Source: Sulfurovum indicum (GTDB lineage Bacteria > Campylobacterota > Campylobacteria > Campylobacterales > Sulfurovaceae). From it: DNA of 64,000 nt. Shown one piece after another: positions 1-64,000 of this stretch. Location: assembly GCF_014931715.1 (NCBI RefSeq), contig NZ_CP063164.1, positions 1,984,001 to 2,048,000 of the forward strand, given 5' to 3'. Both the position numbers and the translations under genes were made by a program. Every line of letters begins with the position of its first letter. The first letter of the stretch is position 1. A model generated the notes under the pieces. That model searched no databases. It saw only the letters and a list, made by a program, of their open reading frames with translations, and was not told the origin of the DNA.

Positions 1-19
1 AGAGTAAAGAGTTTTGGAA

Positions 20-38
20 AAATTGGCCTTGCCAATTT
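20..38 (+). terminator. Possible rho-independent terminator of an upstream plus-strand gene
   Basis: AAATTGGC and GCCAATTT form an 8-bp stem around a CTT loop, followed by a T-rich run (TTATTTTATT). This would end a plus-strand transcript entering from outside the window. Bases 39-179 hold no gene that I can support. Confidence 0.5.
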
Positions 39-179
39 ATTTTATTGGGAAAAGTAACATATAAAGAATCTCAATACTTAGAGTAAAGTGTTATAGAAGT
101 AGATAGGTTCAAATTTATCACAGAGAGTGCAAGCACAAGGGGGTAGGTGAAACGAGGGAATGAACATAGAAGAACATGA

Positions 180-202
180 CCGAGTGGAACAAAGCCACTC
201 GG
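180..202 (-). terminator. Terminator candidate of the por operon
   Basis: CCGAGTGG (180-187) and CCACTCGG (195-202) form a perfect 8-bp stem around a 7-base loop, 22 bases beyond the porB stop codon. It is the obvious end of the minus-strand por transcript, although the trailing T-run is weak. Confidence 0.6.
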
Positions 203-224
203 ACAAAGGTATACTGAAGTCGAC

Positions 225-1178
225 TTATACGCGAGCTTCTTCACGACGCTGTAGCATCTCCCAATACTCATCCACACCTTTCTGGATCTCATCGATAACG
301 TGTCTGTATTCAGGTTTGAAGAGGTGTTTATAACGACCTTGTGCACCAAGATAGTCTTCAACAGAGATCACATTTTTAGGTCTGTAAAGAATATTAAGCT
401 CATGACCATCAATAATCTCATAGATCGGGAACATCAAAGAGTCTGTTGCAAGGTCTGTGATATTGATCGTATCTTTTGGATCGAACCTCCACTCTGTACA
501 ACATGGAGAAACTGTATTGATAAAACATGGCCCTTCTGTTTCAAGTGCCTTCTGGAAACCTTTTGCCATGGATTTCCATTTGTTCGGAGCCAACTGTGCA
601 ACGTACGGTGCGCCATGTGCTGCCATAATCGCTACAATATCTTTTTTCTTCTCTTTTTTACCGTAAGAGTGTGTACCTGCCTGTGCAGTTGAAGTCGTTG
701 CACCAATAGGTGTAGCAGAAGATCTCTGCCCTCCGGTATTTGCATAGTTCTCATTATCAAGACAGATATAGGTAAAGTCATGTCCTCTTTCAAAAGCACC
801 TGAAAGCCATTGGAATCCAATATCAAATGTAGAACCGTCACCACCAAATGCAACAAATTTCACAGGTGAGTCGGGATCTTTCAGTGTACCTTTCTTCTTT
901 CTTGCTTTATACATTGCTTCCGCTCCACCGGCAGCTGAAGCAGCATTTTCAAATCCGATATGCATCCATGAAGTATCCCATGATGTAAAAGGATAAACTG
1001 CCGTTGAAACTTCCAAACAACCCGTATTGGTCGTAATAACGAGGTTATCATCCGTACAGTTCATCAATTCTCTAACGATCATCGAGTGCGCACACCCTGG
1101 ACAGAGTGTATGTGCTCCTTCAAACCTGTCATTGTTTGTAGAAAATTCTTTTAAGTTTTTAATTGACGTAATTGCCAT
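225..1178 (-). CDS. porB: Pyruvate:ferredoxin/flavodoxin oxidoreductase, beta subunit
   Basis: This is the thiamine-diphosphate-binding subunit of the cytoplasmic 2-oxoacid:acceptor oxidoreductase, which interconverts pyruvate with acetyl-CoA and CO2. The ThDP motif is plain: GDG at residues 113-115 and NTGG at 147-150. Cys26, Cys29 and Cys54, with a later Cys pair in SPCCTEW, fit the proximal [4Fe-4S] cluster of PorB. The 317-aa length is normal for a separate beta subunit. It is the last gene of a porC-D-A-B operon, two bases after porA, with a hairpin behind it. In autotrophic Campylobacterota this enzyme runs in the carboxylating direction of the reductive TCA cycle; that direction here is an inference. 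A 2-oxoisovalerate-type enzyme is the alternative. Confidence 0.95.
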   Translation of the reverse strand: MAITSIKNLKEFSTNNDRFEGAHTLCPGCAHSMIVRELMNCTDDNLVITTNTGCLEVSTAVYPFTSWDTSWMHIGFENAASAAGGAEAMYKARKKKGTLKDPDSPVKFVAFGGDGSTFDIGFQWLSGAFERGHDFTYICLDNENYANTGGQRSSATPIGATTSTAQAGTHSYGKKEKKKDIVAIMAAHGAPYVAQLAPNKWKSMAKGFQKALETEGPCFINTVSPCCTEWRFDPKDTINITDLATDSLMFPIYEIIDGHELNILYRPKNVISVEDYLGAQGRYKHLFKPEYRHVIDEIQKGVDEYWEMLQRREEARV

Positions 1179-1180
1179 AA

Positions 1181-2413
1181 TTAGCTCCTTTTAGTCTGAA
1201 AGAATCCAAGGTGTGGTCCTCTAAGTCCAGAGAACTGTTGGATATCCGTTGTAATATGTCCTGCATCAGCATTCGCTTTCTGCTCCATAAATATTCTTTT
1301 TGCTTCACTTACTGCAAAATCTCTACCGCCAAGACCATAGATATAGTTTGTTACAAGCGGTCTGCTTGCTGTAGAGTAAAGTGCTGCGGATACTTCATTG
1401 AAAAATGCACCCATTGCACCACCTGGTGCAGATCTGTCAAGAACGGCGACCGATTTGACATTTTCAAGTGCATCCCTTACCTGGTCGAGCGGGAACGGTC
1501 TAAATACTCTGATCGCGACTACACCGGCTTTTATACCCTCTTCTCTAAGCTCAGTTGCTGCAACCCTTGCAGTTTCAACTGTTGTACCAAGTGCAACGAT
1601 CGCTATCTCAGCATCATCCATCATATAGGACTCTACTCTTTTGTATTTACGACCGCTTATTTTTTCAAACTCTTCAAATACCTCGTCGATGACCGGTCTT
1701 GCATCCATCAGTGCTTTGTGCTGTTTTGCCTTATGCTCAAAGTGCCAATCCTCTTCTGTCTGTGCACCGTATGTTACGGGTCTTGAGAAGTCAAGCATAT
1801 CATCAACAGGATCAATATCTCCGACAAAATTGTATGCCACTTCATCACTTAACGGATACACATTCTGCGCTGTATGTGAAGTGATAAACCCGTCCTGGTG
1901 GACCATAACCGGAAGTCTTACCGAATGGTTTTCACCGATCTTGAATGCACATAGTGCAAGATCGTATGCCTCTTGTGAATTGAATGCACCCATCTGGATC
2001 CATCCCGAATCACGCCCAAGATACATATCGGAGTGGTCACCACGTACATTGAGCGGTGATGCCAATGCACGGTTAACTACATTCAGTACGATCGGGAGTC
2101 TCATACCTGATGCCTGGTAAAGTACCTCGACCATCAATGCAAATCCCTGAGAGGAGGTTGCAGTAGAGACACGTCCGCCCGCTGCAGAGGCACCGACACA
2201 TGCTGACATTGCCGCATGTTCAGACTCAACCATAACGAACTCACCATCAATATAGCCATTTGCTACATAAGCACCATAATTTTCAACGATAGGAGTAGAC
2301 GGTGTAATAGGATATGCTGCAACAACATCTACACGTGCCTGTCTCAATGCCTGTGAAGCAGCATAGTTACCATCCCAAACTTCTCTTTCCTGTAAATCAA
2401 ATTTTTCTGCCAT
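1181..2413 (-). CDS. porA: Pyruvate:ferredoxin/flavodoxin oxidoreductase, alpha subunit
   Basis: This 410-aa protein carries the pyrimidine-binding half of the ThDP site of the oxidoreductase and contacts PorB. The N-terminal stretch AAYPITPSTPIVE (about residues 33-45) and the EHAAMSACVGASAAG segment are diagnostic of the POR/KOR alpha family, and the C-terminal part has the transketolase-C-like fold region (VALGTTVETA, RPFPLDQV). It is separated by 9 bases from porD upstream and by 2 bases from porB downstream, so it is co-transcribed. The length and domain order are typical, and nothing is missing. Confidence 0.95.
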   Translation of the reverse strand: MAEKFDLQEREVWDGNYAASQALRQARVDVVAAYPITPSTPIVENYGAYVANGYIDGEFVMVESEHAAMSACVGASAAGGRVSTATSSQGFALMVEVLYQASGMRLPIVLNVVNRALASPLNVRGDHSDMYLGRDSGWIQMGAFNSQEAYDLALCAFKIGENHSVRLPVMVHQDGFITSHTAQNVYPLSDEVAYNFVGDIDPVDDMLDFSRPVTYGAQTEEDWHFEHKAKQHKALMDARPVIDEVFEEFEKISGRKYKRVESYMMDDAEIAIVALGTTVETARVAATELREEGIKAGVVAIRVFRPFPLDQVRDALENVKSVAVLDRSAPGGAMGAFFNEVSAALYSTASRPLVTNYIYGLGGRDFAVSEAKRIFMEQKANADAGHITTDIQQFSGLRGPHLGFFQTKRS

Positions 2414-2422
2414 AACAGCCCC

Positions 2423-2878
2423 TTACTTTTCTTTTTTCTTTTTTTCTGGCCATTGAGACAATGCCGTCTCGAGCTCTTCTTGCTCACTGAACATCAACAG
2501 TGATTTTGGATTTGTAGGACATACTTCTACACATACTTCACACCCTTTACAGTGATCATAGTCAATCCCCAGCATCTGCTTGTCTCGTGATATGATTGAA
2601 GAATCCGGACACCATACCCAACAGTTTTGACAGTCAATACAAACATCAATATTGAATACCGGCTTTTTTACTCTCCATGAAGCAACCGTTGCAGTATAGG
2701 AGTTGTAGTCGGAATAGTTTCTCTCTTCTGCTTTCAAATGTACGATATTGGATGCATCTCCCTCAAATGAAGGAAGAACACTTCCCTGTGTTACTTCATG
2801 CCATCCAAACAGATCCTTTCCTGCTTCAAGCTCATGGATACCTCTGTTGTCCTGTGCACATAGTTTTAAATCTTGCAT
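2423..2878 (-). CDS. porD: Pyruvate:ferredoxin oxidoreductase, delta (ferredoxin-like) subunit
   Basis: This subunit carries the electron-transfer clusters. Two eight-iron-ferredoxin motifs are visible: Cys80-x2-Cys83-x2-Cys86-x3-Cys90-Pro and Cys110-x2-Cys113-x2-Cys116-x3-Cys120-Pro, giving two [4Fe-4S] clusters that pass electrons to ferredoxin or flavodoxin. Usual delta subunits are near 100 aa; this one has about 70 residues before the first Cys and a Lys-rich tail, so it carries an N-terminal extension of roughly 40-50 residues. The extension includes a Trp-containing segment, as often seen in PorD from this phylum. It lies between porC and porA in one operon. Confidence 0.93.
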   Translation of the reverse strand: MQDLKLCAQDNRGIHELEAGKDLFGWHEVTQGSVLPSFEGDASNIVHLKAEERNYSDYNSYTATVASWRVKKPVFNIDVCIDCQNCWVWCPDSSIISRDKQMLGIDYDHCKGCEVCVEVCPTNPKSLLMFSEQEELETALSQWPEKKKKEK

Positions 2879-2889
2879 TGTCGCTCCTC

Positions 2890-3453
2890 TTACTTGACTT
2901 CGTTATACGCTCTTGTAATTGCCTGCATGTTGCCATCAATAATCTTCTGTGGGAACTTTGCAAGAACTCTCTTCATATTTTCCAAGAAATAATCCAATTC
3001 AAACATCCCTGAAACTTTAACGAACGCACCAAGCATCGGGGCATTCGGGATCGATCTTCCGATCGTATCCAATGAAATTTCGATACAGTCTACAACATAC
3101 ACTCTATCAGCTTTGTCTTGCAATGCCGGGATCTGCGCGATGAGATCCTCTTTGCTCAAGTGTGATGTAATGATATATTTCGTTGTCTCTTTGTCATTCA
3201 TGGTAATATCATCAGTCATTGCCAAAGCAGGGTCGATCACAAGTACATAATCAGGATACATAAACTTCTCATGTGTAATGATCGGCTTGTCATCGATTCT
3301 GTTATAGGCTCTAAGGGCTGCCCCTCTTTTTGCTGAACCGTAAAGTGCGAAAGCCTGAACCTCTTTACCAGTAGTAGCGACAATGTCACCCAAACTCTTT
3401 GCACCGGTTACGGCACCTTGACCTGCACGGCTATGCCATCTGATCTCTATCAT
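2890..3453 (-). CDS. porC: Pyruvate:ferredoxin oxidoreductase, gamma subunit
   Basis: The gamma subunit forms part of the CoA-binding side of the complex. The start of the family is clear at MIEIRWHSRAGQGAVTGAK, where the GQGG-like loop is GQGA. I chose the ATG at 3453 because a GAGGAG ribosome-binding site lies 7-12 bases before it; the open frame continues 13 codons upstream without support. The result is 187 aa, the usual length. It is the first gene of porC-D-A-B, so the promoter should lie between 3453 and 3571, where I see only AT-rich sequence. Confidence 0.93.
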   Translation of the reverse strand: MIEIRWHSRAGQGAVTGAKSLGDIVATTGKEVQAFALYGSAKRGAALRAYNRIDDKPIITHEKFMYPDYVLVIDPALAMTDDITMNDKETTKYIITSHLSKEDLIAQIPALQDKADRVYVVDCIEISLDTIGRSIPNAPMLGAFVKVSGMFELDYFLENMKRVLAKFPQKIIDGNMQAITRAYNEVK

Positions 3454-3571
3454 AGTTTCTCCTCTATAGTGGTTAAGTATCTGAGTATACACCCAAAATA
3501 CTAAAATTTATCCCATTGTAATGATGTGACTCTTAAAGTGTGCTTGAAATTACAATTTTTTTAACTTCATG

Positions 3572-4204
3572 TTATGATACGACAATAAACTTTACAGCTT
3601 CAAGCGCATTTGAAGCAAGGCTGGAAGTATATTCCGACAGCTTCTTTTCATCAGCATAACCGCAAGTTACTGCTACACTCTGAATATCTGCCGCCTTTGC
3701 CGCACAAATATCCATGGGAGTATCACCTATCAGCCAACATCTATTTCTATCAGCTTTTAACTTTGATATCGCTTTTAAAACCGGTTCCGGATGGGGCTTG
3801 GGGTGAGTGACATCCTCTCTTCCTATCAGTACATCAAAATGGTGCATGATTCCCATATACTCAAGCATTTCCCTTGAATATTCCGCAGTCTTTGTCGTTA
3901 CGATGCCCAAAGTAGCATGTTCCCTTGCCAAAGTAACTGCTTCCAGTGCATTTGGCAGTAAAACCGTTTTTTCACAGGATATCTTTCGATAGTGCTGCTT
4001 ATATGCAGCTACATGATCCCAAACTCTCTCCTCCGATACACCAAGTGTTCTGAACATTACATCCAACGGGTATCCTATCTCCGCTTTAATGGATGCTTCA
4101 TCCGGTAACACTTCGCCAAACATAGAGAGTGATACATCAAAGCTCTCCAATATTGCTTCTGTAGAATCGATCAATGTACCGTCAAGGTCAAATAAAATAG
4201 TCAT
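3572..4204 (-). CDS. HAD-superfamily phosphatase (phosphoglycolate phosphatase/PpaX-like)
   Basis: This is a cytoplasmic hydrolase of the haloacid dehalogenase superfamily, subfamily IA. Motif I is FDLDGTLIDS (Asp6 nucleophile, Asp8 acid/base), motif II is near VTTK (about residue 104), and motif IV is IGDTPMDICAA. The helical cap of a C1-type HAD lies between motifs I and II. The 210-aa length matches Gph or PpaX, but the substrate cannot be read from the sequence; phosphoglycolate and pyrophosphate are both plausible. Its start codon overlaps the stop of the ABC ATPase gene (ATGA), so it is translated as the last gene of the peptide-transport operon, a link with no obvious biochemical meaning. 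Confidence 0.85.
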   Translation of the reverse strand: MTILFDLDGTLIDSTEAILESFDVSLSMFGEVLPDEASIKAEIGYPLDVMFRTLGVSEERVWDHVAAYKQHYRKISCEKTVLLPNALEAVTLAREHATLGIVTTKTAEYSREMLEYMGIMHHFDVLIGREDVTHPKPHPEPVLKAISKLKADRNRCWLIGDTPMDICAAKAADIQSVAVTCGYADEKKLSEYTSSLASNALEAVKFIVVS

Positions 4205-5814
4205 AGTTCTCTCTTCATCATAGAATGTGGCAGCTTTGGTACTGCTGCCAACAATCTTTTCGTATAATCATGCCGGGGTGTACCCATTACTTTCTCCACA
4301 CTGCCCTGTTCAACAATCTTCCCTCTTCTCATGACTGCTACCTCATCAGCGATGGTGGCAATAATGGAGAGGTCGTGTGTAATAAAAAGGTAGGAGACTC
4401 CCTCTTCATCCTGTAACCTCTTTAATAATGTAAGTATCTGTGCTCGTACAGAGACATCAAGTGCGGAAGTGGGTTCATCGCAAATAATAAGTTCCGGCTT
4501 TACTGCCAAAGCTCTGGCGATTCCTATACGCTGCCGCTGTCCTCCTGAGAACTCATGCGGATAACGGTGCAGGAAGGAGGCGTCCAGTTCCACCTTTTTA
4601 AGCAAGGTCTGAATATATCTTTCCTGTGCAGCTTTTCCTTTAGGTCCGACATCAAGGCTTTCCATTCCTTCACGCAGTATCTCCCCGATACTCATACGCG
4701 GGTCCAGCGCAGAGAAGGGATCCTGAAAGATCACCTGTATCTTCTGACGGTATGGCTTCAGTCCTGCCATACCCAAAGCCGTAAGGTCTTTCCCTTCAAA
4801 CAGGATCTTTCCCTCACTGACAGGTACAAGTGAGAGTATTGCCTGCCCTAAAGTACTCTTCCCGCTGCCTGACTCTCCTACCAAAGCAAGTGTCTTGCCT
4901 CTTTGGATGGAGAGAGATACACCATCTACTGCCCTGACTCTACCTGCCATTCTCCGAAGAAAACCTTTTTTGATAGGAAAATGCACTTTAAGTCCCTTTA
5001 CCTGTAACAGTATGTCACTCTGTTTTGAGACTCTGGACGGGCGTTCTCCCTTTGCATCCTTTAAAAGTTTCTGACTATAGGGATCTACCGGTGTTTTAAA
5101 AAAGTATTCAGTATGGGCTATCTCAACGATCTTTCCTTTTCGCATGACCGCAATACGGTCTGCCACCTGTGCTACCACAGCCATATCATGGGTAATAAAA
5201 AGAATAGATAGCTGACGCTCCTCTTTGATCTTTTTCAGCAATGCCAGCACCTGTGCCTGAATGGTCACATCCAGTGCTGTGGTAGGTTCATCAGCAATAA
5301 GCAATTCAGGCTCACATGCAAGTGCCATCGCAATCATCACACGCTGCTTCTGTCCACCGGATAGCTGATGCGGATACCAATAGTAACGCTCTTCAGGTGC
5401 AGTCAGTGCTACCTCTTCAAACAGAGAAACCACTTTCTCTTTTGCTTCCTTATTAGAGAGTTTCAGATGTAAACGCAATACCTCTGCTACCTGTTCACCT
5501 ATGGTCATTACCGGATTGAGTGCCGACATCGGTTCCTGAAAGATCATCGCGATCTTCTTGCCCCGAATCTTCTGCATACCAAACTCAGGCAGTGCGAACA
5601 GCGATACACTGTGGAGCTTTACATCTCCTTCTGTAACCTTGACAGCCTGCGGTAAAAGACGCATAACTGCCAGTGAAGTTAGTGATTTACCACTGCCTGA
5701 TTCTCCAACAAGAGCAAATGTTTCTCCCTTTTCAATGACAAAACTTACACTGTCAAGAAGTGTCTCTTCCCCTGCAACAAGACTAAGGTCTTTTACACAT
5801 AAAAGTGGACTCAT
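4201..5814 (-). CDS. Peptide ABC transporter, fused double ATP-binding protein (YejF/DppDF-like)
   Basis: Two complete nucleotide-binding domains lie in one 537-aa chain, as in YejF. Each half has a Walker A GESGSGKS (near residues 37 and 308), a signature motif (LSGGQKQR and FSGGQRQR), a Walker B ending in DEP, and a switch histidine (FITHD). Both halves end with the oligopeptide-binding-type C-terminal segment ([18 protein letters not shown]) found in Opp/Dpp ATPases. It energises the two permeases encoded directly upstream, and its ATG overlaps the permease stop by four bases. Short peptides are the expected substrate; nickel or microcin-like peptides cannot be excluded. Confidence 0.93.
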
Positions 5815-7166
5815 CTCTCATTCCTTGGATCTAATACATATTGTACCCTGTCAGAGAAAAGATTGGCAGCCAGCACCAGAACGAACATAAAACTGAAAGA
5901 GGAGAAGAGAGACCACCATACCATCGGTTCCCGTGCCATTTCCAAACGTGCCTGGTTGATCATATTTCCCCAGCTGTACATCGTCGGATCTACTCCTACA
6001 CCAACATACGAAAGTACCGCTTCCGCCAATACCAGGCCAGAGAAATCCAAGACTATAGAGATAAGGATAATGTGGGTCAGGTTGGGAACAATATGACGAT
6101 ACATAATGCGCCATTTGCTTACACCAAATGCCTTGGCCGCTGTAACATAATCCATCTGGGAAATACGCAAGGTCTCCGCACGCAGCAAACGGCACAATCC
6201 TGTCCAGCTTGTCAGACCCAAAATAAAGATAAGAAAAAGAAGACGAAGATCAGAGCGCTCAACTGTGGAAGCAAACCAGTCTGGATGATTGTCCATCATT
6301 ACCTGCATCATCAAAACCCCTGCTGCAATAAGCAGTACACCGGGAATGGAACTGAGTGTCGTATACAGGTATTGGATAAGATCATCGACCCAACCCCTGA
6401 AATACCCTGCACTCACCCCAAGAAAAATCGCCAAAGGCAGTGTCACAAGTGTCGTCAAAATACCAATAAGAACACCGGTCCTGATACTTTTCAAAGATGC
6501 ATAGAATACATCTCCTCCTACTTTATCTGTTCCCAGCACATGGTAGGAAAAACTCATCACATAAAGCCAGGTGAGCAGAACAATACAGAGAATCAGCATC
6601 ATATATCCTGTCCGCCAGGGCAACTTGGTTCTGCCCTTCAGTACCTCTGTTACCCGCTGTATCAAACTTTCCTCTTTCGTCCATAACAAATGCAGAAAGA
6701 CAAGGCTCCCGGCAATCAGCATTCCTGTCACTACCGCAATTAAAGATTTTTGACTGCTCTCTTCTGCAGAGACATACTTCAACGGAAGATTTTGCTGTCT
6801 GGTCAAACCATCCTCTCCCACAATAATTGATTTGGTGTACTCATGTGTCGCAAAAGGAGCAGAGTAGGTACGCTCTGAAAAGGCTTTCTGATGTCCAAAG
6901 GCCAGATCAAGCAAAGAGATGATCTCTCCTTCGCGAAAGAGCTCCTTTTCTGTTTGCTGTGTCACTTTGAAATGTACCGAATCCAATAGTGCGAAGAGCA
7001 GATAAAAACTCAAAACAACAGCTGAAGCCATGGCAATTTTCGAACGGAAGATGGCATACCACTTGCGCCTTGACTCTTCAGATCCTGAAAGCTGATGTCC
7101 CCACAGAATGATCACCCCCATCAATATCCATACCAATATATCGGTCCAAAGCAGCATAAGGCTCAT
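5811..7166 (-). CDS. Peptide ABC transporter permease (YejE/DppC-like)
   Basis: This is an inner-membrane permease of the oligopeptide family. The C-terminal part has the binding-protein-dependent transport signature (EAAxxG loop variant TAAKAFGVSKWRIMYRHIVPN). At 451 aa it is much longer than DppC (about 300) because of an N-terminal region with three or four extra hydrophobic segments and an intervening periplasmic loop, a layout like YejE. It overlaps both neighbours by four bases (ATGA), so it is translated together with the second permease and the ATPase. Confidence 0.9.
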   Translation of the reverse strand: MSLMLLWTDILVWILMGVIILWGHQLSGSEESRRKWYAIFRSKIAMASAVVLSFYLLFALLDSVHFKVTQQTEKELFREGEIISLLDLAFGHQKAFSERTYSAPFATHEYTKSIIVGEDGLTRQQNLPLKYVSAEESSQKSLIAVVTGMLIAGSLVFLHLLWTKEESLIQRVTEVLKGRTKLPWRTGYMMLILCIVLLTWLYVMSFSYHVLGTDKVGGDVFYASLKSIRTGVLIGILTTLVTLPLAIFLGVSAGYFRGWVDDLIQYLYTTLSSIPGVLLIAAGVLMMQVMMDNHPDWFASTVERSDLRLLFLIFILGLTSWTGLCRLLRAETLRISQMDYVTAAKAFGVSKWRIMYRHIVPNLTHIILISIVLDFSGLVLAEAVLSYVGVGVDPTMYSWGNMINQARLEMAREPMVWWSLFSSFSFMFVLVLAANLFSDRVQYVLDPRNER

Positions 7167-8137
7167 AATTTGACCCTCGGATCAAAAAGTGTATAGGAGA
7201 TGTCTGTCAGTATCAGTCCGACAATATAGAGCACCGAGCCTAAAAAGACCATCGCTTTGACAATGGAAAAGTCCTGCGCATTGATTGCATCGATTGTATA
7301 GGAACCAAGCCCTGGAATACCAAAGAAAGATTCCATAATCAAACTTCCCATAAAAAGCGATGGAATGATCACCACCACACCTGTCAAGATAGGCAGCATA
7401 CCGTTCTTGAGCACATGCAAGAAGAGTACACGGATCTCAGAAAGCCCTTTGGCTCTGGCAGTACGTACATAATCCTGGTTCATCTGCTCCAGGAAGATGG
7501 AACGGTACCAGCGCACACCTGACCCCAATCCGGCGAATACCCCGATCATCACCGGCAAAATAATGAACTTGATACCGCTCCATCCGTTCTCATAGCCGGA
7601 AATAGGTACCCAATGCCATATCTTGGAGAAGAGTACCTGTCCGGCAATAATATAAAAAAGTCCTGAGATCGACATGATCATTACAGCAACAGCCATCATC
7701 GAAATATCGAGTACCGACCCTCTAAAAAGTACCAACAGCAGAGCCAAAGAGATATTGGTAATAAGCGCAATACCAAAAGTTGGCAGTGCGATAGACAGAC
7801 TTGGTCCCATACGCGCTTTAATATCAGCTCCAATATCCCGATTTGCATCGGAAACACCGAAATCGAAGCTAAAAAGCCTAAGCGACTCTTTGACAAAAAG
7901 TGTATCAGTCAGTTTGTCCATACCTGAGGCTTCTGAATTTAAAAAAAGCGGTTTGTCATACCCTTTTTCCTCTTTCCACGCCTGTATCATTTGCGAACTT
8001 ACCTGCTTGGCACCCAACTGGGCACGTGCCATATCATCAGGAGTATTGACCATAAAAAAAAGCACAAAGGTAATGAGGTTGACACCGATGAGAATAGGTA
8101 TGGCATAAAAAATGCGCCGCAGGATATAAACCAGCAT
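7163..8137 (-). CDS. Peptide ABC transporter permease (YejB/DppB-like)
   Basis: This permease starts with the classic first helix of DppB-type proteins, MLVYILRRIFYAIPILIGVN. I place the start at 8137 because this ATG overlaps the stop of the binding-protein gene (TAATG) and fits the family N-terminus; the open frame runs 41 codons further without similarity. The 324-aa protein has the large periplasmic loop after helix 1 typical of this family and the coupling loop RTARAKGLSEIRVLFLHVLKN. It partners the second permease encoded downstream. Confidence 0.92.
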   Translation of the reverse strand: MLVYILRRIFYAIPILIGVNLITFVLFFMVNTPDDMARAQLGAKQVSSQMIQAWKEEKGYDKPLFLNSEASGMDKLTDTLFVKESLRLFSFDFGVSDANRDIGADIKARMGPSLSIALPTFGIALITNISLALLLVLFRGSVLDISMMAVAVMIMSISGLFYIIAGQVLFSKIWHWVPISGYENGWSGIKFIILPVMIGVFAGLGSGVRWYRSIFLEQMNQDYVRTARAKGLSEIRVLFLHVLKNGMLPILTGVVVIIPSLFMGSLIMESFFGIPGLGSYTIDAINAQDFSIVKAMVFLGSVLYIVGLILTDISYTLFDPRVKL

Positions 8138-10320
8138 TATCTCTTCTTCCTTTCGATTACGGAATTTTGACGCTTCCTGTAAGCTTTGTAAAGTAATACA
8201 GCCGAAAGCAGAACTCCCAGCAACAATAGAATGATCGGCATACGAACCGGTTGATTCCACTCCTGCTGTTTTTTGACCCTGAGTTGCGCATCTATACGCC
8301 TGTACTTGAGTGTATTATTCGCCATAGCATTGGCTGAAACATTGCCAAACCACTCATGCATCAGTGCAAGACTTTTAGGATAAAAACCCCATACCCATGG
8401 TGCATCTTCTCTGACTATCTGTAACATTTTTTCTATCTTCTCCAGGCGTTCAGGCGTATTGTTCATCGTCTTTATCTCATCAAAGAGTCTGTCAAACTCC
8501 GGGTTTTTGTAGTTGGCACTGTTGATCCCTGTTCCATTAGTATCGATTACGGCATTTTTACCATAGAGCAAAAAAAGAAAATTCTCCGGATCGGGATAAT
8601 CTGCATTCCAACCCCATGAAAAGAGCTGTACCTTGCCTTTACGTACTTTATCCTGAAAACGGTTGTAGTCTGTTGCACGGATCACCAACTCTATCCCGAG
8701 TTTATCAAACTGTTTACGCCGCCAATCCATCAGTGCCCTGTCGTCAGGACCGGTTGCAGTTGTATCGTAGTAAAGCTTCAGACGTTTGCCTGTTTTTTCA
8801 CTGACTCCTCCAGGATACCCCGCTTCAGCCAGTAGCTTTTTGGCAACCTCCAAACTTTTACGCACACGTTTGCCATCCACCCAGTCGTAGACTACGAAGT
8901 TAGTCCCCTCTTTCCCTTCTTTATAACCAAATATTCCCTGTGGAATCGGTCCTTGTGCAGGTACCCCTCTCTCATTCATAAAAATTGAGATGTACTCTTC
9001 CTGGTTTTGAGCAATACTGATCGCCTGGCGCAGCTTTTTAGCCTTTTCACCATACCCGCCGACAACAGAGTCTGCCATATTGAACGCCAGATAGAAAATA
9101 GAGGGTTGTACCGAGCTTATAAGCCGTATCCCTTTGGCCTTCATCTCATTACTGAGTCCCATATCACCTGATGAGCCTATCTGCACTGCCTGGTCAAAAG
9201 CTTCTGTACTAATTCCAGAGGCGTCATAATACCCTTGAAGGAATTTGTTCCACAAAGGAATATTCTCTTTCTCCAATGTATAGACCACTTCATCAATAAA
9301 AGGAAGCTTTTTACCACTGTCTGCAAGCAGTTCTTCCCGAACATTGGACATTTCTGCCTCCTCTTTGCTCAGTATCGGGTAGTAATCTTCATGATAGTTC
9401 GGGTTTCTTTCAAGACGCATACGCTGATTGGGATTATTCTCTGCCAGATAATAGGGACCTGTACCTACCGGATACCAGTTAAGCGTCAGATTCTTTCTCT
9501 TCAGCCCTTCCTGCTGATAAAAAAGATCCGCTTCCCATGGGATAGGTGCAAAAAAAATCATACTCATCCAGTAGAGAAACTGCGGATATTTTCCTTTAAC
9601 CCATATCTCCAGCGTAGTATCATCAACAACTCTAACCCCTTCTATATGATAGGAGCGAAGATCAAGGATCTCTTTATTGGCACGTTTTCTCTTTGCTACC
9701 TGGGTGATTTCCCTGGAAAATGATTCAAGTCCGACAATATAACTTTGCATCGTATCAAGAATAGGTGAGTGATACTGGCGTACTGCCATCCTTTTAATAG
9801 CATACTCATAATCCTCTGCTTTCAGCATACGTGTTGTCTTCTTTGGGAAGTCATCAAGGCTTTCAATTTTGGAAAGCGCTTTTTCATTGAGTGCGCCGTA
9901 AAGCAGATCTCCTTTATGATCTTTGACAAATGCCGGATGGTTCTGATACCCTATATCTTCTCTAAGATACAAACGGTAAAGCGTATAGGCAACCTCTTTG
10001 CTGTTTGCAGGAACTTCCTCTTTTTTTACATCAAGATATAATACTTCAGGCATTGACTTTAATGTCAACGGTTCCAAGGTATAAGGATACCGGAGATAGT
10101 TATACTGCAGCGGCGGTTCATATATCTGCCCCAAAAAAGCCCACTCATTTGAATTGTACGAACGTACCGGGTCGAGGTATTTTGGCGGAGAGGTGAAAAC
10201 AGTAAAAAGTGTATTGCTTTGAACCTGTTTTTCATCATAGGGGTTGTTCCAGACATTTGCACAGGAAAGTGAAGTAGCTAAGGCAAACAGAAATATCATT
10301 TTGAACAGGTGCAAAAACAA
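8137..10320 (-). CDS. Extracellular peptide-binding protein with C-terminal membrane anchor
   Basis: This is the solute-binding protein (SBP_bac_5 family) of the downstream permease pair. The 727-aa length and the segments DYEYAIKRMAVRQY and NWYPVGTGPYYL fit the YejA/OppA fold. The N-terminus has a hydrophobic signal ending in SLSC, a weak lipobox. A second hydrophobic helix at about residues 694-712 followed by Arg/Lys residues would put a membrane anchor at the C-terminus, which is unusual for a Gram-negative binding protein. The start is TTG at 10320, supported by AAAGGGG seven bases upstream; an ATG 21 bases further in is the alternative. It is the first gene of the operon. Confidence 0.9.
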   Translation of the reverse strand: MFLHLFKMIFLFALATSLSCANVWNNPYDEKQVQSNTLFTVFTSPPKYLDPVRSYNSNEWAFLGQIYEPPLQYNYLRYPYTLEPLTLKSMPEVLYLDVKKEEVPANSKEVAYTLYRLYLREDIGYQNHPAFVKDHKGDLLYGALNEKALSKIESLDDFPKKTTRMLKAEDYEYAIKRMAVRQYHSPILDTMQSYIVGLESFSREITQVAKRKRANKEILDLRSYHIEGVRVVDDTTLEIWVKGKYPQFLYWMSMIFFAPIPWEADLFYQQEGLKRKNLTLNWYPVGTGPYYLAENNPNQRMRLERNPNYHEDYYPILSKEEAEMSNVREELLADSGKKLPFIDEVVYTLEKENIPLWNKFLQGYYDASGISTEAFDQAVQIGSSGDMGLSNEMKAKGIRLISSVQPSIFYLAFNMADSVVGGYGEKAKKLRQAISIAQNQEEYISIFMNERGVPAQGPIPQGIFGYKEGKEGTNFVVYDWVDGKRVRKSLEVAKKLLAEAGYPGGVSEKTGKRLKLYYDTTATGPDDRALMDWRRKQFDKLGIELVIRATDYNRFQDKVRKGKVQLFSWGWNADYPDPENFLFLLYGKNAVIDTNGTGINSANYKNPEFDRLFDEIKTMNNTPERLEKIEKMLQIVREDAPWVWGFYPKSLALMHEWFGNVSANAMANNTLKYRRIDAQLRVKKQQEWNQPVRMPIILLLLGVLLSAVLLYKAYRKRQNSVIERKKR

Positions 10321-10603
10321 AAACAGACCCCTTTACCAAATATACTCTGAACTGGTTTTGATTCTAACATAATTTAACTATTGAACAGTAGAAAATAATC
10401 ATACTATTTTACTCCTATTTTCATCAAAATCCTTGATCACTAAAACCATATTAATATAAAACAAAAGCTGATTTGATCATGAATATAATTTAAAATATAA
10501 TCAGGAATAATAAAAAAGATTAAATTCTAAGATTTAAATTAGTTTTAAAAAATGTTGCTCTAAAATGAATGTGCAACAATAATTTTTAACAAGAAGGAAG
10601 GCT
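10321..10603. other. AT-rich divergent intergenic region
   Basis: This region separates the minus-strand peptide-transport operon from sqr and must hold both promoters. It is very AT-rich with many TATAAT-like hexamers, so no single -10 box stands out. A short dyad, TGTTGC and GCAACA around 10554-10580, lies just before the sqr ribosome-binding site (AAGGAAGG). I see no gene here. Confidence 0.5.
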
Positions 10604-12076
10604 ATGGCACGATTAGTAGTAATGGGTGGTGGGGTCTCAGGACACACTGCCGCAACATTTGCAAAAAAGTGGCTGGGTGATGAGCACGAAGTAGTAGTCG
10701 TTACACCAAACTCACTATGGAACTGGATACCGTCCAATATCTGGGTAGGAGTTGGACAGATGACAAAAGAGGATGTAGTGTTCCCGCTTGCCCCTGTTTA
10801 CGAAAAAGCAGGTATTGATTACAGACAGGCAAAAGCAGTCTCTATTCATCCTGAAGGGAAAACTGACAGCAATACTCCATATATTACAATCGAATATACG
10901 GGACAAGGCAAAGAGGGGCAGACAGAGGAGATCACTTACGATTATCTGATCAATGCAACCGGGCCGAAACTGAACTTTGATGCAACACCCGGTCTTGGAA
11001 ATGGTGAAGGCGGAATAGGAGAACATACTGTCTCTGTATGTACTGCTGACCATGCAGTACATGCAAACCTTGAACTGCAGCGTATTTTTGAAAAAGCTAA
11101 AAAAGGTGAGAAACAGAAGATTCTCATCGGTACAGGTCACGGCATGTGTACATGCCAGGGTGCTGCTTTTGAATATATCTTCAATGTGGAACATGAAGCA
11201 AATAAAGCCGGTATAAGAGATATGCTTGATATTCAGTGGGTATCAAATGAATCATTCCTTGGAGACTTCGGAATAGGTGGTCTTCATATTAAACGCGGAA
11301 TGTATGCTGCAAGCTCCAAACTCTTTGCAGAGTCACTTTTTGTTGAACGTGGTATCAACTGGACTATCGGAGCACATATAAGCAAAGTAGAGGACAAAAA
11401 AGCCCATTACGAACTGCTGGATGGAAGTACCGGCGAAATGGAGTTTGACTTTGCCATGCTTATTCCACCATTTGCAGGTGTTGGGCTTAAGGCATATGAC
11501 AAAGCTGGTGAGGATATGACGGACAAGATCTTCGCACCGAACGGATTCCTGAAAGTCGATGCGGACTATACTCCAAAACCGTATGAGGAATGGAAAGCAA
11601 GTGACTGGCCAAGAACCTACCAGAACCCAACATATAAAAATATCTTTGCCTGTGGTATCGCATTCGCACCTCCACACCTTATCTCCAAGCCAATGAGTTC
11701 ACCAAACGGTACACCGATCAACCCGACACCACCAAGAACGGGTATGCCTTCCGGTATCATTGGTAAAGCCGTAGCACACTCTATCTGTGACTTGATCAAA
11801 GAGGGTGAGAATGCACATCTGCATGAAGCCTCCATGGCAGAGATGGGAGCGGCATGTGTGGCCTCAGCAGGTAAGGGACTGACTGACGGTACCGCAGCAG
11901 CACTGACCGTTTATCCAGTTGTACCGGACTTTGAAAAATATCCTGGGATTGGACGTGATCTAGACTACACTTTCGGTGAGATAGGACTTGCAGGTCACTG
12001 GATCAAACATATTCTGCACCATATGTTCCTCTATAAAGCAAAACTTAAGCCAGGCTGGACTTTGATCCCTGAATAA
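10604..12076 (+). CDS. sqr: Sulfide:quinone oxidoreductase family flavoprotein
   Basis: This FAD enzyme of the SQR/disulfide reductase superfamily oxidises sulfide and reduces the membrane quinone pool. The N-terminal dinucleotide fold is MGGGVSG (residues 7-13). Cysteines that could carry the persulfide relay are Cys146, Cys182-x-Cys184 in GHGMCTCQG, and Cys350 in IFACGIAFAPPH. The 490-aa length and the large inserts exceed classical type I SQR (about 430), pointing to one of the other SQR types, perhaps type III; I cannot assign the type firmly. The C-terminal amphipathic stretch HWIKHILHHMFLYKAK would bind the membrane. A very small gene follows 32 bases later. Confidence 0.85.
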   Translation: MARLVVMGGGVSGHTAATFAKKWLGDEHEVVVVTPNSLWNWIPSNIWVGVGQMTKEDVVFPLAPVYEKAGIDYRQAKAVSIHPEGKTDSNTPYITIEYTGQGKEGQTEEITYDYLINATGPKLNFDATPGLGNGEGGIGEHTVSVCTADHAVHANLELQRIFEKAKKGEKQKILIGTGHGMCTCQGAAFEYIFNVEHEANKAGIRDMLDIQWVSNESFLGDFGIGGLHIKRGMYAASSKLFAESLFVERGINWTIGAHISKVEDKKAHYELLDGSTGEMEFDFAMLIPPFAGVGLKAYDKAGEDMTDKIFAPNGFLKVDADYTPKPYEEWKASDWPRTYQNPTYKNIFACGIAFAPPHLISKPMSSPNGTPINPTPPRTGMPSGIIGKAVAHSICDLIKEGENAHLHEASMAEMGAACVASAGKGLTDGTAAALTVYPVVPDFEKYPGIGRDLDYTFGEIGLAGHWIKHILHHMFLYKAKLKPGWTLIPE

Positions 12077-12108
12077 AATAATAAGATATAAATAAAAAAG
12101 GAGAAGAA

Positions 12109-12282
12109 ATGGGTAGTGTAGACCACTCTATTGAAAAAAATGTTAAAGCATATGAGCCAAGTTTTGAGGTAATGGTTCCGACACCATTTGTCAAATTTAT
12201 GAGAACTTGTATACTTTGGCAAATTATTCGATTTATCGTGATTAACATCAAAATGATTGTCGTGGTTCAAAAGAGTCACTGA
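12109..12282 (+). CDS. Small 57-aa protein encoded directly after sqr
   Basis: This gene runs from ATG at 12109 to TGA at 12282 and is preceded by AAGGAGAAGAA, a strong ribosome-binding site. The predicted protein begins MGSVDHSIEK and is soluble-looking for about 30 residues; residues 34-53 (CILWQIIRFIVINIKMIVVV) are hydrophobic and basic, as in an amphipathic or membrane-bound helix. It follows sqr by 32 bases, so it is probably co-transcribed. I do not recognise the family. A peripheral partner or quinone-side anchor of SQR is a guess based on position only. Confidence 0.65.
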   Translation: MGSVDHSIEKNVKAYEPSFEVMVPTPFVKFMRTCILWQIIRFIVINIKMIVVVQKSH

Positions 12283-12292
12283 CAAGATGTCT

Positions 12293-12308
12293 ACAGGCTT
12301 CGGCCTGT
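12293..12308 (+). terminator. Hairpin after the sqr small gene
   Basis: ACAGGC and GCCTGT pair around a TTCG tetraloop, a very stable type of loop. Only a weak T-run follows, so this may be an attenuating or stabilising hairpin instead of a full terminator. Confidence 0.5.
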
Positions 12309-12325
12309 ATTCCTAATAGATACAC

Positions 12326-12375
12326 ACAATATTTGCTGAAATCATTTACTTTTAAATTATTGCAGCAAATATTGT
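12326..12375. repeat. 13-bp perfect inverted repeat between sqr and the deformylase-like gene
   Basis: ACAATATTTGCTG (12326-12338) and CAGCAAATATTGT (12363-12375) are exact reverse complements with 24 bases between them. The right arm ends 23 bases before the next start codon and is followed by TACTTTTATA. It could be an operator, a terminator arm pair, or part of a leader RNA. Confidence 0.7.
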
Positions 12376-12398
12376 ACTTTTATACAAAGGGTACCGCT

Positions 12399-13220
12399 AT
12401 GGTAAAAGAACTGATCATTTATCCTGACAACAGGATCCTTGCCTGTGGTGATGTACGTGGTTTTGATGAAAGCGTAGGCAAGCTTTTTGATGATATAAGA
12501 GAGACTATGGAACACTATGGGCTGGATGCCCTCAGTGCCATGCAGGTAGCACATCCTTTTAATATGTTTATTGTTAAAAAAGGTGAAAAGTATATTGAGT
12601 TTGCCAATCCGCGTATTCTTACAAAAGAGAAGCTTTTTGAAGCAGAGGAGCAGAGCAGCTACTACCCGGATGTCACTGCTGTCATCCCCCGTTATGAAAA
12701 AATGAAGATCGTCTATGAAGACCGTCACGGCAATACACACTATATGGATATAGAAGGGGACAAAAACTTTGCTGCAATATTTCAGCAGATGATGGACTTC
12801 TCACTTGGAGGTACGATGCTTGATCGTATCGATAAAAACCAACGCCAGAAGATCCTTGATGCATTGGAAGGCAAAGGACTTATGCCCGAAACAGGGGATG
12901 TATGTCCTACTTTCTCCAATAAAGACTACTTCATCAGTTTTGCCGACAAGCTTCTCTTCTTTATGGGTCTTTCTCTTTTAACACCGCTTTTCAAGCTTGA
13001 GAAAACGACAGTGGAAAATATCTATATGTTCGACAAGATTGCATTCCCTGCTGTGATCCTTCTGATGATCGGCTTCTTCTTCTATGCAGAGTACGAGGCA
13101 AAAAAATATAAACAGTGCAGCTCCTGCCAGATAGGAAACAATATAGGAGTGATGATTAAACGCTGTGTAGCAGCAATTGTATTTGCTCTTGGTGCCTACT
13201 TCCTTGTTAATCCAAATTAA
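12399..13220 (+). CDS. Peptide-deformylase-like membrane protein lacking the metal site
   Basis: The first 150 residues read as a peptide deformylase along the whole fold: ELIIYPDNRIL, the helix FDESVGKLFDDIRETM, then GLDALSAMQ (41-49) for motif I, EQSSYYPD (84-91) for motif II (EGCLS), and FQQMMDFSLGG (128-138) for motif III (HExxH). The motif II Cys, both motif III His and the catalytic Glu are all replaced, so it cannot be a normal deformylase. Residues about 183-270 add two or three membrane helices and a CSSC motif at 240-243. I chose ATG 12399 for its AAAGGG site and family N-terminus. It lies 116 bases after the small gene that follows sqr. Function unknown; a formyl-peptide or N-terminus sensor is a guess. 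Confidence 0.75.
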   Translation: MVKELIIYPDNRILACGDVRGFDESVGKLFDDIRETMEHYGLDALSAMQVAHPFNMFIVKKGEKYIEFANPRILTKEKLFEAEEQSSYYPDVTAVIPRYEKMKIVYEDRHGNTHYMDIEGDKNFAAIFQQMMDFSLGGTMLDRIDKNQRQKILDALEGKGLMPETGDVCPTFSNKDYFISFADKLLFFMGLSLLTPLFKLEKTTVENIYMFDKIAFPAVILLMIGFFFYAEYEAKKYKQCSSCQIGNNIGVMIKRCVAAIVFALGAYFLVNPN

Positions 13221-13366
13221 CAAACTGTGTCCAGGGATATCTTTATGCTGTCCTCTTTCATGCACTACTCCGAATAAACCGGTTTTCAGTGCACTATAAT
13301 ACACTCTTCTGCATACTGGTGTCTGTAACAGTTTCCATAATAAGTTTGTGATAATAAAGAATAGAT

Positions 13367-13389
13367 TTTCCCACGCAAAGCGCAGGAAA
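13367..13389 (-). terminator. Terminator of the rplM-rpsI operon
   Basis: On the minus strand a 10-base-pair stem, with two G:U pairs, closes a TTT loop and is followed by AATCTATTCTTTATTATC. It lies 27 bases after the rpsI stop. Confidence 0.6.
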
Positions 13390-13415
13390 GAAGAACGATC
13401 GGTAAAAGTAACCGA

Positions 13416-13805
13416 CTATCTTTTTGAGAACTGTGGAGAACGTCTCGCTTTTTTCTTACCTGGTTTCTTACGCTCAACTACTCTTGAGTCACGAGTAAGA
13501 AGACCCATAGGCTTCAAGATCGCTCTAAATGATGGTTCGTAAGCCACCAATGCTTTAGTGATACCGTGCTTAAGTGCATCTGCCTGAGCAGAGTAACCGC
13601 CACCAAGTGTTGTAGCCTTGATATTCATAGACTCAAGCTGTTTTGTTGCTTCAAGAGGAAGTCTAACTTTCATTTTAAGTGTTTCATGTCCACCTAACCA
13701 CTGATCAAGCGTTTTACCGTTGATAAGCATTTCACCGTTACCTGGAGTGATCCAGACTTTAGCGATCGCAGATTTTCTTTTTCCTGTTGCGTAGATAGTT
13801 GCCAT
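13416..13805 (-). CDS. rpsI: 30S ribosomal protein S9
   Basis: This is a complete 129-aa S9, with the family N-terminus [14 protein letters not shown] and the conserved basic tail [14 protein letters not shown], whose last Arg reaches the P-site tRNA in the ribosome. It follows rplM with a two-base gap, the usual rplM-rpsI order in bacteria, and is followed by a hairpin. Nothing is unusual. Confidence 0.98.
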
Positions 13806-13807
13806 CC

Positions 13808-14233
13808 TTACGCTCCTTTATTGATTTGTGCAGTGTGTGGATGCTCAGAGCCAGCATACACTTTAAGTTTTTTAAGCATTTGTCTACCCAGCGTCGTCTT
13901 TGGAAGCATACCTCTTACCGCAAGCTTGTAAAGCTTTTCAGTATGGTTTTCAAGCATATCGCTAAGTTTTTTTGACTTTGTAGAACCAAAATATCCAGAG
14001 TGGGTGAAGTACTCTTTGTCATCAAGCTTAACACCGGTAAATTTCGCTTTTTCAGCATTGATGATCACTACGTAGTCACCACAGTCTACATTTGGTGTAA
14101 ACGATGGTTTATGTTTCCCTCTAAGCAGAGTCGCCACTTCAGTCAGGATACGACCAAAAGTTTTACCTTCTGCATCGATCAGAACCCAGTCTCTTTGTAC
14201 TTCATGAGGTTTTACGACTTTTGTCATTTTCAT
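13808..14233 (-). CDS. rplM: 50S ribosomal protein L13
   Basis: This 50S subunit protein binds 23S rRNA early in assembly. The family motifs [15 protein letters not shown] and [21 protein letters not shown] are present. I chose ATG 14233, which has AAGGA eight bases upstream and gives 141 aa, the normal length; an ATG two codons later is also possible, and the open frame continues upstream without similarity. It is co-transcribed with rpsI. Confidence 0.97.
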
Positions 14234-14318
14234 GATGATTTTCCTTGTTTGAAATATAGCTTTCACTATTTGTGGACGGATTGTACCCACATAAACTTAA
14301 AATTTATTTAAATTCAGT

Positions 14319-17054
14319 TTACTTTAAGCTTATGAAGGATATTTTCTCTTTTTCAAGGTAAATGATCATTCCTTTCGTTGGTTTCCCTGTCAATGTATAA
14401 ATCGCCTGCATATAATTCTGTACCTGCTTTCGGTGTTTTTGCATAAACTTCTGTGAACTTTTATAATCAACAACCAGCACATGATCACCATACTCAAGCA
14501 GCAAATCTATCTGCTTGAGCTCACCACGGTAACTCAATAACCTCTCCTTGCCGACTTTGGCACTTTTCAGAATCTTCTGAAATGATTCATCTGCTATCAG
14601 CGCAGCAACACGTGACTCTATATCAGCAATCTTCTCAGCACTGAGTAGCTGTCCATAACGATTCTGCAACGCCACTATTGCTTGTGTCAAGTGCTTATTG
14701 TCAAAATCTCCCATCATCTCCAGTGTGTAATGCAGTGCTGTTCCAAAGAGAATAGCTTCCATATCTTTCTCTTCTTCATCCTCTTCACTCTCTTTGACTT
14801 CCTGCGTACCGTAATGAGAGAGTACAATATTCTGAAGATCAGCTTTTTGCACTTCCTTCTGAACACTTAATGCTGAACTCTGAGTGATCACCTCTCCCAT
14901 TTTTATTGGAGAGATATTGATCTCATCAAACATCGAATCTTTCGATTTACACAGTACGATCAGTCCCTCGACTGCTCTGGTCAGTGCAACATAGAGTACA
15001 TTCATCCTGTCTTTTGCACTTAACCTTTTTCTCTCTGCCATAATACGGGCATACTTCTTGTCAAAATATTCACGCCCCGATATACGATAAAGAATCTCAT
15101 CGATGAAAAGTGCATCATTATAGTGAAAGAGAAGTGGTGATTTGTCACTGTTCTCTCTTCTCAGCCGGTCAAGTACGATCACATACTCAAACTCCAATCC
15201 CTTGGAACCGTGTACAGTCATAATCTTAGCCCCGTGTACCGAGTTAGATGCTACGGCAATGTTTGAAGTGGCGAACTCTTCCAGAAATGTAGGAATATCA
15301 GTAAAGGAAGAAGCAAATTCCAGTAGTTTCAGAATATTCAGGTCATTATCAAAATACCCAAACTCTCTTACCAGCCGGTCCAATACCTGCAGCGGTGACA
15401 TAAATGCAGAGAACCATGAAACGTCTATACTGTCCAGAGACCTTCCCACACGTAAAAGCATCGCTTCCCCATCAATACGTTCTCCATAAAAAAGGTAAGA
15501 GACCATTGCAGTAAGTGCTGCAATCTTGGGCAGGTTCTTCAAAGAGGAAGAGGTCTTTAGCAGGGTATGGATGCCTGCCTTGGCACAGACTTCCTGCAGT
15601 GACTGTCCATCCTTGTTGGTACTGACCAGAAAAGCAATCGTATCGACATCTACTCCCAGTGAGATCAGACGTTGTGCCTGTGTCACAGCTTCCTGAAGAA
15701 GATCCTCGCTCTCTATCACCTCTACATACCCCTCTTGTGCCCCTTTCCTGCTTTTTTGTGAAACAAACCCGGGCATGGTTCCATTAAACCAGCAGTTGAC
15801 CTGCTCGACGATATGACGGCTGCTTCGGTAGTTTGTATCCATCTGCTCAATAGTAATCCCGTAACGTTGGGCCACTTTGTCAAACAGCTCTTCTACTCCG
15901 CCTCTGAAACGGTACAGTGACTGCTTGGTATCACCCACATAGAAGAAACTTCTCAGTTCACTCTGCCCCGCCCCTGCAAATATCTCATCGATCAGTGGTT
16001 TGAGAAGCAGAAACTGTAAAGTAGAGGTATCCTGAAACTCATCCAACAAAATATGTTTGAACTTCGCATCGATCTTGAAGTAGAGGAACTCTTTGGAAAT
16101 ACTCTCATACAACAGCCGATAGGTAAAATAGGTCAGGTCATCAAAACTGAGTACACCGCTTGCTTTGGCATTGCTGATAAGTGCATTCTTGTAATGGTCA
16201 TAGACTTTAAAGAGTGCGTTTAATACAACCAGCTCTCTGGTCTGTACCCATTGCAACAGCCTCTCTTTAAGTTTCCCGTAAAGATGCTCTATATCAGGAG
16301 TAATGACTTTTTTGAACCAGGAATGCTCCCCAAGCATCTCTTTTTCAAAGAGCTTTTTTCCAAAGAGTTCCTTCACAGAGCCAGTCTCAAACTGTTTGAC
16401 AGCACGCTCTGCCGCACCGTTTTCTTTAAGCAGCCTGACCATATCTTGTCTCAGATACTCCACCTCTTCTTCTATTTTACTGACAGAATGATGTACGGCT
16501 TTGGGTTGGGGAAGCAAAGGGTCTACTTTATAGAAACTCTGCATAAGTTCAAAGATTTTGGCAAAACGTTTATCTTCGATATCCATCGCCAATTTTACCA
16601 ATGAAGAGAGCAGCCCGGCTGCTTCAAGTTCCTGAAGGAAATAATTCCCAAGCTCCTCATGGCTCTGCTCTTTAGTCACAAAATCCGGTTCCAACCCTAT
16701 CTCCAGCGATGCAGAGCGCAGAATAGAGGCAAAAAAACTATCCAGTGTCACAATATGCGAAGTCGATGCAAGGAACCGTGCCAGTACCTCAGGCTGTTTT
16801 TGGAACAGTGCTTCTCTGCTCAGTCCTGTTTCTGACAAGATCGCATTGAGAAAGGCATCATTCTCTCCAAGATGACGTAGCGAGTCCACAACACGCTGAC
16901 GCATCTCTGCTGCCGCCTTGTTGGTAAAAGTTGCTGCCAGTATAGTGCCGGGGGCTTCATCCATGAAAAGCAAAGAGATGTAGCGTACTGCAAGGGCAAA
17001 GGTCTTTCCACTGCCGGCGCTGGCAGAGTAGGCTAAAAATGGTTTGAAGCTCAT
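14319..17054 (-). CDS. addA: AddA-type helicase-nuclease (RecB-like), recombination repair
   Basis: This is the UvrD/RecB-family helicase that with AddB processes double-strand ends for RecA. Visible in order are Walker A ASAGSGKTFA (about residues 11-20), DEFQDTS, VGDTKQSLYRFRGG, MTVHGSKGLEFEYVIV and LYVALTRA, and then a C-terminal RecB nuclease domain with FGTALHYTLE and LVVDYKSS. I chose ATG 17054, which overlaps the addB stop (ATGA). The resulting 911 aa is shorter than Bacillus AddA (about 1230) but typical of campylobacterial AddA. A RecB label is possible, but the AddB partner argues for AddAB. Confidence 0.9.
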   Translation of the reverse strand: MSFKPFLAYSASAGSGKTFALAVRYISLLFMDEAPGTILAATFTNKAAAEMRQRVVDSLRHLGENDAFLNAILSETGLSREALFQKQPEVLARFLASTSHIVTLDSFFASILRSASLEIGLEPDFVTKEQSHEELGNYFLQELEAAGLLSSLVKLAMDIEDKRFAKIFELMQSFYKVDPLLPQPKAVHHSVSKIEEEVEYLRQDMVRLLKENGAAERAVKQFETGSVKELFGKKLFEKEMLGEHSWFKKVITPDIEHLYGKLKERLLQWVQTRELVVLNALFKVYDHYKNALISNAKASGVLSFDDLTYFTYRLLYESISKEFLYFKIDAKFKHILLDEFQDTSTLQFLLLKPLIDEIFAGAGQSELRSFFYVGDTKQSLYRFRGGVEELFDKVAQRYGITIEQMDTNYRSSRHIVEQVNCWFNGTMPGFVSQKSRKGAQEGYVEVIESEDLLQEAVTQAQRLISLGVDVDTIAFLVSTNKDGQSLQEVCAKAGIHTLLKTSSSLKNLPKIAALTAMVSYLFYGERIDGEAMLLRVGRSLDSIDVSWFSAFMSPLQVLDRLVREFGYFDNDLNILKLLEFASSFTDIPTFLEEFATSNIAVASNSVHGAKIMTVHGSKGLEFEYVIVLDRLRRENSDKSPLLFHYNDALFIDEILYRISGREYFDKKYARIMAERKRLSAKDRMNVLYVALTRAVEGLIVLCKSKDSMFDEINISPIKMGEVITQSSALSVQKEVQKADLQNIVLSHYGTQEVKESEEDEEEKDMEAILFGTALHYTLEMMGDFDNKHLTQAIVALQNRYGQLLSAEKIADIESRVAALIADESFQKILKSAKVGKERLLSYRGELKQIDLLLEYGDHVLVVDYKSSQKFMQKHRKQVQNYMQAIYTLTGKPTKGMIIYLEKEKISFISLK

Positions 17055-19378
17055 AGATACTCTCCCCGTCCGCACATCAGAGCAAATTCACAGTATTTGC
17101 ATCCCTGCAGTGATTCGCATTTCTCTGCTACAAAGCTTTTGGTCTGTTTAAGTGCCACGATATGCTCTTCAAGTAATGCATTCTTTTCTTCCAGTGCCGT
17201 GATCGCTTCCATCTCTCCGCCATCCAGAATCCGGAGAAAGGCAAACTGCACATTCTGATAGTGTGGTCGTAACAGATGGTCATAGATACTCATTTGAAAA
17301 TCACTCAGTTTCTCAAGGTTCTTTGTTCGGTTCGCCTCTTTGATCGATCCACTTTTATAATCCAGTACCAAAGTATGCGTTTCATTCTGGTCAATACGGT
17401 CGATACGCCCTTTGAAATGCAAACCGCCGATCTCTCCGGCAAACTCTTTTTCCCTCTGTGTCACGATCCATCCATTTTTAAAATGGACGACCTGCTGCTG
17501 TATGAATGCCGTGAGTTTCTTCTGCCAGAACTGTTTCTGATAAGAAGCCTTAGCATCGTTGTCTGGATGCATATGCTCTATAAGTATGCCAAGTACCTTT
17601 TCCATCTCCTCCTCACTCTCATAACTGTCATACTCTTCAAATACTTTTTCAAGTACCTTATGCAGAAACAGCCCCTCATTCAACTCCTCTTCCTCTTTAG
17701 GCTGTATCTTTTGAATGTACCGGTAGTAATACTTGCGTTTACACTCCAAAAATATCTTAAGTCTTGAAGCTGACCATGTGACAGCAGAAGCATCAAAGTC
17801 CGCTACAATCGGATCGGTCTCTTCAACAAACCGGGAAGGCTCAGCATAGAGCAGCTGCAGCGGTACGGTTGCATGCTTTGCCTCTTCAAGCCCCAGTTCA
17901 TAGATGAATTTGGAGGGCAGTTTATTGTCACTGCTGCTATAAATGATCACTGCCTGTGATGCCTCTTCCAAAAGCCGTTTGTAATACTGCTTTTGAAGTG
18001 ATTCCCTGTCATTTCGTGTAGGTAGAGAGGCAAATGCTCTGACTTGCGTATTGAGGAAGCGGTCTTTACCTGAACTTGCCGGTACCACCCCCTCATTAAA
18101 ATCGACAATCACCACCCCCTGAAAACTGACTCCCCTCGTTTCAAGTACACCCATCACCGTCACTTTGCCGCCACGGATATCATCGATCGTGATGCCGGAG
18201 AGTGCTTTCATCCACAGAAACAACCATGCTTTGGCAGGAAGTACCTCTTTGGCAAAGAGCACCCTGAAATGATACTCTCTCTCCCGCACCCTTTCATTTT
18301 CAGTATCTAAAAGATCAAGTATTTCAAGCTGTGCAAAAAATGCTTCTATTTCCAATGTACGGCTGGGAGAGAGTGTTTTAACCTTCTCCATATTCAGACC
18401 ATACCGCTCCATGAGTACAACTGTCTCTTTCTCTCCACTTTGCCAATAACGCCAGATCGATTCAAGCAGTTTGTAGATACGTCCGTTACTATAGTCGTAT
18501 CCCATCGCAAAATTCAGGTTGTTCCATCTGTCAAACAGAGCAAAATGTGTTTTGAATGACTCATCAGGCAGTATCAATGCAATCTTCTCAGGAGAAATAC
18601 CACTTTGCACCATTTCTTCTATCTTTGCAAATGCCAATGCGATCTGCTCTTGGCGTTCTTCTACTTTTAATACCTCCGCATGAAGGACATCATGCTTTGG
18701 TTTGTACTCAAGTACTTTTTTTTGCTGTATATCACATATGACATAGGCATTATTAGGCAACGCTATCCCATACCCGGCAAAGCGTTCCTGCATTTTCCGG
18801 TTAAAGCGGCTTGTATGGTAGTGTATCTTGAGGGGTGTCATCTTGGCAACCTCTATCAGAAGTTCCATCTCAAATCGGCTCAGATACCCTTCAAGATGGA
18901 TGATGATCTCTTCATAGGTACAGATAAAAGCTTCATTAAGTTCATAGTTTCCCGGAATAAAGGCTTTATCTGTCAAACCTTTCCGTACTAAAAGTGCTTT
19001 ATAGCGTTGCAACAGTGTTTCAAGGATCTCCAGGTGCGTACTGAACTCTGCATAGGAATCTGCTTCTGCCAGCATTAAGAAGTCCACATGCTCGACAGCA
19101 AGCTCTTCATAAAACTTGAAAAGATCTTCACTCCTGGAAAAAAAACGGATCAATTCCCTTTCAAAATTCAGTCTCTCAAACGCTTCGAACTGTGCCGCTT
19201 CTCTCAATAGAAGTATGCGTTTAAGCGGGTCGATCATCTGTTTCTCTTTCAATAGTATTACACGCTGTTCAAATTCATCCATACGCATCATGGAAGGTAA
19301 AAACCGGTCTTCCTCCAAGAGTCTCTGGGTCACTGAACGTATGGCTCTGGATGTAGGATAGATATGTAGTGAATTCAT
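17051..19378 (-). CDS. addB: AddB-type nuclease subunit, PD-(D/E)XK family
   Basis: This is the partner of AddA. The N-terminal two thirds resemble an inactivated helicase fold, with no Walker A where one would be expected (IYPTSRAIRSV at residues 6-16). The C-terminal nuclease has LFLHKVLEKVFEEY and LVLDYKSGS. Four Cys, one in FLECKRKYYYRY and three or four in CESLQGCKYCEFALMC at the end, match the [4Fe-4S] staple of AddB/AdnB-type nucleases. The 775-aa length is typical for this phylum. It is the first gene of the pair; a promoter should lie in 19379-19443 on the minus strand. Confidence 0.88.
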   Translation of the reverse strand: MNSLHIYPTSRAIRSVTQRLLEEDRFLPSMMRMDEFEQRVILLKEKQMIDPLKRILLLREAAQFEAFERLNFERELIRFFSRSEDLFKFYEELAVEHVDFLMLAEADSYAEFSTHLEILETLLQRYKALLVRKGLTDKAFIPGNYELNEAFICTYEEIIIHLEGYLSRFEMELLIEVAKMTPLKIHYHTSRFNRKMQERFAGYGIALPNNAYVICDIQQKKVLEYKPKHDVLHAEVLKVEERQEQIALAFAKIEEMVQSGISPEKIALILPDESFKTHFALFDRWNNLNFAMGYDYSNGRIYKLLESIWRYWQSGEKETVVLMERYGLNMEKVKTLSPSRTLEIEAFFAQLEILDLLDTENERVREREYHFRVLFAKEVLPAKAWLFLWMKALSGITIDDIRGGKVTVMGVLETRGVSFQGVVIVDFNEGVVPASSGKDRFLNTQVRAFASLPTRNDRESLQKQYYKRLLEEASQAVIIYSSSDNKLPSKFIYELGLEEAKHATVPLQLLYAEPSRFVEETDPIVADFDASAVTWSASRLKIFLECKRKYYYRYIQKIQPKEEEELNEGLFLHKVLEKVFEEYDSYESEEEMEKVLGILIEHMHPDNDAKASYQKQFWQKKLTAFIQQQVVHFKNGWIVTQREKEFAGEIGGLHFKGRIDRIDQNETHTLVLDYKSGSIKEANRTKNLEKLSDFQMSIYDHLLRPHYQNVQFAFLRILDGGEMEAITALEEKNALLEEHIVALKQTKSFVAEKCESLQGCKYCEFALMCGRGEYL

Positions 19379-19414
19379 AAAAGAAGTATAGCAGGATATT
19401 TACTTTAACTGACT

Positions 19415-19420
19415 ATAATT
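19415..19420 (+). promoter_or_regulatory. -10 box (TATAAT) of the haem-binding protein gene
   Basis: A perfect TATAAT lies 24 bases before the start codon, preceded by T-rich sequence and no clear -35, as usual for sigma70 promoters in this phylum. Confidence 0.55.
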
Positions 19421-19443
19421 CCTAACAAAAAAAGGACTTTTAC

Positions 19444-19887
19444 ATGTTTAAAACACTACTCTTATGGCTTTTTGGATCCTTCCTTCTTTTGCAGGCAATT
19501 CAGATAGACATCCCTGAAGCACCGGAAATACTGAACCCTGATAATGAAATTAAGGCACCGGATAAAATTATGTCAATGTTAAGAACTTCATGCTATGATT
19601 GCCATTCCTACAAAACAAAGATGCCGTGGTACGGACACATCTCACCTATTTCCCTGGAAGTAAAAAGTCATATTAAAAACGGAAGAAGTGCTGTGAACTT
19701 TCAGGAATGGGGTACCTACAGTGAAGAGAGAAAGCAGAAAATATATAAAGGTATTGTCAAGACTATCAATTATCGCATGCCTATGCCTATGTACCTTACC
19801 CTTCACGAGCAAGCCGACTTGACAAAAGAGGAAAGAAACACTATCAAAAAATGGGCACAAAGCCATATAAGAGAAACGTACTATTAA
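19444..19887 (+). CDS. Haem-binding domain protein (single CxxCH, periplasmic)
   Basis: A 147-aa protein with an N-terminal hydrophobic helix (residues 4-18) that acts as signal or anchor, followed by one haem-c motif Cys50-Tyr-Asp-Cys53-His54. The sequence after it, MPWYGHISPIS, with a later MPMPMYLTLHEQADLT, is characteristic of the Haem_bd family (PF14376), small periplasmic cytochrome-like proteins. His and Met residues downstream could be the second ligand. It is transcribed alone, convergent with the fixH end of the cbb3 cluster and separated by a bidirectional hairpin. A role in electron delivery near the oxidase is an inference from context. Confidence 0.82.
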   Translation: MFKTLLLWLFGSFLLLQAIQIDIPEAPEILNPDNEIKAPDKIMSMLRTSCYDCHSYKTKMPWYGHISPISLEVKSHIKNGRSAVNFQEWGTYSEERKQKIYKGIVKTINYRMPMPMYLTLHEQADLTKEERNTIKKWAQSHIRETYY

Positions 19888-19911
19888 ACTCCTGTATCGG
19901 CTCTCTACAAA

Positions 19912-19940
19912 AACCAATACCTTTTCTGAAGATATTGGTT
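19912..19940. terminator. Bidirectional terminator between the haem-binding gene and fixH
   Basis: AACCAATA (19912-19919) and TATTGGTT (19933-19940) form an 8-bp stem with an inner CTT/AAG extension. T-runs follow in both directions (CTTTT on plus, TTTTTG on minus), so it can end both convergent units. Confidence 0.75.
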
Positions 19941-19948
19941 CTTTTAAC

Positions 19949-20506
19949 CTATTCCGGTTTTAGGTATGCCGGAATAGATGAGTAACCAATAGTGTTCTCA
20001 TCGACTTCTACTTTCAACTGCAATACATAACGTCCAGGTTTACTAATATTGACACCGGAAATCACATAGTATCCATTCTTAAACGGAATATTTTCAATCA
20101 AGGTATCCTCTTTTACCGTATGAGGCCTTGTCAAGAGGAATGTTACATTGAGATCGCTGACCACGTTGTTATTTCTATCTGTAACACGGTAGGAAAACCT
20201 ATTTTTCCCCTCTTTTAAAAGTACAACACTCTCTGATTTGGCCCGTTTGGCATTTTCTAGTTCAATCGTTGTTTTTTGAGCATCGGATAACTTTATGAGA
20301 TACTGTTGGTCAAAATGTGCTTTTTTCTTCAAAATATCATTGATATTCATATCTGCCTGTTGATATTTCATCATAAATTCATTAGACTCCTGCACAGGAA
20401 TAGATGAAGCCGATTTTACAGTCCAATAACTCAGTGTAATACCCAATACCAAAAATCCAAGGATCATGTGGGGCCAGTATGTTTTCTCTTTATTTCTCTT
20501 TGCCAT
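19949..20506 (-). CDS. FixH-family membrane protein of the cbb3 cluster
   Basis: A 185-aa protein with one N-terminal membrane helix (about residues 12-30, HMILGFLVLGITLSYW) and a periplasmic domain predicted to be beta-rich. The tail, with NGYYVISGVNISKPGRYVLQLKVEV, resembles FixH/CcoH proteins, which help assemble cbb3 oxidase. It is the last gene of the oxidase cluster and overlaps the previous gene by 17 bases. The family call rests on context plus the domain layout; the sequence has diverged from rhizobial FixH. Confidence 0.7.
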   Translation of the reverse strand: MAKRNKEKTYWPHMILGFLVLGITLSYWTVKSASSIPVQESNEFMMKYQQADMNINDILKKKAHFDQQYLIKLSDAQKTTIELENAKRAKSESVVLLKEGKNRFSYRVTDRNNNVVSDLNVTFLLTRPHTVKEDTLIENIPFKNGYYVISGVNISKPGRYVLQLKVEVDENTIGYSSIPAYLKPE

Positions 20507-21119
20507 GCTTCATCCTTACATAAAGTGGTTTGAATATAAACATCCATAAAACAATCAATGTACCTATCAGTACAATTGCCTGTACTACCCAAATACCCTG
20601 ACGTGTTTCTTTGATCGTGCTTGAGAGCTCAGTTCCTTTTGCATTTGCGATCTGATCTGAGAGTTCAGAGAACCCCTGGACCACGCCGATTGCATGTTTA
20701 TCCTCGATCTTATTCTTGTCTACTGTTGCGATCACATCAATTGTCGCATCCATCACATCACTTTTCTCATACATTGATGCAACTTCTTCTGATGAAGGGA
20801 TAATCGCTACCCTTCCTTTTCTTTTTGATTTTTCTGTGATCAATGCATTAGGTGCAAAGATCAACATAACATACGGCTTGCTTACATTTGCTTCATACTT
20901 CCTGCTGTATGCAACAAGGTTGAACCTTTCGGGAAAGTGTTCATTTGTTGCTACAATATAACCGTGTACACCTGTTTTTTCAAACAGTTCACTTCCCATC
21001 TGTTCAATATATTTTGAAGCAGATTCATTTAAAATGTCATTTTTTAAAATAGATGTTGCGTTAAGAAGTAGTGGAAGAAGCAAAGCAAGCAAGGACAACC
21101 TTGCTGCTGCTTTGATCAT
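20490..21119 (-). CDS. Periplasmic-domain membrane protein of the cbb3 cluster (TPM-like)
   Basis: A 209-aa protein with a signal peptide (residues 1-22), a periplasmic domain of about 150 residues and a C-terminal membrane helix (about 176-198) followed by basic residues. The domain layout, including GVHGYIVATNEHF and the VMLIFAPNA strand, suggests the TPM fold found in several membrane-assembly factors, but I am not certain. It lies three bases after the 33-aa gene and overlaps fixH by 17 bases, so it is part of the oxidase operon. A role in cbb3 assembly or repair is inferred from position. Confidence 0.65.
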   Translation of the reverse strand: MIKAAARLSLLALLLPLLLNATSILKNDILNESASKYIEQMGSELFEKTGVHGYIVATNEHFPERFNLVAYSRKYEANVSKPYVMLIFAPNALITEKSKRKGRVAIIPSSEEVASMYEKSDVMDATIDVIATVDKNKIEDKHAIGVVQGFSELSDQIANAKGTELSSTIKETRQGIWVVQAIVLIGTLIVLWMFIFKPLYVRMKHGKEK

Positions 21120-21122
21120 ATG

Positions 21123-21224
21123 TTATCCTATAAACAGATGGTTTGGTGTTAGCACTGCCCATGCAGTATAGATAGCCGTAACAAGCATACCCAATCCAAG
21201 AACTTTATCCATTATTGTAATCAT
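21123..21224 (-). CDS. 33-aa membrane peptide in the cbb3 cluster
   Basis: An ATG at 21224 preceded by AAGGATAAAC opens a 33-codon frame ending with TAA at 21123, three bases before the next gene. The peptide begins MITIMDKVLGLGMLVTAIYT and is a single membrane span (about residues 6-26) with a short polar tail. It fills the space between the DUF4006 gene and the TPM-like gene exactly, which supports it being real. It resembles the tiny subunits of respiratory oxidases (CcoQ-, CydX-like) in size and placement, not in recognisable sequence. Function unknown. Confidence 0.68.
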   Translation of the reverse strand: MITIMDKVLGLGMLVTAIYTAWAVLTPNHLFIG

Positions 21225-21241
21225 TGTTTATCCTTTATGAA

Positions 21242-21472
21242 TTACTTAGCATCTTTAAATGCAAAATTCGCGTTGTCTTTACTGATCTTCTTCACATTAT
21301 CCAGACTGCCGGTAATTGGTGTCGGATCGTAAGGATTCTGAGCAGACTTTTGCTGAACGCCAAGTCCCCAAACAGTAAGGAATACAAGGATTGAAAGCAA
21401 TAATACTGTTGCAATCAACATCCCGGTTACACCATTGAGTCCAAATACGGATCTGTTTGTATTTTCTGCCAT
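21242..21472 (-). CDS. DUF4006-family small membrane protein
   Basis: A 76-aa protein with one membrane helix (about residues 16-36, MLIATVLLLSILVFLTVWGL) followed by a polar tail with QNPYDPTPI. This is the DUF4006 family, which in Campylobacterota is encoded directly after ccoP. It lies 10 bases after the ccoP stop in the same transcript. Its role is unknown; a small accessory subunit of the cbb3 oxidase is the natural inference. Confidence 0.8.
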   Translation of the reverse strand: MAENTNRSVFGLNGVTGMLIATVLLLSILVFLTVWGLGVQQKSAQNPYDPTPITGSLDNVKKISKDNANFAFKDAK

Positions 21473-21482
21473 TCTCTACTCC

Positions 21483-22370
21483 TTATTTGCTTAAAGACTG
21501 AAGATATTCAGTCAATGCTTTTTCTTGAACCGGCGTGATTGTCGTTTTAAATGAAGGCATTTTACCCAGCATACCTTTTTTACCATGCTCCAAGACATGT
21601 GCGACCAGTGTAGCATCATACTCTGCAAGATTTGGCGACATACCACCATTTCCTTTACCATCTGCTCCGTGACAAGATGCACATGCAGCAAATGCTGCAG
21701 GCTGTTCACCTTTCATACCCCCGGCAATGTACGCAGCAATCGCTTCAGCATCAGCACCTGAAGCCATACCTGGAGGCATTGCACCCATCGGATAACCAAG
21801 TTGGTTTTGCCCATTTTTAATTACATCCAAAATCTGTTCTTTCGTCATTCTTGCAGAAAAATCCTGTGCTTTACCGGAAAGACCGTCACCTGTTGTACCG
21901 TGACATGGCGCACACTGTACCAAAAAGATAGATTCACCCATTTGCTGAAGTGTTGCTTTGTCAGCATTTTTATGAACTGCTTCAAATTTTTGATTATACG
22001 CTTTTACTTCCTCATTCCATTCACCGATCTGGCTGTAGGCATTTACCGGATAACCCCACTGCCAATACCACAGTGCCCAGATCAATGTTCCAAGAAAAGA
22101 GTATGCCCAACCGGAAGGCAGTTCATTTTTATACTCGCCTATACCGTCCCAGTTCTCTTCAGCAAGCTCACCTTCTGCTTTATCTGTCTTCATCTGACTA
22201 ATATACTTTGCTGACACTCCTGCCGTAAGCGTTGCAATCGCAATCGCACCAATCATTGTCAGTAAGTTGATCGGATCGCTCAAGTCAATGTTCATCTGCT
22301 TTACAACGACCAATGTTGCTACAATCAGTATCGCTGCAAATGCCAATGCTTTAATTACTAATGCATTCAT
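21483..22370 (-). CDS. ccoP: cbb3-type cytochrome c oxidase, dihaem subunit III
   Basis: CcoP feeds electrons into the oxidase. Two haem-c sites are visible, Cys153-Ala-Pro-Cys156-His157 and Cys230-Ala-Ser-Cys233-His234, each in a cytochrome c domain followed by a candidate Met ligand (GAMPPGM; KMPSFK). There are hydrophobic segments at 5-23 and 35-52 and a third at about 90-106 (WAYSFLGTLIWALWYWQWGYP), the conserved CcoP membrane motif; the extra N-terminal segments make it longer (295 aa) than single-helix CcoP but fit this phylum. Its ATG overlaps the ccoQ stop (ATGA). Confidence 0.96.
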   Translation of the reverse strand: MNALVIKALAFAAILIVATLVVVKQMNIDLSDPINLLTMIGAIAIATLTAGVSAKYISQMKTDKAEGELAEENWDGIGEYKNELPSGWAYSFLGTLIWALWYWQWGYPVNAYSQIGEWNEEVKAYNQKFEAVHKNADKATLQQMGESIFLVQCAPCHGTTGDGLSGKAQDFSARMTKEQILDVIKNGQNQLGYPMGAMPPGMASGADAEAIAAYIAGGMKGEQPAAFAACASCHGADGKGNGGMSPNLAEYDATLVAHVLEHGKKGMLGKMPSFKTTITPVQEKALTEYLQSLSK

Positions 22371-22585
22371 TTATTTTGCTCCTTGTTATCACTCGGGAGA
22401 GGATCAGAGCTATTGACAGGATCGCTATCGATCTCATCATCAATTGCGATATTTCCCAACTTCTCATAATCCTTCTCTCCTTTCTTTTCACTTCTGTAGA
22501 GATATATGATATACCCATACAACATCACGACAAGAAAAATGGTCATAAAGAATGTGCCGTAGGCCTGTAGTTCTCTAATGTCCAT
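22367..22585 (-). CDS. ccoQ: cbb3 oxidase small subunit CcoQ-like
   Basis: A 72-aa protein with one membrane helix (about residues 10-30, TFFMTIFLVVMLYGYIIYLY) followed by an acidic, charged tail. Its position between ccoO and ccoP, its length and the single helix identify it as CcoQ, which stabilises the oxidase. It lies 15 bases after ccoO and overlaps ccoP by four bases. Confidence 0.85.
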   Translation of the reverse strand: MDIRELQAYGTFFMTIFLVVMLYGYIIYLYRSEKKGEKDYEKLGNIAIDDEIDSDPVNSSDPLPSDNKEQNK

Positions 22586-22600
22586 TTCTGTCTACCACCA

Positions 22601-23266
22601 TTATTTTAATTTGTTAAGATACGCAATAAGTGCTACAATCTCCGGTACTTCACCGTTTGCAACCGCATCCTTAACATCTTTGTTCTTCATATCCGCAGCG
22701 ATTTTTTTCGCTTCTTCAAGAACTTTCGGCTTATACGCTTCCCAAGCATCCTTGCCTGGTTTGATATCATCACCGTATGGTGTGTTGAATACATTTTTTA
22801 CAGTAACAGCTTCAGCATAGGCAGTCTCTATATCAGCCTTGTTGGTGAACATATGTTTATATGCTGGCATTATAGAACCCGGTACAACTGACGTTGGCTC
22901 CCACATATGGTTCTCATGCCAGTCAGTTGTTCTGTAGTTACCTACACGGTGAAGATCCGGACCGGTTCTTTTTGAACCCCAAAGGAATGGTCTGTCATAT
23001 GCATACTCCCCAGAGAGTGAATATTGACCATATCTGTCTGTCTCCGCTTTGAACGGACGGATTAGCTGTGAGTGACAAGCGATACACTGATCTTTCATAT
23101 AAATGTTTTTACCTGCAAGTTCAAGCACAGAGTAAGGCTTGAGCCCTACTACCGGTCTTGAAGCTTCTGCAAAGTTAGGCAGGATCTCGATAATACCTGC
23201 AAACGCAATAACTAAAAATACTCCTACAGAAAAGAGGAACGGATTTTTTTCTAACCAATGAAACAT
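22601..23266 (-). CDS. ccoO: cbb3-type cytochrome c oxidase, monohaem subunit II
   Basis: CcoO is the membrane-anchored monohaem subunit that passes electrons to CcoN. It has an N-terminal anchor (residues 10-29) and the haem-c motif Cys61-Ile-Ala-Cys64-His65 followed by SQLIRPF, the family hallmark. The axial Met is probably in SIMPAYKHMF. The length, 221 aa, is normal. It lies 11 bases downstream of ccoN. Confidence 0.97.
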   Translation of the reverse strand: MFHWLEKNPFLFSVGVFLVIAFAGIIEILPNFAEASRPVVGLKPYSVLELAGKNIYMKDQCIACHSQLIRPFKAETDRYGQYSLSGEYAYDRPFLWGSKRTGPDLHRVGNYRTTDWHENHMWEPTSVVPGSIMPAYKHMFTNKADIETAYAEAVTVKNVFNTPYGDDIKPGKDAWEAYKPKVLEEAKKIAADMKNKDVKDAVANGEVPEIVALIAYLNKLK

Positions 23267-23277
23267 AACCTACCTCC

Positions 23278-24744
23278 TTATGCCATAGGTGATCTAAACT
23301 GTGGTTCTTCAGAGAGCTCTCTGGAAGAAGTCATCGTTTTATACATATTGTAAGCGAACATTACAAAACCAATAAGGTACATTACACCGGCAAGTGCTCT
23401 GATCGTATAGTATGGGTGAAGTACCGTAACCGTATCGATAAATGAGTACATTAAGTTACCATACTCGTCAACCGCTCTCCACATCATACCCTGTGTGATA
23501 CCTGCAATCCACATAGATGTGAAGTAAAGGACAACTGCTGTTGTCTGAAGCCAGAACTGTGCCTCCATCATCTTTTTAGAGTAGATCTCTCTTTTGAACA
23601 TACGCGGAGCCATATGGAAAAGTGCTGCCATGATCATGAATACAACCCAGCCGAGTACACCATCGTGAACGTGTCCTGGGATCCAGTCTGTAAAGTGCGC
23701 AATCGCATTAACAGATTTAATTGCCTGAATCGGTCCTTCAAGTGTAGAAAGCATATAGAATGTTGAAGCCAATACCATGAACTTGATCAATGGGTTTTCA
23801 GTCAACTGATTCCATTCACCTTTCATTGTAAGAAGCATGTTGATTGCTGAACCCCATGACGGCAAGATCAGTACTACTGAGAAAACAGATCCCATTGTCT
23901 GCATCCAGTCAGGAACAGTTGACCAAAGAACATGGTGAGAACCTGCCCAAAGATAAACGAACATCAATCCCCAGAAAGAGAGAAGTGACAACTTATAAGA
24001 GTAAACTGCCTGTCCCGACTCTTTAGGGAGGAAGTAATAGATCATTGCAACAATAGGCACAGTAAATCCAAATGCAACAGCATTGTGACCAAACCACCAC
24101 TGTACCAAAGCATCATTTGTACCGGAATACATAGAAACAGAGTGAAGGATACTACCGACTCCTCCTGCGGCAAAGTATGTCGGTACTGACATGTTGTTGA
24201 AGAGGTAAAGCATAGCAATACCGAGGAAACATGCAATATAGTACCACATAGAAATATAAAGTGCCTTCTCCCTTCTGATACCGATCAGTCCGAACATTGC
24301 GATACCCCAAAGTACCCAAATAAGAACAATAACGATATCTATCGGCCATTCAAATTGTGCATACTCTTTAGCCTGTGTGATTCCCAAAAGCAGTGTAATT
24401 ACCGCGATAAGTGCCCCTACAAAATAGAGCCAGAAGTGCAGCTTACCGATAAACATAATAAACTTGGACTCTGCCATAGATACTTTCAGTACTCTCTGTC
24501 CAGAATAGTAGAAAGTCGCCCATACACCACTAAGTGTAAACCCGTAAATCACAATATTTGTGTGAAGTGGTCTTAGTCTTGAGAACGTACCATACTCACC
24601 GAGTAGGTAGTTCAATTCCGGGAATGCCAATTGTGCCGCGATGAGCGTACCAATCAACATACCTAAAAATCCAAACAAAATTGTTGTATATGTGAACAAT
24701 TTTGCTACGGAATAGTCGTATTCCAATGCTGCGTTTGATTGCAT
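23278..24744 (-). CDS. ccoN: cbb3-type cytochrome c oxidase, catalytic subunit I
   Basis: CcoN is the haem-copper catalytic subunit that reduces O2 in the inner membrane and pumps protons. The 488-aa chain has about twelve membrane helices. Haem and copper ligands are visible in RPLHTNIVIYG, WWFGHNAVAF, SHHVLWSTVP and GHVHDGVLGW. The start at 24744 has AAGGGGG six bases upstream. It is the first gene of an eight-gene unit (ccoN-O-Q-P, DUF4006, 33-aa peptide, TPM-like, FixH) and gives high-affinity microaerobic respiration. Confidence 0.98.
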   Translation of the reverse strand: MQSNAALEYDYSVAKLFTYTTILFGFLGMLIGTLIAAQLAFPELNYLLGEYGTFSRLRPLHTNIVIYGFTLSGVWATFYYSGQRVLKVSMAESKFIMFIGKLHFWLYFVGALIAVITLLLGITQAKEYAQFEWPIDIVIVLIWVLWGIAMFGLIGIRREKALYISMWYYIACFLGIAMLYLFNNMSVPTYFAAGGVGSILHSVSMYSGTNDALVQWWFGHNAVAFGFTVPIVAMIYYFLPKESGQAVYSYKLSLLSFWGLMFVYLWAGSHHVLWSTVPDWMQTMGSVFSVVLILPSWGSAINMLLTMKGEWNQLTENPLIKFMVLASTFYMLSTLEGPIQAIKSVNAIAHFTDWIPGHVHDGVLGWVVFMIMAALFHMAPRMFKREIYSKKMMEAQFWLQTTAVVLYFTSMWIAGITQGMMWRAVDEYGNLMYSFIDTVTVLHPYYTIRALAGVMYLIGFVMFAYNMYKTMTSSRELSEEPQFRSPMA

Positions 24745-24798
24745 GCATACCCCCTTGTAAAATTTTATGCTGTATCATAATTACAACATTCAGCATTA

Positions 24799-24804
24799 AT
24801 TATA
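24799..24804 (-). promoter_or_regulatory. -10 box (TATAAT) of the cbb3 operon
   Basis: On the minus strand a perfect TATAAT lies 55 bases before the ccoN start, with AT-rich sequence upstream and no clear -35. No FNR-type TTGAT-N4-ATCAA site is visible nearby. Confidence 0.5.
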
Positions 24805-24852
24805 GGTTAACTTTTCACATATAAAGCTTAAAATAAAAGGTTGAAAAAAGGA

Positions 24853-24875
24853 TTTGTTAAATAAATTTTAACAAA
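24853..24875. repeat. Dyad TTTGTTAA-N7-TTAACAAA upstream of ccoN
   Basis: Two perfect 8-base arms flank ATAAATT. The dyad lies about 50 bases upstream of the ccoN -10 box, where an activator site could sit. The same arms with a five-base spacer occur before gyrB (56898-56918). Confidence 0.5.
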
Positions 24876-24927
24876 GAGAGTAAAAATGTAGCAAAGCATT
24901 GAATCAAGGGCATTTGCGAAGGTTCAA

Positions 24928-24948
24928 TTAGGAGAAAATGTCTCCTAA
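24928..24948 (-). terminator. Hairpin after ddl
   Basis: TTAGGAGA and TCTCCTAA form a perfect 8-bp stem around five bases, 23 bases beyond the ddl stop on the minus strand. The following T-run is poor, so the termination strength is uncertain. Confidence 0.55.
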
Positions 24949-24970
24949 ATAAGTGTTAAAATAACCTCTT

Positions 24971-26011
24971 TTATGCTTTACCTTTTGCTCTTTGTATCGT
25001 ATGTATATATTGGTACTCTATAGGTATATTTTTTTCTTTTGGCAAATGCCTGGAAAGTCTTCCGAGCATCCCTTCGAAGTCTTCAAAAAGATAGTTTGCC
25101 ATCGATCCCGGAATAGGATTTATCTCATTAAGCAATACTTCACCTTCCACAATAAAAAAGTCACACCGGATAATACTCCCTCTAAAAAGCGGATCATAGA
25201 TCTTTTTGAAAACATCTTGTATCTTCTCTTTAAGATCACCGGCTATTTCAGCCGCTAGAACTTGAGAATCACGGGAAAAATCCATATATTTCTTTTCAAA
25301 ATCAAGAAACTCCTCTTTATGGGGTTCTTCTATGATGGAAAGTTCCCATGTATCTGTAAGACAGCCTGCCTGGTTGTACTCTTTGACCCCCTCGATAAAC
25401 GGCTCAATAATCACATCGGTATCGAACTCGAACGCTACATCAAGTGCATAATCAAGTTCAGATGCATCCTTGACAATACTGACACCGATACTTGAACCTA
25501 GACGCACCGGTTTTATAATGACCGGATAGTCCATAGTGATCTTTCGTTCATCATTTTTGGAGAGATATTCATACTTCACAGTCTTAACGCCTAAACTTTG
25601 AGCAAGAAACTTTGTATAGAGTTTATTGTATGAGAGTGCTGATGCTTCCAATCGCGGAGAGATGAACGGTACATCAAAAAATGTCATCAGTGCAGCAATC
25701 TTCCCATCCTCTCCGTCACGCCCGTGAATGAGATTGAGTACAACATCGAACTCTACTTTTTTACTGCCAAACATTCCCTCACTAAAGAAGCCACCTTTTT
25801 TAAGCGTAAGTTGTTTTCCTTTCCTATATTCACCCGAAGAGAAAAGTTTGGAATTGATCTTCTCCGTATCGACCAGATAGAACGCTCTGTTCGCATCAAC
25901 AAAGATATAAGTAAGTGTACTCTTTTGCAGTACCTTCTTCATGGTGATCGCAGAGACAATACTGATCTCATGCTCATAGCTGGAACCGCCGAATAGAATG
26001 GCTATATTCAT
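24971..26011 (-). CDS. ddl: D-alanine--D-alanine ligase
   Basis: This ATP-grasp enzyme makes the D-Ala-D-Ala dipeptide for peptidoglycan. The start MNIAILFGGSSYEHEISIVS is the Ddl signature (HEISI); later come the ATP-grasp segment VIIKPVRLGSSIGVSIV and the Mg-binding end LLNEINPIPGSM. I chose ATG 26011, with AAGGAA upstream; the 346-aa product matches the slightly long Ddl of Helicobacter and Campylobacter. It is the last gene of the operon that starts with the class V aminotransferase, 55 bases after carA. Confidence 0.96.
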   Translation of the reverse strand: MNIAILFGGSSYEHEISIVSAITMKKVLQKSTLTYIFVDANRAFYLVDTEKINSKLFSSGEYRKGKQLTLKKGGFFSEGMFGSKKVEFDVVLNLIHGRDGEDGKIAALMTFFDVPFISPRLEASALSYNKLYTKFLAQSLGVKTVKYEYLSKNDERKITMDYPVIIKPVRLGSSIGVSIVKDASELDYALDVAFEFDTDVIIEPFIEGVKEYNQAGCLTDTWELSIIEEPHKEEFLDFEKKYMDFSRDSQVLAAEIAGDLKEKIQDVFKKIYDPLFRGSIIRCDFFIVEGEVLLNEINPIPGSMANYLFEDFEGMLGRLSRHLPKEKNIPIEYQYIHTIQRAKGKA

Positions 26012-26066
26012 TTCATTTCCTTGATCTTCTATCTCTTCTTCTGAACGCTCAACACTGAATACTTCT

Positions 26067-27185
26067 TTAGAGCATTTCTCTAAATGCTGTAAAGATATAG
26101 GCACTCTCATGTGGTCCGGGACTTGCTTCCGGGTGATGCTGTACTGACATAGTTGGAGAATCGTTGTACCTAAGTCCTTCGATCGTATTGTCAAAAAGAT
26201 TCATGTGTGTCACTTCAGCTACTTCAACAATATTGTCAGGTACGTTATAGTTGTGGTTCTGTGCCGTGATCTCTACCGTTCCGGTAGCAGTGTTTTTTAC
26301 AGGATGATTTCCTCCATGGTGACCAAACTTGAGTTTGTAGGTATCATATCCATGTGCAATGGAAAGTAATTGATGCCCAAGACAGATGCCAAAGAGCGGT
26401 ACTTTGGCATCTATAAGTTTTTTTATCTTCTCCTGTTCCTCTTTCAAAATAAGCGGATCTCCAGGACCGTTGGAGAGGAAAACCCCATCAATCTCTTTGC
26501 CTTTGAACTTGGAGATAATTTCAGCTGCAGACATGGAATTTGGCACAACAGTCACTTCCATTCCTGCATGGGTAAGTTCATTGAGGATATTACGCTTGAT
26601 ACCAAAGTCCAATGCAATTATCTTTTTACTTGTTACAGGTTTTTCATATTCAAATGTCTGTGCATTGTAACGTGCTTCTGTATGTACATACGGCTCTTTG
26701 GTACTAACCTGTTCAATATAGTTGATCTCTTCAATACGTGGAGAGTTTTCAAGTACCTTTTTGAGTTCCGATTCATCATGGATCTGGGTAGATGCAACCA
26801 TCATCATAGAACCCTCGTTACGAAGCATTTTGGTCAAAAAACGGGTATCAATCTCGGTAATACCAAGTACATTCTCTTTCTCAAGCAGCTCTGCCAGTGT
26901 CTCTTCAGAACGGAAGTTGGAGGGACGAGCCTGATAAGAGCGCACAATGATCCCTTTACAGTGGGCCCCCTTGCTCTCCATATCCTGTTCATTGCACCCT
27001 ACGTTACCGATCTCAGGCATTGTAAAAGTCACGAACTGCCCTGCATAGGAAGGATCGGTTACGATCTCCTGATATCCGGTCAAAGAGGTGTTAAAAACGA
27101 TCTCACCGACCGCAGTACCCTCTGCACCAAAACTCTTCGCTTCAAGAAACAACCCGTTTTCAAAATACAAACTTACTTTTTTCAT
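26067..27185 (-). CDS. carA: Carbamoyl-phosphate synthase, small (glutaminase) subunit
   Basis: CarA hydrolyses glutamine and channels ammonia to CarB for arginine and pyrimidine synthesis. The class I amidotransferase triad is visible: Cys in GICLGHQLL, and His and Glu in HHPEASPGPHES. I chose ATG 27185, with GGAG upstream, giving 372 aa, the normal length. carB is not in the window. It lies in the minus-strand operon between DUF507 and ddl. Confidence 0.97.
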   Translation of the reverse strand: MKKVSLYFENGLFLEAKSFGAEGTAVGEIVFNTSLTGYQEIVTDPSYAGQFVTFTMPEIGNVGCNEQDMESKGAHCKGIIVRSYQARPSNFRSEETLAELLEKENVLGITEIDTRFLTKMLRNEGSMMMVASTQIHDESELKKVLENSPRIEEINYIEQVSTKEPYVHTEARYNAQTFEYEKPVTSKKIIALDFGIKRNILNELTHAGMEVTVVPNSMSAAEIISKFKGKEIDGVFLSNGPGDPLILKEEQEKIKKLIDAKVPLFGICLGHQLLSIAHGYDTYKLKFGHHGGNHPVKNTATGTVEITAQNHNYNVPDNIVEVAEVTHMNLFDNTIEGLRYNDSPTMSVQHHPEASPGPHESAYIFTAFREML

Positions 27186-27203
27186 TATGCACTCCATTCT
27201 CTC

Positions 27204-27229
27204 GTCATTCCCGATCTGATCGGGAATCT
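27204..27229. repeat. REP-like palindrome between the DUF507 gene and carA
   Basis: ATTCCCGATC (27207-27216) and GATCGGGAAT (27218-27227) are perfect arms around one base, flanked by GTC and CT. This GTCATTCCCG...CGGGAATCT form is a widespread type of intergenic palindrome in Proteobacteria. It lies in the 87-base space before carA. Confidence 0.65.
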
Positions 27230-27272
27230 AAAAAAGCTTTTCGTAAGAAAAGCATACCAACACTCCTCACTA

Positions 27273-27824
27273 TTAGAGCATTCCCCTCTTTCCTAACTCT
27301 TCCTGGTAAAGTTTTTCGTAAAGCAATTCATAATCCTGTGAACCCGGAATGATCTCACGCTCCATATTTTTGATTTTCTCATAAACAATATCATCTATCT
27401 CATCATACGCATCTGCAAAGGCCTTGAATGACCTGAAGATCACATTTTTTACCTGATTGTCACTGACACTGTACTCTGCAAGGTAGTTCTCATAAAGCTC
27501 ATCCAGAATAAGGTGTGCCAGATCATTATAACGGTCATCATAGTTCATGATAACCCCATATTCGGAGGCCATCTTCTTTTTGATCATAAAGAAGAGCTGT
27601 CTCTCATCGGCGTGCTGAAATTCAATCTCATCATAGTTCTCATCAATGATCTTCTTGACTTTCTCATCAAGTGCATGTTCTTTGGCAAGATTCTCATCGA
27701 TGATCTTTTTTGCGACCTCTACGACCACTTCCCTGCCTTTTGGCAGCGTGACAAAAGGAGCATTGGCTAAGTCAATCCCTATTTTGGTTGCTACATACCC
27801 TGTCTGTTGTGGTTTCAATCTCAT
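27273..27824 (-). CDS. DUF507 family protein
   Basis: A soluble, charged, mostly helical 183-aa protein starting MRLKPQQTGYVATKIGIDL, with AAAAGGAG upstream of the ATG. The segments NYDDRYNDLAHLILDELYENY and DEIDDIVYEKI fit DUF507, a family of unknown function common in Campylobacterota, Aquificae and delta-proteobacteria; here two DUF507-like halves may be present, since family members are often about 90 or 180 aa. It sits between purA and carA in a biosynthetic operon, which does not reveal its role. Confidence 0.8.
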   Translation of the reverse strand: MRLKPQQTGYVATKIGIDLANAPFVTLPKGREVVVEVAKKIIDENLAKEHALDEKVKKIIDENYDEIEFQHADERQLFFMIKKKMASEYGVIMNYDDRYNDLAHLILDELYENYLAEYSVSDNQVKNVIFRSFKAFADAYDEIDDIVYEKIKNMEREIIPGSQDYELLYEKLYQEELGKRGML

Positions 27825-27887
27825 TGCTTGATACTCCTTTTAGGTTAATTTTACATTTTACAACTGTGAAGACATCTGCCCCTGTAT

Positions 27888-29141
<1,254 letters not shown>

Positions 29142-29146
29142 TTACC

Positions 29147-29992
29147 CTATCCTCTTTTCATTTTACTCACAATACACTCATCAGTATAGAGTGCAAATCC
29201 CGCTGCTTCTACATCATCTATCATATAGATGCCTCCCATTGCCAGGAGACAATTGCCCTCGAACATCCGGAATGTCAAAGAGTCATAATAACGCATCTTT
29301 GCATAAAAGAGCGGGGAGATTACCATATTGGCAGACTCCACCTTTCCCGTTGCCTCTTTGATCTTCTCAAGTTCTGCCTGAATATCTTCCGGGAATGCAC
29401 TTAGGTCATCCAGATCTTCAACACTGTTAAGTCTTACCAGCTGCTCTATCCATGGAAGGTCCGCTTCCAGTATCTGCTCTACATGCATCGCTTTGAGCAC
29501 GTCAAGCGACACACCGTATTTCTCATTAAGCAGATGGGGAATACGGATATTGGCTACCTGCATCACCGGTTCAGCTCCGATCTCTTTTAAAAGCATACTA
29601 CTCGTACGAACGATCTCTTCAAAGCTGCCGCCAAGTATTTCAGCACCGATCTGATACTGTTCTCTTGTCGGGAAAGAGACAGTCGGCTGAATATAGAACC
29701 ACTTCTTGGACTCGGTAGAACGTCCCAGTCTTTTGGTCACGATACGCACCACATCGGCCGTAGAGTCCGCACGGAGTGTTACTTCATGATTTTCAGCATC
29801 GCCCAGTCTGACCAAAGGCTTCTTGTCGTCGAAATACTCATGCTGATGGTAAGAAAACAGTGGCGTAACGATCTCTTCAAAACCAAGATTTTCCAACATC
29901 TCGGCAGAAACAAACTCAATCTCCCTTTTAACCTTGGCAGACTCTGCAAAATAGAGTTTTGATCCACTCGGAATTTCATGTTCAAATATCAT
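29147..29992 (-). CDS. hisZ: ATP phosphoribosyltransferase regulatory subunit (HisRS-like)
   Basis: HisZ is a catalytically dead paralogue of histidyl-tRNA synthetase that allosterically controls short-form HisG. The class II core is recognisable in LGDAENHEVTLRADSTADVVRI (motif 2 region) and EQYQIGAEILGG, but the anticodon-binding domain is absent and the length is only 281 aa, which separates it from HisS. hisG is not nearby; instead hisZ sits between an aminotransferase and purA with a four-base overlap to the former. A divergent HisS-like protein of other function is the alternative. Confidence 0.85.
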   Translation of the reverse strand: MIFEHEIPSGSKLYFAESAKVKREIEFVSAEMLENLGFEEIVTPLFSYHQHEYFDDKKPLVRLGDAENHEVTLRADSTADVVRIVTKRLGRSTESKKWFYIQPTVSFPTREQYQIGAEILGGSFEEIVRTSSMLLKEIGAEPVMQVANIRIPHLLNEKYGVSLDVLKAMHVEQILEADLPWIEQLVRLNSVEDLDDLSAFPEDIQAELEKIKEATGKVESANMVISPLFYAKMRYYDSLTFRMFEGNCLLAMGGIYMIDDVEAAGFALYTDECIVSKMKRG

Positions 29993-31116
29993 GTGTCTTC
30001 TTTTTTCAATATGCTTTTGAAATACTCTTTGTTAAAAACCCTGCTGGCTGTTCCGTCATACTCTCTGCGTCCCAGTTTTGCCAAGGCAAGCTCTATGGCA
30101 TTGACCACCCATACCATTTCATACGGTTCAATAAGACCCATCTGGTTGATACGGAAAATCTTACCCTTAAGATGATCCTGTCCGCCTGCGACATTGACAC
30201 CAAAGTCTGTCTTGAGCAGACTTCTTATCTCTGAAGCATTCTCATCATCGATCGTCGTCATAGAACGTGCCGGCATTTTCGGATAGGAATGCAGTCCCAA
30301 CGCTTCAAGCGCAAAACGTGTTGCTTTGGCACGGCGGGCCGTATCACAATAGAGTTTACCGAACCCCTCACCCTCTTTGATCTGCCTTAGTACCGTACCA
30401 AGTCCGATAATGAGTGTCGTTGCTGCAGTATAGGCAGTAGTATTCTGACGCTGTTTTTTGATCTCGCTTGCAAGATTCAGATAATATCCCTTGCCTTCAC
30501 CGATCTTCTCTATTGCTGCATTGCTCAACCCCAGTATCGCCAGTCCCGGAGGGAGCATCAGTGCTTTTTGGCTTCCTGCGATCAGACAGTCGATATGTGT
30601 CACATCAATACGCTCCACACCAACAGCCGTGATTCCGTCAGCGATGATCATCACCTCCGGTCTGACTTCCTTGACTGCCTTGGCAATCTCTTCGACCGGA
30701 TGCCTGAGTCCGCCTGCCGATTCGCTGATCTGAATGGCAATGGCATCAACAGCCGGGTTGGCTTTGAGTACTTCAAGTACCTCTTCAACCGTTGCAGGCA
30801 TATCCCACTCATGCTTGATCTCAACATTATTCAACCCATGAGCCTTGGCGATCTTCCCAAAACGTTCGCCGAACTTTCCGGCATTCACATTGAGCAGCGT
30901 ATCATGACAGAGGTTGATCACTGCTGCTTCCATCGCACCCGTTCCGGTACTTGCCAGCATCACCACTTCATCGGTAGCCAACAGTTCAAACAAAAGTTCA
31001 CGGGTATCCTTGAAGATCGCTTCAAACTCTGGTGTTCTGTGATGCAGTGTCGGTTCAGCCATTGCCAAACGTACGGATTCCGGTACTGGTGTAGGTCCTG
31101 GGGTAAAAAGTAGCAT
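29989..31116 (-). CDS. Class V aminotransferase (serine/alanine--glyoxylate type)
   Basis: A 375-aa PLP enzyme of fold type I. The start LLFTPGPTPVPESVRLAMAE and the Schiff-base region GSQKALMLPPGLA (Lys near residue 190) are typical of serine-pyruvate/alanine-glyoxylate aminotransferases; DxxT-type PLP contacts are in IADGITAVG. The true substrate pair is unknown. It is the first gene of the operon leading to hisZ, purA, DUF507, carA and ddl, and overlaps hisZ by four bases. Its promoter and ribosome-binding site lie in an unusual 13-bp inverted repeat (31119-31167). Confidence 0.88.
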   Translation of the reverse strand: MLLFTPGPTPVPESVRLAMAEPTLHHRTPEFEAIFKDTRELLFELLATDEVVMLASTGTGAMEAAVINLCHDTLLNVNAGKFGERFGKIAKAHGLNNVEIKHEWDMPATVEEVLEVLKANPAVDAIAIQISESAGGLRHPVEEIAKAVKEVRPEVMIIADGITAVGVERIDVTHIDCLIAGSQKALMLPPGLAILGLSNAAIEKIGEGKGYYLNLASEIKKQRQNTTAYTAATTLIIGLGTVLRQIKEGEGFGKLYCDTARRAKATRFALEALGLHSYPKMPARSMTTIDDENASEIRSLLKTDFGVNVAGGQDHLKGKIFRINQMGLIEPYEMVWVVNAIELALAKLGRREYDGTASRVFNKEYFKSILKKEDT

Positions 31117-31118
31117 AC

Positions 31119-31167
31119 ATAATCCTCACAAAAACCGTTTTTATGACGGCATAGTTGTGAGGATTAT
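31119..31167 (-). promoter_or_regulatory. Inverted repeat joining the -10 box and the ribosome-binding site
   Basis: ATAATCCTCACAA and TTGTGAGGATTAT are perfect 13-base arms (31119-31131 and 31155-31167) with an inner CCGT/ACGG pair in the loop. On the minus strand one arm carries the Shine-Dalgarno GAGGA two to eight bases before the aminotransferase ATG, and the other overlaps the -10 TATAAT (31163-31168). It can act as a two-site DNA operator or, if transcription begins early enough, as an SD-sequestering hairpin. Confidence 0.7.
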
Positions 31168-31168
31168 A

Positions 31169-31371
31169 GCTAAAAACAGGTTATATGTTGGTGAAAGTCA
31201 AAGAATGCCCTTCACAGCTTTACTTCTTCTCCTTGTTACTTGCATCGAAAACACTCTTTAGATTCAAAAGTCCGCAGGAAAATATATCCTCTTTCAATCC
31301 AGGAAAGACTGACTTTTCATAAAAAAACTGCCTGTTTTACCTTGTAATACTACGGATTTTTTCTATCGTTG
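31169..31371. other. Intergenic region between ciaB and the aminotransferase operon
   Basis: This stretch holds AT-rich promoter sequence near 31170-31200 and, further on, an open but start-less frame of about 35 codons on the minus strand. There is no strong ciaB terminator; a weak 7-base pair AAAAGTC/GACTTTT lies around 31269-31319. I support no gene here. Confidence 0.4.
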
Positions 31372-33204
31372 TCATGCCACCGTCTGCTGACCGATCTCTT
31401 TATAACGTGCGTAGTAGTGCTCAACAAAGGCTCTGACCTCTGATTGAAGTGGAAGGAAAAAACCATCTTCTTTTTGTGCATAGCGACTTAGGTACTCATT
31501 GGCATCGGCTTTATTGAGGTAATGTTGGGCCAGCATTTCATAAGCTTCAATATAGGCAGACTTCATTGCTTCATATCTGTCATAATCGATCCTGATCTGT
31601 CCATTATATGCAATCACCCCGGAACCAAAAAGGATATCAAGATGGATCAGGCCCTCACAGTAGTAAGGTAGTACTTCCCCCACCTCCCTCCATGCCATCA
31701 GACCCACTGCACGTGAAACAAGATCATCAATAATATGCTTTTTTAAAGCCTCTTCTTCATGATTGAAAAATGCCATCAATCCTCCTGTCGTTGCCTTAAA
31801 CTCTTCAATATTCTTGAACTGCCCTGTAGCATTCATTTTGGTTTCGGTATCAGAATCAATCCATAATATATGCCCATACTCATGTCCTATCGTCGAGATA
31901 TCATAAATCTTGTGCCAGAGTTCCGGTTCATTCTCTGCCAATGCTCTCTGCTTTTTGACAAACTCCTCTCCCATTATTTCTACAGAAAGTTTCATGACCG
32001 GTTTGCTTTTTTTGCTCTCGAGGACAAAATCTGCATAAGCGAAGATCTTTTTGCCCAGTTCAGTTGAGACCTGTTCATCATTTGGTACCACCTGTGCAGA
32101 AAAAAGTCCGTTGAACTCTGCCGCATAGTAAAGCATCGGTTGGCCGATGTAGAGCTGGGTCTGGTCAACCTGCAACAGGTTCTTGCTCATTGTCTGCAGC
32201 GCATCTTCACCAAATTTCTGTGCCATCTCATAGGCAAAAAGCTTAATGTTGTTGCGGGTATGGGAACCTTCCTGAAGTCTGGGGTTCACAATACGCAGAT
32301 CCCACTCAAGCGCCACTGCCTTACGGTAATGGTCTTCATAGTACTCCAAAGGATGTCCTACCTGAAGTGGTGTGGTGATCGCCATCCAGCGTCTGTCAAC
32401 TTCCGCCCACATCTTGATCAACTCATCAGTTTTGGTATGTGCAAATGCCTCTTTGAGTGCAGTAAAATAGGCAATCCACTCCTGTTTCTGTCCATAAACT
32501 TCATCTTCGTGCTGATTCAAAAGTGCAATAAGCTGTTCAAGGGCTACAACGACTGCATTCACTTCATTTTTAAATGCCTCCGCATACGAAACGCTCTTAT
32601 ATCCTTCTCCTTCTTTGACAAGTACAGAATAGCAACGGTCCCCGATACACCCCTCTTCTGTTCTGTCCAACAGTGACTCAGCCTGCAACACTTCAAAAAC
32701 TTTGGCATCATCACCGTTGAACATCTCACTAAGCTGTGGATTGACCGTATGAAGAATGTGGTGTGTCCAGTGACTCTGCCACTCCGAAAGGCGCAGACCG
32801 ACAAAGTGTACACCAAAGATCAACGCACGGTAAAAAGGGGAAAGAAGTTTTTGCTGTTCAATCCACCCTATCAGACTTTCATGACGGGTAATATGCAGCA
32901 TACTGACAAAACCGTATGCCAACTCTTTTTTGACTCGCACCTCCTCTTCACTGAGTTCCAGCCTGCCAAGTACCTGTTCAAGTGCATCTTCACGCAAATT
33001 AACAATGCGTGTCAGTGCTGCCATTTCACTCTCTCTGTCCCTGGGAAGATCCAACAGTTTCAAAAAGGCATTAACTACCTCATCCGCTTTACTGTGCTCT
33101 TTGTTCTTATCCAGAAGATCATAATAGCCGTTAAGTTCCGCCTGTCTATCCTGTAACTCCAGATAAACTGCCTGAAGATCATTCATAAATTGTTGCTTTG
33201 TCAA
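31372..33204 (-). CDS. ciaB: CiaB-family protein with a zinc-metallopeptidase motif
   Basis: The 610-aa length and overall sequence fit CiaB, described in Campylobacter jejuni as an invasion antigen needed for host-cell entry. The sequence also holds HEYGH at 441-445, followed about 22 residues later by [11 protein letters not shown] (Glu467/468), the pattern of gluzincin metallopeptidases. The rest is mostly helical, with no signal peptide. Occurrence in a likely free-living chemolithotroph suggests a basic peptidase or housekeeping role instead of a dedicated virulence one. Its ATG overlaps the rdgB stop (ATGA), so it is co-transcribed with a nucleotide-sanitising enzyme. Confidence 0.82.
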
Positions 33205-33815
33205 TGTATATCCTTCCTACGTAACATCTGTATAATCGGTTTAGCCAAAGCCAATGCTTTCCCACGGTGCGAGATCTTCGACTTTACTTCATCATCGAGT
33301 TCTCCAAGCGTTTTCTCAAACCCGGAGGGTATAAACATCGGATCATAGCCAAACCCTTTATCACCTCTGACCTTATCGATCACTTTGCCGTGCATCCATC
33401 CATGCACCACATATTCACCATATTGGGAGACAATGGCGATCGCAGCTGTATAATAGGCAGGAGTCTCTTTCAATCCTTTGGCTTTGACCGCATTTATCAG
33501 CTTATAGAGATTGTCTTTATCATTTGCACCCTCACCGGCATAACGTGCGGAGTAGATACCCGGTGCACCATCCAGTACCGGCAGAGAGATACCGCTGTCA
33601 TCTGAAATCACAAAGTAGTTGCCGGACGGATACGTTTCTTTAAGCTTCTTATAAATCGTACGTGCCTTTATGAGTGCGTTTTCAGCAAAGGTTGCCCCAT
33701 CCTCAACGATATCAAATGCTCCCAGAAGATCTGAGAAAGCTACCACCTCATCCTGGCACATCTGCCTGAACTCACGCAATTTACCTTTATTTCCCGTTGC
33801 TAAGACCAATTTCAT
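33201..33815 (-). CDS. rdgB: Non-canonical purine NTP pyrophosphatase (RdgB/HAM1)
   Basis: This enzyme hydrolyses ITP, dITP and XTP to monophosphates, keeping them out of nucleic acids. The N-terminus [14 protein letters not shown] and the signatures [20 protein letters not shown] and [10 protein letters not shown], with a terminal SHRGKAL, are diagnostic. The length of 204 aa is normal. It is the first gene of a two-gene unit with ciaB and diverges from the YajR-like transporter gene. Confidence 0.97.
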
Positions 33816-33836
33816 GGCTAATTAACCTTTACGTAT

Positions 33837-33842
33837 TATAAT
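33837..33842 (+). promoter_or_regulatory. -10 box (TATAAT) of the YajR-like transporter gene
   Basis: TATAAT lies 34 bases before the start codon in the short divergent space with rdgB. Confidence 0.5.
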
Positions 33843-33875
33843 TAAGACAAATTTTACCCTATTGGAGATATTAAG

Positions 33876-35210
33876 ATGATTAAACAGATCATGCCATTGA
33901 GCCTCATTGTAGCACTGCGTTTTTTCGGACTCTTTATTGTCCTTCCAGTTCTCTCCATCTACGCGCTTGAAATGGAGGGGGCCACTCCGTTTCTGGCCGG
34001 GCTGGTCGTAGGGGGATATGCTTTGACACAAGCGGGCTTCCAAGTGCCTTTCGGGCTGATGAGTGATAAAATAGGACGAAAAAAAACGCTGCTTTTTGGT
34101 CTTCTTATCTTCATTGCAGGTTCTGTCACTGCCGCAATGAGCGATAATATCTATATGCTTCTCGCTGGACGTTTCCTGCAGGGAGCAGGTGCTATTGGTT
34201 CTGTTGTTTCAGCCATGATCTCCGATCTGGTCAAAGAAGAAGAAAGAGCTCACGCCATGGCGATCATGGGAGGAACCATTGCGCTAAGTTTTGCCGCAGC
34301 AATGATAGTCGCACCTGTTGTAGGAGGCCACTGGGGTATCGATAAGCTGTTCTGGCTGACTGCCATTCTCTCAGTCATGGCGATCGGCATTTTGTTTACT
34401 GCCGTACCTCAGCCTCCAAAGATCGTCCACTCCTATGCGGAAGAGGAGTCCAAGATGCTCGACGTATTCAAGGATAAGTCGCTGACTCGAATGTACATCA
34501 CTTTCCTCTTCCACTCCTCCATTATGACAATGGCATTCTTCATCATCCCCCTCGTCATGACCCAGTCACTTAGTGAAGGCGGTTTTGGATGGGAAAAAGC
34601 CGAACTTTGGAAAGTCTATCTGCCAGCTATGGTTTTCGGACTGATCGCCATGGGACCAGCTGCAGTCTTTGGAGAGAAGTACGGCAAAGGCCGTGAAGTA
34701 TTCATGATCTCTGTTACTGTCATCCTCTTTGGCTTCCTCGCTATGGGCTTTGCCACTTCTCCCTGGCTCTTCATTATTGGTGTCATACTTTTTTTCATCG
34801 GGTTTAACATGTTCGAACCGCTGCTTCAGAGTTTCGTAAGCAAATTTGCCAAAGTACACCAAAAAGGTGCGGCACTGGGTGTTGCAAATACCTTTGCCTA
34901 TATAGGAATCTTTATAGGTGGTCTGCTTGCAGGATATCTGATGCAGCACTTTGGAAGGGAGACTCTGGCAATCTTTGTTGCCCTGCTCTCAGCTGTGTGG
35001 TTCATCTGGGTAGCGACCATGCCAAATCCCAATAACAGAGGCAATATTTATCTGCCGCTTGACATCTTTGACAGAGATAAGATTGCAGCATTGACAGAGC
35101 ACCCTGCCATTGTTGAAAGCTATGTGAATGAAACTGAAAACATTGCTGTAGTCAAATATGAAAAAGAGATGATCGACGAAGATGAAGTAAGAGGGATGTT
35201 ATTAGATTAA
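33876..35210 (+). CDS. MFS transporter, YajR-like
   Basis: A 444-aa, 12-helix major facilitator exporter. The MFS motif A is GLMSDKIGRKKTLLFG (near residues 62-77), and helix 1 begins PLSLIVALRFFGLFIVLPVLS. After helix 12 there is a soluble tail of about 60 residues (from LPLDIFDRDKIAAL) that fits the C-terminal YAM domain of YajR. The substrate is unknown; drug or metabolite export is usual for the family. The stop codon lies one base from the 3' end of the opposing tRNA-Pro gene. Confidence 0.87.
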   Translation: MIKQIMPLSLIVALRFFGLFIVLPVLSIYALEMEGATPFLAGLVVGGYALTQAGFQVPFGLMSDKIGRKKTLLFGLLIFIAGSVTAAMSDNIYMLLAGRFLQGAGAIGSVVSAMISDLVKEEERAHAMAIMGGTIALSFAAAMIVAPVVGGHWGIDKLFWLTAILSVMAIGILFTAVPQPPKIVHSYAEEESKMLDVFKDKSLTRMYITFLFHSSIMTMAFFIIPLVMTQSLSEGGFGWEKAELWKVYLPAMVFGLIAMGPAAVFGEKYGKGREVFMISVTVILFGFLAMGFATSPWLFIIGVILFFIGFNMFEPLLQSFVSKFAKVHQKGAALGVANTFAYIGIFIGGLLAGYLMQHFGRETLAIFVALLSAVWFIWVATMPNPNNRGNIYLPLDIFDRDKIAALTEHPAIVESYVNETENIAVVKYEKEMIDEDEVRGMLLD

Positions 35211-35211
35211 A

Positions 35212-35289
35212 TGGTCGGAGCGACAGGACTTGAACCTGCGACCTCTACCACCCCAAGGTAGCACGCTAGCCAGACTGCGCCACGCCCCG
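35212..35289 (-). tRNA. tRNA-Pro (anticodon GGG)
   Basis: A complete cloverleaf on the minus strand: acceptor CGGGGCG pairs with CGCTCCG with one G:U, the anticodon stem CTACC/GGTAG closes the loop TTGGGGT with anticodon GGG, the T-arm contains GGTTCAAGTCC, and discriminator A plus encoded CCA end the gene. A -10 box lies just upstream. A GGG anticodon reads CCC and CCU. Confidence 0.95.
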
Positions 35290-35305
35290 ATAGTTGAAGA
35301 GCAGC

Positions 35306-35311
35306 ATTATA
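35306..35311 (-). promoter_or_regulatory. -10 box (TATAAT) of tRNA-Pro, inside a 7-bp dyad
   Basis: On the minus strand TATAAT ends 16 bases before the tRNA 5' end. It is flanked by perfect arms AAGAGCA (35297-35303) and TGCTCTT (35319-35325), an arrangement suited to a repressor or simply fortuitous. Confidence 0.6.
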
Positions 35312-35343
35312 AAGCAGTTGCTCTTAAAGAAGGTTGAGACTTA

Positions 35344-35363
35344 CCGGAAGATCCTTCTGCCGG
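35344..35363 (-). terminator. Hairpin after tkt
   Basis: CCGG-AAG and CTTC-CCGG pair across a short loop with a two-base bulge, 12 bases beyond the tkt stop, separating tkt from tRNA-Pro. The T-run is weak. Confidence 0.45.
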
Positions 35364-35374
35364 CAAGACTGGAA

Positions 35375-37357
35375 TTAACATTTTCCAAGATCCACCACTC
35401 GATACTCAGCACCCATCAGATCACATGCTCTTTTGGTGATGTTCTGAACGGTAAAGCCGAACTTCTCGAAAAGCTGGTTTGCCGGAGCGGATGCACCGAA
35501 GCTCTCCATGCCGAGTACCTCATCCGCATAGCGGTAATACTCTGATGCTGTCGCTGCTTCTATGGCAAGGACTTTGGTGTTCGGATCGATGACGGCTGCT
35601 TTGTATTCGGTATCTTGTTCATTGAAGAGGTCAAGACACGGTACAGAAACCACATTGGCTTTGACACCAAGTACTTCCAGATGGCATGCTGCCTGAAGAG
35701 ACGGCATTAGCTCAGAACCGCTTGCCATCAGTGTCAGAGTAGCTCCTTCACGTTTTTTGACAATGTAGGCACCTTTGCTTACATCACCAAAGTCTCTTTT
35801 GGGTTTGAGTGTTTTAAGCTTTTGGCGGCTCAATACAAAAGCCTGCGGTGCTTTAATAGTAAGCGCTGTCTTCCACGCTTCGACATTTTCTGTTGCATCC
35901 GCCGGTCTCCATACATAGAAATTCGGCAAAGCTCTAAACTGGCTTAAGTGTTCGATCGGCTCATGCGTAGGCCCATCTTCTCCTACACCGATACTGTCAT
36001 GTGTCCAGACAAAAAAGTTCTGAATACCTGTCAGTGCCGCAATACGAGCTGCTGGCTTAAGGTAGTCAGAGAAGACAAAGAATGTTGCATTGAACGGGAT
36101 CGTCGTACCGTAGAGTGCAATAGCATTGGTGACCGCTGCCATTGCATGTTCACGGATACCAAAATGTATATTTTTACCTTTAGGGAACTCTCCCATATCT
36201 TTAAGCTCCGTCTTGTTACTCGGAGCAAGATCGGCAGAACCTCCGATAAATGATGGTACCGCTTTTGCAATCGCATTAAGGATCTTTCCGTTGGAATCTC
36301 TGGTTGCGACTTCTGCATCATTGCTGAAGTCAGGGTAGTCAATAGCAGAGAAGTCAGGGTTCAGCAGTTTTTCAAGAGCAATATTCTGCTCTACAAGCGG
36401 TGCCTCTTTTTGTCTGTGTATCCACTCTTTTTCTGCCAGCTCTCCCTTTTCAACAGCACATCTGAACCTGATAAGTACATCTTCAGGAATCTGAAAAGTT
36501 TTATCCGGATCAAACCCTTCTTTGGCTTTGGATTCACGGATAATCTCCTCACCAAGCGGTGCACCATGTGTATGGTGGCTTCCTTCAAGCTCACACGCAC
36601 CTTTGCCGATGATCGTATTGGCGATGATAATGGTCGGTTTGCTTGCCGACTTTGCTTCATTCAACGCTTTGTCTATATCATCATAGCAATGGCCGTTGAT
36701 CTTCAGTACATTCCAGTTCTGTGCCTCGAAACGCTTGGCAACATCCTCACTCCATGCAATACTTGTATCTCCCTCGATAGTAATCTCGTTGGAGTCATAG
36801 ATAAGAATAAGATCCTTTAGCCCAAGGTGACCTGCCAATGCACACGCTTCGTAGCTAATACCCTCTTGAAGGTCACCATCACCACACAGACAGTAGACTT
36901 TATGGTCAATAAGCTCACATGTTTCGGAGTTAACCTGCTTTTTGGTGAAAGCTTCTGCCATAGCAAATCCTACTGCATTGGCAATCCCCTGTCCTAGCGG
37001 ACCTGTAGTCATTTCAACACCGGCAGTATGCCCATATTCAGGATGTCCCGGTGTTCTGGAGTCAAGCTGACGAAAACTCTTAAGATCATCAAGGCTTACA
37101 TCGTATCCCCAAAGATGGAGCAGTGAGTAGATAAGCCCTGTTCCATGTCCTCCGGAAAAGACAAGACGGTCACGGTTAAGCCATTTTGGGTTCTTTGGAT
37201 TATGGTTAAGGTGTTCACCAAGAACCACAGCGATATCTGCAAGCCCCATAGGAGCACCCGGGTGTCCAGAGTTCGCTTTTTGCACCATATCCGCTGCCAA
37301 AAAACGTATCGTATTCGCCATCTTTTTACGCATTTGATTCTGCTCTGTCATTGCCAT
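35375..37357 (-). CDS. tkt: Transketolase
   Basis: This ThDP enzyme moves two-carbon units between sugar phosphates in the non-oxidative pentose phosphate pathway. ThDP motif GDGDLQEGISYEACALAGH...N is visible near residues 155-190, with NSGHPGAPMG near the N-terminus binding substrate phosphate and GPTHEPIEHL in the central domain. The 660 aa length is full. AAGGAT precedes the ATG. It lies downstream of ispA with a palindromic repeat in between. Confidence 0.97.
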   Translation of the reverse strand: MAMTEQNQMRKKMANTIRFLAADMVQKANSGHPGAPMGLADIAVVLGEHLNHNPKNPKWLNRDRLVFSGGHGTGLIYSLLHLWGYDVSLDDLKSFRQLDSRTPGHPEYGHTAGVEMTTGPLGQGIANAVGFAMAEAFTKKQVNSETCELIDHKVYCLCGDGDLQEGISYEACALAGHLGLKDLILIYDSNEITIEGDTSIAWSEDVAKRFEAQNWNVLKINGHCYDDIDKALNEAKSASKPTIIIANTIIGKGACELEGSHHTHGAPLGEEIIRESKAKEGFDPDKTFQIPEDVLIRFRCAVEKGELAEKEWIHRQKEAPLVEQNIALEKLLNPDFSAIDYPDFSNDAEVATRDSNGKILNAIAKAVPSFIGGSADLAPSNKTELKDMGEFPKGKNIHFGIREHAMAAVTNAIALYGTTIPFNATFFVFSDYLKPAARIAALTGIQNFFVWTHDSIGVGEDGPTHEPIEHLSQFRALPNFYVWRPADATENVEAWKTALTIKAPQAFVLSRQKLKTLKPKRDFGDVSKGAYIVKKREGATLTLMASGSELMPSLQAACHLEVLGVKANVVSVPCLDLFNEQDTEYKAAVIDPNTKVLAIEAATASEYYRYADEVLGMESFGASAPANQLFEKFGFTVQNITKRACDLMGAEYRVVDLGKC

Positions 37358-37386
37358 TGTTTATCCTTAAAATTATATGCAAGTAC

Positions 37387-37457
37387 GTCATTTTGAACTT
37401 GATTCAGGGCCCTGTTCGGTTTCATCCCCTGAGATCCTGAATCAAGTTCAGGATGAC
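37387..37457. repeat. Long REP-like palindrome between ispA and tkt
   Basis: A 22-base arm (37387-37408, starting GTCATTTTGAACTTG) and its reverse complement (37436-37457, ending AGTTCAGGATGAC) match at 20 of 22 positions around a 27-base loop. This GTCAT..TGAACTTGATTCAGG type occurs as a dispersed repeat in many bacterial genomes. Transcribed, it would form a strong hairpin in the ispA-tkt spacer. Confidence 0.75.
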
Positions 37458-37463
37458 ACTGTA

Positions 37464-38312
37464 TCATTGATGTCTATATAGATATTTCTCCATCAAAGGA
37501 CGGAGTGCCTCTTGCAGCTTTGGATCAAACGCTGCAAATCGTTTTTGCAGATCTTCTGCCAGATCATTTGCTTCTGTAACACTCTGCTCAAGTCCCAAAA
37601 GCGTCACAAAACTGTTTTTATCAGTATCATTCCCTGTCGTTTTTCCTGCTTCTTCTTCACTCTGTGTCTCATCTATAATATCATCTTGTATCTGAAAGAG
37701 CAGACCAAGATCGATCCCGAAATCATAGAGTGCCTTTTGTACCTCAGCTTCAAGTCTGACGATCACTGCACCCATTTGCAGACTTGCAGCGATCAGTTTT
37801 GCTGTTTTATTCGTATGCAGTACCTTTACCTGATCAAGTGTGAGCGGCTGATTTTCAAAATAACAATCGATCGCCTGCCCCAGTACCATTCCCCGACTCC
37901 CGCCATCACGTGAAAGCAGCTCAACCAGTTTGATTTTCACATCCTCACGCAGCGGTGCTTTGGCTATCAGGTAAAAAGCATCAGAATTAAGTGCATCACC
38001 TGCCAGTATCGCAGTTACTTCATCAAAACGTTTATGCAGTGTCTGATGTCCACGGCGCAGATCGGCATTGTCCATTGCGGGAAGGTCATCATGTATGAGT
38101 GAATAAGTATGAAACATCTCCAGAGCCAAAGCAACGGGAAGTGCAGAATCATACAGCATCGGTTCATAGGCATCAACAATGCTTAAGAGCAGCATCGGAC
38201 GGAAACGCTTTCCGCCAGCAGTCAGCATCGTTCCCAGTGCCTCTTCATAGACAGGGTGGAAACTGGTTACTTTAGGTAGGTTTTGGGCCAGATAGGTTTC
38301 AAATCTCTGCAT
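37464..38312 (-). CDS. ispA: Polyprenyl (geranyl/farnesyl) diphosphate synthase
   Basis: This short-chain trans-prenyltransferase builds farnesyl diphosphate from IPP and DMAPP. The first aspartate-rich motif is DDLPAMDNADLRRG, the second is QDDIID; the residues before the first motif (HTYSLIH) are like those of type II FPP synthases. The length of 282 aa is normal. With dxr (53944) and cdsA further along it belongs to isoprenoid and envelope metabolism. Confidence 0.95.
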   Translation of the reverse strand: MQRFETYLAQNLPKVTSFHPVYEEALGTMLTAGGKRFRPMLLLSIVDAYEPMLYDSALPVALALEMFHTYSLIHDDLPAMDNADLRRGHQTLHKRFDEVTAILAGDALNSDAFYLIAKAPLREDVKIKLVELLSRDGGSRGMVLGQAIDCYFENQPLTLDQVKVLHTNKTAKLIAASLQMGAVIVRLEAEVQKALYDFGIDLGLLFQIQDDIIDETQSEEEAGKTTGNDTDKNSFVTLLGLEQSVTEANDLAEDLQKRFAAFDPKLQEALRPLMEKYLYRHQ

Positions 38313-38368
38313 ATATGCTCACTCTATAATATTCTTGGAATTATATCTAATTTCGATAAAATAAGCAT

Positions 38369-38593
38369 ATGAGAGATAAACAGTTGCAAAATATCATAAA
38401 ATGGTTAAAGCGCTTATTGGCTGCAGCAGCAGTTGGTGTATGGGTCTATGTCATGAGTATATTTCTTATAGAACCAGCACCTTTTTCCGAACTTGCACCC
38501 TACTGTATGGGCAGCACAATGCTGATCTTTGGTGTACTTACAGGGATATTCAAGGGACTGGAGTATTGGGAACAGCACGCAGGTAGCAGATAG
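38369..38593 (+). CDS. Small membrane protein, 74 aa
   Basis: It starts MRDKQLQNIIKWLKRLL and has two membrane helices (about 15-32 and 47-62) with a short loop, a basic N-terminus and a charged C-terminus. It diverges from ispA with 56 bases between, and no convincing ribosome-binding site is visible before ATG 38369. I do not recognise the family. Its own promoter may be the TAAAAT-like sequence just upstream. Confidence 0.6.
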   Translation: MRDKQLQNIIKWLKRLLAAAAVGVWVYVMSIFLIEPAPFSELAPYCMGSTMLIFGVLTGIFKGLEYWEQHAGSR

Positions 38594-38646
38594 CAGGTAT
38601 ATATTTTTATAACCTCTTTGTGCTCCCTATTTCTTACTTCTGTTCC

Positions 38647-39159
38647 TCATATCTTGCACTTTTTAGCAATCTCTTTTAAGATCTCTTCCATCTCTTTGCC
38701 TTCAACATTGACAACTACATCAGCTACTTTTTTGTATGCCTTTTCCCGCTCTCCGTAGAGCTTCTTTGCTTTTTTCTGGTCCTGAAAAAGCGGTCGTTTG
38801 GCAAGCTTCTGTTTACTGTTTTTGGCTGTTTTAAGGCGGTTATGTATCCACTCGAACGAAGCATCAAGCAGTACGACCGTTCCCAGTTTTTTAAGGTTTT
38901 TCACCTTGTAAAATCCACCGCCGCAGGAGATCAGTGTACCGGTCACACACTTTTCTATCCAGTCTGCTGTCTGCTGTTCACATTCACGGAAATAGGCTTC
39001 ACCTTTCTTTTCAAAGATCTTTTTGATCTCTTTGTTCTCTTTGGACTCAATAAGGTCATCCGTGTCAATGTTGTAGACACCATACTCTTTGGCAAACGCC
39101 CGTGCAGTCGTCCCCTTGCCAACCCCCATGAAACCGATCAAAATAATATTTTTTTTCAC
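38647..39159 (-). CDS. aroK: Shikimate kinase
   Basis: It phosphorylates shikimate on the way to chorismate. The P-loop is GFMGVGKGTTARAFA (residues 9-23; the usual GVGKST reads GVGKGT), the shikimate-binding Asp lies in NIDTDDLIE, and GGGFYKVK gives the GGG loop. The lid region has LAKRPLF. The length of 170 aa is normal. Gly for Ser in the P-loop is a tolerated change in this family. Confidence 0.95.
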   Translation of the reverse strand: MKKNIILIGFMGVGKGTTARAFAKEYGVYNIDTDDLIESKENKEIKKIFEKKGEAYFRECEQQTADWIEKCVTGTLISCGGGFYKVKNLKKLGTVVLLDASFEWIHNRLKTAKNSKQKLAKRPLFQDQKKAKKLYGEREKAYKKVADVVVNVEGKEMEEILKEIAKKCKI

Positions 39160-39173
39160 ACTCTACCACCTGA

Positions 39174-39248
39174 CAAAAGCATTGCAGAGCAATGCATACA
39201 TTCACTCTTCACTTCTCACTCCTCACTCGATGAAGCAATGCTTCATCA
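39174..39248. repeat. Palindromic intergenic element with seven-base repeats, copy 1
   Basis: GCATTGC-AGA-GCAATGC (39179-39195) is followed by ATACA and four degenerate TTCACTC-like heptamers, then by a second palindrome GATGAAGC-AAT-GCTTCATC (39229-39247). Very similar elements lie at 55024-55147 and 55733-55792. Confidence 0.6.
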
Positions 39249-39488
39249 CTACACCATATTGTAACGATCGATAATCTTTTTCAGACGTTTACGCAAATTT
39301 TTCAATGCGGCTTCCGCACTTTCACCCTCTGCAACAAGAGATTCAAATTCATCAAACTGGATCTTCGCTACCCATCCGATTTTAGTGTGTTTTTTAATTC
39401 CTACAAAACGCACCTCTCCAAAGTGCTCTTTTGCCATTCTATAGATACGTTCGATTCTTTCATCCAGTGTTTTAACGTCTTTGCTCAT
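39249..39488 (-). CDS. Hypothetical protein, 79 aa
   Basis: It is a small soluble protein, rich in charged residues, beginning MSKDVKTLDERIERIY and ending in a basic helix (NLRKRLKKIIDRYN). I chose ATG 39488 because AGGAAGAG lies nine bases before it; a GTG two codons upstream is too close to that site. No family is recognised; the size and the beta-strand-like middle (GWVAKIQFDEFESLVAEGESAEAA) recall HicB-like folds, but no HicA partner is nearby, so I do not claim it. It diverges from the SDR gene. Confidence 0.65.
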   Translation of the reverse strand: MSKDVKTLDERIERIYRMAKEHFGEVRFVGIKKHTKIGWVAKIQFDEFESLVAEGESAEAALKNLRKRLKKIIDRYNMV

Positions 39489-39508
39489 CTTCACTCTTCC
39501 TTTTTAGC

Positions 39509-39518
39509 TATAATTATA
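39509..39518. promoter_or_regulatory. Overlapping divergent -10 boxes
   Basis: TATAAT (39509-39514) on plus serves the SDR gene, and ATTATA (39513-39518) reads TATAAT on minus for the 79-aa gene. The two promoters share bases and cannot both be occupied at once. Confidence 0.5.
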
Positions 39519-39560
39519 ACATAGTAATGAACACAAAAGTATTACAGGAAGGAGAGTAGG

Positions 39561-40256
39561 ATGAAGAGAGTCCTGATCACAGGCATTGGTTCAGGTTTGG
39601 GAGAGGCATTGGCACATACCTATTTGGAAAAAGGAGATCTGGTCTATGCTATAGGAAGGACGTTTCCAAAAATTTTTGAAAGCTATGCAAACTTTCACTT
39701 CTTCCCCTTCGACCTCAGTCAAGTCCGTCTGCTCAGATACAAAGTAGGGCCTTTTGTCGAAAACAACACTTTCGATCTTGTTATTCTAAATGCCGGCATA
39801 CTCGGAGAGATCAAAGTGCTTTCTCAAACCGATATCATGGAAATCCAAAAGGTGATGGATATCAATGTATGGGCAAACAAAGAGCTGCTCGACCTACTCT
39901 CGGAAAAAGCAGAGGTTAAACAAGTAGTAGGTATCAGCTCCGGAGCTGCGGTGAATGGTTCAAAAGGATGGGGTGCCTACTCTCTTTCCAAATCGGCACT
40001 CAATATGCTGCTGAAGGTCTATGCCAAAGAGACACCGCATATCCACTTTACTGCACTGGCACCGGGTGTCATTGCAACACCAATGGTAGCCTATATCATT
40101 AACAATGTGGATACAAAGACATATCCCTCTGTCCGGCGTCTTAAAGAAGGGGTTATCCAAACTCCCAAAGAGGCTGCGGATAATCTGATATCTCTCTTTC
40201 CAAAACTTTTAGAGTATGAGAACGGCGCCTTTCTGGATATACGAACAATGACCTAA
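39561..40256 (+). CDS. Short-chain dehydrogenase/reductase
   Basis: A 231-aa Rossmann oxidoreductase. The cofactor motif is TGIGSGLGEALA (residues 7-18), the NAG motif is NAGILGE (near 76), the catalytic Ser is in GISSGAA and Tyr-x3-Lys in AYSLSKSALNM. The substrate is unknown; similarity to sepiapterin-reductase-like bacterial SDRs is possible but not established. It is transcribed alone, behind GGAAGGAGAG. Confidence 0.88.
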   Translation: MKRVLITGIGSGLGEALAHTYLEKGDLVYAIGRTFPKIFESYANFHFFPFDLSQVRLLRYKVGPFVENNTFDLVILNAGILGEIKVLSQTDIMEIQKVMDINVWANKELLDLLSEKAEVKQVVGISSGAAVNGSKGWGAYSLSKSALNMLLKVYAKETPHIHFTALAPGVIATPMVAYIINNVDTKTYPSVRRLKEGVIQTPKEAADNLISLFPKLLEYENGAFLDIRTMT

Positions 40257-40396
40257 CCGAATAGTTTTTTCATCTTATTGAAAAGAACAGCCATAATTCT
40301 GATCTGCTCCCACAAACGGTTCAACTTTATTCGTAAAGTAGTGTAATCATAATCAGATTAGACAATTATCGTAGAAATATTTGAAAACTCAAAAAC

Positions 40397-41722
40397 TCAT
40401 ATAGTGATCTTCTGCCACTTCCCTTTACTGAAAGTACGCCAAAGCCACACTGCTTTTACAAAAGTATCAGAGATCATGGCAAGATAGACCAGTAGAATAG
40501 TGTGAAAATACCATGAGAGTAAAAAGGCAGGTACAATTCGCACAAACCACAATGAAACAAGATTTATCTTCAGTGTCCGCTTTGTATCACCTGCTCCTCT
40601 AAGTGCTCCGGAAAGCACAAAATTAAATGCCAAAGGTATTTGCGAAACTCCTACAATACGAAGATAGAGACTTGCCTCCTCTATGGTCCGGACATCATCA
40701 GTAAAGAACCATACGATCTTTTCGGGTATGAAGATCATAAAAAAGGAGAGGAAGAACATGAAGCCGGTAGTGTACTTCAATACCAAAAGCACATCCTCTC
40801 TGGCGCGTTCAGGGTCTTTTGCGCCTAACCCCTGTCCCATCAGTGCCATCGCTGCAATGGTAAACCCGATACCGGGCATAAAAGCAAGTCCTTCCACCCT
40901 CAACCCTATCTGATAGCCTGCAAGTTCTGCCGTTCCGTACTGCGCGATAATTGCCGTAAAGAGCATGAAGCTTCCAAAGGTCAAAGCACGTTCAACTGAT
41001 GCAGGAATTCCCACTTTCAATGCCCGTCCCAACAGCCTTTTGGAGTAGTACCAAACAGGGAGATAGGGGGTATGTCTGCGCAAATAAAGCACCAGATAGA
41101 CCACAAACTCCACCATATTGACGATTACCGTACCTACAGCCGCCCCCAGAACACCCAGCTGAGGGAAACCAAACGAACCAAAGATAAGGAGGTAGTTTAA
41201 GGTGACATTGAGAGCAATAGAGACAATTTTCACCTTCATCGGTGTCTTTGTATCTCCTGCAGCATTGAGTGCCGAAACAAAAACCAGCTTCATAAAAACA
41301 AACGGCATCATCCATGTAAGCATCCGGACATAATGCTCTCCGAGAACCACTACTTCAGAGACTGTACCAAACCAGACATAGATCGACGAAGCCAGAAAAT
41401 ACCAGGCTGCCATCGCGGGAATACTCAGAAAAAAGGCAAAACGAAGCAGTGTTGAGAGCCCTATGGAAGCACGCTTGAAACGCTGTGCTCCTACAAAACG
41501 TGAAAGCAGCGCCGAGGTTCCTACATGCAAGACGGTCAACACAGCAAAGACGAACATCAAAGACTGTAAGCCGAGGCCCACTGCTGCCACTGCAAAAGCA
41601 GAAAGCCGTCCGACCATGATCAGGTCAGTGATCACCTGCAGCATATCAAGCAGTGAATTGACAGCAGCGGGAATGGAAAGCTTAAGAATTTTTTGGTGTT
41701 TGGAAGGAAAGTATCTTAACAA
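40397..41722 (-). CDS. MATE-family multidrug efflux protein
   Basis: A 441-aa, 12-helix sodium- or proton-driven exporter. The repeated halves are typical: the first begins SIPAAVNSLLDMLQVITDLIMVGRLS and the second has VGIPASVERALTFGSF, with the loops ALNAAGDTKTPMKV and ALRGAGDTKRTLKI at matching places in each half, a MATE hallmark. The substrate is unknown. It is convergent with the SDR gene across 140 bases of AT-rich sequence with no feature I can name. Confidence 0.93.
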   Translation of the reverse strand: MLRYFPSKHQKILKLSIPAAVNSLLDMLQVITDLIMVGRLSAFAVAAVGLGLQSLMFVFAVLTVLHVGTSALLSRFVGAQRFKRASIGLSTLLRFAFFLSIPAMAAWYFLASSIYVWFGTVSEVVVLGEHYVRMLTWMMPFVFMKLVFVSALNAAGDTKTPMKVKIVSIALNVTLNYLLIFGSFGFPQLGVLGAAVGTVIVNMVEFVVYLVLYLRRHTPYLPVWYYSKRLLGRALKVGIPASVERALTFGSFMLFTAIIAQYGTAELAGYQIGLRVEGLAFMPGIGFTIAAMALMGQGLGAKDPERAREDVLLVLKYTTGFMFFLSFFMIFIPEKIVWFFTDDVRTIEEASLYLRIVGVSQIPLAFNFVLSGALRGAGDTKRTLKINLVSLWFVRIVPAFLLSWYFHTILLVYLAMISDTFVKAVWLWRTFSKGKWQKITI

Positions 41723-41762
41723 AGCGACTCTTTTTGGGTTGATAATATGGGATTCTTCAAAA

Positions 41763-42119
41763 TTATACTCCGACTAACTGAGAAAGAAAGGCATAGAGCA
41801 GAACAATAAACAGAGACGCCCATCCAAGCATCCAGCCTATAGCTCGAAGATACTTCTGCTTTCGGAACATTCTGCGTGTTTTATAAAGTACAACCGGATA
41901 GGCAAACATTACAAAAAGTACAGGTATATATACCATAAAAGTCAAATGGTACCTGGCAATCGCCAGTTTTAATGCTGATAAAGAAGTATAGACGAAACTA
42001 TACACGATCAAAAGCATTAAAATCTGCAGGGCTGTAAAAACAAAATAGGCACCTCTGGCGTTCTCCTCATCACTGTAGTACTGCATACCATTTTTCCCTT
42101 TCTCATTTTCCGGAATCAT
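41763..42119 (-). CDS. Membrane protein, about 107-118 aa
   Basis: It has three hydrophobic segments (about residues 25-48, 55-80 and 92-116 from the upstream start) and an acidic N-terminus. The start is uncertain: ATG 42119 has only AGAGAG upstream, while ATG 42086 has AAAGGG. The family is not recognised. It lies upstream of the MATE gene with a 40-base gap, so both may form one transcript. Confidence 0.6.
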   Translation of the reverse strand: MIPENEKGKNGMQYYSDEENARGAYFVFTALQILMLLIVYSFVYTSLSALKLAIARYHLTFMVYIPVLFVMFAYPVVLYKTRRMFRKQKYLRAIGWMLGWASLFIVLLYAFLSQLVGV

Positions 42120-42275
42120 ACTATATCTCTCTTACGGTTTTGTAAAGTTGCAGCACAATACCTCCTTGAGAATCTTTACTGCATCATCTGTTAGGGAGGG
42201 GGAAGAAGCAGACAACCGTAACTCTATAGCATATCAAGAAGGTGATCTCAGACAAAGGTCCTGCCGATATGTATC

Positions 42276-42830
42276 CTATGACGATCCGAGAACTTTCATG
42301 ATCGCTTCAGCCAATGCTTCTTTTTCAATAGTACGTATCTTTTTTTCATAACTTTCCAGATCCAAACCCGTTTTACAGATCTCTTTTTGCAAAACAATCT
42401 CTCCCCCGTCAAGCTCTGATGTAACAAAATGTACACTTACCCCTCCAGTCGCATATGCATCATGATAACTCTTCTGAATGGCATGAAGTCCTTTGTGCCT
42501 TGGGAGCAGTGACGGATGCAGATTGATCGCTTTAAGCTGTTCTGTAAAGAGAGGTGTCAAAATACGCATAAATCCTGCTAAAACTGTCAAGTCAGGTTGA
42601 TAGTGCTGTAAACGCTTAACCACTTCAGCATCAAATGCCTCTCTACTGTCATACCCTTTGGAATCGATGGTCTCCAGAGGTATCCCGGCTTCTACTGCGA
42701 TTTTTCTTCCTTCGGCATTGGGGTTGTTTGTCAAGGCAACAACCACCTCCAGTTCTTTTTGATGTAATGTGTTGACAATATAGGCAAAGTTTGTGCCTTT
42801 ACCACTGAAAAGTACGGCTATTTTCTTCAT
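42276..42830 (-). CDS. purN: Phosphoribosylglycinamide formyltransferase 1
   Basis: This enzyme formylates GAR with 10-formyl-tetrahydrofolate, the third step of purine synthesis. The N-terminus KKIAVLFSGKGTNF and the segment LAGFMRILTP, with NLHPSLLPRHKG containing catalytic His and the downstream Asp in VTSELDGG, are diagnostic. The length of 184 aa is normal. A folate-independent PurT is also present at 44916. Bases 42120-42275 upstream of the neighbouring membrane gene hold nothing that I can identify. Confidence 0.96.
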   Translation of the reverse strand: MKKIAVLFSGKGTNFAYIVNTLHQKELEVVVALTNNPNAEGRKIAVEAGIPLETIDSKGYDSREAFDAEVVKRLQHYQPDLTVLAGFMRILTPLFTEQLKAINLHPSLLPRHKGLHAIQKSYHDAYATGGVSVHFVTSELDGGEIVLQKEICKTGLDLESYEKKIRTIEKEALAEAIMKVLGSS

Positions 42831-42929
42831 GGCGGTATTGTAGCAAAATATTCTACGTTTCCCGCAGATACGATCACCTCAGAAGTTAAATCTTCATGAA
42901 AATATAGTTGTTTTTGTCCTGCGACACGA

Positions 42930-44345
42930 TTATTTCTGTGACATTTCAAGATACTGTATCGCATCGATCAGGTCTGTCGGGAGTATTGCATAAGAAGCAC
43001 CTTTATAGTTCTGTGCTGCCAGAGTAAGTGTGAGTGAACCTTGTATAGCTGCTTCCAGTCCGGTATATCCCTGTGCAAGCAGTGCGGCAATCAGCCCCGA
43101 GAGTACATCACCGCTGCCTCCTTTGCTTAGTACCGATGTCCCAAGCGGATTGATATAGAGCCGTTCTTCCTGCATAATGAGCATATTGGCCCCCTTAAGC
43201 AGCAGTGTTACATGCGGATACCTTGCATTGAACTTTCTTACCATTTCAAAACGGTTGCACTGTATCTCGTCTACACTGATCTCCTCACCGTTTATTTGAC
43301 TCCAAAGTACAGAAAACTCTTTAGGATGCGGTGTAATAACCACTTCACGTTCGTTCTGTTCCAGAATACCAAGCAGCTCTTTTGAGTAGAAGGCATCTGC
43401 ATCAAGCACGATCGGCAAATGGCTCTTAATGACATACTTGTCCAGGAACTCCTGGTCAAAGTGTGCACCAAGGCCCATACCTATGGCCAGTGCCGTTGCC
43501 GATGAAGGCACAACCGTTGTATGCATTAAAAATGGCGGTTGAGAGACCTTTTCATGTACGATCAGTGTTGTCAGACCCGCACCAAAACGACTGGCAGCCA
43601 TCCCGGCTATAATGCCTGCCCCCTCTTTCTCCCCACAGAAGACAGCAGCATGTCCAAATGTTCCTTTATGAGTTGATGCTGCAGTCCGGATCGGCAGCTG
43701 AAGATCTGAGGCATCCAGTACAAATGTATCACTTTGGTCTTCATACCTCTCTCTACTGACCCCCAGATCGGTACACACGATCTCTCCGACCATATCTTTA
43801 CTCTCATCAAGATAAAGGCTCTCTTTAAGCGCTCCCATCGTTATGGTCACATCCGCGTCAAAAGCAAACGGCATCAATCTACCGTCACTTCCCACACCTG
43901 TAGGCACATCACATGCAAGCTTGAAGCCGTTGAGGGCATTAAGTCTGTGAAGAAGCTGCTGCGTTGCCTCATCAAGCCGGCGATTCAAACCGGCACCAAA
44001 AAGCGCATCGACGATCACATCAGCCTCTTTTGGCTCATCACAAAGTGATATGCCAAGCTTTTGTACGCGCTCAAGCTGTAATCTTGCCATAGGCGATTTC
44101 ACACCAAACGGCATATAAAGATGGACCTCATAAGCACCAAAAAGCTGACGTGCTAGGACAATACCGTCTGCACCGTTATTCCCGGGACCGGAAACAATCA
44201 GTACGGACGCACCTTCCTCAAAGCGGCCTTTGATATACTCTGCCATTCCTCTTGCAGCATGCTCCATAAGAATATCTTCATTTAACCCGTATTGTTCATA
44301 GCATTTTTGATCCAGTGCATAACAGGACTTGAATAGTTTCCGCAT
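42930..44345 (-). CDS. nnr: Bifunctional NAD(P)H-hydrate epimerase/dehydratase
   Basis: This repair enzyme restores damaged NAD(P)H. The N-terminal half is the epimerase (YjeF_N), with VSGPGNNGADGIVLARQL and VDALFGAGLNR; the C-terminal half is the ADP- or ATP-dependent dehydratase (carbohydrate-kinase fold), with LGTSVLSKGGSGDVLSGLIA, including the GSGD motif. I chose ATG 44345, with AAAGGAG upstream, giving 471 aa, the standard length. It diverges from rpsU. Confidence 0.95.
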   Translation of the reverse strand: MRKLFKSCYALDQKCYEQYGLNEDILMEHAARGMAEYIKGRFEEGASVLIVSGPGNNGADGIVLARQLFGAYEVHLYMPFGVKSPMARLQLERVQKLGISLCDEPKEADVIVDALFGAGLNRRLDEATQQLLHRLNALNGFKLACDVPTGVGSDGRLMPFAFDADVTITMGALKESLYLDESKDMVGEIVCTDLGVSRERYEDQSDTFVLDASDLQLPIRTAASTHKGTFGHAAVFCGEKEGAGIIAGMAASRFGAGLTTLIVHEKVSQPPFLMHTTVVPSSATALAIGMGLGAHFDQEFLDKYVIKSHLPIVLDADAFYSKELLGILEQNEREVVITPHPKEFSVLWSQINGEEISVDEIQCNRFEMVRKFNARYPHVTLLLKGANMLIMQEERLYINPLGTSVLSKGGSGDVLSGLIAALLAQGYTGLEAAIQGSLTLTLAAQNYKGASYAILPTDLIDAIQYLEMSQK

Positions 44346-44399
44346 CTGTATATCTCCTTTGTTTCTTACATATTTTAGCACAAATTAAAATTGTTTGGG

Positions 44400-44405
44400 T
44401 ATAAT
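44400..44405 (+). promoter_or_regulatory. -10 box (TATAAT) of rpsU
   Basis: A perfect TATAAT with GGG before it lies 133 bases before the rpsU start, giving a leader of about 120 bases. That leader (about 44412-44532) folds well: CTATTTT/AAAATAG arms around 44412-44438 and a nested GATAA-GTCAC/GTGAC-TTATC stem around 44454-44482. Confidence 0.55.
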
Positions 44406-44532
44406 CCATTTCTATTTTATCGCTTTTGCCAAAATAGGAAATCAGGAACTTGGATAACCAGTCACTCTGTGACATCTTATCTGAGGTCAGACCCATGGCA
44501 AAAAATTTTGATAAGGAAGGGGGTGCTTTGAT

Positions 44533-44745
44533 ATGCCAGGAATTAAACTTACTCCACGTGACTCTTTTGATGATGCGTACAGAAAATTCAAAAGACAGTG
44601 TGACAGAAACCTTATCGTGACTGAAGCAAGAGCTAGACAGCACTACGAGACAAAGACTGAAAAGAGAAAGAAAGAGAAGATCGCTACCCGCAAGAAGATC
44701 CTCAAGAAACTTTTCATGCTCAGAAGATACGAGTCAAGACTGTAA
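44533..44745 (+). CDS. rpsU: 30S ribosomal protein S21
   Basis: This 70-aa basic protein is S21, needed for initiation on many mRNAs. The sequence [20 protein letters not shown] and the basic tail [13 protein letters not shown] are typical of campylobacterial S21. GGAAGGGGG precedes the ATG. It is transcribed alone from a promoter with a long leader and is followed by a stable hairpin. Confidence 0.96.
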
Positions 44746-44759
44746 TAACAGTTCTTTGG

Positions 44760-44775
44760 CAGAGCGTCAGCTCTG
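44760..44775 (+). terminator. Terminator candidate of rpsU
   Basis: CAGAGC and GCTCTG pair around GTCA, extendable by a G:U pair, 15 bases after the stop. A T-run (TTTTTT) comes about 16 bases later. Confidence 0.5.
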
Positions 44776-44915
44776 TCACTCGATACCACTTTTTTACTAC
44801 AAACCCTGTAAAACATTTCCAAACTCATTACAACTTAGACAACTTTTTGATAGAATATCCCATCAGTATATTAACGACTCTTGTTAATTATAAATTCAAA
44901 ACCGAAGGTTTCCCT

Positions 44916-46082
44916 ATGACATTTACTGCCCCCTTACAAAAAGATGCTATCAAGATCATGCTGCTTGGTTCGGGAGAACTGGGTAAAGAGGTTGCCATCG
45001 AAGCCCAAAGGCTCGGCATCGAAGTGATCGCCGTGGACAAATATGAGAATGCCCCTGCCCATCTTGTCTCAAACAGAAGCTATACGATCAATATGCAGGA
45101 TGAAGCTGCCGTTCTTGAAGTGATCAAAAAGGAGCATCCGACTTACATCCTGCCCGAAGTAGAAGCCATCTCGATCTCCGCACTCTTTGAAGCAGAAAAA
45201 CGCGGTTTTCATGTCATTCCAAATGCCGAAGCAGTCAACAAGACGATGAACCGAAAGAATATCCGTGTCTTTGCTGCAGAAACACTTGGGCTTAAAACCT
45301 CAAAGTATGAATTTGTCACAACCCTTGAAGGACTCAAAGCTGCCGCAGAGCGTATGGGCTTTCCTTGTGTCATCAAGCCTGTAATGAGCTCTTCGGGACA
45401 CGGGCAGAGCATTGCAAAAACACCCGATGATATTGAAAAATCATGGGAGATCGCAAAAGAGGCCCGCGGAGATGCATCTGAACTCATTGTCGAAGAGTTC
45501 GTTCCTTTTGATTACGAGATCACACTCCTGACTGTGCGCAACGAAACAGGTACTGTCTTTTGTAAGCCCATTGGTCACATACAAAAAGACGGGGACTTCA
45601 TCCTCTCCTGGCAGCCAATGCCTATGAGTAATGCTGCCCTTGAGAAAGCGCAGGATATCGCCAAAGCAGTTACAGACGGACTTGGCGGCCGCGGGATCTT
45701 CGGTGTCGAATTTTTTGTCAAAGGAGAAGAAGTCTATTTCTCAGAGCTGAGCCCGCGCCCGCATGATACAGGGATGGTTACGCTCATAACCCAAAGCCAG
45801 AGCGAATTTGCCCTGCATGTACGCGCTGTCCTGGGACTGCCGCTTGACTTTACCTTCTACGGTGCTGGTGCCTGTGGAGCTTACAAAGCAAAGAATGAAA
45901 GCTGCACACCGGTACTTGATATCCCCGATGATGCCTTTACGGCAAACAGTTTCGTGCGTGTCTTTGGAAAACCTGAATCACACATCGGCCGTCGTATGGC
46001 TGTCAGTCTTGTACTTGACAACGATGTCGAAGCAGCTAAAACACGTGCTACACAGATCATTTCACAGATCGATGACCACTAA
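44916..46082 (+). CDS. purT: Phosphoribosylglycinamide formyltransferase 2 (formate-dependent)
   Basis: This ATP-grasp enzyme formylates GAR directly with formate and [23 protein letters not shown] is the PurT N-terminus, followed by the ATP-grasp segment [16 protein letters not shown] and the metal end [22 protein letters not shown] chose ATG 44916, which gives 388 aa, the family length; the ribosome-binding site is weak (GAAGGTTT). A dyad TTAAC-N7-GTTAA lies at 44871-44887. It overlaps yjbQ by 11 bases. Confidence 0.95.
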
Positions 46083-46488
46083 GCAGTTCACACTGACTCT
46101 CCCTCCCCTTTCCCGGGGTATGCACCTGATCACAGAACAGATCGAAGCGAAGATCAAAGGCGGTATCTCCATCGGTTTGGCACATCTTTTTCTCCAGCAC
46201 ACCAGTGCCTCACTCTGTATCAACGAGAATATCGACCCGACCGTACGCAGCGATGCGGAAACCTTTTTAAATGACCTTGTGCCTGAAGATTATCCGAAGT
46301 TCCGCCATACTTACGAAGGAAGTGACGATATGCCTGCTCATTTGAAGAATATGTTTCTGGGCACTTCATTGACAATTCCCATAACTCATGGTAAGCTTGC
46401 TTTAGGTACATGGCAGGGGATATACCTTTTCGAACACAGGGATCATGCCGGAAGCAGAGCCATTATCATAACACTGCAAGGAGATTAG
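46072..46488 (+). CDS. yjbQ: YjbQ-family protein (secondary thiamine-phosphate synthase enzyme)
   Basis: A 138-aa protein of the UPF0047/YjbQ family, which forms trimers with a His-rich metal site; Escherichia coli YjbQ has weak thiamine-phosphate synthase activity. The motifs [18 protein letters not shown], a [14 protein letters not shown] end and [11 protein letters not shown] are diagnostic. The start is ATG 46072, inside the purT end. The stop lies two bases from the next start, so purT-yjbQ-dehydrogenase form one unit. Confidence 0.93.
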
Positions 46489-46490
46489 AG

Positions 46491-47435
46491 ATGCGAAAAC
46501 AGATCGTCATACTCGATATGCTAACACTCGGAGAAGACCTTGATCTTACAGTACTTGAAAAGTTCGGTGACGTAAGAGCCTATAAGAACAGTACGGTTGA
46601 CGCAACTCTTGAGCGTATACAAAACGCGGATATCGTAATCAGCAACAAAGCCGTACTTACTGAGGAGATGATGCAAAAGTCACCAAAACTTGCATTGATC
46701 TGTATCGCTGCAACAGGGATGAACAATGTCGATCTCAATGCTGCCCAAAAACTTGGGATCGCCGTTAAAAATGTTGCCGGCTACTCTACCCAGTCTGTCG
46801 TACAACATACCTTCGGCATGCTCTTCTATCTTCTAGAACATCTCAATTACTATAATGATGCTGTACAGACAGGTCTTTGGAGTATGTCGGGTCTCTTTAC
46901 AGATCTCAGCCATCCTTTTCATGAGATTTCCGGGAAAAAATGGGGAATTATCGGTATGGGGACCATCGGCAAGGAGGTCGCTAAAGTAGCTACAGCCTTT
47001 GGCGCAAAGATCAGTTACTACTCTACCAGCGGAGACAATCTCGACCAACCATATATCAACCAGCCTCTTGATGTACTTTTAAGTACCAGTGATATCATAT
47101 CCATACATGCGCCGCTCAATGAGAAAACCTATGCCCTGATAAATGAGACCAATCTACCTCTTCTCAAAAAGAAAGCTGTCCTGCTCAACCTTGGCCGAGG
47201 AGGGATCATTAATGAAACTGACCTTGCATATGAGCTTGACAGACGGGAGATCTATGCAGGACTGGATGTACTGGAAAAAGAGCCTCTTGATCCACACAAC
47301 CGACTCAATCAGATAGAGCATAAAGAGAGACTGCTTATAACCCCTCATATCGCATGGACAAGCATTGAAGCGAGAAAAAGACTGCTTGAGGGTATTGTTG
47401 CAAACATCAAATCATTTTTGGAGAATAAACGATGA
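46491..47435 (+). CDS. D-2-hydroxyacid dehydrogenase
   Basis: A 315-aa NAD-dependent dehydrogenase of the D-isomer family. The nucleotide motif is GIIGMGTIGKEVAKVA (near residues 145-160), the catalytic Arg lies in NLGRGGIINE, the Glu in LDVLEKEP and the His in LLITPHIAWTS. The substrate is likely hydroxypyruvate, glycerate or lactate and cannot be decided here. I chose ATG 46491 because CAAGGAG lies just before it. Its stop codon overlaps the start of a possible 38-aa frame leading to sdhA. Confidence 0.92.
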   Translation: MRKQIVILDMLTLGEDLDLTVLEKFGDVRAYKNSTVDATLERIQNADIVISNKAVLTEEMMQKSPKLALICIAATGMNNVDLNAAQKLGIAVKNVAGYSTQSVVQHTFGMLFYLLEHLNYYNDAVQTGLWSMSGLFTDLSHPFHEISGKKWGIIGMGTIGKEVAKVATAFGAKISYYSTSGDNLDQPYINQPLDVLLSTSDIISIHAPLNEKTYALINETNLPLLKKKAVLLNLGRGGIINETDLAYELDRREIYAGLDVLEKEPLDPHNRLNQIEHKERLLITPHIAWTSIEARKRLLEGIVANIKSFLENKR

Positions 47436-47548
47436 AACTGCTTCTGTCATCAACTATAGTGAAGAGTAACAGTAATAAAAATACATTGGTTTTCCTCTAT
47501 AACTATCCACTATCACAATACACTTTGTTTCAAAAGGAAACTCTATGA
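47432..47548 (+). CDS. Possible 38-aa coupled small ORF before sdhA
   Basis: ATG 47432 overlaps the dehydrogenase stop (ATGA) and follows TTTGGAGAATAAACG, a good ribosome-binding site; the frame ends with TGA at 47546-47548, overlapping the sdhA ATG. The peptide starts MKLLLSSTIVKSNSNKNTLV. Exact coupling at both ends argues for translation; the low-complexity sequence and a resemblance to degraded seven-base repeats argue that it is only a translated spacer. Confidence 0.35.
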   Translation: MKLLLSSTIVKSNSNKNTLVFLYNYPLSQYTLFQKETL

Positions 47549-49185
47549 TAGACGTACTCATTATCGGGTCCGGCGGTGCCGGACTCTCTGCTGCACTTGC
47601 CGCCAAAGAAGCCGGAGCATCAGTACTTGTCGTCGGGAAAATGTACCCGACCAACTCCCAGACTTCTATGGCACAGGGAGGGATGAATGCCTCACTTGGC
47701 AATATGGGTGAAGATCATATCTCTCTGCACGTTCAGGATACTGTGAAATCCGCCAAAGGTCTTTGCGATGAAGATATGGTACGCCATATGTGCGCAGATG
47801 CTCCCAAAACCATTGCGTGGCTTGAAAAACTGGGCGTTCCGTTTAGTCGTATCAATAAAGAAGCTCTGCAAAATGATAGAGACCCTAACGCTTCACTAAA
47901 AACAATTGCCCAGCGGCAACTCGGTGGTGCTTCGGCAAAACGTGCCTGTTATGCACAGGACTATACCGGACTGAAGATCCTGCATACACTGTATGATACC
48001 TGTCTTAAAGAGGGAATCAACTTCCTGGATGAACACTTTCTTCTTAATCTCATCGTACCTGAAGATACAGTAAAAGGCGCTACTTTTCTTGATATCCGTA
48101 CAGGAGAGGTCAAACAGATCGATGCCAAGTCCGTGATACTTGCTACAGGCGGATACGCAGGCATCTATCACGGTTTTACGACCAATATGTACGGAGCCAG
48201 CGGCGATGGTGCTGCTGCGGTACTTCGTGCAGGCGGTGCCGTAAGCGATATGGAGTTCATACAGTTCCATCCTACTGCACTCAAACATTCCTGCATTCTT
48301 GTCAGCGAGAGTGCCCGGGGAGAGGGCGGATACCTGCTCAATGAAGCAGGGGATCGGTTCATCGATGAACTCAAGCCGCGTGATGAAGTGGCACGCGCCA
48401 TCTTTTCACAGATCCAGGCAGGGCAACATGTCTATTTGGATGTACGCCATTTGGGAGAAGAAAAACTGACCGAGCTGCTTCCCCAGGAGGTGGAACTATG
48501 TAAACTGCATGAACATGTAGACCCTGCGCATGAGCTTATCCCCATCAAACCAGTAGCCCACTACTCCATGGGCGGAATTGATGTTGACTATGCTCTTGAG
48601 GTAAATGGTATCAAAGGATGTTTTGCCGCAGGAGAGTGCTCCAATGCCAAAGTGCATGGAGCCAACCGTCTTGGTGGAAATTCTCTGCTTGAGATCACTG
48701 CATTTGGGCGCTTTGCAGGGGAAAATGCCTATAAACACAGTATCTATGCCAGTTCAAAACCTGCAGATGAAACACAACTTCAAAAAGACCGCAGAGAGAT
48801 AGCTTCTATTTTCTCCAAAAAAAGCAGTATCAGCTTCTACAGTTACAGAGAAAAGCTGGGGAGCCTCTTCTATAAAAAAGTAGGGATCATCCGTGAGAAC
48901 TCCCGACTCCAGGAAGCACTTGAAGAGGTAATTTCAATGCAGATAGCACAAAAAGAGATGGGGATCACAGACAAAAACAAAACCAATAACCAAAACCTCA
49001 TAGAGTTTCTGGAGTTCCAAAACACTCTGCTTCTGGCACCTGCCATCATCTCTGCCGCTATTGCCAGAGACGAAAGCCGCGGGGCACACTACAAAGTCGG
49101 ATTTGAAGAAGAAGACGAAGACTTTAAAAAACATATTGTTTTACAGTGGAAGAGAGATAATCAAGAAGGGGAGAGTACTCTATGA
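47545..49185 (+). CDS. sdhA: Succinate dehydrogenase/fumarate reductase flavoprotein subunit (soluble type)
   Basis: A 546-aa FAD subunit that interconverts succinate and fumarate. It opens with VLIIGSGGAGLSAALAAKEAG and has SMAQGGMNASLGN, QFHPTAL, SESARGEGG and the C-terminal HGANRLGGNSLLE. The residue that carries histidyl-FAD in classical SdhA/FrdA is Gln here (NSQTSMAQGG), so FAD is probably not covalently bound. There is no Tat signal, unlike periplasmic MfrA. AAAGGAAA lies six bases before ATG. It overlaps sdhB by four bases. L-aspartate oxidase is less likely given the iron-sulfur partner. Confidence 0.88.
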   Translation: MIDVLIIGSGGAGLSAALAAKEAGASVLVVGKMYPTNSQTSMAQGGMNASLGNMGEDHISLHVQDTVKSAKGLCDEDMVRHMCADAPKTIAWLEKLGVPFSRINKEALQNDRDPNASLKTIAQRQLGGASAKRACYAQDYTGLKILHTLYDTCLKEGINFLDEHFLLNLIVPEDTVKGATFLDIRTGEVKQIDAKSVILATGGYAGIYHGFTTNMYGASGDGAAAVLRAGGAVSDMEFIQFHPTALKHSCILVSESARGEGGYLLNEAGDRFIDELKPRDEVARAIFSQIQAGQHVYLDVRHLGEEKLTELLPQEVELCKLHEHVDPAHELIPIKPVAHYSMGGIDVDYALEVNGIKGCFAAGECSNAKVHGANRLGGNSLLEITAFGRFAGENAYKHSIYASSKPADETQLQKDRREIASIFSKKSSISFYSYREKLGSLFYKKVGIIRENSRLQEALEEVISMQIAQKEMGITDKNKTNNQNLIEFLEFQNTLLLAPAIISAAIARDESRGAHYKVGFEEEDEDFKKHIVLQWKRDNQEGESTL

Positions 49186-49910
49186 ACATAAAGATCCTGA
49201 GAAGCGAAACAAACACCCACCAAAGCTACACACTTCCTGCCGGAGAGATCCCTCTTCTAAGTGCTCTTGTATACATCAAGGAGACACAGGATGCAACACT
49301 CACTTTCTCAGCTGGATGCCGTGCTTCGGTATGTGGTACCTGTGCAGTAAGAGTCAATGGCAGAGAAGAGCTTGCCTGTAGCTACAAGGTTAAACCTGGA
49401 GATATCATAGAGCCGTTGCAGTATCACCCGGTACTGCGTGACCTCAAAGTAGACAAAAGCAAGGCACAAGAGACACTCAGAAGAGGTACGACCTGGTTAC
49501 AGCAGTTCCAGGAAAGCCCACTGTCACATGAAGATGAAAAGCGCACAGAGAAACAGACCGACTGTATCTTGTGCGACTCCTGCTATTCAGCCTGCCCTGT
49601 CTTTGCTGTCAACCCTGATTTTTTAGGACCTTTCGCCCTGACACGTGCCTATCGATACACGGAAGACAAACGTGAGGGCAATGCCAAAACAATCATTGAC
49701 AATATTCAGAATAATGGTGTATGGGACTGTACCCTGTGCGGAGAGTGTACAGCGGTCTGCCCCAAAAATATCGACCCAAAAATGGATATCACAATGCTTA
49801 GAAGTACCTCACTGCAGTATGGTCATTCTGACCCCTCATTTGCTGCACAAAGTTTTGGAACACCTGATTTTGGCGGTGGATTCGGCTTCGATCCCAATGC
49901 AGGATTCTAG
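49182..49910 (+). CDS. sdhB: Succinate dehydrogenase/fumarate reductase iron-sulfur subunit
   Basis: A 242-aa iron-sulfur protein. The [2Fe-2S] motif is GCRASVCGTCAVR with the distant Cys in LACS. Two full ferredoxin-type motifs follow, CILCDSCYSACP and CTLCGECTAVCP, each with four Cys; classical SdhB has a three-Cys [3Fe-4S] centre at the second site, so this resembles TfrB-like or E-type enzymes. A Gly/Phe-rich tail ends the chain. No cytochrome b or CCG-domain anchor gene follows. A role in the reductive TCA cycle is inferred. Confidence 0.88.
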   Translation: MNIKILRSETNTHQSYTLPAGEIPLLSALVYIKETQDATLTFSAGCRASVCGTCAVRVNGREELACSYKVKPGDIIEPLQYHPVLRDLKVDKSKAQETLRRGTTWLQQFQESPLSHEDEKRTEKQTDCILCDSCYSACPVFAVNPDFLGPFALTRAYRYTEDKREGNAKTIIDNIQNNGVWDCTLCGECTAVCPKNIDPKMDITMLRSTSLQYGHSDPSFAAQSFGTPDFGGGFGFDPNAGF

Positions 49911-49959
49911 AGGGAAAGAGCTTACTATTCAGAAAGTATTAAGCTGATGACACCTTTCA

Positions 49960-49980
49960 TTACGTCTCTTTGGGACGTAA
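49960..49980 (+). terminator. Hairpin after sdhB
   Basis: TTACGTC and GACGTAA form a 7-bp stem around seven bases, 50 bases past the sdhB stop. No T-run follows, so termination is uncertain. The rest of 49911-50100 holds nothing that I recognise. Confidence 0.4.
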
Positions 49981-50102
49981 CGCATACTTCAACTTGATAT
50001 AAGTACAATGTATGCATTCACCACTTGTGAAAAAAGTTATCATTACATTTTTGTCTGACAATAGATCGCAGGCCTGTTTTTGAAATATGTTTCAGTATGC
50101 AC

Positions 50103-50122
50103 TCCCGCTCAAAAGAGCAGGA
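50103..50122 (-). terminator. Terminator candidate of leuC
   Basis: On the minus strand TCCTGCTC and GAGCGGGA form an 8-bp stem with one T:G pair around TTTT, 19 bases beyond the leuC stop. Confidence 0.5.
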
Positions 50123-50140
50123 ACAAAGTTAAAAGAAGAA

Positions 50141-51421
50141 TTAAATATCTCTTGGGTCGACGATCTTTCCGGCAATAGCACTTGCCGCAGCAACAGCTGA
50201 GTTTGCCAGATAGATTTCAGAAGTTCTCGCCCCCATACGGCCGACAAAGTTACGATTGGTTGTTGCCACACAACGCTCACCATCTCCCAAAATCCCCATG
50301 TAACCGCCAAGGCAGGCGCCGCAGGTAGGATTGGAGACGACAGCTCCTGCCTCGATAAGTGTATCAATAAGACCTTCATGCTGCGCCTGCATTAAGATCT
50401 TCTGCGTTGCAGGAGTAACGATCATACGGGTATGTCTCGCCACACGTTTGCCTTTAACGATCTCAGCTGCAATACGCAGGTCTTCCAGACGTCCGTTTGT
50501 ACAGCTTCCGATCATAACCTGATCGATCCTGAGATCATCTTCTACCGCCTGCTCAACCGGTTTACCGTTAGACGGCAAGAACGGATAGGCGATCACCGGA
50601 GAGAGATTCGCCATATCAATGGTAATCTCCTGACAATAGGTTGCATCCTCGTCAGAGTAATGGATCTTCGGCTCGCTTCTTAGTCCGCCGTTCGCCTCCG
50701 CTCTTTCGTCAAGATATGCCTGACAAATCTCATCAACGGCAAAGATACCGCTTTTTGCTCCCGCTTCGATCGCCATGTTACACATGGAGAACCTGTCCGA
50801 CATACCAAGGTACTGTACACCCTCCCCTGTAAATTCTATCGCTTTGTAAAGTGCGCCATCCACACCCAGAATACGTATAAGTTCAAGGATGATGTCTTTC
50901 CCGTAGATGCAATTGCCCGGTTTGCCGACAAGATTAACCTTGATAGACTCCGGTACTTTGAACCAGTTGCCTCCGGTAATGATGGAGAAAGAGATGTCTG
51001 TACTTCCCATTCCGGTAGCAAACGCTCCCAGTGCTCCGTGTGTACAGGTATGAGAGTCTGCACCTATAATCACATCACCGGGAACTACAAGCCCTTTTTC
51101 AGGAAGAAGTGCATGCTCGATTCCCATATCTTTCTCATCAAAGAAGTACTTCAAATCATGTTTATAGGCAAATTCTCTACTGATCTTCGCCTGATTGGCA
51201 GAAGCGATGTCTTTAGCCGGAATGTAGTGGTCCATCACGATTGCAAAACCATCAGGATTGGCAAGTTCCTTGGCCCCGCTCTCTTCAAATGCTTTAATAG
51301 AGATAGGCGTAGTAATATCGTTACCAATAGTCATATCGATCGGTACTCTGACAATCTCTCCCGCATAAACTTCACGTCCTGCATGTTCAGAGAAGATCTT
51401 TTCTGTAATGGTCTGTCCCAT
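50141..51421 (-). CDS. leuC: 3-isopropylmalate dehydratase large subunit (aconitase family)
   Basis: A 426-aa [4Fe-4S] hydro-lyase that isomerises isopropylmalate in leucine synthesis. The cluster ligands are Cys in GSCTNGRLED (near residue 300) and the pair in NPTCGACLGG; the substrate loop DSHTCTHGALG is clear. The type is the monomer-pair form (about 420 aa) that needs a separate LeuD, which is not in the window. A homoaconitase label is possible for this clade, but leucine synthesis is more likely in this group. It diverges from the NFACT gene. Confidence 0.9.
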   Translation of the reverse strand: MGQTITEKIFSEHAGREVYAGEIVRVPIDMTIGNDITTPISIKAFEESGAKELANPDGFAIVMDHYIPAKDIASANQAKISREFAYKHDLKYFFDEKDMGIEHALLPEKGLVVPGDVIIGADSHTCTHGALGAFATGMGSTDISFSIITGGNWFKVPESIKVNLVGKPGNCIYGKDIILELIRILGVDGALYKAIEFTGEGVQYLGMSDRFSMCNMAIEAGAKSGIFAVDEICQAYLDERAEANGGLRSEPKIHYSDEDATYCQEITIDMANLSPVIAYPFLPSNGKPVEQAVEDDLRIDQVMIGSCTNGRLEDLRIAAEIVKGKRVARHTRMIVTPATQKILMQAQHEGLIDTLIEAGAVVSNPTCGACLGGYMGILGDGERCVATTNRNFVGRMGARTSEIYLANSAVAAASAIAGKIVDPRDI

Positions 51422-51499
51422 TGTATATCCTTGTATATATAATCATTAATTACGCGAATTATAGCGAAATAAAATTATGCTAGAATTTCATTCAACAAG

Positions 51500-51570
51500 T
51501 ATACCCCTCGTTCCACGGTCTCCGTAGGAATGCCTACAGAAAGAAAAGGCTTTGGAGTTTTCTTTTTTAG
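51500..51570. repeat. Degenerate palindromic intergenic element before the NFACT gene
   Basis: CGTTCCACGGTCTCCGTAGG followed by AATGCCTACAG resembles a widespread CGTTCCCACG...CGTGGGAATGC intergenic palindrome, with arms eroded. It contains GTAGG-AATG-CCTAC and then CAGAAAG, a string shared with the element at 55052-55080. Confidence 0.45.
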
Positions 51571-51625
51571 CAGTTGAATTATGCATTCCCGCGCTGTATA
51601 CAGGACGAGAACATTTAGGGAAAAC

Positions 51626-52987
51626 ATGAAACTTTACGAATTAAAAGCCATTGCCAAACGTCTCGGAGAATTCTCTTTCATCTCCCGCGCCAGACGCGTA
51701 GAGGACAATACCGTCGAGATCGTCTTTGACAAGCAGCACAGCTACTTTTTTAATATGACCAGAGGACACAGCGTTGTCTATAAAGCACCCAGCCAGCGTC
51801 CGCTTCAGGGCTACAACGCTCCCTTTGATACCCTGCTGCACTCACTGCTCTCCGCAGGTAGACTTCTTGAAGTGGCCGTTTGGGGAAATGACCGTATTCT
51901 CCGCTTCAAAGTCGCTCCTAAAAGTGCCTACAAGAACCAAATTATCTATCTGCAGTTGGAGTTCACCGGCAAAAATACCAATGCCATTTTGATCGATGAG
52001 AATGAGGTCATTATTGAAGCTCTCCGCCATATTGATGCAGAGAGCTCTTTCCGTATCATCCGTCCAGGTGTAGAGCTGCTCCCTGTTCCGGCTCGTGAAA
52101 CTACTGCCTCAATGCTCAGCATTCAGCGCTCAGCACTTTCTTCAGATATTGATACCCTTTTGGAAAAAAAATATCGTCAGATTCAGCAACAACGTCTCAA
52201 AGAGATGAAAAAACAGAAGCTCTCCTCTACAGAAAAGAAGATCAGAAAACTCCGGAACGAACTCAGTAAACTGCCCGATCAGGCACAACTGGAAGCCGAA
52301 GCACAGACATGGCAGAATTACGGCAACCTCATTTTAGCGAACCTCTACCAGATAAAGCCCTATGATACCAAACTGAAAACATACGATTTTGAAGGCAGCG
52401 AGATCACCATCAAGCTTCCAAAACATATCAAGGTCAACCGGATGAGTGACTATTTTTTCAACCTCTCCAAACGCGCAAAGAACAAAGCAAAGAACATCCA
52501 CATCGAAAAAGAGAATCTTGAGAGCAAAAAAACCTTCTATGAAAATATCTACTATGCCATAGAACAGGCAAAAGAACCTTATGAGCTTGAACTTCTCGTT
52601 CCCAAACGCGGCAAATCCCAACGTAAAAAAGAGAAGGTAAAGGAGGGGGAACTCTTCTGGATAGACGACTACAAAGTGATGGTCGGACGCAACAGTACAG
52701 AGAACCAGAAACTGCTCTCCCAGGCCAAAAGCAACGATATCTGGATGCATACACGTGACATTCCCGGCTCCCATGTCATCATACGTACAGATAAACAAAA
52801 TCTGCCTGATTCCGTCATAGAAGCAGCTGCCAAACTCTGTGTGGACTTCTCAGTAAAAAGCCCGGGGGACTATCTGGTAGACTACACCAAACGGAAATTT
52901 GTCAAGATCCAGGAAGGGTCTCATGTGGAGTATAACAAATATCAGACTCTCAGTATTACCAAAGAAGGAGTTGAGATACGCATATAG
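51626..52987 (+). CDS. NFACT-family protein (RqcH/Rqc2 homologue)
   Basis: A 453-aa cytoplasmic protein that by homology binds stalled 50S-peptidyl-tRNA complexes and directs alanine tailing. The N-terminal NFACT-N part begins MKLYELKAIAKRL; a coiled coil of Lys/Arg/Gln-rich helices lies at about 185-235, and the C-terminal NFACT-R (DUF814) domain has DIWMHTRDIPGSHVII. It is about 100 residues shorter than Bacillus RqcH, which is usual in Campylobacterota. I chose ATG 51626 with TTAGGGAA upstream. Older annotation calls this family fibronectin-binding. Confidence 0.87.
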   Translation: MKLYELKAIAKRLGEFSFISRARRVEDNTVEIVFDKQHSYFFNMTRGHSVVYKAPSQRPLQGYNAPFDTLLHSLLSAGRLLEVAVWGNDRILRFKVAPKSAYKNQIIYLQLEFTGKNTNAILIDENEVIIEALRHIDAESSFRIIRPGVELLPVPARETTASMLSIQRSALSSDIDTLLEKKYRQIQQQRLKEMKKQKLSSTEKKIRKLRNELSKLPDQAQLEAEAQTWQNYGNLILANLYQIKPYDTKLKTYDFEGSEITIKLPKHIKVNRMSDYFFNLSKRAKNKAKNIHIEKENLESKKTFYENIYYAIEQAKEPYELELLVPKRGKSQRKKEKVKEGELFWIDDYKVMVGRNSTENQKLLSQAKSNDIWMHTRDIPGSHVIIRTDKQNLPDSVIEAAAKLCVDFSVKSPGDYLVDYTKRKFVKIQEGSHVEYNKYQTLSITKEGVEIRI

Positions 52988-53009
52988 GCACTTCTAACGC
53001 AAATCGTGG

Positions 53010-53015
53010 TATAAT
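53010..53015 (+). promoter_or_regulatory. -10 box (TATAAT) of cdsA
   Basis: TATAAT, 28 bases before the cdsA start, in the short space after the NFACT gene. Confidence 0.5.
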
Positions 53016-53042
53016 CATTGCTAATATGATCAAGGATAGAAA

Positions 53043-53801
53043 ATGATAAAAATTTTTACAGACCATCAGGAGCGTTGGCTTACGGGCATCGGACTGCTCG
53101 CACTGGTTGGCTTCATCGGATGGATGGACAGTTTTTTTGTAATGTGGACATTTTTGGGAATCATCTATGTTTTTGCCTTTTATGAAGCGATGAAGCTCTT
53201 CAGGCTGGTTGGTCCTTCTGCCTATTTCTGGGCTGTTCTGCTTTGGTTTTTTGCCTATTTCTATCCCAATCCCGATGATCTTTTCTACTTTGTAGCTATC
53301 ATTTTCGGAGCTTCAATCGCCTATTTCCATAATTTTGACAAACGACTGATACTCCCTTTTCTCTACCCTGTCAGCGGCATATTCTTCTTTCTTATCCTCT
53401 ATAGTGACTTTGGTATTCAGGCAATGTTCTGGCTGCTTGTCACTGTGGCTCTAACAGATGTAATGGCATTCTTTACAGGAAAAGCTATCGGGAAGACCAA
53501 GTTTTCCGATACATCACCAAACAAGACACTTGAAGGGGTCATCGGCGGGGTCATCATTGCCACGGCCATCGGTACCTATGTAGGCCTCTATGTCGCCCCG
53601 GGGTGGATCGCCTTTATAGTTACACTGCTGACATCCGTTGCTTCAGTATTTGGCGACCTCTTCGAGAGCTACCTCAAACGTGAAGCAGGTGTCAAGGACA
53701 GCGGAGACCTTCTTCCCGGGCATGGTGGTATTCTCGACAGAATAGACGGCTATCTCTTCGGTGCACCTATGATGGTCATAGCTTTAAGAGCATTTTTATA
53801 A
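53043..53801 (+). CDS. cdsA: Phosphatidate cytidylyltransferase
   Basis: This inner-membrane enzyme makes CDP-diacylglycerol, precursor of all phospholipids. The C-terminal signature SVFGDLFESYLKR...KDSGDLLPGHGGILDRIDG is complete, with about seven or eight membrane helices before it. The length of 252 aa is typical for this phylum. It leads a unit with the small frame at 53815 and dxr. Confidence 0.96.
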   Translation: MIKIFTDHQERWLTGIGLLALVGFIGWMDSFFVMWTFLGIIYVFAFYEAMKLFRLVGPSAYFWAVLLWFFAYFYPNPDDLFYFVAIIFGASIAYFHNFDKRLILPFLYPVSGIFFFLILYSDFGIQAMFWLLVTVALTDVMAFFTGKAIGKTKFSDTSPNKTLEGVIGGVIIATAIGTYVGLYVAPGWIAFIVTLLTSVASVFGDLFESYLKREAGVKDSGDLLPGHGGILDRIDGYLFGAPMMVIALRAFL

Positions 53802-53814
53802 TAAAGGACCCAAA

Positions 53815-53940
53815 GTGAGCGAAGCCCATTTTTGTCTCTTGAAAAAAACTTGCCGTTTAGACAGTTTTCTTTTCAGAAAGCTGCTAACACCGGATTTGCT
53901 TCAGCAGCAGACTGGCACAACCTGTTTTGTTTTGGATTAA
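53815..53940 (+). CDS. Possible 41-aa small ORF between cdsA and dxr
   Basis: GTG 53815 follows AAAGGACCCAAA, a well-placed ribosome-binding site, and the frame closes at TAA 53938-53940, three bases before dxr. The peptide starts MSEAHFCLLKKTCRLDSF and has three Cys; no membrane helix. It fills the 142-base spacer neatly, but I recognise no family, and a hairpin (GCTGCT/AGCAGC at 53880-53908) overlaps it. It may be a small protein or only a translated leader for dxr. Confidence 0.35.
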   Translation: MSEAHFCLLKKTCRLDSFLFRKLLTPDLLQQQTGTTCFVLD

Positions 53941-53943
53941 TCT

Positions 53944-55023
53944 ATGTCTATTGTACTTCTTGGTTCCACCGGTTCGATCGGGGTCAACACACTCATTATC
54001 GCCCAACGCTACAACATAGAGATCGAAGCGCTCATAGCAGGAAACAACATCCGCCTGCTCAATGAACAGATCAGTCTATATAAACCCAAAATGGTTGCGA
54101 TTGCCAATGCATCCGACAGGGAAAAAGTCAACCACCCCGATGTACGTATTGGTACAGAAGGAATACTCTCTGTCATTGAAGAATCTGAAAGCACCACCGT
54201 AGTCAATGCTCTGGTAGGCTACGCAGGATTGGCCCCCACCCTCAAAGCTACCGAACTTGGCAAAAAAGTTGCTCTTGCAAACAAAGAATCTCTTGTGGTT
54301 GCAGGTGAATTCATCGATATTTCGCTTATTACCCCTATCGACTCTGAGCATTTTGGACTCTGGTATCTCATGGGAGAACGTCCTTTTTCCAAACTCTATA
54401 TCACGGCAAGCGGTGGTGCCTTCAGAGACTGGAAGATCAAGAAAATGAAAGATGCCACGTTTGCTGATGCCCTTAAACATCCTAACTGGTCAATGGGGAA
54501 TAAGATCACCATCGATAGTGCCACCATGACAAACAAACTCTTTGAACTCCTGGAAGCAAAATGGCTCTTTGGCACATCAAAGATCGATGCAGTCATTGAA
54601 AAAAAGTCCATTATTCATGCTCTGACAGAGTTTCGAGACGGCTCCACCACTGCCCACTTTGCCGGTGTTGATATGAAACTTCCCATTGCCTTTGCACTTA
54701 GAGAGAAGGTAGAAGAGGAGATTCTCTCCCCGGTCAACCTTTTAGAGATCGGTGCACTGGAGTTCCTCCGTATCACTGCAGAACGCTATCCGATCTGGAA
54801 TATCAAAGAGCATCTTTTACACCATCCCCATTTAGGTGTCGTGGTCAACGCTGCCAATGAGATCGCCATAGAGAAGTTCCAAAAAGAGCAATGCTCTTTC
54901 TTTGGCATGAGTGACCTGGTACTGGATGCCTATAAAAAGTTTGAAAATGTCAAACCGGCAAATATCAAAGAGATTATTGAGATTGACAGGGAGGTCAGAG
55001 CATATGCGACGCATATTAGTTAA
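53944..55023 (+). CDS. dxr: 1-deoxy-D-xylulose 5-phosphate reductoisomerase
   Basis: This is the second enzyme of the MEP isoprenoid pathway (IspC). The NADPH motif is LLGSTGSIGVNTL (residues 5-17); the metal and substrate sites are in ALANKESLVVAGE, PIDSEHFGLW and ITASGGAFRDW, and NWSMGNKITIDSATM is intact. At 359 aa it is shorter than the E. coli enzyme (398), as in other Campylobacterota. The ribosome-binding site is weak (TTGGATTAA). It ends exactly where a palindromic element begins. Confidence 0.96.
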   Translation: MSIVLLGSTGSIGVNTLIIAQRYNIEIEALIAGNNIRLLNEQISLYKPKMVAIANASDREKVNHPDVRIGTEGILSVIEESESTTVVNALVGYAGLAPTLKATELGKKVALANKESLVVAGEFIDISLITPIDSEHFGLWYLMGERPFSKLYITASGGAFRDWKIKKMKDATFADALKHPNWSMGNKITIDSATMTNKLFELLEAKWLFGTSKIDAVIEKKSIIHALTEFRDGSTTAHFAGVDMKLPIAFALREKVEEEILSPVNLLEIGALEFLRITAERYPIWNIKEHLLHHPHLGVVVNAANEIAIEKFQKEQCSFFGMSDLVLDAYKKFENVKPANIKEIIEIDREVRAYATHIS

Positions 55024-55147
55024 GAGTGATGCGCGAAGAGTGACGCACGAAGGTATGCTTCCCCACAGAAAGCCTCTATCCTTCAATAAAAGCATTGCAA
55101 AGCAATGCATACCAACACTATTCACTATTCACTATTCACTATTCACT
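55024..55147. repeat. Palindromic intergenic element with seven-base tandem repeat, copy 2
   Basis: The core is GCATTGC-AAA-GCAATGC (55092-55108), with outer GGTATGC (55052-55058) and GCATACC (55107-55113). To the right lie 4.6 tandem copies of TTCACTA (55116-55147); to the left AGAGTGA heptamer-like units in reverse orientation (55024-55046). It has the build of a small mobile palindrome and fills the dxr-hydrolase spacer. Confidence 0.65.
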
Positions 55148-55161
55148 GATCAGGAGCCGCT

Positions 55162-55695
55162 ATGCGCCTCCTGATCTTACATGGGTGGGGAGGCTCCGAT
55201 GCACCACACTGGCAGGCGGAACTTGCCGCTGAAGTAGCCAAAAACTACGGTACAGTCTCTTTTCCACTGCTGGACAACTGCCACTTTCCCAGCAAGAACA
55301 GGTGGCTCAGACAGGTTAAAGAGATCCTTGAAGATTTTAAGCCCGATACGGTTGTCTGCCACTCATTGGCAAATACCCTCTGGTTCTGGCTTTGTGAAGA
55401 GGGTGTCACACCGATAGAGCGTCTATTTATGGTTGCACCGCCCAGTCTGCAAACAGAGGAACAGACCATCAGAACCTTCTTCCCCGCCCCAATGCCCACA
55501 GAGCTGTATGCCAAAGAAATACAGATGATCATCTCTGACAATGATCCATGGGTTGATACAGAAGAAGCAGAGACCATTGCCAAATACTACAACATCCCGC
55601 TGACCACCATCAAAAATGCCGGACATATCAATGCCGAAAGCGGGTATGGAAAGTGGGAACTGATAGAGAAACTAGTAATGAGGAATGAGCCATGA
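55162..55695 (+). CDS. Alpha/beta hydrolase, RBBP9/YdeN family
   Basis: A 177-aa serine hydrolase. The oxyanion region is LILHGWGGSDAPHW (residues 3-16), the nucleophile Ser is in VVCHSLANTLW, the Asp in SDNDPWVD and the His in NAGHINAESGYG. The substrate is unknown. CAGGAGCC precedes the ATG. Its last codons form one arm of a 13-bp inverted repeat with the tsaD leader. Confidence 0.85.
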   Translation: MRLLILHGWGGSDAPHWQAELAAEVAKNYGTVSFPLLDNCHFPSKNRWLRQVKEILEDFKPDTVVCHSLANTLWFWLCEEGVTPIERLFMVAPPSLQTEEQTIRTFFPAPMPTELYAKEIQMIISDNDPWVDTEEAETIAKYYNIPLTTIKNAGHINAESGYGKWELIEKLVMRNEP

Positions 55696-55792
55696 GTAAC
55701 CGAAAAACAAACACACCATCCACCCCAATAACAAAAGCATTGTGGAGCCATACATACCAGCATTACGCATTACTCACTGCTCATGGCTCATT
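55684..55792. repeat. 13-bp inverted repeat and element copy 3 before tsaD
   Basis: AATGAGCCATGAG (55684-55696) and CTCATGGCTCATT (55780-55792) are exact reverse complements; the left arm includes the hydrolase stop codon. Between them a third, degraded copy of the palindromic element starts at 55733 (AAAAGCATTGTGGAGCCATA then CATACC). Confidence 0.6.
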
Positions 55793-55816
55793 AAAAAATC
55801 TTCCAAGGAGATTTTC

Positions 55817-56830
55817 ATGATTCTCAGTATCGAGTCCAGCTGCGACGACAGCTCAATTGCCGTTACCGAGATCAGCACAAAAAAAGTACTCTACCACAAA
55901 AAGATCTCCCAGGAGACAGAACACGCCTGTTACGGGGGAGTAGTACCCGAACTCGCTTCCAGACTGCATGCAGTAGCTCTTCCAAATATTCTTCAAGAGA
56001 CGAAACCATGGTTTGACCGCCTCAAAGCAGTTGCAGTCACCAACCAGCCCGGACTGGGAGTTACCCTGCTTGAAGGGATCGCTATGGCAAAAACACTGGC
56101 AACTCTCCTGAACATCCCTCTGATCCCTGTACATCATCTCAAAGGACATATCTACTCTCTCTTTATTGCACAGGAAACCAGGCTGCCGCTTTTGGTCCTG
56201 CTGATCTCCGGTGGGCATACGATGGTACTTCGGGTGGAAAGTTTTGAAAAGATGGAAATCCTTGCCACTTCTATGGATGACAGTGTGGGAGAGAGTTTTG
56301 ACAAGACAGCCAAAATGATGGGGCTGGGGTATCCCGGAGGGCCTATCATTGAATCCTTGGCAGAAGAGGGAGATGAGAACCGTTTTAACCTACCCGTACC
56401 GCTGCGAAATTCAAAACTCATCGCTTTTTCACTTTCAGGGCTCAAAAATGCTGTACGACTCGAAATAGAAAAGCTTGGCGGAGCCGACGCAATGAGCAGA
56501 CAGGACAAATGTGACCTCGCCGCTTCCTTCCAGAAAGCAGTCAAACTCCACCTTCTCCAAAAAAGCAAAAAGATCTTCAAAACCGAACCAATAAAAGATT
56601 TTGCCATCGTCGGAGGTGCCTCTGCCAACCGCTACATCCGTAATGCCTATAAGATATTATGCAAAGAGTTCGGCAAAACCCTGCATGTTGCTCCACTGCA
56701 ATACTGTTCTGATAATGCTGCCATGATAGGCAGATACGCCATCGATGCCTATGAAAGGGAACAGTTCATTGAGACTGCTGCCATAGATATTGTCAGTACA
56801 AAAAAACAGCAGGCAGGAACATTGCTGTAG
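55817..56830 (+). CDS. tsaD: tRNA N6-adenosine threonylcarbamoyltransferase
   Basis: TsaD transfers the threonylcarbamoyl group to A37 of ANN-decoding tRNAs, with TsaB and TsaE. The ASKHA-fold protein begins MILSIESSCDDSSIAV; the metal site is in PVHHLKGHIYSL, and later VLLISGGHTM and VGGASANRYI are present. I chose ATG 55817, with AAGGAG upstream, giving 337 aa, the standard length. The partner genes are not in the window. Confidence 0.97.
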   Translation: MILSIESSCDDSSIAVTEISTKKVLYHKKISQETEHACYGGVVPELASRLHAVALPNILQETKPWFDRLKAVAVTNQPGLGVTLLEGIAMAKTLATLLNIPLIPVHHLKGHIYSLFIAQETRLPLLVLLISGGHTMVLRVESFEKMEILATSMDDSVGESFDKTAKMMGLGYPGGPIIESLAEEGDENRFNLPVPLRNSKLIAFSLSGLKNAVRLEIEKLGGADAMSRQDKCDLAASFQKAVKLHLLQKSKKIFKTEPIKDFAIVGGASANRYIRNAYKILCKEFGKTLHVAPLQYCSDNAAMIGRYAIDAYEREQFIETAAIDIVSTKKQQAGTLL

Positions 56831-57139
56831 AGACGATTCCTTGTAGCTGCCCTTATATCTTTATTGTTGCAGAGTACCCACAGGCAAAACAGACTTGTTT
56901 GTTAACTTTTTTAACAAAATTATATCAACATACCATGTAGAGTACTGTATCTCTCAGCACCGTTCAATACAAAGCCGAAACAAACATTTTTCCTATCACC
57001 GCACCGATCCTCTCAGGAGACAATACCCTACAATGCAGCATTCTCCCAAAAAACCGCCAAATGCCCACTATATCACACTTTCTGTAAGTTTATTTCGATA
57101 AAATATATATAATTTAACCCCCAGAAACGGAGTCTCAAT
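56831..57139. other. Non-coding region before gyrB
   Basis: This 309-base stretch has no gene that I can support. It holds a dyad TTTGTTAA-N5-TTAACAAA (56898-56918), which matches the arms upstream of ccoN, and a -10 box for gyrB (57108-57113). No cluster of DnaA boxes is visible, so it is not an origin. Confidence 0.6.
57108..57113 (+). promoter_or_regulatory. -10 box (TATAAT) of gyrB
   Basis: TATAAT in a longer ATATATATAAT run, 27 bases before the gyrB start; no -35 is seen. Confidence 0.5.
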
Positions 57140-59455
57140 ATGGCAGAATACGGCGCAAGTAATATTAAGGTCCTTAAAGGTCTGGAAGCGGTACGGAAAA
57201 GACCGGGAATGTACATTGGTGACACCTCTACAAAAGGACTTCACCACCTGGTCTATGAAGTAGTGGACAACTCTATCGATGAAGCTATGGCTGGCTACTG
57301 TGACACCATCAAGGTCACTTTGACAAAAGAAGGTTCTGCGATCATTGAAGATAACGGTCGTGGTATTCCTGTCACTGAACACCCGACAGAGAAGATCTCT
57401 GCTGCAACGGTTGTACTTACCGTACTTCATGCCGGGGGAAAGTTTGATAAAGATACATACAAGGTTTCAGGCGGTCTGCATGGAGTTGGGGTCTCTGTTG
57501 TCAACGCTCTCTCCAAAAACCTGCACCTGACCATATTCAAAGATGGTGAGATCCATGAACAATCCTTTCAAAAAGGGATTCCGCAAGATATACTTAAAAC
57601 TACCGGAACTACACGCAAAAAAGGTACCAAGATAGAGTTCTGGCCGGATGAAACGATCTTTACGGAAGGTGTTACCTTCCAGAAAGAGATCCTGATGAAA
57701 CGCTTCAGGGAACTCTGTTACCTCAATCCCCGTATCACCATCGAATTCAAAGATGAACGTGACGGCACCAAAGAGAAGTACCATTTTGAAGGCGGGATCA
57801 AACAGTTCGTTGAAGATATGAATACCAAGCCGCCACTCTCCACTGCCCAGTTCTTTCAGGGAAAAATGGATGATATAGAGATCGATATTGCCCTGATGTA
57901 CTGCGATGCGGACTCTGAAAAATCACTCTCGTTTGTAAACAACATCAAAACCCCTGACGGAGGTACCCATGAAGCAGGCTTCAGAGCAGGCTTGACCCGT
58001 TCACTCTCCTCTTATATCTCAAAAAATGCTTCTGCCAAAGAGAAAGGGGTAAAGATCACCGGGGATGACTGTAAAGAGGGGCTTATCGCCATTGTTTCCG
58101 TACGTGTCCCGGAACCACAGTTCGAAGGACAGACCAAAGGGAAACTTGGATCAAGCTATGTCCGTCCGTTGGTACAGAAATTCTTTACCGAACAGTTCAA
58201 TAAATATCTTGAAGAGAATCCTATTGAAGCCAAAGCCATCATGGCACAGGTACTTCTGGCGGCACGTGGACGTGACGCGGCAAAAAGAGCCAAGGACCTT
58301 GTCAAGCGTAAAGACTCCATGAGTGTGGGAACACTCCCTGGGAAACTGGCTGATTGCCAGAGCAAGGATCCGGAGATCTCGGAGATCTATCTAGTCGAAG
58401 GTGACTCAGCAGGCGGTTCTGCAAAACAGGGACGGGACAGAGTTTTTCAGGCTATTTTACCGCTGAAGGGGAAGATCCTCAATGTCGAGAAAGCAAGACT
58501 TGAGAAGATACTCAAATCTGATGAGATCAAGAACATGATTACTGCACTCGGATGCGGGATCGGTGATGAGTTCGATGAAGAGAAACTCCGTTACCACAAG
58601 ATCATTATCATGACCGATGCCGATGTCGACGGTTCACATATCCAAACCCTTTTAATGACTTTCTTCTTCAGGTTCCTTCAGCCAATTATAGAAAAAGGGT
58701 ATCTGTACCTGGCACAGCCGCCGCTTTACCGTTACAAAAAAGGGAAAAATGAAACCTATCTCAAAGATGACAAAGCACTCAACGACTTCCTTATAGAGAA
58801 CGGTATTTCAGCTATAGAAAGCGAAACTATGGGTCAAAATGACCTCATTGACCTCTTCAAGCTGGTTGCCTATTACAAAATGACCCTCAAAGAGATCGAA
58901 AAACGCTTTGCCCTCCTTGAGGTACTCCGTTATATGATCGAACATCCCGATGTTGTAGGTACCGACAACAAGACACTGGCAGGAACACTTGAGAAGTACA
59001 TTTCTGATCTCGGATACAATATTCTTAACAAGACCATTACCGAAGAGAAGCTGCACTACTTCGTACAGACCAAGGACGGACTTGAAGAGTTGATCGTTGA
59101 TGATGTTCTCTTTACCAACCCCCATTACAACGAGGCGATCCATATCTACCAGAAGATCAAAGAGCATATTACTGATGAATTTAAAGATAAAGATCTGCTT
59201 GCTCTCTTTGAAGAAGTAGAAGCCAGTGCCAAAAAGGGTGCTTATATCCAGCGATACAAAGGTCTGGGGGAGATGAACCCTGAACAGCTCTGGGAGACAA
59301 CTATGACCCCGGAGAACAGACGTCTGCTTCAAGTAAGAATCCACGACATAGAAGAGGCAAGTGAAACCTTTACTCTCTTTATGGGTGATGAGGTAGAACC
59401 AAGAAGAAACTACATCGAAAGCCATGCAAAAGATGTAAAACACCTGGATGTCTAA
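57140..59455 (+). CDS. gyrB: DNA gyrase subunit B
   Basis: GyrB supplies the ATPase and TOPRIM parts of gyrase. VRKRPGMYIGDT, VDNSIDEAMAG, EDNGRGIPV and GGLHGVGVSVVNALS are in the GHKL ATPase domain; LVEGDSAGGSAKQGRDR, PLKGKILNVEKAR and MTDADVDGSHI mark the TOPRIM domain. The length of 771 aa is normal. It begins a unit in which its TAA stop overlaps the ATG of the GGDEF-EAL gene (TAATG), and queF follows. Confidence 0.98.
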   Translation: MAEYGASNIKVLKGLEAVRKRPGMYIGDTSTKGLHHLVYEVVDNSIDEAMAGYCDTIKVTLTKEGSAIIEDNGRGIPVTEHPTEKISAATVVLTVLHAGGKFDKDTYKVSGGLHGVGVSVVNALSKNLHLTIFKDGEIHEQSFQKGIPQDILKTTGTTRKKGTKIEFWPDETIFTEGVTFQKEILMKRFRELCYLNPRITIEFKDERDGTKEKYHFEGGIKQFVEDMNTKPPLSTAQFFQGKMDDIEIDIALMYCDADSEKSLSFVNNIKTPDGGTHEAGFRAGLTRSLSSYISKNASAKEKGVKITGDDCKEGLIAIVSVRVPEPQFEGQTKGKLGSSYVRPLVQKFFTEQFNKYLEENPIEAKAIMAQVLLAARGRDAAKRAKDLVKRKDSMSVGTLPGKLADCQSKDPEISEIYLVEGDSAGGSAKQGRDRVFQAILPLKGKILNVEKARLEKILKSDEIKNMITALGCGIGDEFDEEKLRYHKIIIMTDADVDGSHIQTLLMTFFFRFLQPIIEKGYLYLAQPPLYRYKKGKNETYLKDDKALNDFLIENGISAIESETMGQNDLIDLFKLVAYYKMTLKEIEKRFALLEVLRYMIEHPDVVGTDNKTLAGTLEKYISDLGYNILNKTITEEKLHYFVQTKDGLEELIVDDVLFTNPHYNEAIHIYQKIKEHITDEFKDKDLLALFEEVEASAKKGAYIQRYKGLGEMNPEQLWETTMTPENRRLLQVRIHDIEEASETFTLFMGDEVEPRRNYIESHAKDVKHLDV

Positions 59456-60882
59456 TGCTTCTTTCTGAACTTGAAGAGCGGGAACGCCGATTTAAACTTG
59501 CACTGCGTGCAGGCATCCCTCTTCTTCTTCTTATCTCCCTTGTTTTTTACAGTACCCTTTTTAGAGAAAAACACGTTTCTTTAGGTATTGAAATAATAGT
59601 TCTTTTTGGAAGCCTGCTTTTTATTACTGTGTATTTTATCTATTTTCTAATGGAGCTTAGTGTCAAAGAGAGTCTGCTAGATCAGACTACACAGGGCTTC
59701 AATGAAAGAGCTTTTGTCGAAAAACTAAAAAGCTATCAACCCAAAACACTGGTTATGCTGATCATCAAAAACCTCTCTACCATCAATGAAAACTACAGTA
59801 CAGAAGAGGTCAATGACTTACTCTATACCTTTACACACAAGCTTAACGATACACTGCAAACAGAAGGCCTCTCCAAAGCACTTATCGCAAGACGTTACGG
59901 GGCAGAGTTCCTTATCGCTATCGATCAGAACGGCAGAGATATAGAGAAGATATTTAAGACATTCATTGAAAAAAACCACCTCATTGATCAGATTGAAGTT
60001 GATTATGCCTTTGCCGCCATTACCAATACCGCTGATGATTTGGAAAAAGATCTGCTACACCTTAAAGACCTTATAGCTATCCAGTCCAAAAACAGCGATA
60101 CAACTAGGCTTGAGAGTACTATCAAGGACTCCAGAGAACTATCAGAAATAGAAGAATCGATTCTCTTTGCATTGAAAAAAAAGGACCTTGTTCTCTCTTT
60201 TAGACCTTTGCTTAATACCAAAACAGAAGAGATTGATATTTATGAGATCTCAGTAAAACTGAGATCTGCTGACAGGGGAGAAATCCTTCCCAGAACCTAT
60301 CTTCCAATCATCAACAGACTCGGACTGGGAAGAGAGTATGATATGGCACTCTTTCAACATGTACTGAAACTATTGCCGCTGGTTGACGATGCCATCTCGC
60401 TCTCCTTTAATCTCTCCCCTTTCTCACTAAGAGATAAAACCTTTCAGAGGGAATACTTTCACCAGCTTGATCAGAGCAAAGTCGATCCTAAACGCCTGAT
60501 AATTGAACTTTATGAGAGAAAAACACACCATAATCTCAGTGGTTATCTTAAAACTCTCGATCAATTCCGGGCAAAAGGGGTACGTATTGCCATTGATAAC
60601 TTTGGCTCTTCCAATGCTTCTATGGAGTATATGAAACATTTCCATTTTGACATTGTACAGTTTGACAGGGACTATGTCACCAAACTTGAAGACAAGAACA
60701 CTTATGCGATGCTCAATTCACTTATTCAAATGGCTAACGAGCTTAATATCATAACAGTAGCCAAATGGGTTGATAAGCCGGAGCAAAAAAAGAAACTTAT
60801 CCAAATGGGTATCGATTACCTACAGGGGTTTGGCATTGCCAAAGCTGTTACAGAGTACGAACTCATTAAAACTTATAACTAA
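59455..60882 (+). CDS. Membrane protein with degenerate GGDEF and EAL domains
   Basis: A 475-aa protein with two membrane helices (about 19-35 and 44-66), a GGDEF-like domain (about 80-210) and an EAL-like domain (about 235-470). The GGDEF signature reads RYGAEF (147-152). In the EAL domain Glu264, Asn319, Glu351 and Asp381 remain, but the second Asp of DDFG is Asn382, the catalytic Lys is Gln402, and the AEGVE Glu is Lys437. Both activities are therefore probably lost, leaving c-di-GMP binding or protein contact. Its start overlaps the gyrB stop. Confidence 0.85.
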   Translation: MLLSELEERERRFKLALRAGIPLLLLISLVFYSTLFREKHVSLGIEIIVLFGSLLFITVYFIYFLMELSVKESLLDQTTQGFNERAFVEKLKSYQPKTLVMLIIKNLSTINENYSTEEVNDLLYTFTHKLNDTLQTEGLSKALIARRYGAEFLIAIDQNGRDIEKIFKTFIEKNHLIDQIEVDYAFAAITNTADDLEKDLLHLKDLIAIQSKNSDTTRLESTIKDSRELSEIEESILFALKKKDLVLSFRPLLNTKTEEIDIYEISVKLRSADRGEILPRTYLPIINRLGLGREYDMALFQHVLKLLPLVDDAISLSFNLSPFSLRDKTFQREYFHQLDQSKVDPKRLIIELYERKTHHNLSGYLKTLDQFRAKGVRIAIDNFGSSNASMEYMKHFHFDIVQFDRDYVTKLEDKNTYAMLNSLIQMANELNIITVAKWVDKPEQKKKLIQMGIDYLQGFGIAKAVTEYELIKTYN

Positions 60883-60891
60883 AGGATTATT

Positions 60892-61269
60892 ATGAAATAT
60901 GGTGAAAAAGAGATACGCGAATTTGATATTAATGCCGAAGAGAACTTCTGGCCGAACAAACATGAAAAGAACTATACCATCAATATCGAACTTCCCGAAT
61001 TTATGTGTCTGTGCCCCCGTTCAGGCTACCCCGACTTTGCAACCATCAAACTCTCTTACGTACCGGATAAGACCGTTATAGAACTCAAGGCACTCAAGCT
61101 CTACATTAACTCGTTCATGTTCCGCTACATATCTCATGAAAACTCTGCGAACGAGATCTTTGATACACTCTATAAAAAACTGCAACCACGATCGATGAAA
61201 CTTATCGCAGACTATAATCCTAGAGGAAATGTACATACGGTCATTGAGATTGATTCGGAAAAAATGTAA
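60892..61269 (+). CDS. queF: 7-cyano-7-deazaguanine (preQ0) reductase
   Basis: This short, type I QueF (125 aa) reduces preQ0 to preQ1 with NADPH for queuosine synthesis. The catalytic Cys lies in FMCLCPRSGYPDFA, the NADPH motif region is KLYINSFMFRYISHE (residues near 68-82), and Asp and His follow at the expected places. AAAGGATT precedes the ATG, nine bases after the GGDEF-EAL gene, so it is probably in the gyrB transcript. Confidence 0.95.
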   Translation: MKYGEKEIREFDINAEENFWPNKHEKNYTINIELPEFMCLCPRSGYPDFATIKLSYVPDKTVIELKALKLYINSFMFRYISHENSANEIFDTLYKKLQPRSMKLIADYNPRGNVHTVIEIDSEKM

Positions 61270-61347
61270 AATATGACATTATGACATTATTTTAACTCAA
61301 AATCCAAAATAAAGCTATCATACGATTATTCCATTTAAAGGAGCACT

Positions 61348-61590
61348 ATGATAGCCTTTATCGATGTCATGCATCGTGTACGTGAAGTTCTTATGCTTCA
61401 GACACAACAACCCAGGATACGAGACAGGGATATCGCCTATGCATTAGGTTTGGAACCGCAATATTTTGCTGTTATCAAACGGCGCAACAAGATCCCCTAT
61501 GAAGCGCTAGCCTACTTTTGTAAAAAATACCATATCAGTATGAACTGGGTTCTTTTGGCACAAACACCATGCCATCTGCCTACATCCTGA
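61348..61590 (+). CDS. Small helix-turn-helix protein (CI-repressor-like)
   Basis: An 80-aa protein. The fold VREVLM...RDRDIAYALGLEPQYFAVIKRRNKIPYEALAYFC reads as a five-helix HTH with the recognition helix at about residues 34-46, as in phage CI/Cro-type proteins. There is no dimerisation or peptidase domain, so it is short for a regulator. AAAGGAGC precedes the ATG. It overlaps the opposing 121-aa gene by 11 bases at their 3' ends. The target is unknown. Confidence 0.78.
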   Translation: MIAFIDVMHRVREVLMLQTQQPRIRDRDIAYALGLEPQYFAVIKRRNKIPYEALAYFCKKYHISMNWVLLAQTPCHLPTS

Positions 61591-61945
61591 TAAAAAGGAG
61601 ATAGCGTTTCATCTCCTCATTCTTTCCAAAACCAATAATCTCCATGTCGTTATACTGTGTATTTACATCTATTCTAAGCTCGTACATCATCTTATCCATA
61701 TCCAGTATCAGAAGTTGCGGGATAAGCTCTCCAATTGTCACTCTCCTGTTACTTCCATCTATTTTAAATACAAGCTGCCTACTTTCATCATCTAAACGAA
61801 ACAGATTAAGATAGGCTTCTCCTACATAAATCAACTTCGAAGGATCGGTCTTTTCCTCCCTCAAGAGCCCTGCCATAAGTTCATACTCCTCTGCATTGGC
61901 GATTGATTCTCTGATATCTTCTATAAGATCGATAATAACCTTCAT
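61580..61945 (-). CDS. Hypothetical protein, 121 aa
   Basis: A soluble, acidic protein beginning MKVIIDLIEDIRESIANAEEY, with alternating helix and strand segments (LIYVGEAYLNLFRL, YELRIDVNTQYND) and no transmembrane helix. GGGAA lies just upstream of ATG 61945. I do not recognise the family. The coding bias looks like its neighbours. It converges on the HTH gene with an 11-base overlap, a pattern compatible with mutual interference or simple compaction. Confidence 0.65.
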   Translation of the reverse strand: MKVIIDLIEDIRESIANAEEYELMAGLLREEKTDPSKLIYVGEAYLNLFRLDDESRQLVFKIDGSNRRVTIGELIPQLLILDMDKMMYELRIDVNTQYNDMEIIGFGKNEEMKRYLLFIRM

Positions 61946-62088
61946 ACTATTCCCTAATTCTTGTAATGCAGTATTATAGTGTAAAAGTATTGGATTTCAA
62001 TTTGTTGTTTTGCAAATGGTTTTTAATTCTTGAAATAGTTAAGAGTTTTATTGGATTGTATTCAGGTTTGAATATTTGGGTAAAGGAG

Positions 62089-62132
62089 CTTACTGTAGTA
62101 AGTGACTGCATCCATCTTTCAAAGATGGATGC
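62089..62132 (-). terminator. Hairpin after fusA
   Basis: GCATCCATCTTT (62108-62119) and AAAGATGGATGC (62121-62132) are perfect 12-base arms around one base, 15 bases past the fusA stop. A second small palindrome CTTACT-GT-AGTAAG lies at 62089-62102, just beyond. There is no T-run. Bases 61946-62088 hold no gene. Confidence 0.55.
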
Positions 62133-62147
62133 GAATCAACGAAAAGA

Positions 62148-64000
62148 TTAACTATTTCTCTTTTCGATGATCTCTTTGGCTACATTCGCCGGAACTTCTT
62201 CATAGTGATCAAATTCCATTGCATATGTCGCACGACCTTGTGTCATAGAACGAAGGTCCGTAGAGTAACCGAACATTTCAGAGAGTGGAACAAATGCATT
62301 AACGATCTTGTTACCTGCTCTGTCATCCATACCTGTAACATTACCTCTACGCTTGGCAACATCACCGATAACATCTCCCATGAACTCTTCAGGAACTTCA
62401 ACTTCAACTTTCATCATTGGCTCAAGGATAACCGGGTTAGCCTCTTTTGCACCTTCACGGAATCCCATAGAACCTGCAAGTTTAAATGCCATCTCAGAAG
62501 AGTCAACATCATGGTAAGAACCATCATAAAGTGTTACTTTGACATCCTCTACAGGGTAACCTGCCTGAATACCTCTTTGCATAGCTTCCTGGATACCTTT
62601 ATCAACAGGTCCGATGAATTCTTTTGGAATAACCCCACCTTTGATCTCATCAACAAACTCATATCCGCTACCTGGCTCAAGCGGCTCGATCTTGAGATAA
62701 ACGTGACCGAACTGTCCACGACCACCAGACTGTTTTGCATATTTGTACTCTTTTTGAACCGGTTTTCTGATCGTTTCACGGTAAGCAACCTGAGGAGCAC
62801 CAACTTCTGCTTCAACTTTGAATTCTCTTTTCATACGGTCGACGATGATCTCGAGGTGAAGTTCACCCATACCGGAGATAATAGTCTGACCGGACTCTTC
62901 GTCTGTAGATACACGGAAAGATGGATCTTCTGCAGCAAGTTTACCAAGTGCGATACCCATTTTTTCCTGGTCAGCTTTTGTTTTCGGTTCAACAGCAACA
63001 GAGATAACCGGATCCGGGAAATCCATTCTTTCAAGTACCACTTTGTCCTTTTCCGAACAGAGTGTATCACCAGTCGTTGTATTCTTAAGACCAACAACCG
63101 CACCGATCTCACCAGCATAGATCTCAGAAACCTCTTCTCTTTTGATCGCATGCATTTTCATGATACGACCAACACGCTCTTTTTTACCCTTGGTAGAGTT
63201 AAGTACATAAGAACCTGACTGCAAAGAACCTCTGTAAACACGGATAAATGTCAACTGTCCAACAAACGGGTCAGTCATAATTTTAAATGCAAGTGATGCG
63301 AATTCACCGTCATCGGTAGACTCTACTGTCACTTCTGTATCCGGATCATCCATCAATGTACCTTTGATCGCTGGTGCTTCTACAGGAGAAGGAAGGTAGT
63401 CGACAACTGCGTCAAGCAGTGTCTGTACACCTTTATTCTTGAATGCTGTACCACAAGTCATCGGAACAATATGCATATTGATCGTTGCATCTTTAAGACC
63501 CTTCATGATCTCTTCAGTGGTAAGCTCTTCTCCTTCCATATATTTTTCCATAAGCTCTTCGTTACCGTCAACAGAAGAGATCTCTTCGATCATTTTCTCT
63601 CTGTACTCTTCAGCAATCTCTTGAAGTTCTTCACGGATATCCTGCTCATGGTATGCTGAACCCATTGCAGCATCTTCGTCCCATACGATCTCTTTCATTT
63701 TAACAAGGTCGACTACACCTTCAAAGTTCTCTTCTGCACCGATAGGAAGCTGGAAAGGAACCGGATTCCCTTTAAGTCTTTCACGAATCTGTCTCTCAAC
63801 TTCGTAGAAGTCTGCACCGGTTCTGTCCATTTTGTTAACGAAAACGATAGATGGTACACCATATCTGTTTCTTTGTCTCCAAACTGTTTCAGATTGTGGC
63901 TGAACCCCACCAACCGCACAGAATACAGAAACCGCACCGTCAAGTACTCTCATTGAACGCTCAACTTCGATAGTGAAGTCAACGTGGCCCGGAGTGTCAA
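62148..64000 (-). CDS. fusA: Elongation factor G (partial, cut by window end)
   Basis: EF-G drives tRNA-mRNA translocation with GTP. The visible part begins at the window edge with DTPGHVDFT (G3 motif) and continues through [11 protein letters not shown] (G4) to the C-terminal domains IV-V, with GGVIPKEF and a stop at 62148. The sequence in frame to 64000 gives about 616 residues; about 80 N-terminal residues, including the P-loop, lie outside. The gene is intact inside the window, not broken. Confidence 0.98.

Follow-up and report, generated by a model that had tools for sequence, protein, structure and literature searches.

The locus analyzed here raises the question of what a protein built like a peptide deformylase (PDF), with the metal ligands and the catalytic Glu of the enzyme replaced and a membrane-type domain at its C-terminus, might do behind a gene for sulfide:quinone oxidoreductase (SQR). 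The corresponding gene lies at 12399..13220 on the forward strand of the window, i.e. the whole stretch of 64,000 nucleotides from Sulfurovum indicum (contig NZ_CP063164.1, positions 1,984,001 to 2,048,000) that was analyzed, and it codes for 273 amino acids and a stop. Re-reading of the sequence yielded the same coordinates and reading frame as the initial annotation, and Pfam, a fold model and alignments agree on the gene, the product of which is called pseudo-deformylase in the following.

Deformylase fold and loss of the active site

The assignment to the deformylase family is well founded for the N-terminal part of the protein. Its first 160 residues match the Pfam family Pep_deformylase (PF01327) with 80.4 bits at a cut-off of 22.8 (E 1e-22), and a sequence search against structures retrieved solved deformylases with E-values down to 6e-11. 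The equivalog cut-off of the NCBIfam model TIGR00079 was missed, with 44.8 versus 103.95 bits. An AlphaFold2 model was built from 75 family sequences and reached a mean pLDDT of 88; residues 1-162 of this model (12399..12884, forward strand) superpose on the E. coli PDF with a Z of 25 and an rmsd of 1.6 Å over 159 residues. The initial annotation had named a structure unlike deformylase as the outcome that would speak against its proposal, and the predicted N-terminal domain is that of a deformylase. It had also recommended a search for an intact def elsewhere in the genome; such a gene is present (G000:C1:2200590-2201078) and displays the motifs GVGLAAIQ, EGCLS and QHEIDH.

All three catalytic motifs are changed in the window protein, which makes the Pfam-based annotation as peptide deformylase wrong by every one of them. 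The former motif I (consensus GxGxAAxQ, in E. coli GIGLAATQ) reads LDALSAMQ at residues 42-49 (12522..12545, forward strand), where both Gly are lost and the Gln is kept. In the former motif II, EQSSYYP at residues 84-90 (12648..12668, forward strand), Ser replaces the Cys ligand of EGCLS, while the former motif III, QQMMDF at residues 129-134 (12783..12800, forward strand), has replaced both His and the catalytic Glu of QHExDH. The changes in motifs II and III had been described correctly from the sequence, including the loss of the Cys, both His and the Glu; the broken motif I had not been mentioned.

The same picture emerged when 89 near-full-length relatives from several families of Campylobacterota, the window protein included, were aligned with 20 canonical Defs. 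In the canonical proteins, every metal ligand and the catalytic Glu are present (20/20), whereas neither this Glu nor the second His occurs in any of the 89 relatives. The first His and the Cys are found in four each, never two metal ligands together, and not one of the 89 aligned relatives has retained the active site or an HExxH. The replacements themselves are conserved: T or S stands at the position of the Cys ligand in 80 and R or Q at that of the first His in 85 of the 89 sequences, the catalytic Glu is mostly exchanged for K, M or Q and the second His mostly for Y or F. In motif I, the first Gly is gone throughout (89/89), the position of Ile is mostly taken by Asp, Glu or Asn and that of the second Gly mostly by Ala, i.e. 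the substrate-lining G-I-G segment of PDFs mostly reads L-[D/E/N]-A. Residues E88, R102 and D135 (E. coli numbering without Met1) are kept in all 89 relatives and Gln50 of motif I in 80, and R20 and Y88 (numbering of the window protein) are newly conserved in the family. A local decay into a pseudogene, for which the initial annotation had looked to relatives keeping Cys and HExxH, is ruled out by the family-wide loss of ligands among the 89 relatives together with dN/dS values of about 0.03-0.1 in both domains, obtained for close relatives where substitutions were unsaturated. Judged from these alignments and rates, the pseudo-deformylase is a predicted pseudoenzyme that is maintained under purifying selection.

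Compared with bacterial type 1 PDFs (Def, PF01327, for example from E. coli and Helicobacter pylori), the pseudo-deformylase shares the fold over residues 1-162 as well as E88, R102 and D135; it differs by the missing metal ligands and catalytic Glu, the changed motif I, the membrane-type C-terminal domain and its position in a separate clade, since in the tree of N-terminal domains a branch with 99% support separates the family from true PDFs. Deformylases of type 3 from Archaea and trypanosomatid mitochondria are mostly weakly active or inactive and carry substitutions of crucial motif residues (PMC5591237). At the level of the motifs, such substitution is common to both groups, but the pseudo-deformylase has lost every catalytic residue and is distinguished by its membrane-type domain and its linkage to SQR. 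Weak or inactive PDFs were already known, while no description of a membrane-fused, SQR-tied form was found in open-licence papers.

The C-terminal domain and its cysteines

The deformylase domain is followed by a three-helix domain of membrane type (12921..13205, forward strand; helices 175-192, 202-236 and 241-269), which, given the predicted helices and the hydrophobic sequence, is probably a membrane domain. Such a domain with a CSSC pair had been noticed before, and both proved to be real. The pair (residues 240-243; 13116..13127, forward strand) is invariant in the alignments, and a further cysteine, C169 (12903..12905, forward strand), occurs in all aligned relatives that cover the position except two; C169, C240, C243, Q244 and N247 are thus the invariant or nearly invariant residues of this region. 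As no signal sequence is evident in the deformylase domain, it would be located in the cytoplasm, and three helices would place the cysteines on the same side.

Searches of Pfam, NCBIfam and the PDB gave no confident relative of the C-terminal domain. The FeoB-associated Cys-rich membrane proteins (PF12669) give 13.9 bits with the window protein, below the cut-off of 27, and weak matches with E-values down to 1.4e-4 in 38 of 57 members of the pseudo-deformylase family. A known fold was sought with Foldseek, where all matches had E-values of 0.39 or more, and with VIA-align, whose best Z of 12 lies inside the range for any three-helix bundle. Known sulfur-transfer families of Pfam and NCBIfam likewise did not match the pseudo-deformylase.

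Linkage to SQR and the small ORF between the genes

The sqr gene of the window (10604..12076, forward strand; 490 aa) codes for a protein that is closest, among solved structures, to the SQRs of Aquifex and Acidithiobacillus (3hyv, 3sz0), and three of its Cys align with Cys of the Aquifex enzyme, which we take to be the catalytic redox cysteines. A search of open-licence papers brought up neither a deformylase-like nor a 57-aa partner for SQRs of the Aquifex/Acidithiobacillus type. According to a review on Sulfurimonas, SQR types II, IV and VI are common in the group, and types I and IV form one clade (PMC4584964).

In our neighbourhood survey, sqr is situated directly upstream and on the same strand in 77 of 95 pseudo-deformylase loci, counts that are not independent because of shared descent from one origin; the other 18 are contig edges or second or moved copies. 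The next commonest neighbour occurs in 30 of the 95 loci and is confined to a subset. Genes for rpsI/rplM, an oligopeptide transporter, recR and MerR were considered as conserved neighbours, each being limited to a subset, and apart from sqr the flanking genes are not conserved across families. Relatives were found by a profile scan of genome contigs, and the best 80 of 142 all belong, judged by their titles, to Campylobacterota. In a phylum-wide sample of 249 genomes, each at least 90% complete, the pseudo-deformylase is encoded in 37 and an SQR of this kind in 56, all 37 carriers being among these 56. The 100 nearest genomes include 42 carriers, of which 40 possess the SQR; in the remaining two the gene is on short or broken contigs. 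Copies away from sqr exist in ten genomes, all of which have the SQR, and four of them (Sulfuricurvum) also hold an sqr-linked copy. The second copy in Sulfuricurvum lies beside a gene for a MerR-like regulator (L119, L120, L123, L126; about 6001-6804). One Campylobacterales group has the gene moved beside recR, with the SQR elsewhere (L101, L102, L105, L106 and L109, 6001-6810; L113, 708-1523).

On the SQR tree, the presence of the pseudo-deformylase fits three changes, namely one gain and about two losses. Genomes of the same genus as the window whose SQR falls outside the clade lack the gene, hence its inheritance tracks the SQR gene and not the genus. The pseudo-deformylase is not essential to SQR, because SQR often occurs without it (19 of the 249 genomes). 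Overall, the link to SQR is strong. The position after sqr had led to two suggestions in the initial annotation, a link to sulfide respiration or to membrane-protein N-termini: the former is supported, and the linkage across genomes points to SQR and its small neighbour and away from protein N-termini in general.

The pseudo-deformylase does not follow sqr immediately, however, since a small ORF of 57 aa that the initial annotation had missed lies in between (12109..12282, forward strand). In 100 of 105 loci, SQR is followed by a homologue of this ORF, also where the pseudo-deformylase is absent; four of the remaining five carry an ORF that is divergent but similarly composed, and one is a contig end. 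The Shine-Dalgarno-like sequence AAGGAG precedes the start codon closely in 13 of 13 loci read, the pN/pS amounts to 0.11, and the proteins contain a near-invariant Cys (97/100) and end on a C-terminal KSH. Neither Pfam nor NCBIfam has a family that matches the 57-aa protein, which may be a partner of SQR that has escaped notice. Two genomes of one family (f15) without the pseudo-deformylase have a thioredoxin-like gene after sqr and the small ORF (L138, L142).

Downstream of the small ORF, a hairpin without T-tract is located at 12292..12309 on the forward strand. In linked loci its position is conserved, with 67 of 75 having a hairpin within 50 nt of the small-ORF stop codon compared with 0.6 in shuffles, while its sequence varies and T-tracts are few; Rfam contains no known RNA element between the genes. 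This suggests that the hairpin marks a boundary between the unit of sqr and small ORF and the pseudo-deformylase, perhaps permitting unequal expression, and simple cotranscription is doubtful because the hairpin separates the two in most loci. The end of the small protein was considered as a marker of the pseudo-deformylase, since VV (versus LI/IL) is found in 48/48 linked, 9/12 unlinked and 1/13 loci without the gene, but the tree provides only three independent contrasts and we make no claim on it.

Possible role of the pseudo-deformylase

The reading we prefer, and to which we give about an even chance, is that a PDF paralogue without metal site and with a membrane-type domain was recruited a single time to serve one SQR clade as a non-catalytic accessory. 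It is supported by the linkage in the 77 loci, by the presence of SQR in all 37 carriers and in genomes with moved copies, by the pattern on the SQR tree, by the absence of an intact metal site from all relatives, by low dN/dS and by the fold match at 1.6 Å. It is weakened by the single origin behind the linkage counts, by the frequent occurrence of SQR without the gene, by the hairpin between the units and by a C-terminal domain without recognised relative. The co-inheritance with SQR suggests that an old enzyme of protein maturation was put to a new, non-catalytic use as a partner in sulfide respiration. Having lost the metal site and the substrate loop, the paralogue would be anchored by its three helices in the inner membrane and would expose the deformylase domain and the cysteines to the cytoplasm. 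Its remodelled groove may serve as a platform on which part of SQR or of the 57-aa protein docks, and the pseudo-deformylase may help to assemble the SQR unit or to hold it at the membrane, with the CxxC and C169 as a possible thiol contact for sulfane sulfur or the redox state. More tentatively, and in our view with a clearly smaller chance, SQR might be a membrane unit of three parts, in which the flavoenzyme and the 57-aa Cys protein are joined by a dead deformylase, the groove and cysteines of which assemble the unit or pass on sulfane sulfur. If so, it would be, to our knowledge, the first deformylase exapted for respiration.

The main rival, compatible with part of the accessory role, is a sulfur relay or a sulfide/redox sensor, where the sulfane sulfur that SQR makes is taken up or sensed by C169, C240 and C243, possibly together with the small protein's Cys, and the deformylase fold is a mere frame or regulatory domain. 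The cysteines are indeed among the most conserved residues, above most of the former active site, and the small protein has its Cys in 97 of 100 cases. However, a CxxC could equally bind a metal or be structural, known sulfur-transfer families do not match, and the small protein and SQR are also found without the pseudo-deformylase; a relay or sensor is hence rather unlikely in our view. It is also conceivable, though quite unlikely, that common descent and a chance position next to sqr are all that keeps the two genes together, and that the pseudo-deformylase fulfils an unrelated task in the membrane. One gain plus adjacency could produce the pattern by descent and the hairpin parts the units, but genomes in which the gene has moved from sqr still keep the SQR, and the other flanking genes vary across families.

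The initial annotation had envisaged a pseudoenzyme in the membrane that could still bind N-formyl-methionyl peptides, though not hydrolyze them, and would act as a sensor or chaperone, a role that the kept fold, the motif I Gln (80/89) and the complete conservation of E88, R102 and D135 would permit. The replacement of G-I-G in most members, a Gln that is not invariant, the remodelling of the metal site with conserved new residues and the linkage to a single SQR clade make this proposal improbable; because the substrate-lining segment is changed, it is less likely than a role as SQR accessory. If the accessory role is true, a protein-maturation enzyme has turned into a respiratory partner, and the pseudo-deformylase would offer a defined gene for asking how SQR is anchored and where the polysulfide goes in sulfide oxidisers of vents and sediments. 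Moreover, the locus draws attention to a small, nearly universal neighbour of this SQR outside the Pfam and NCBIfam families.
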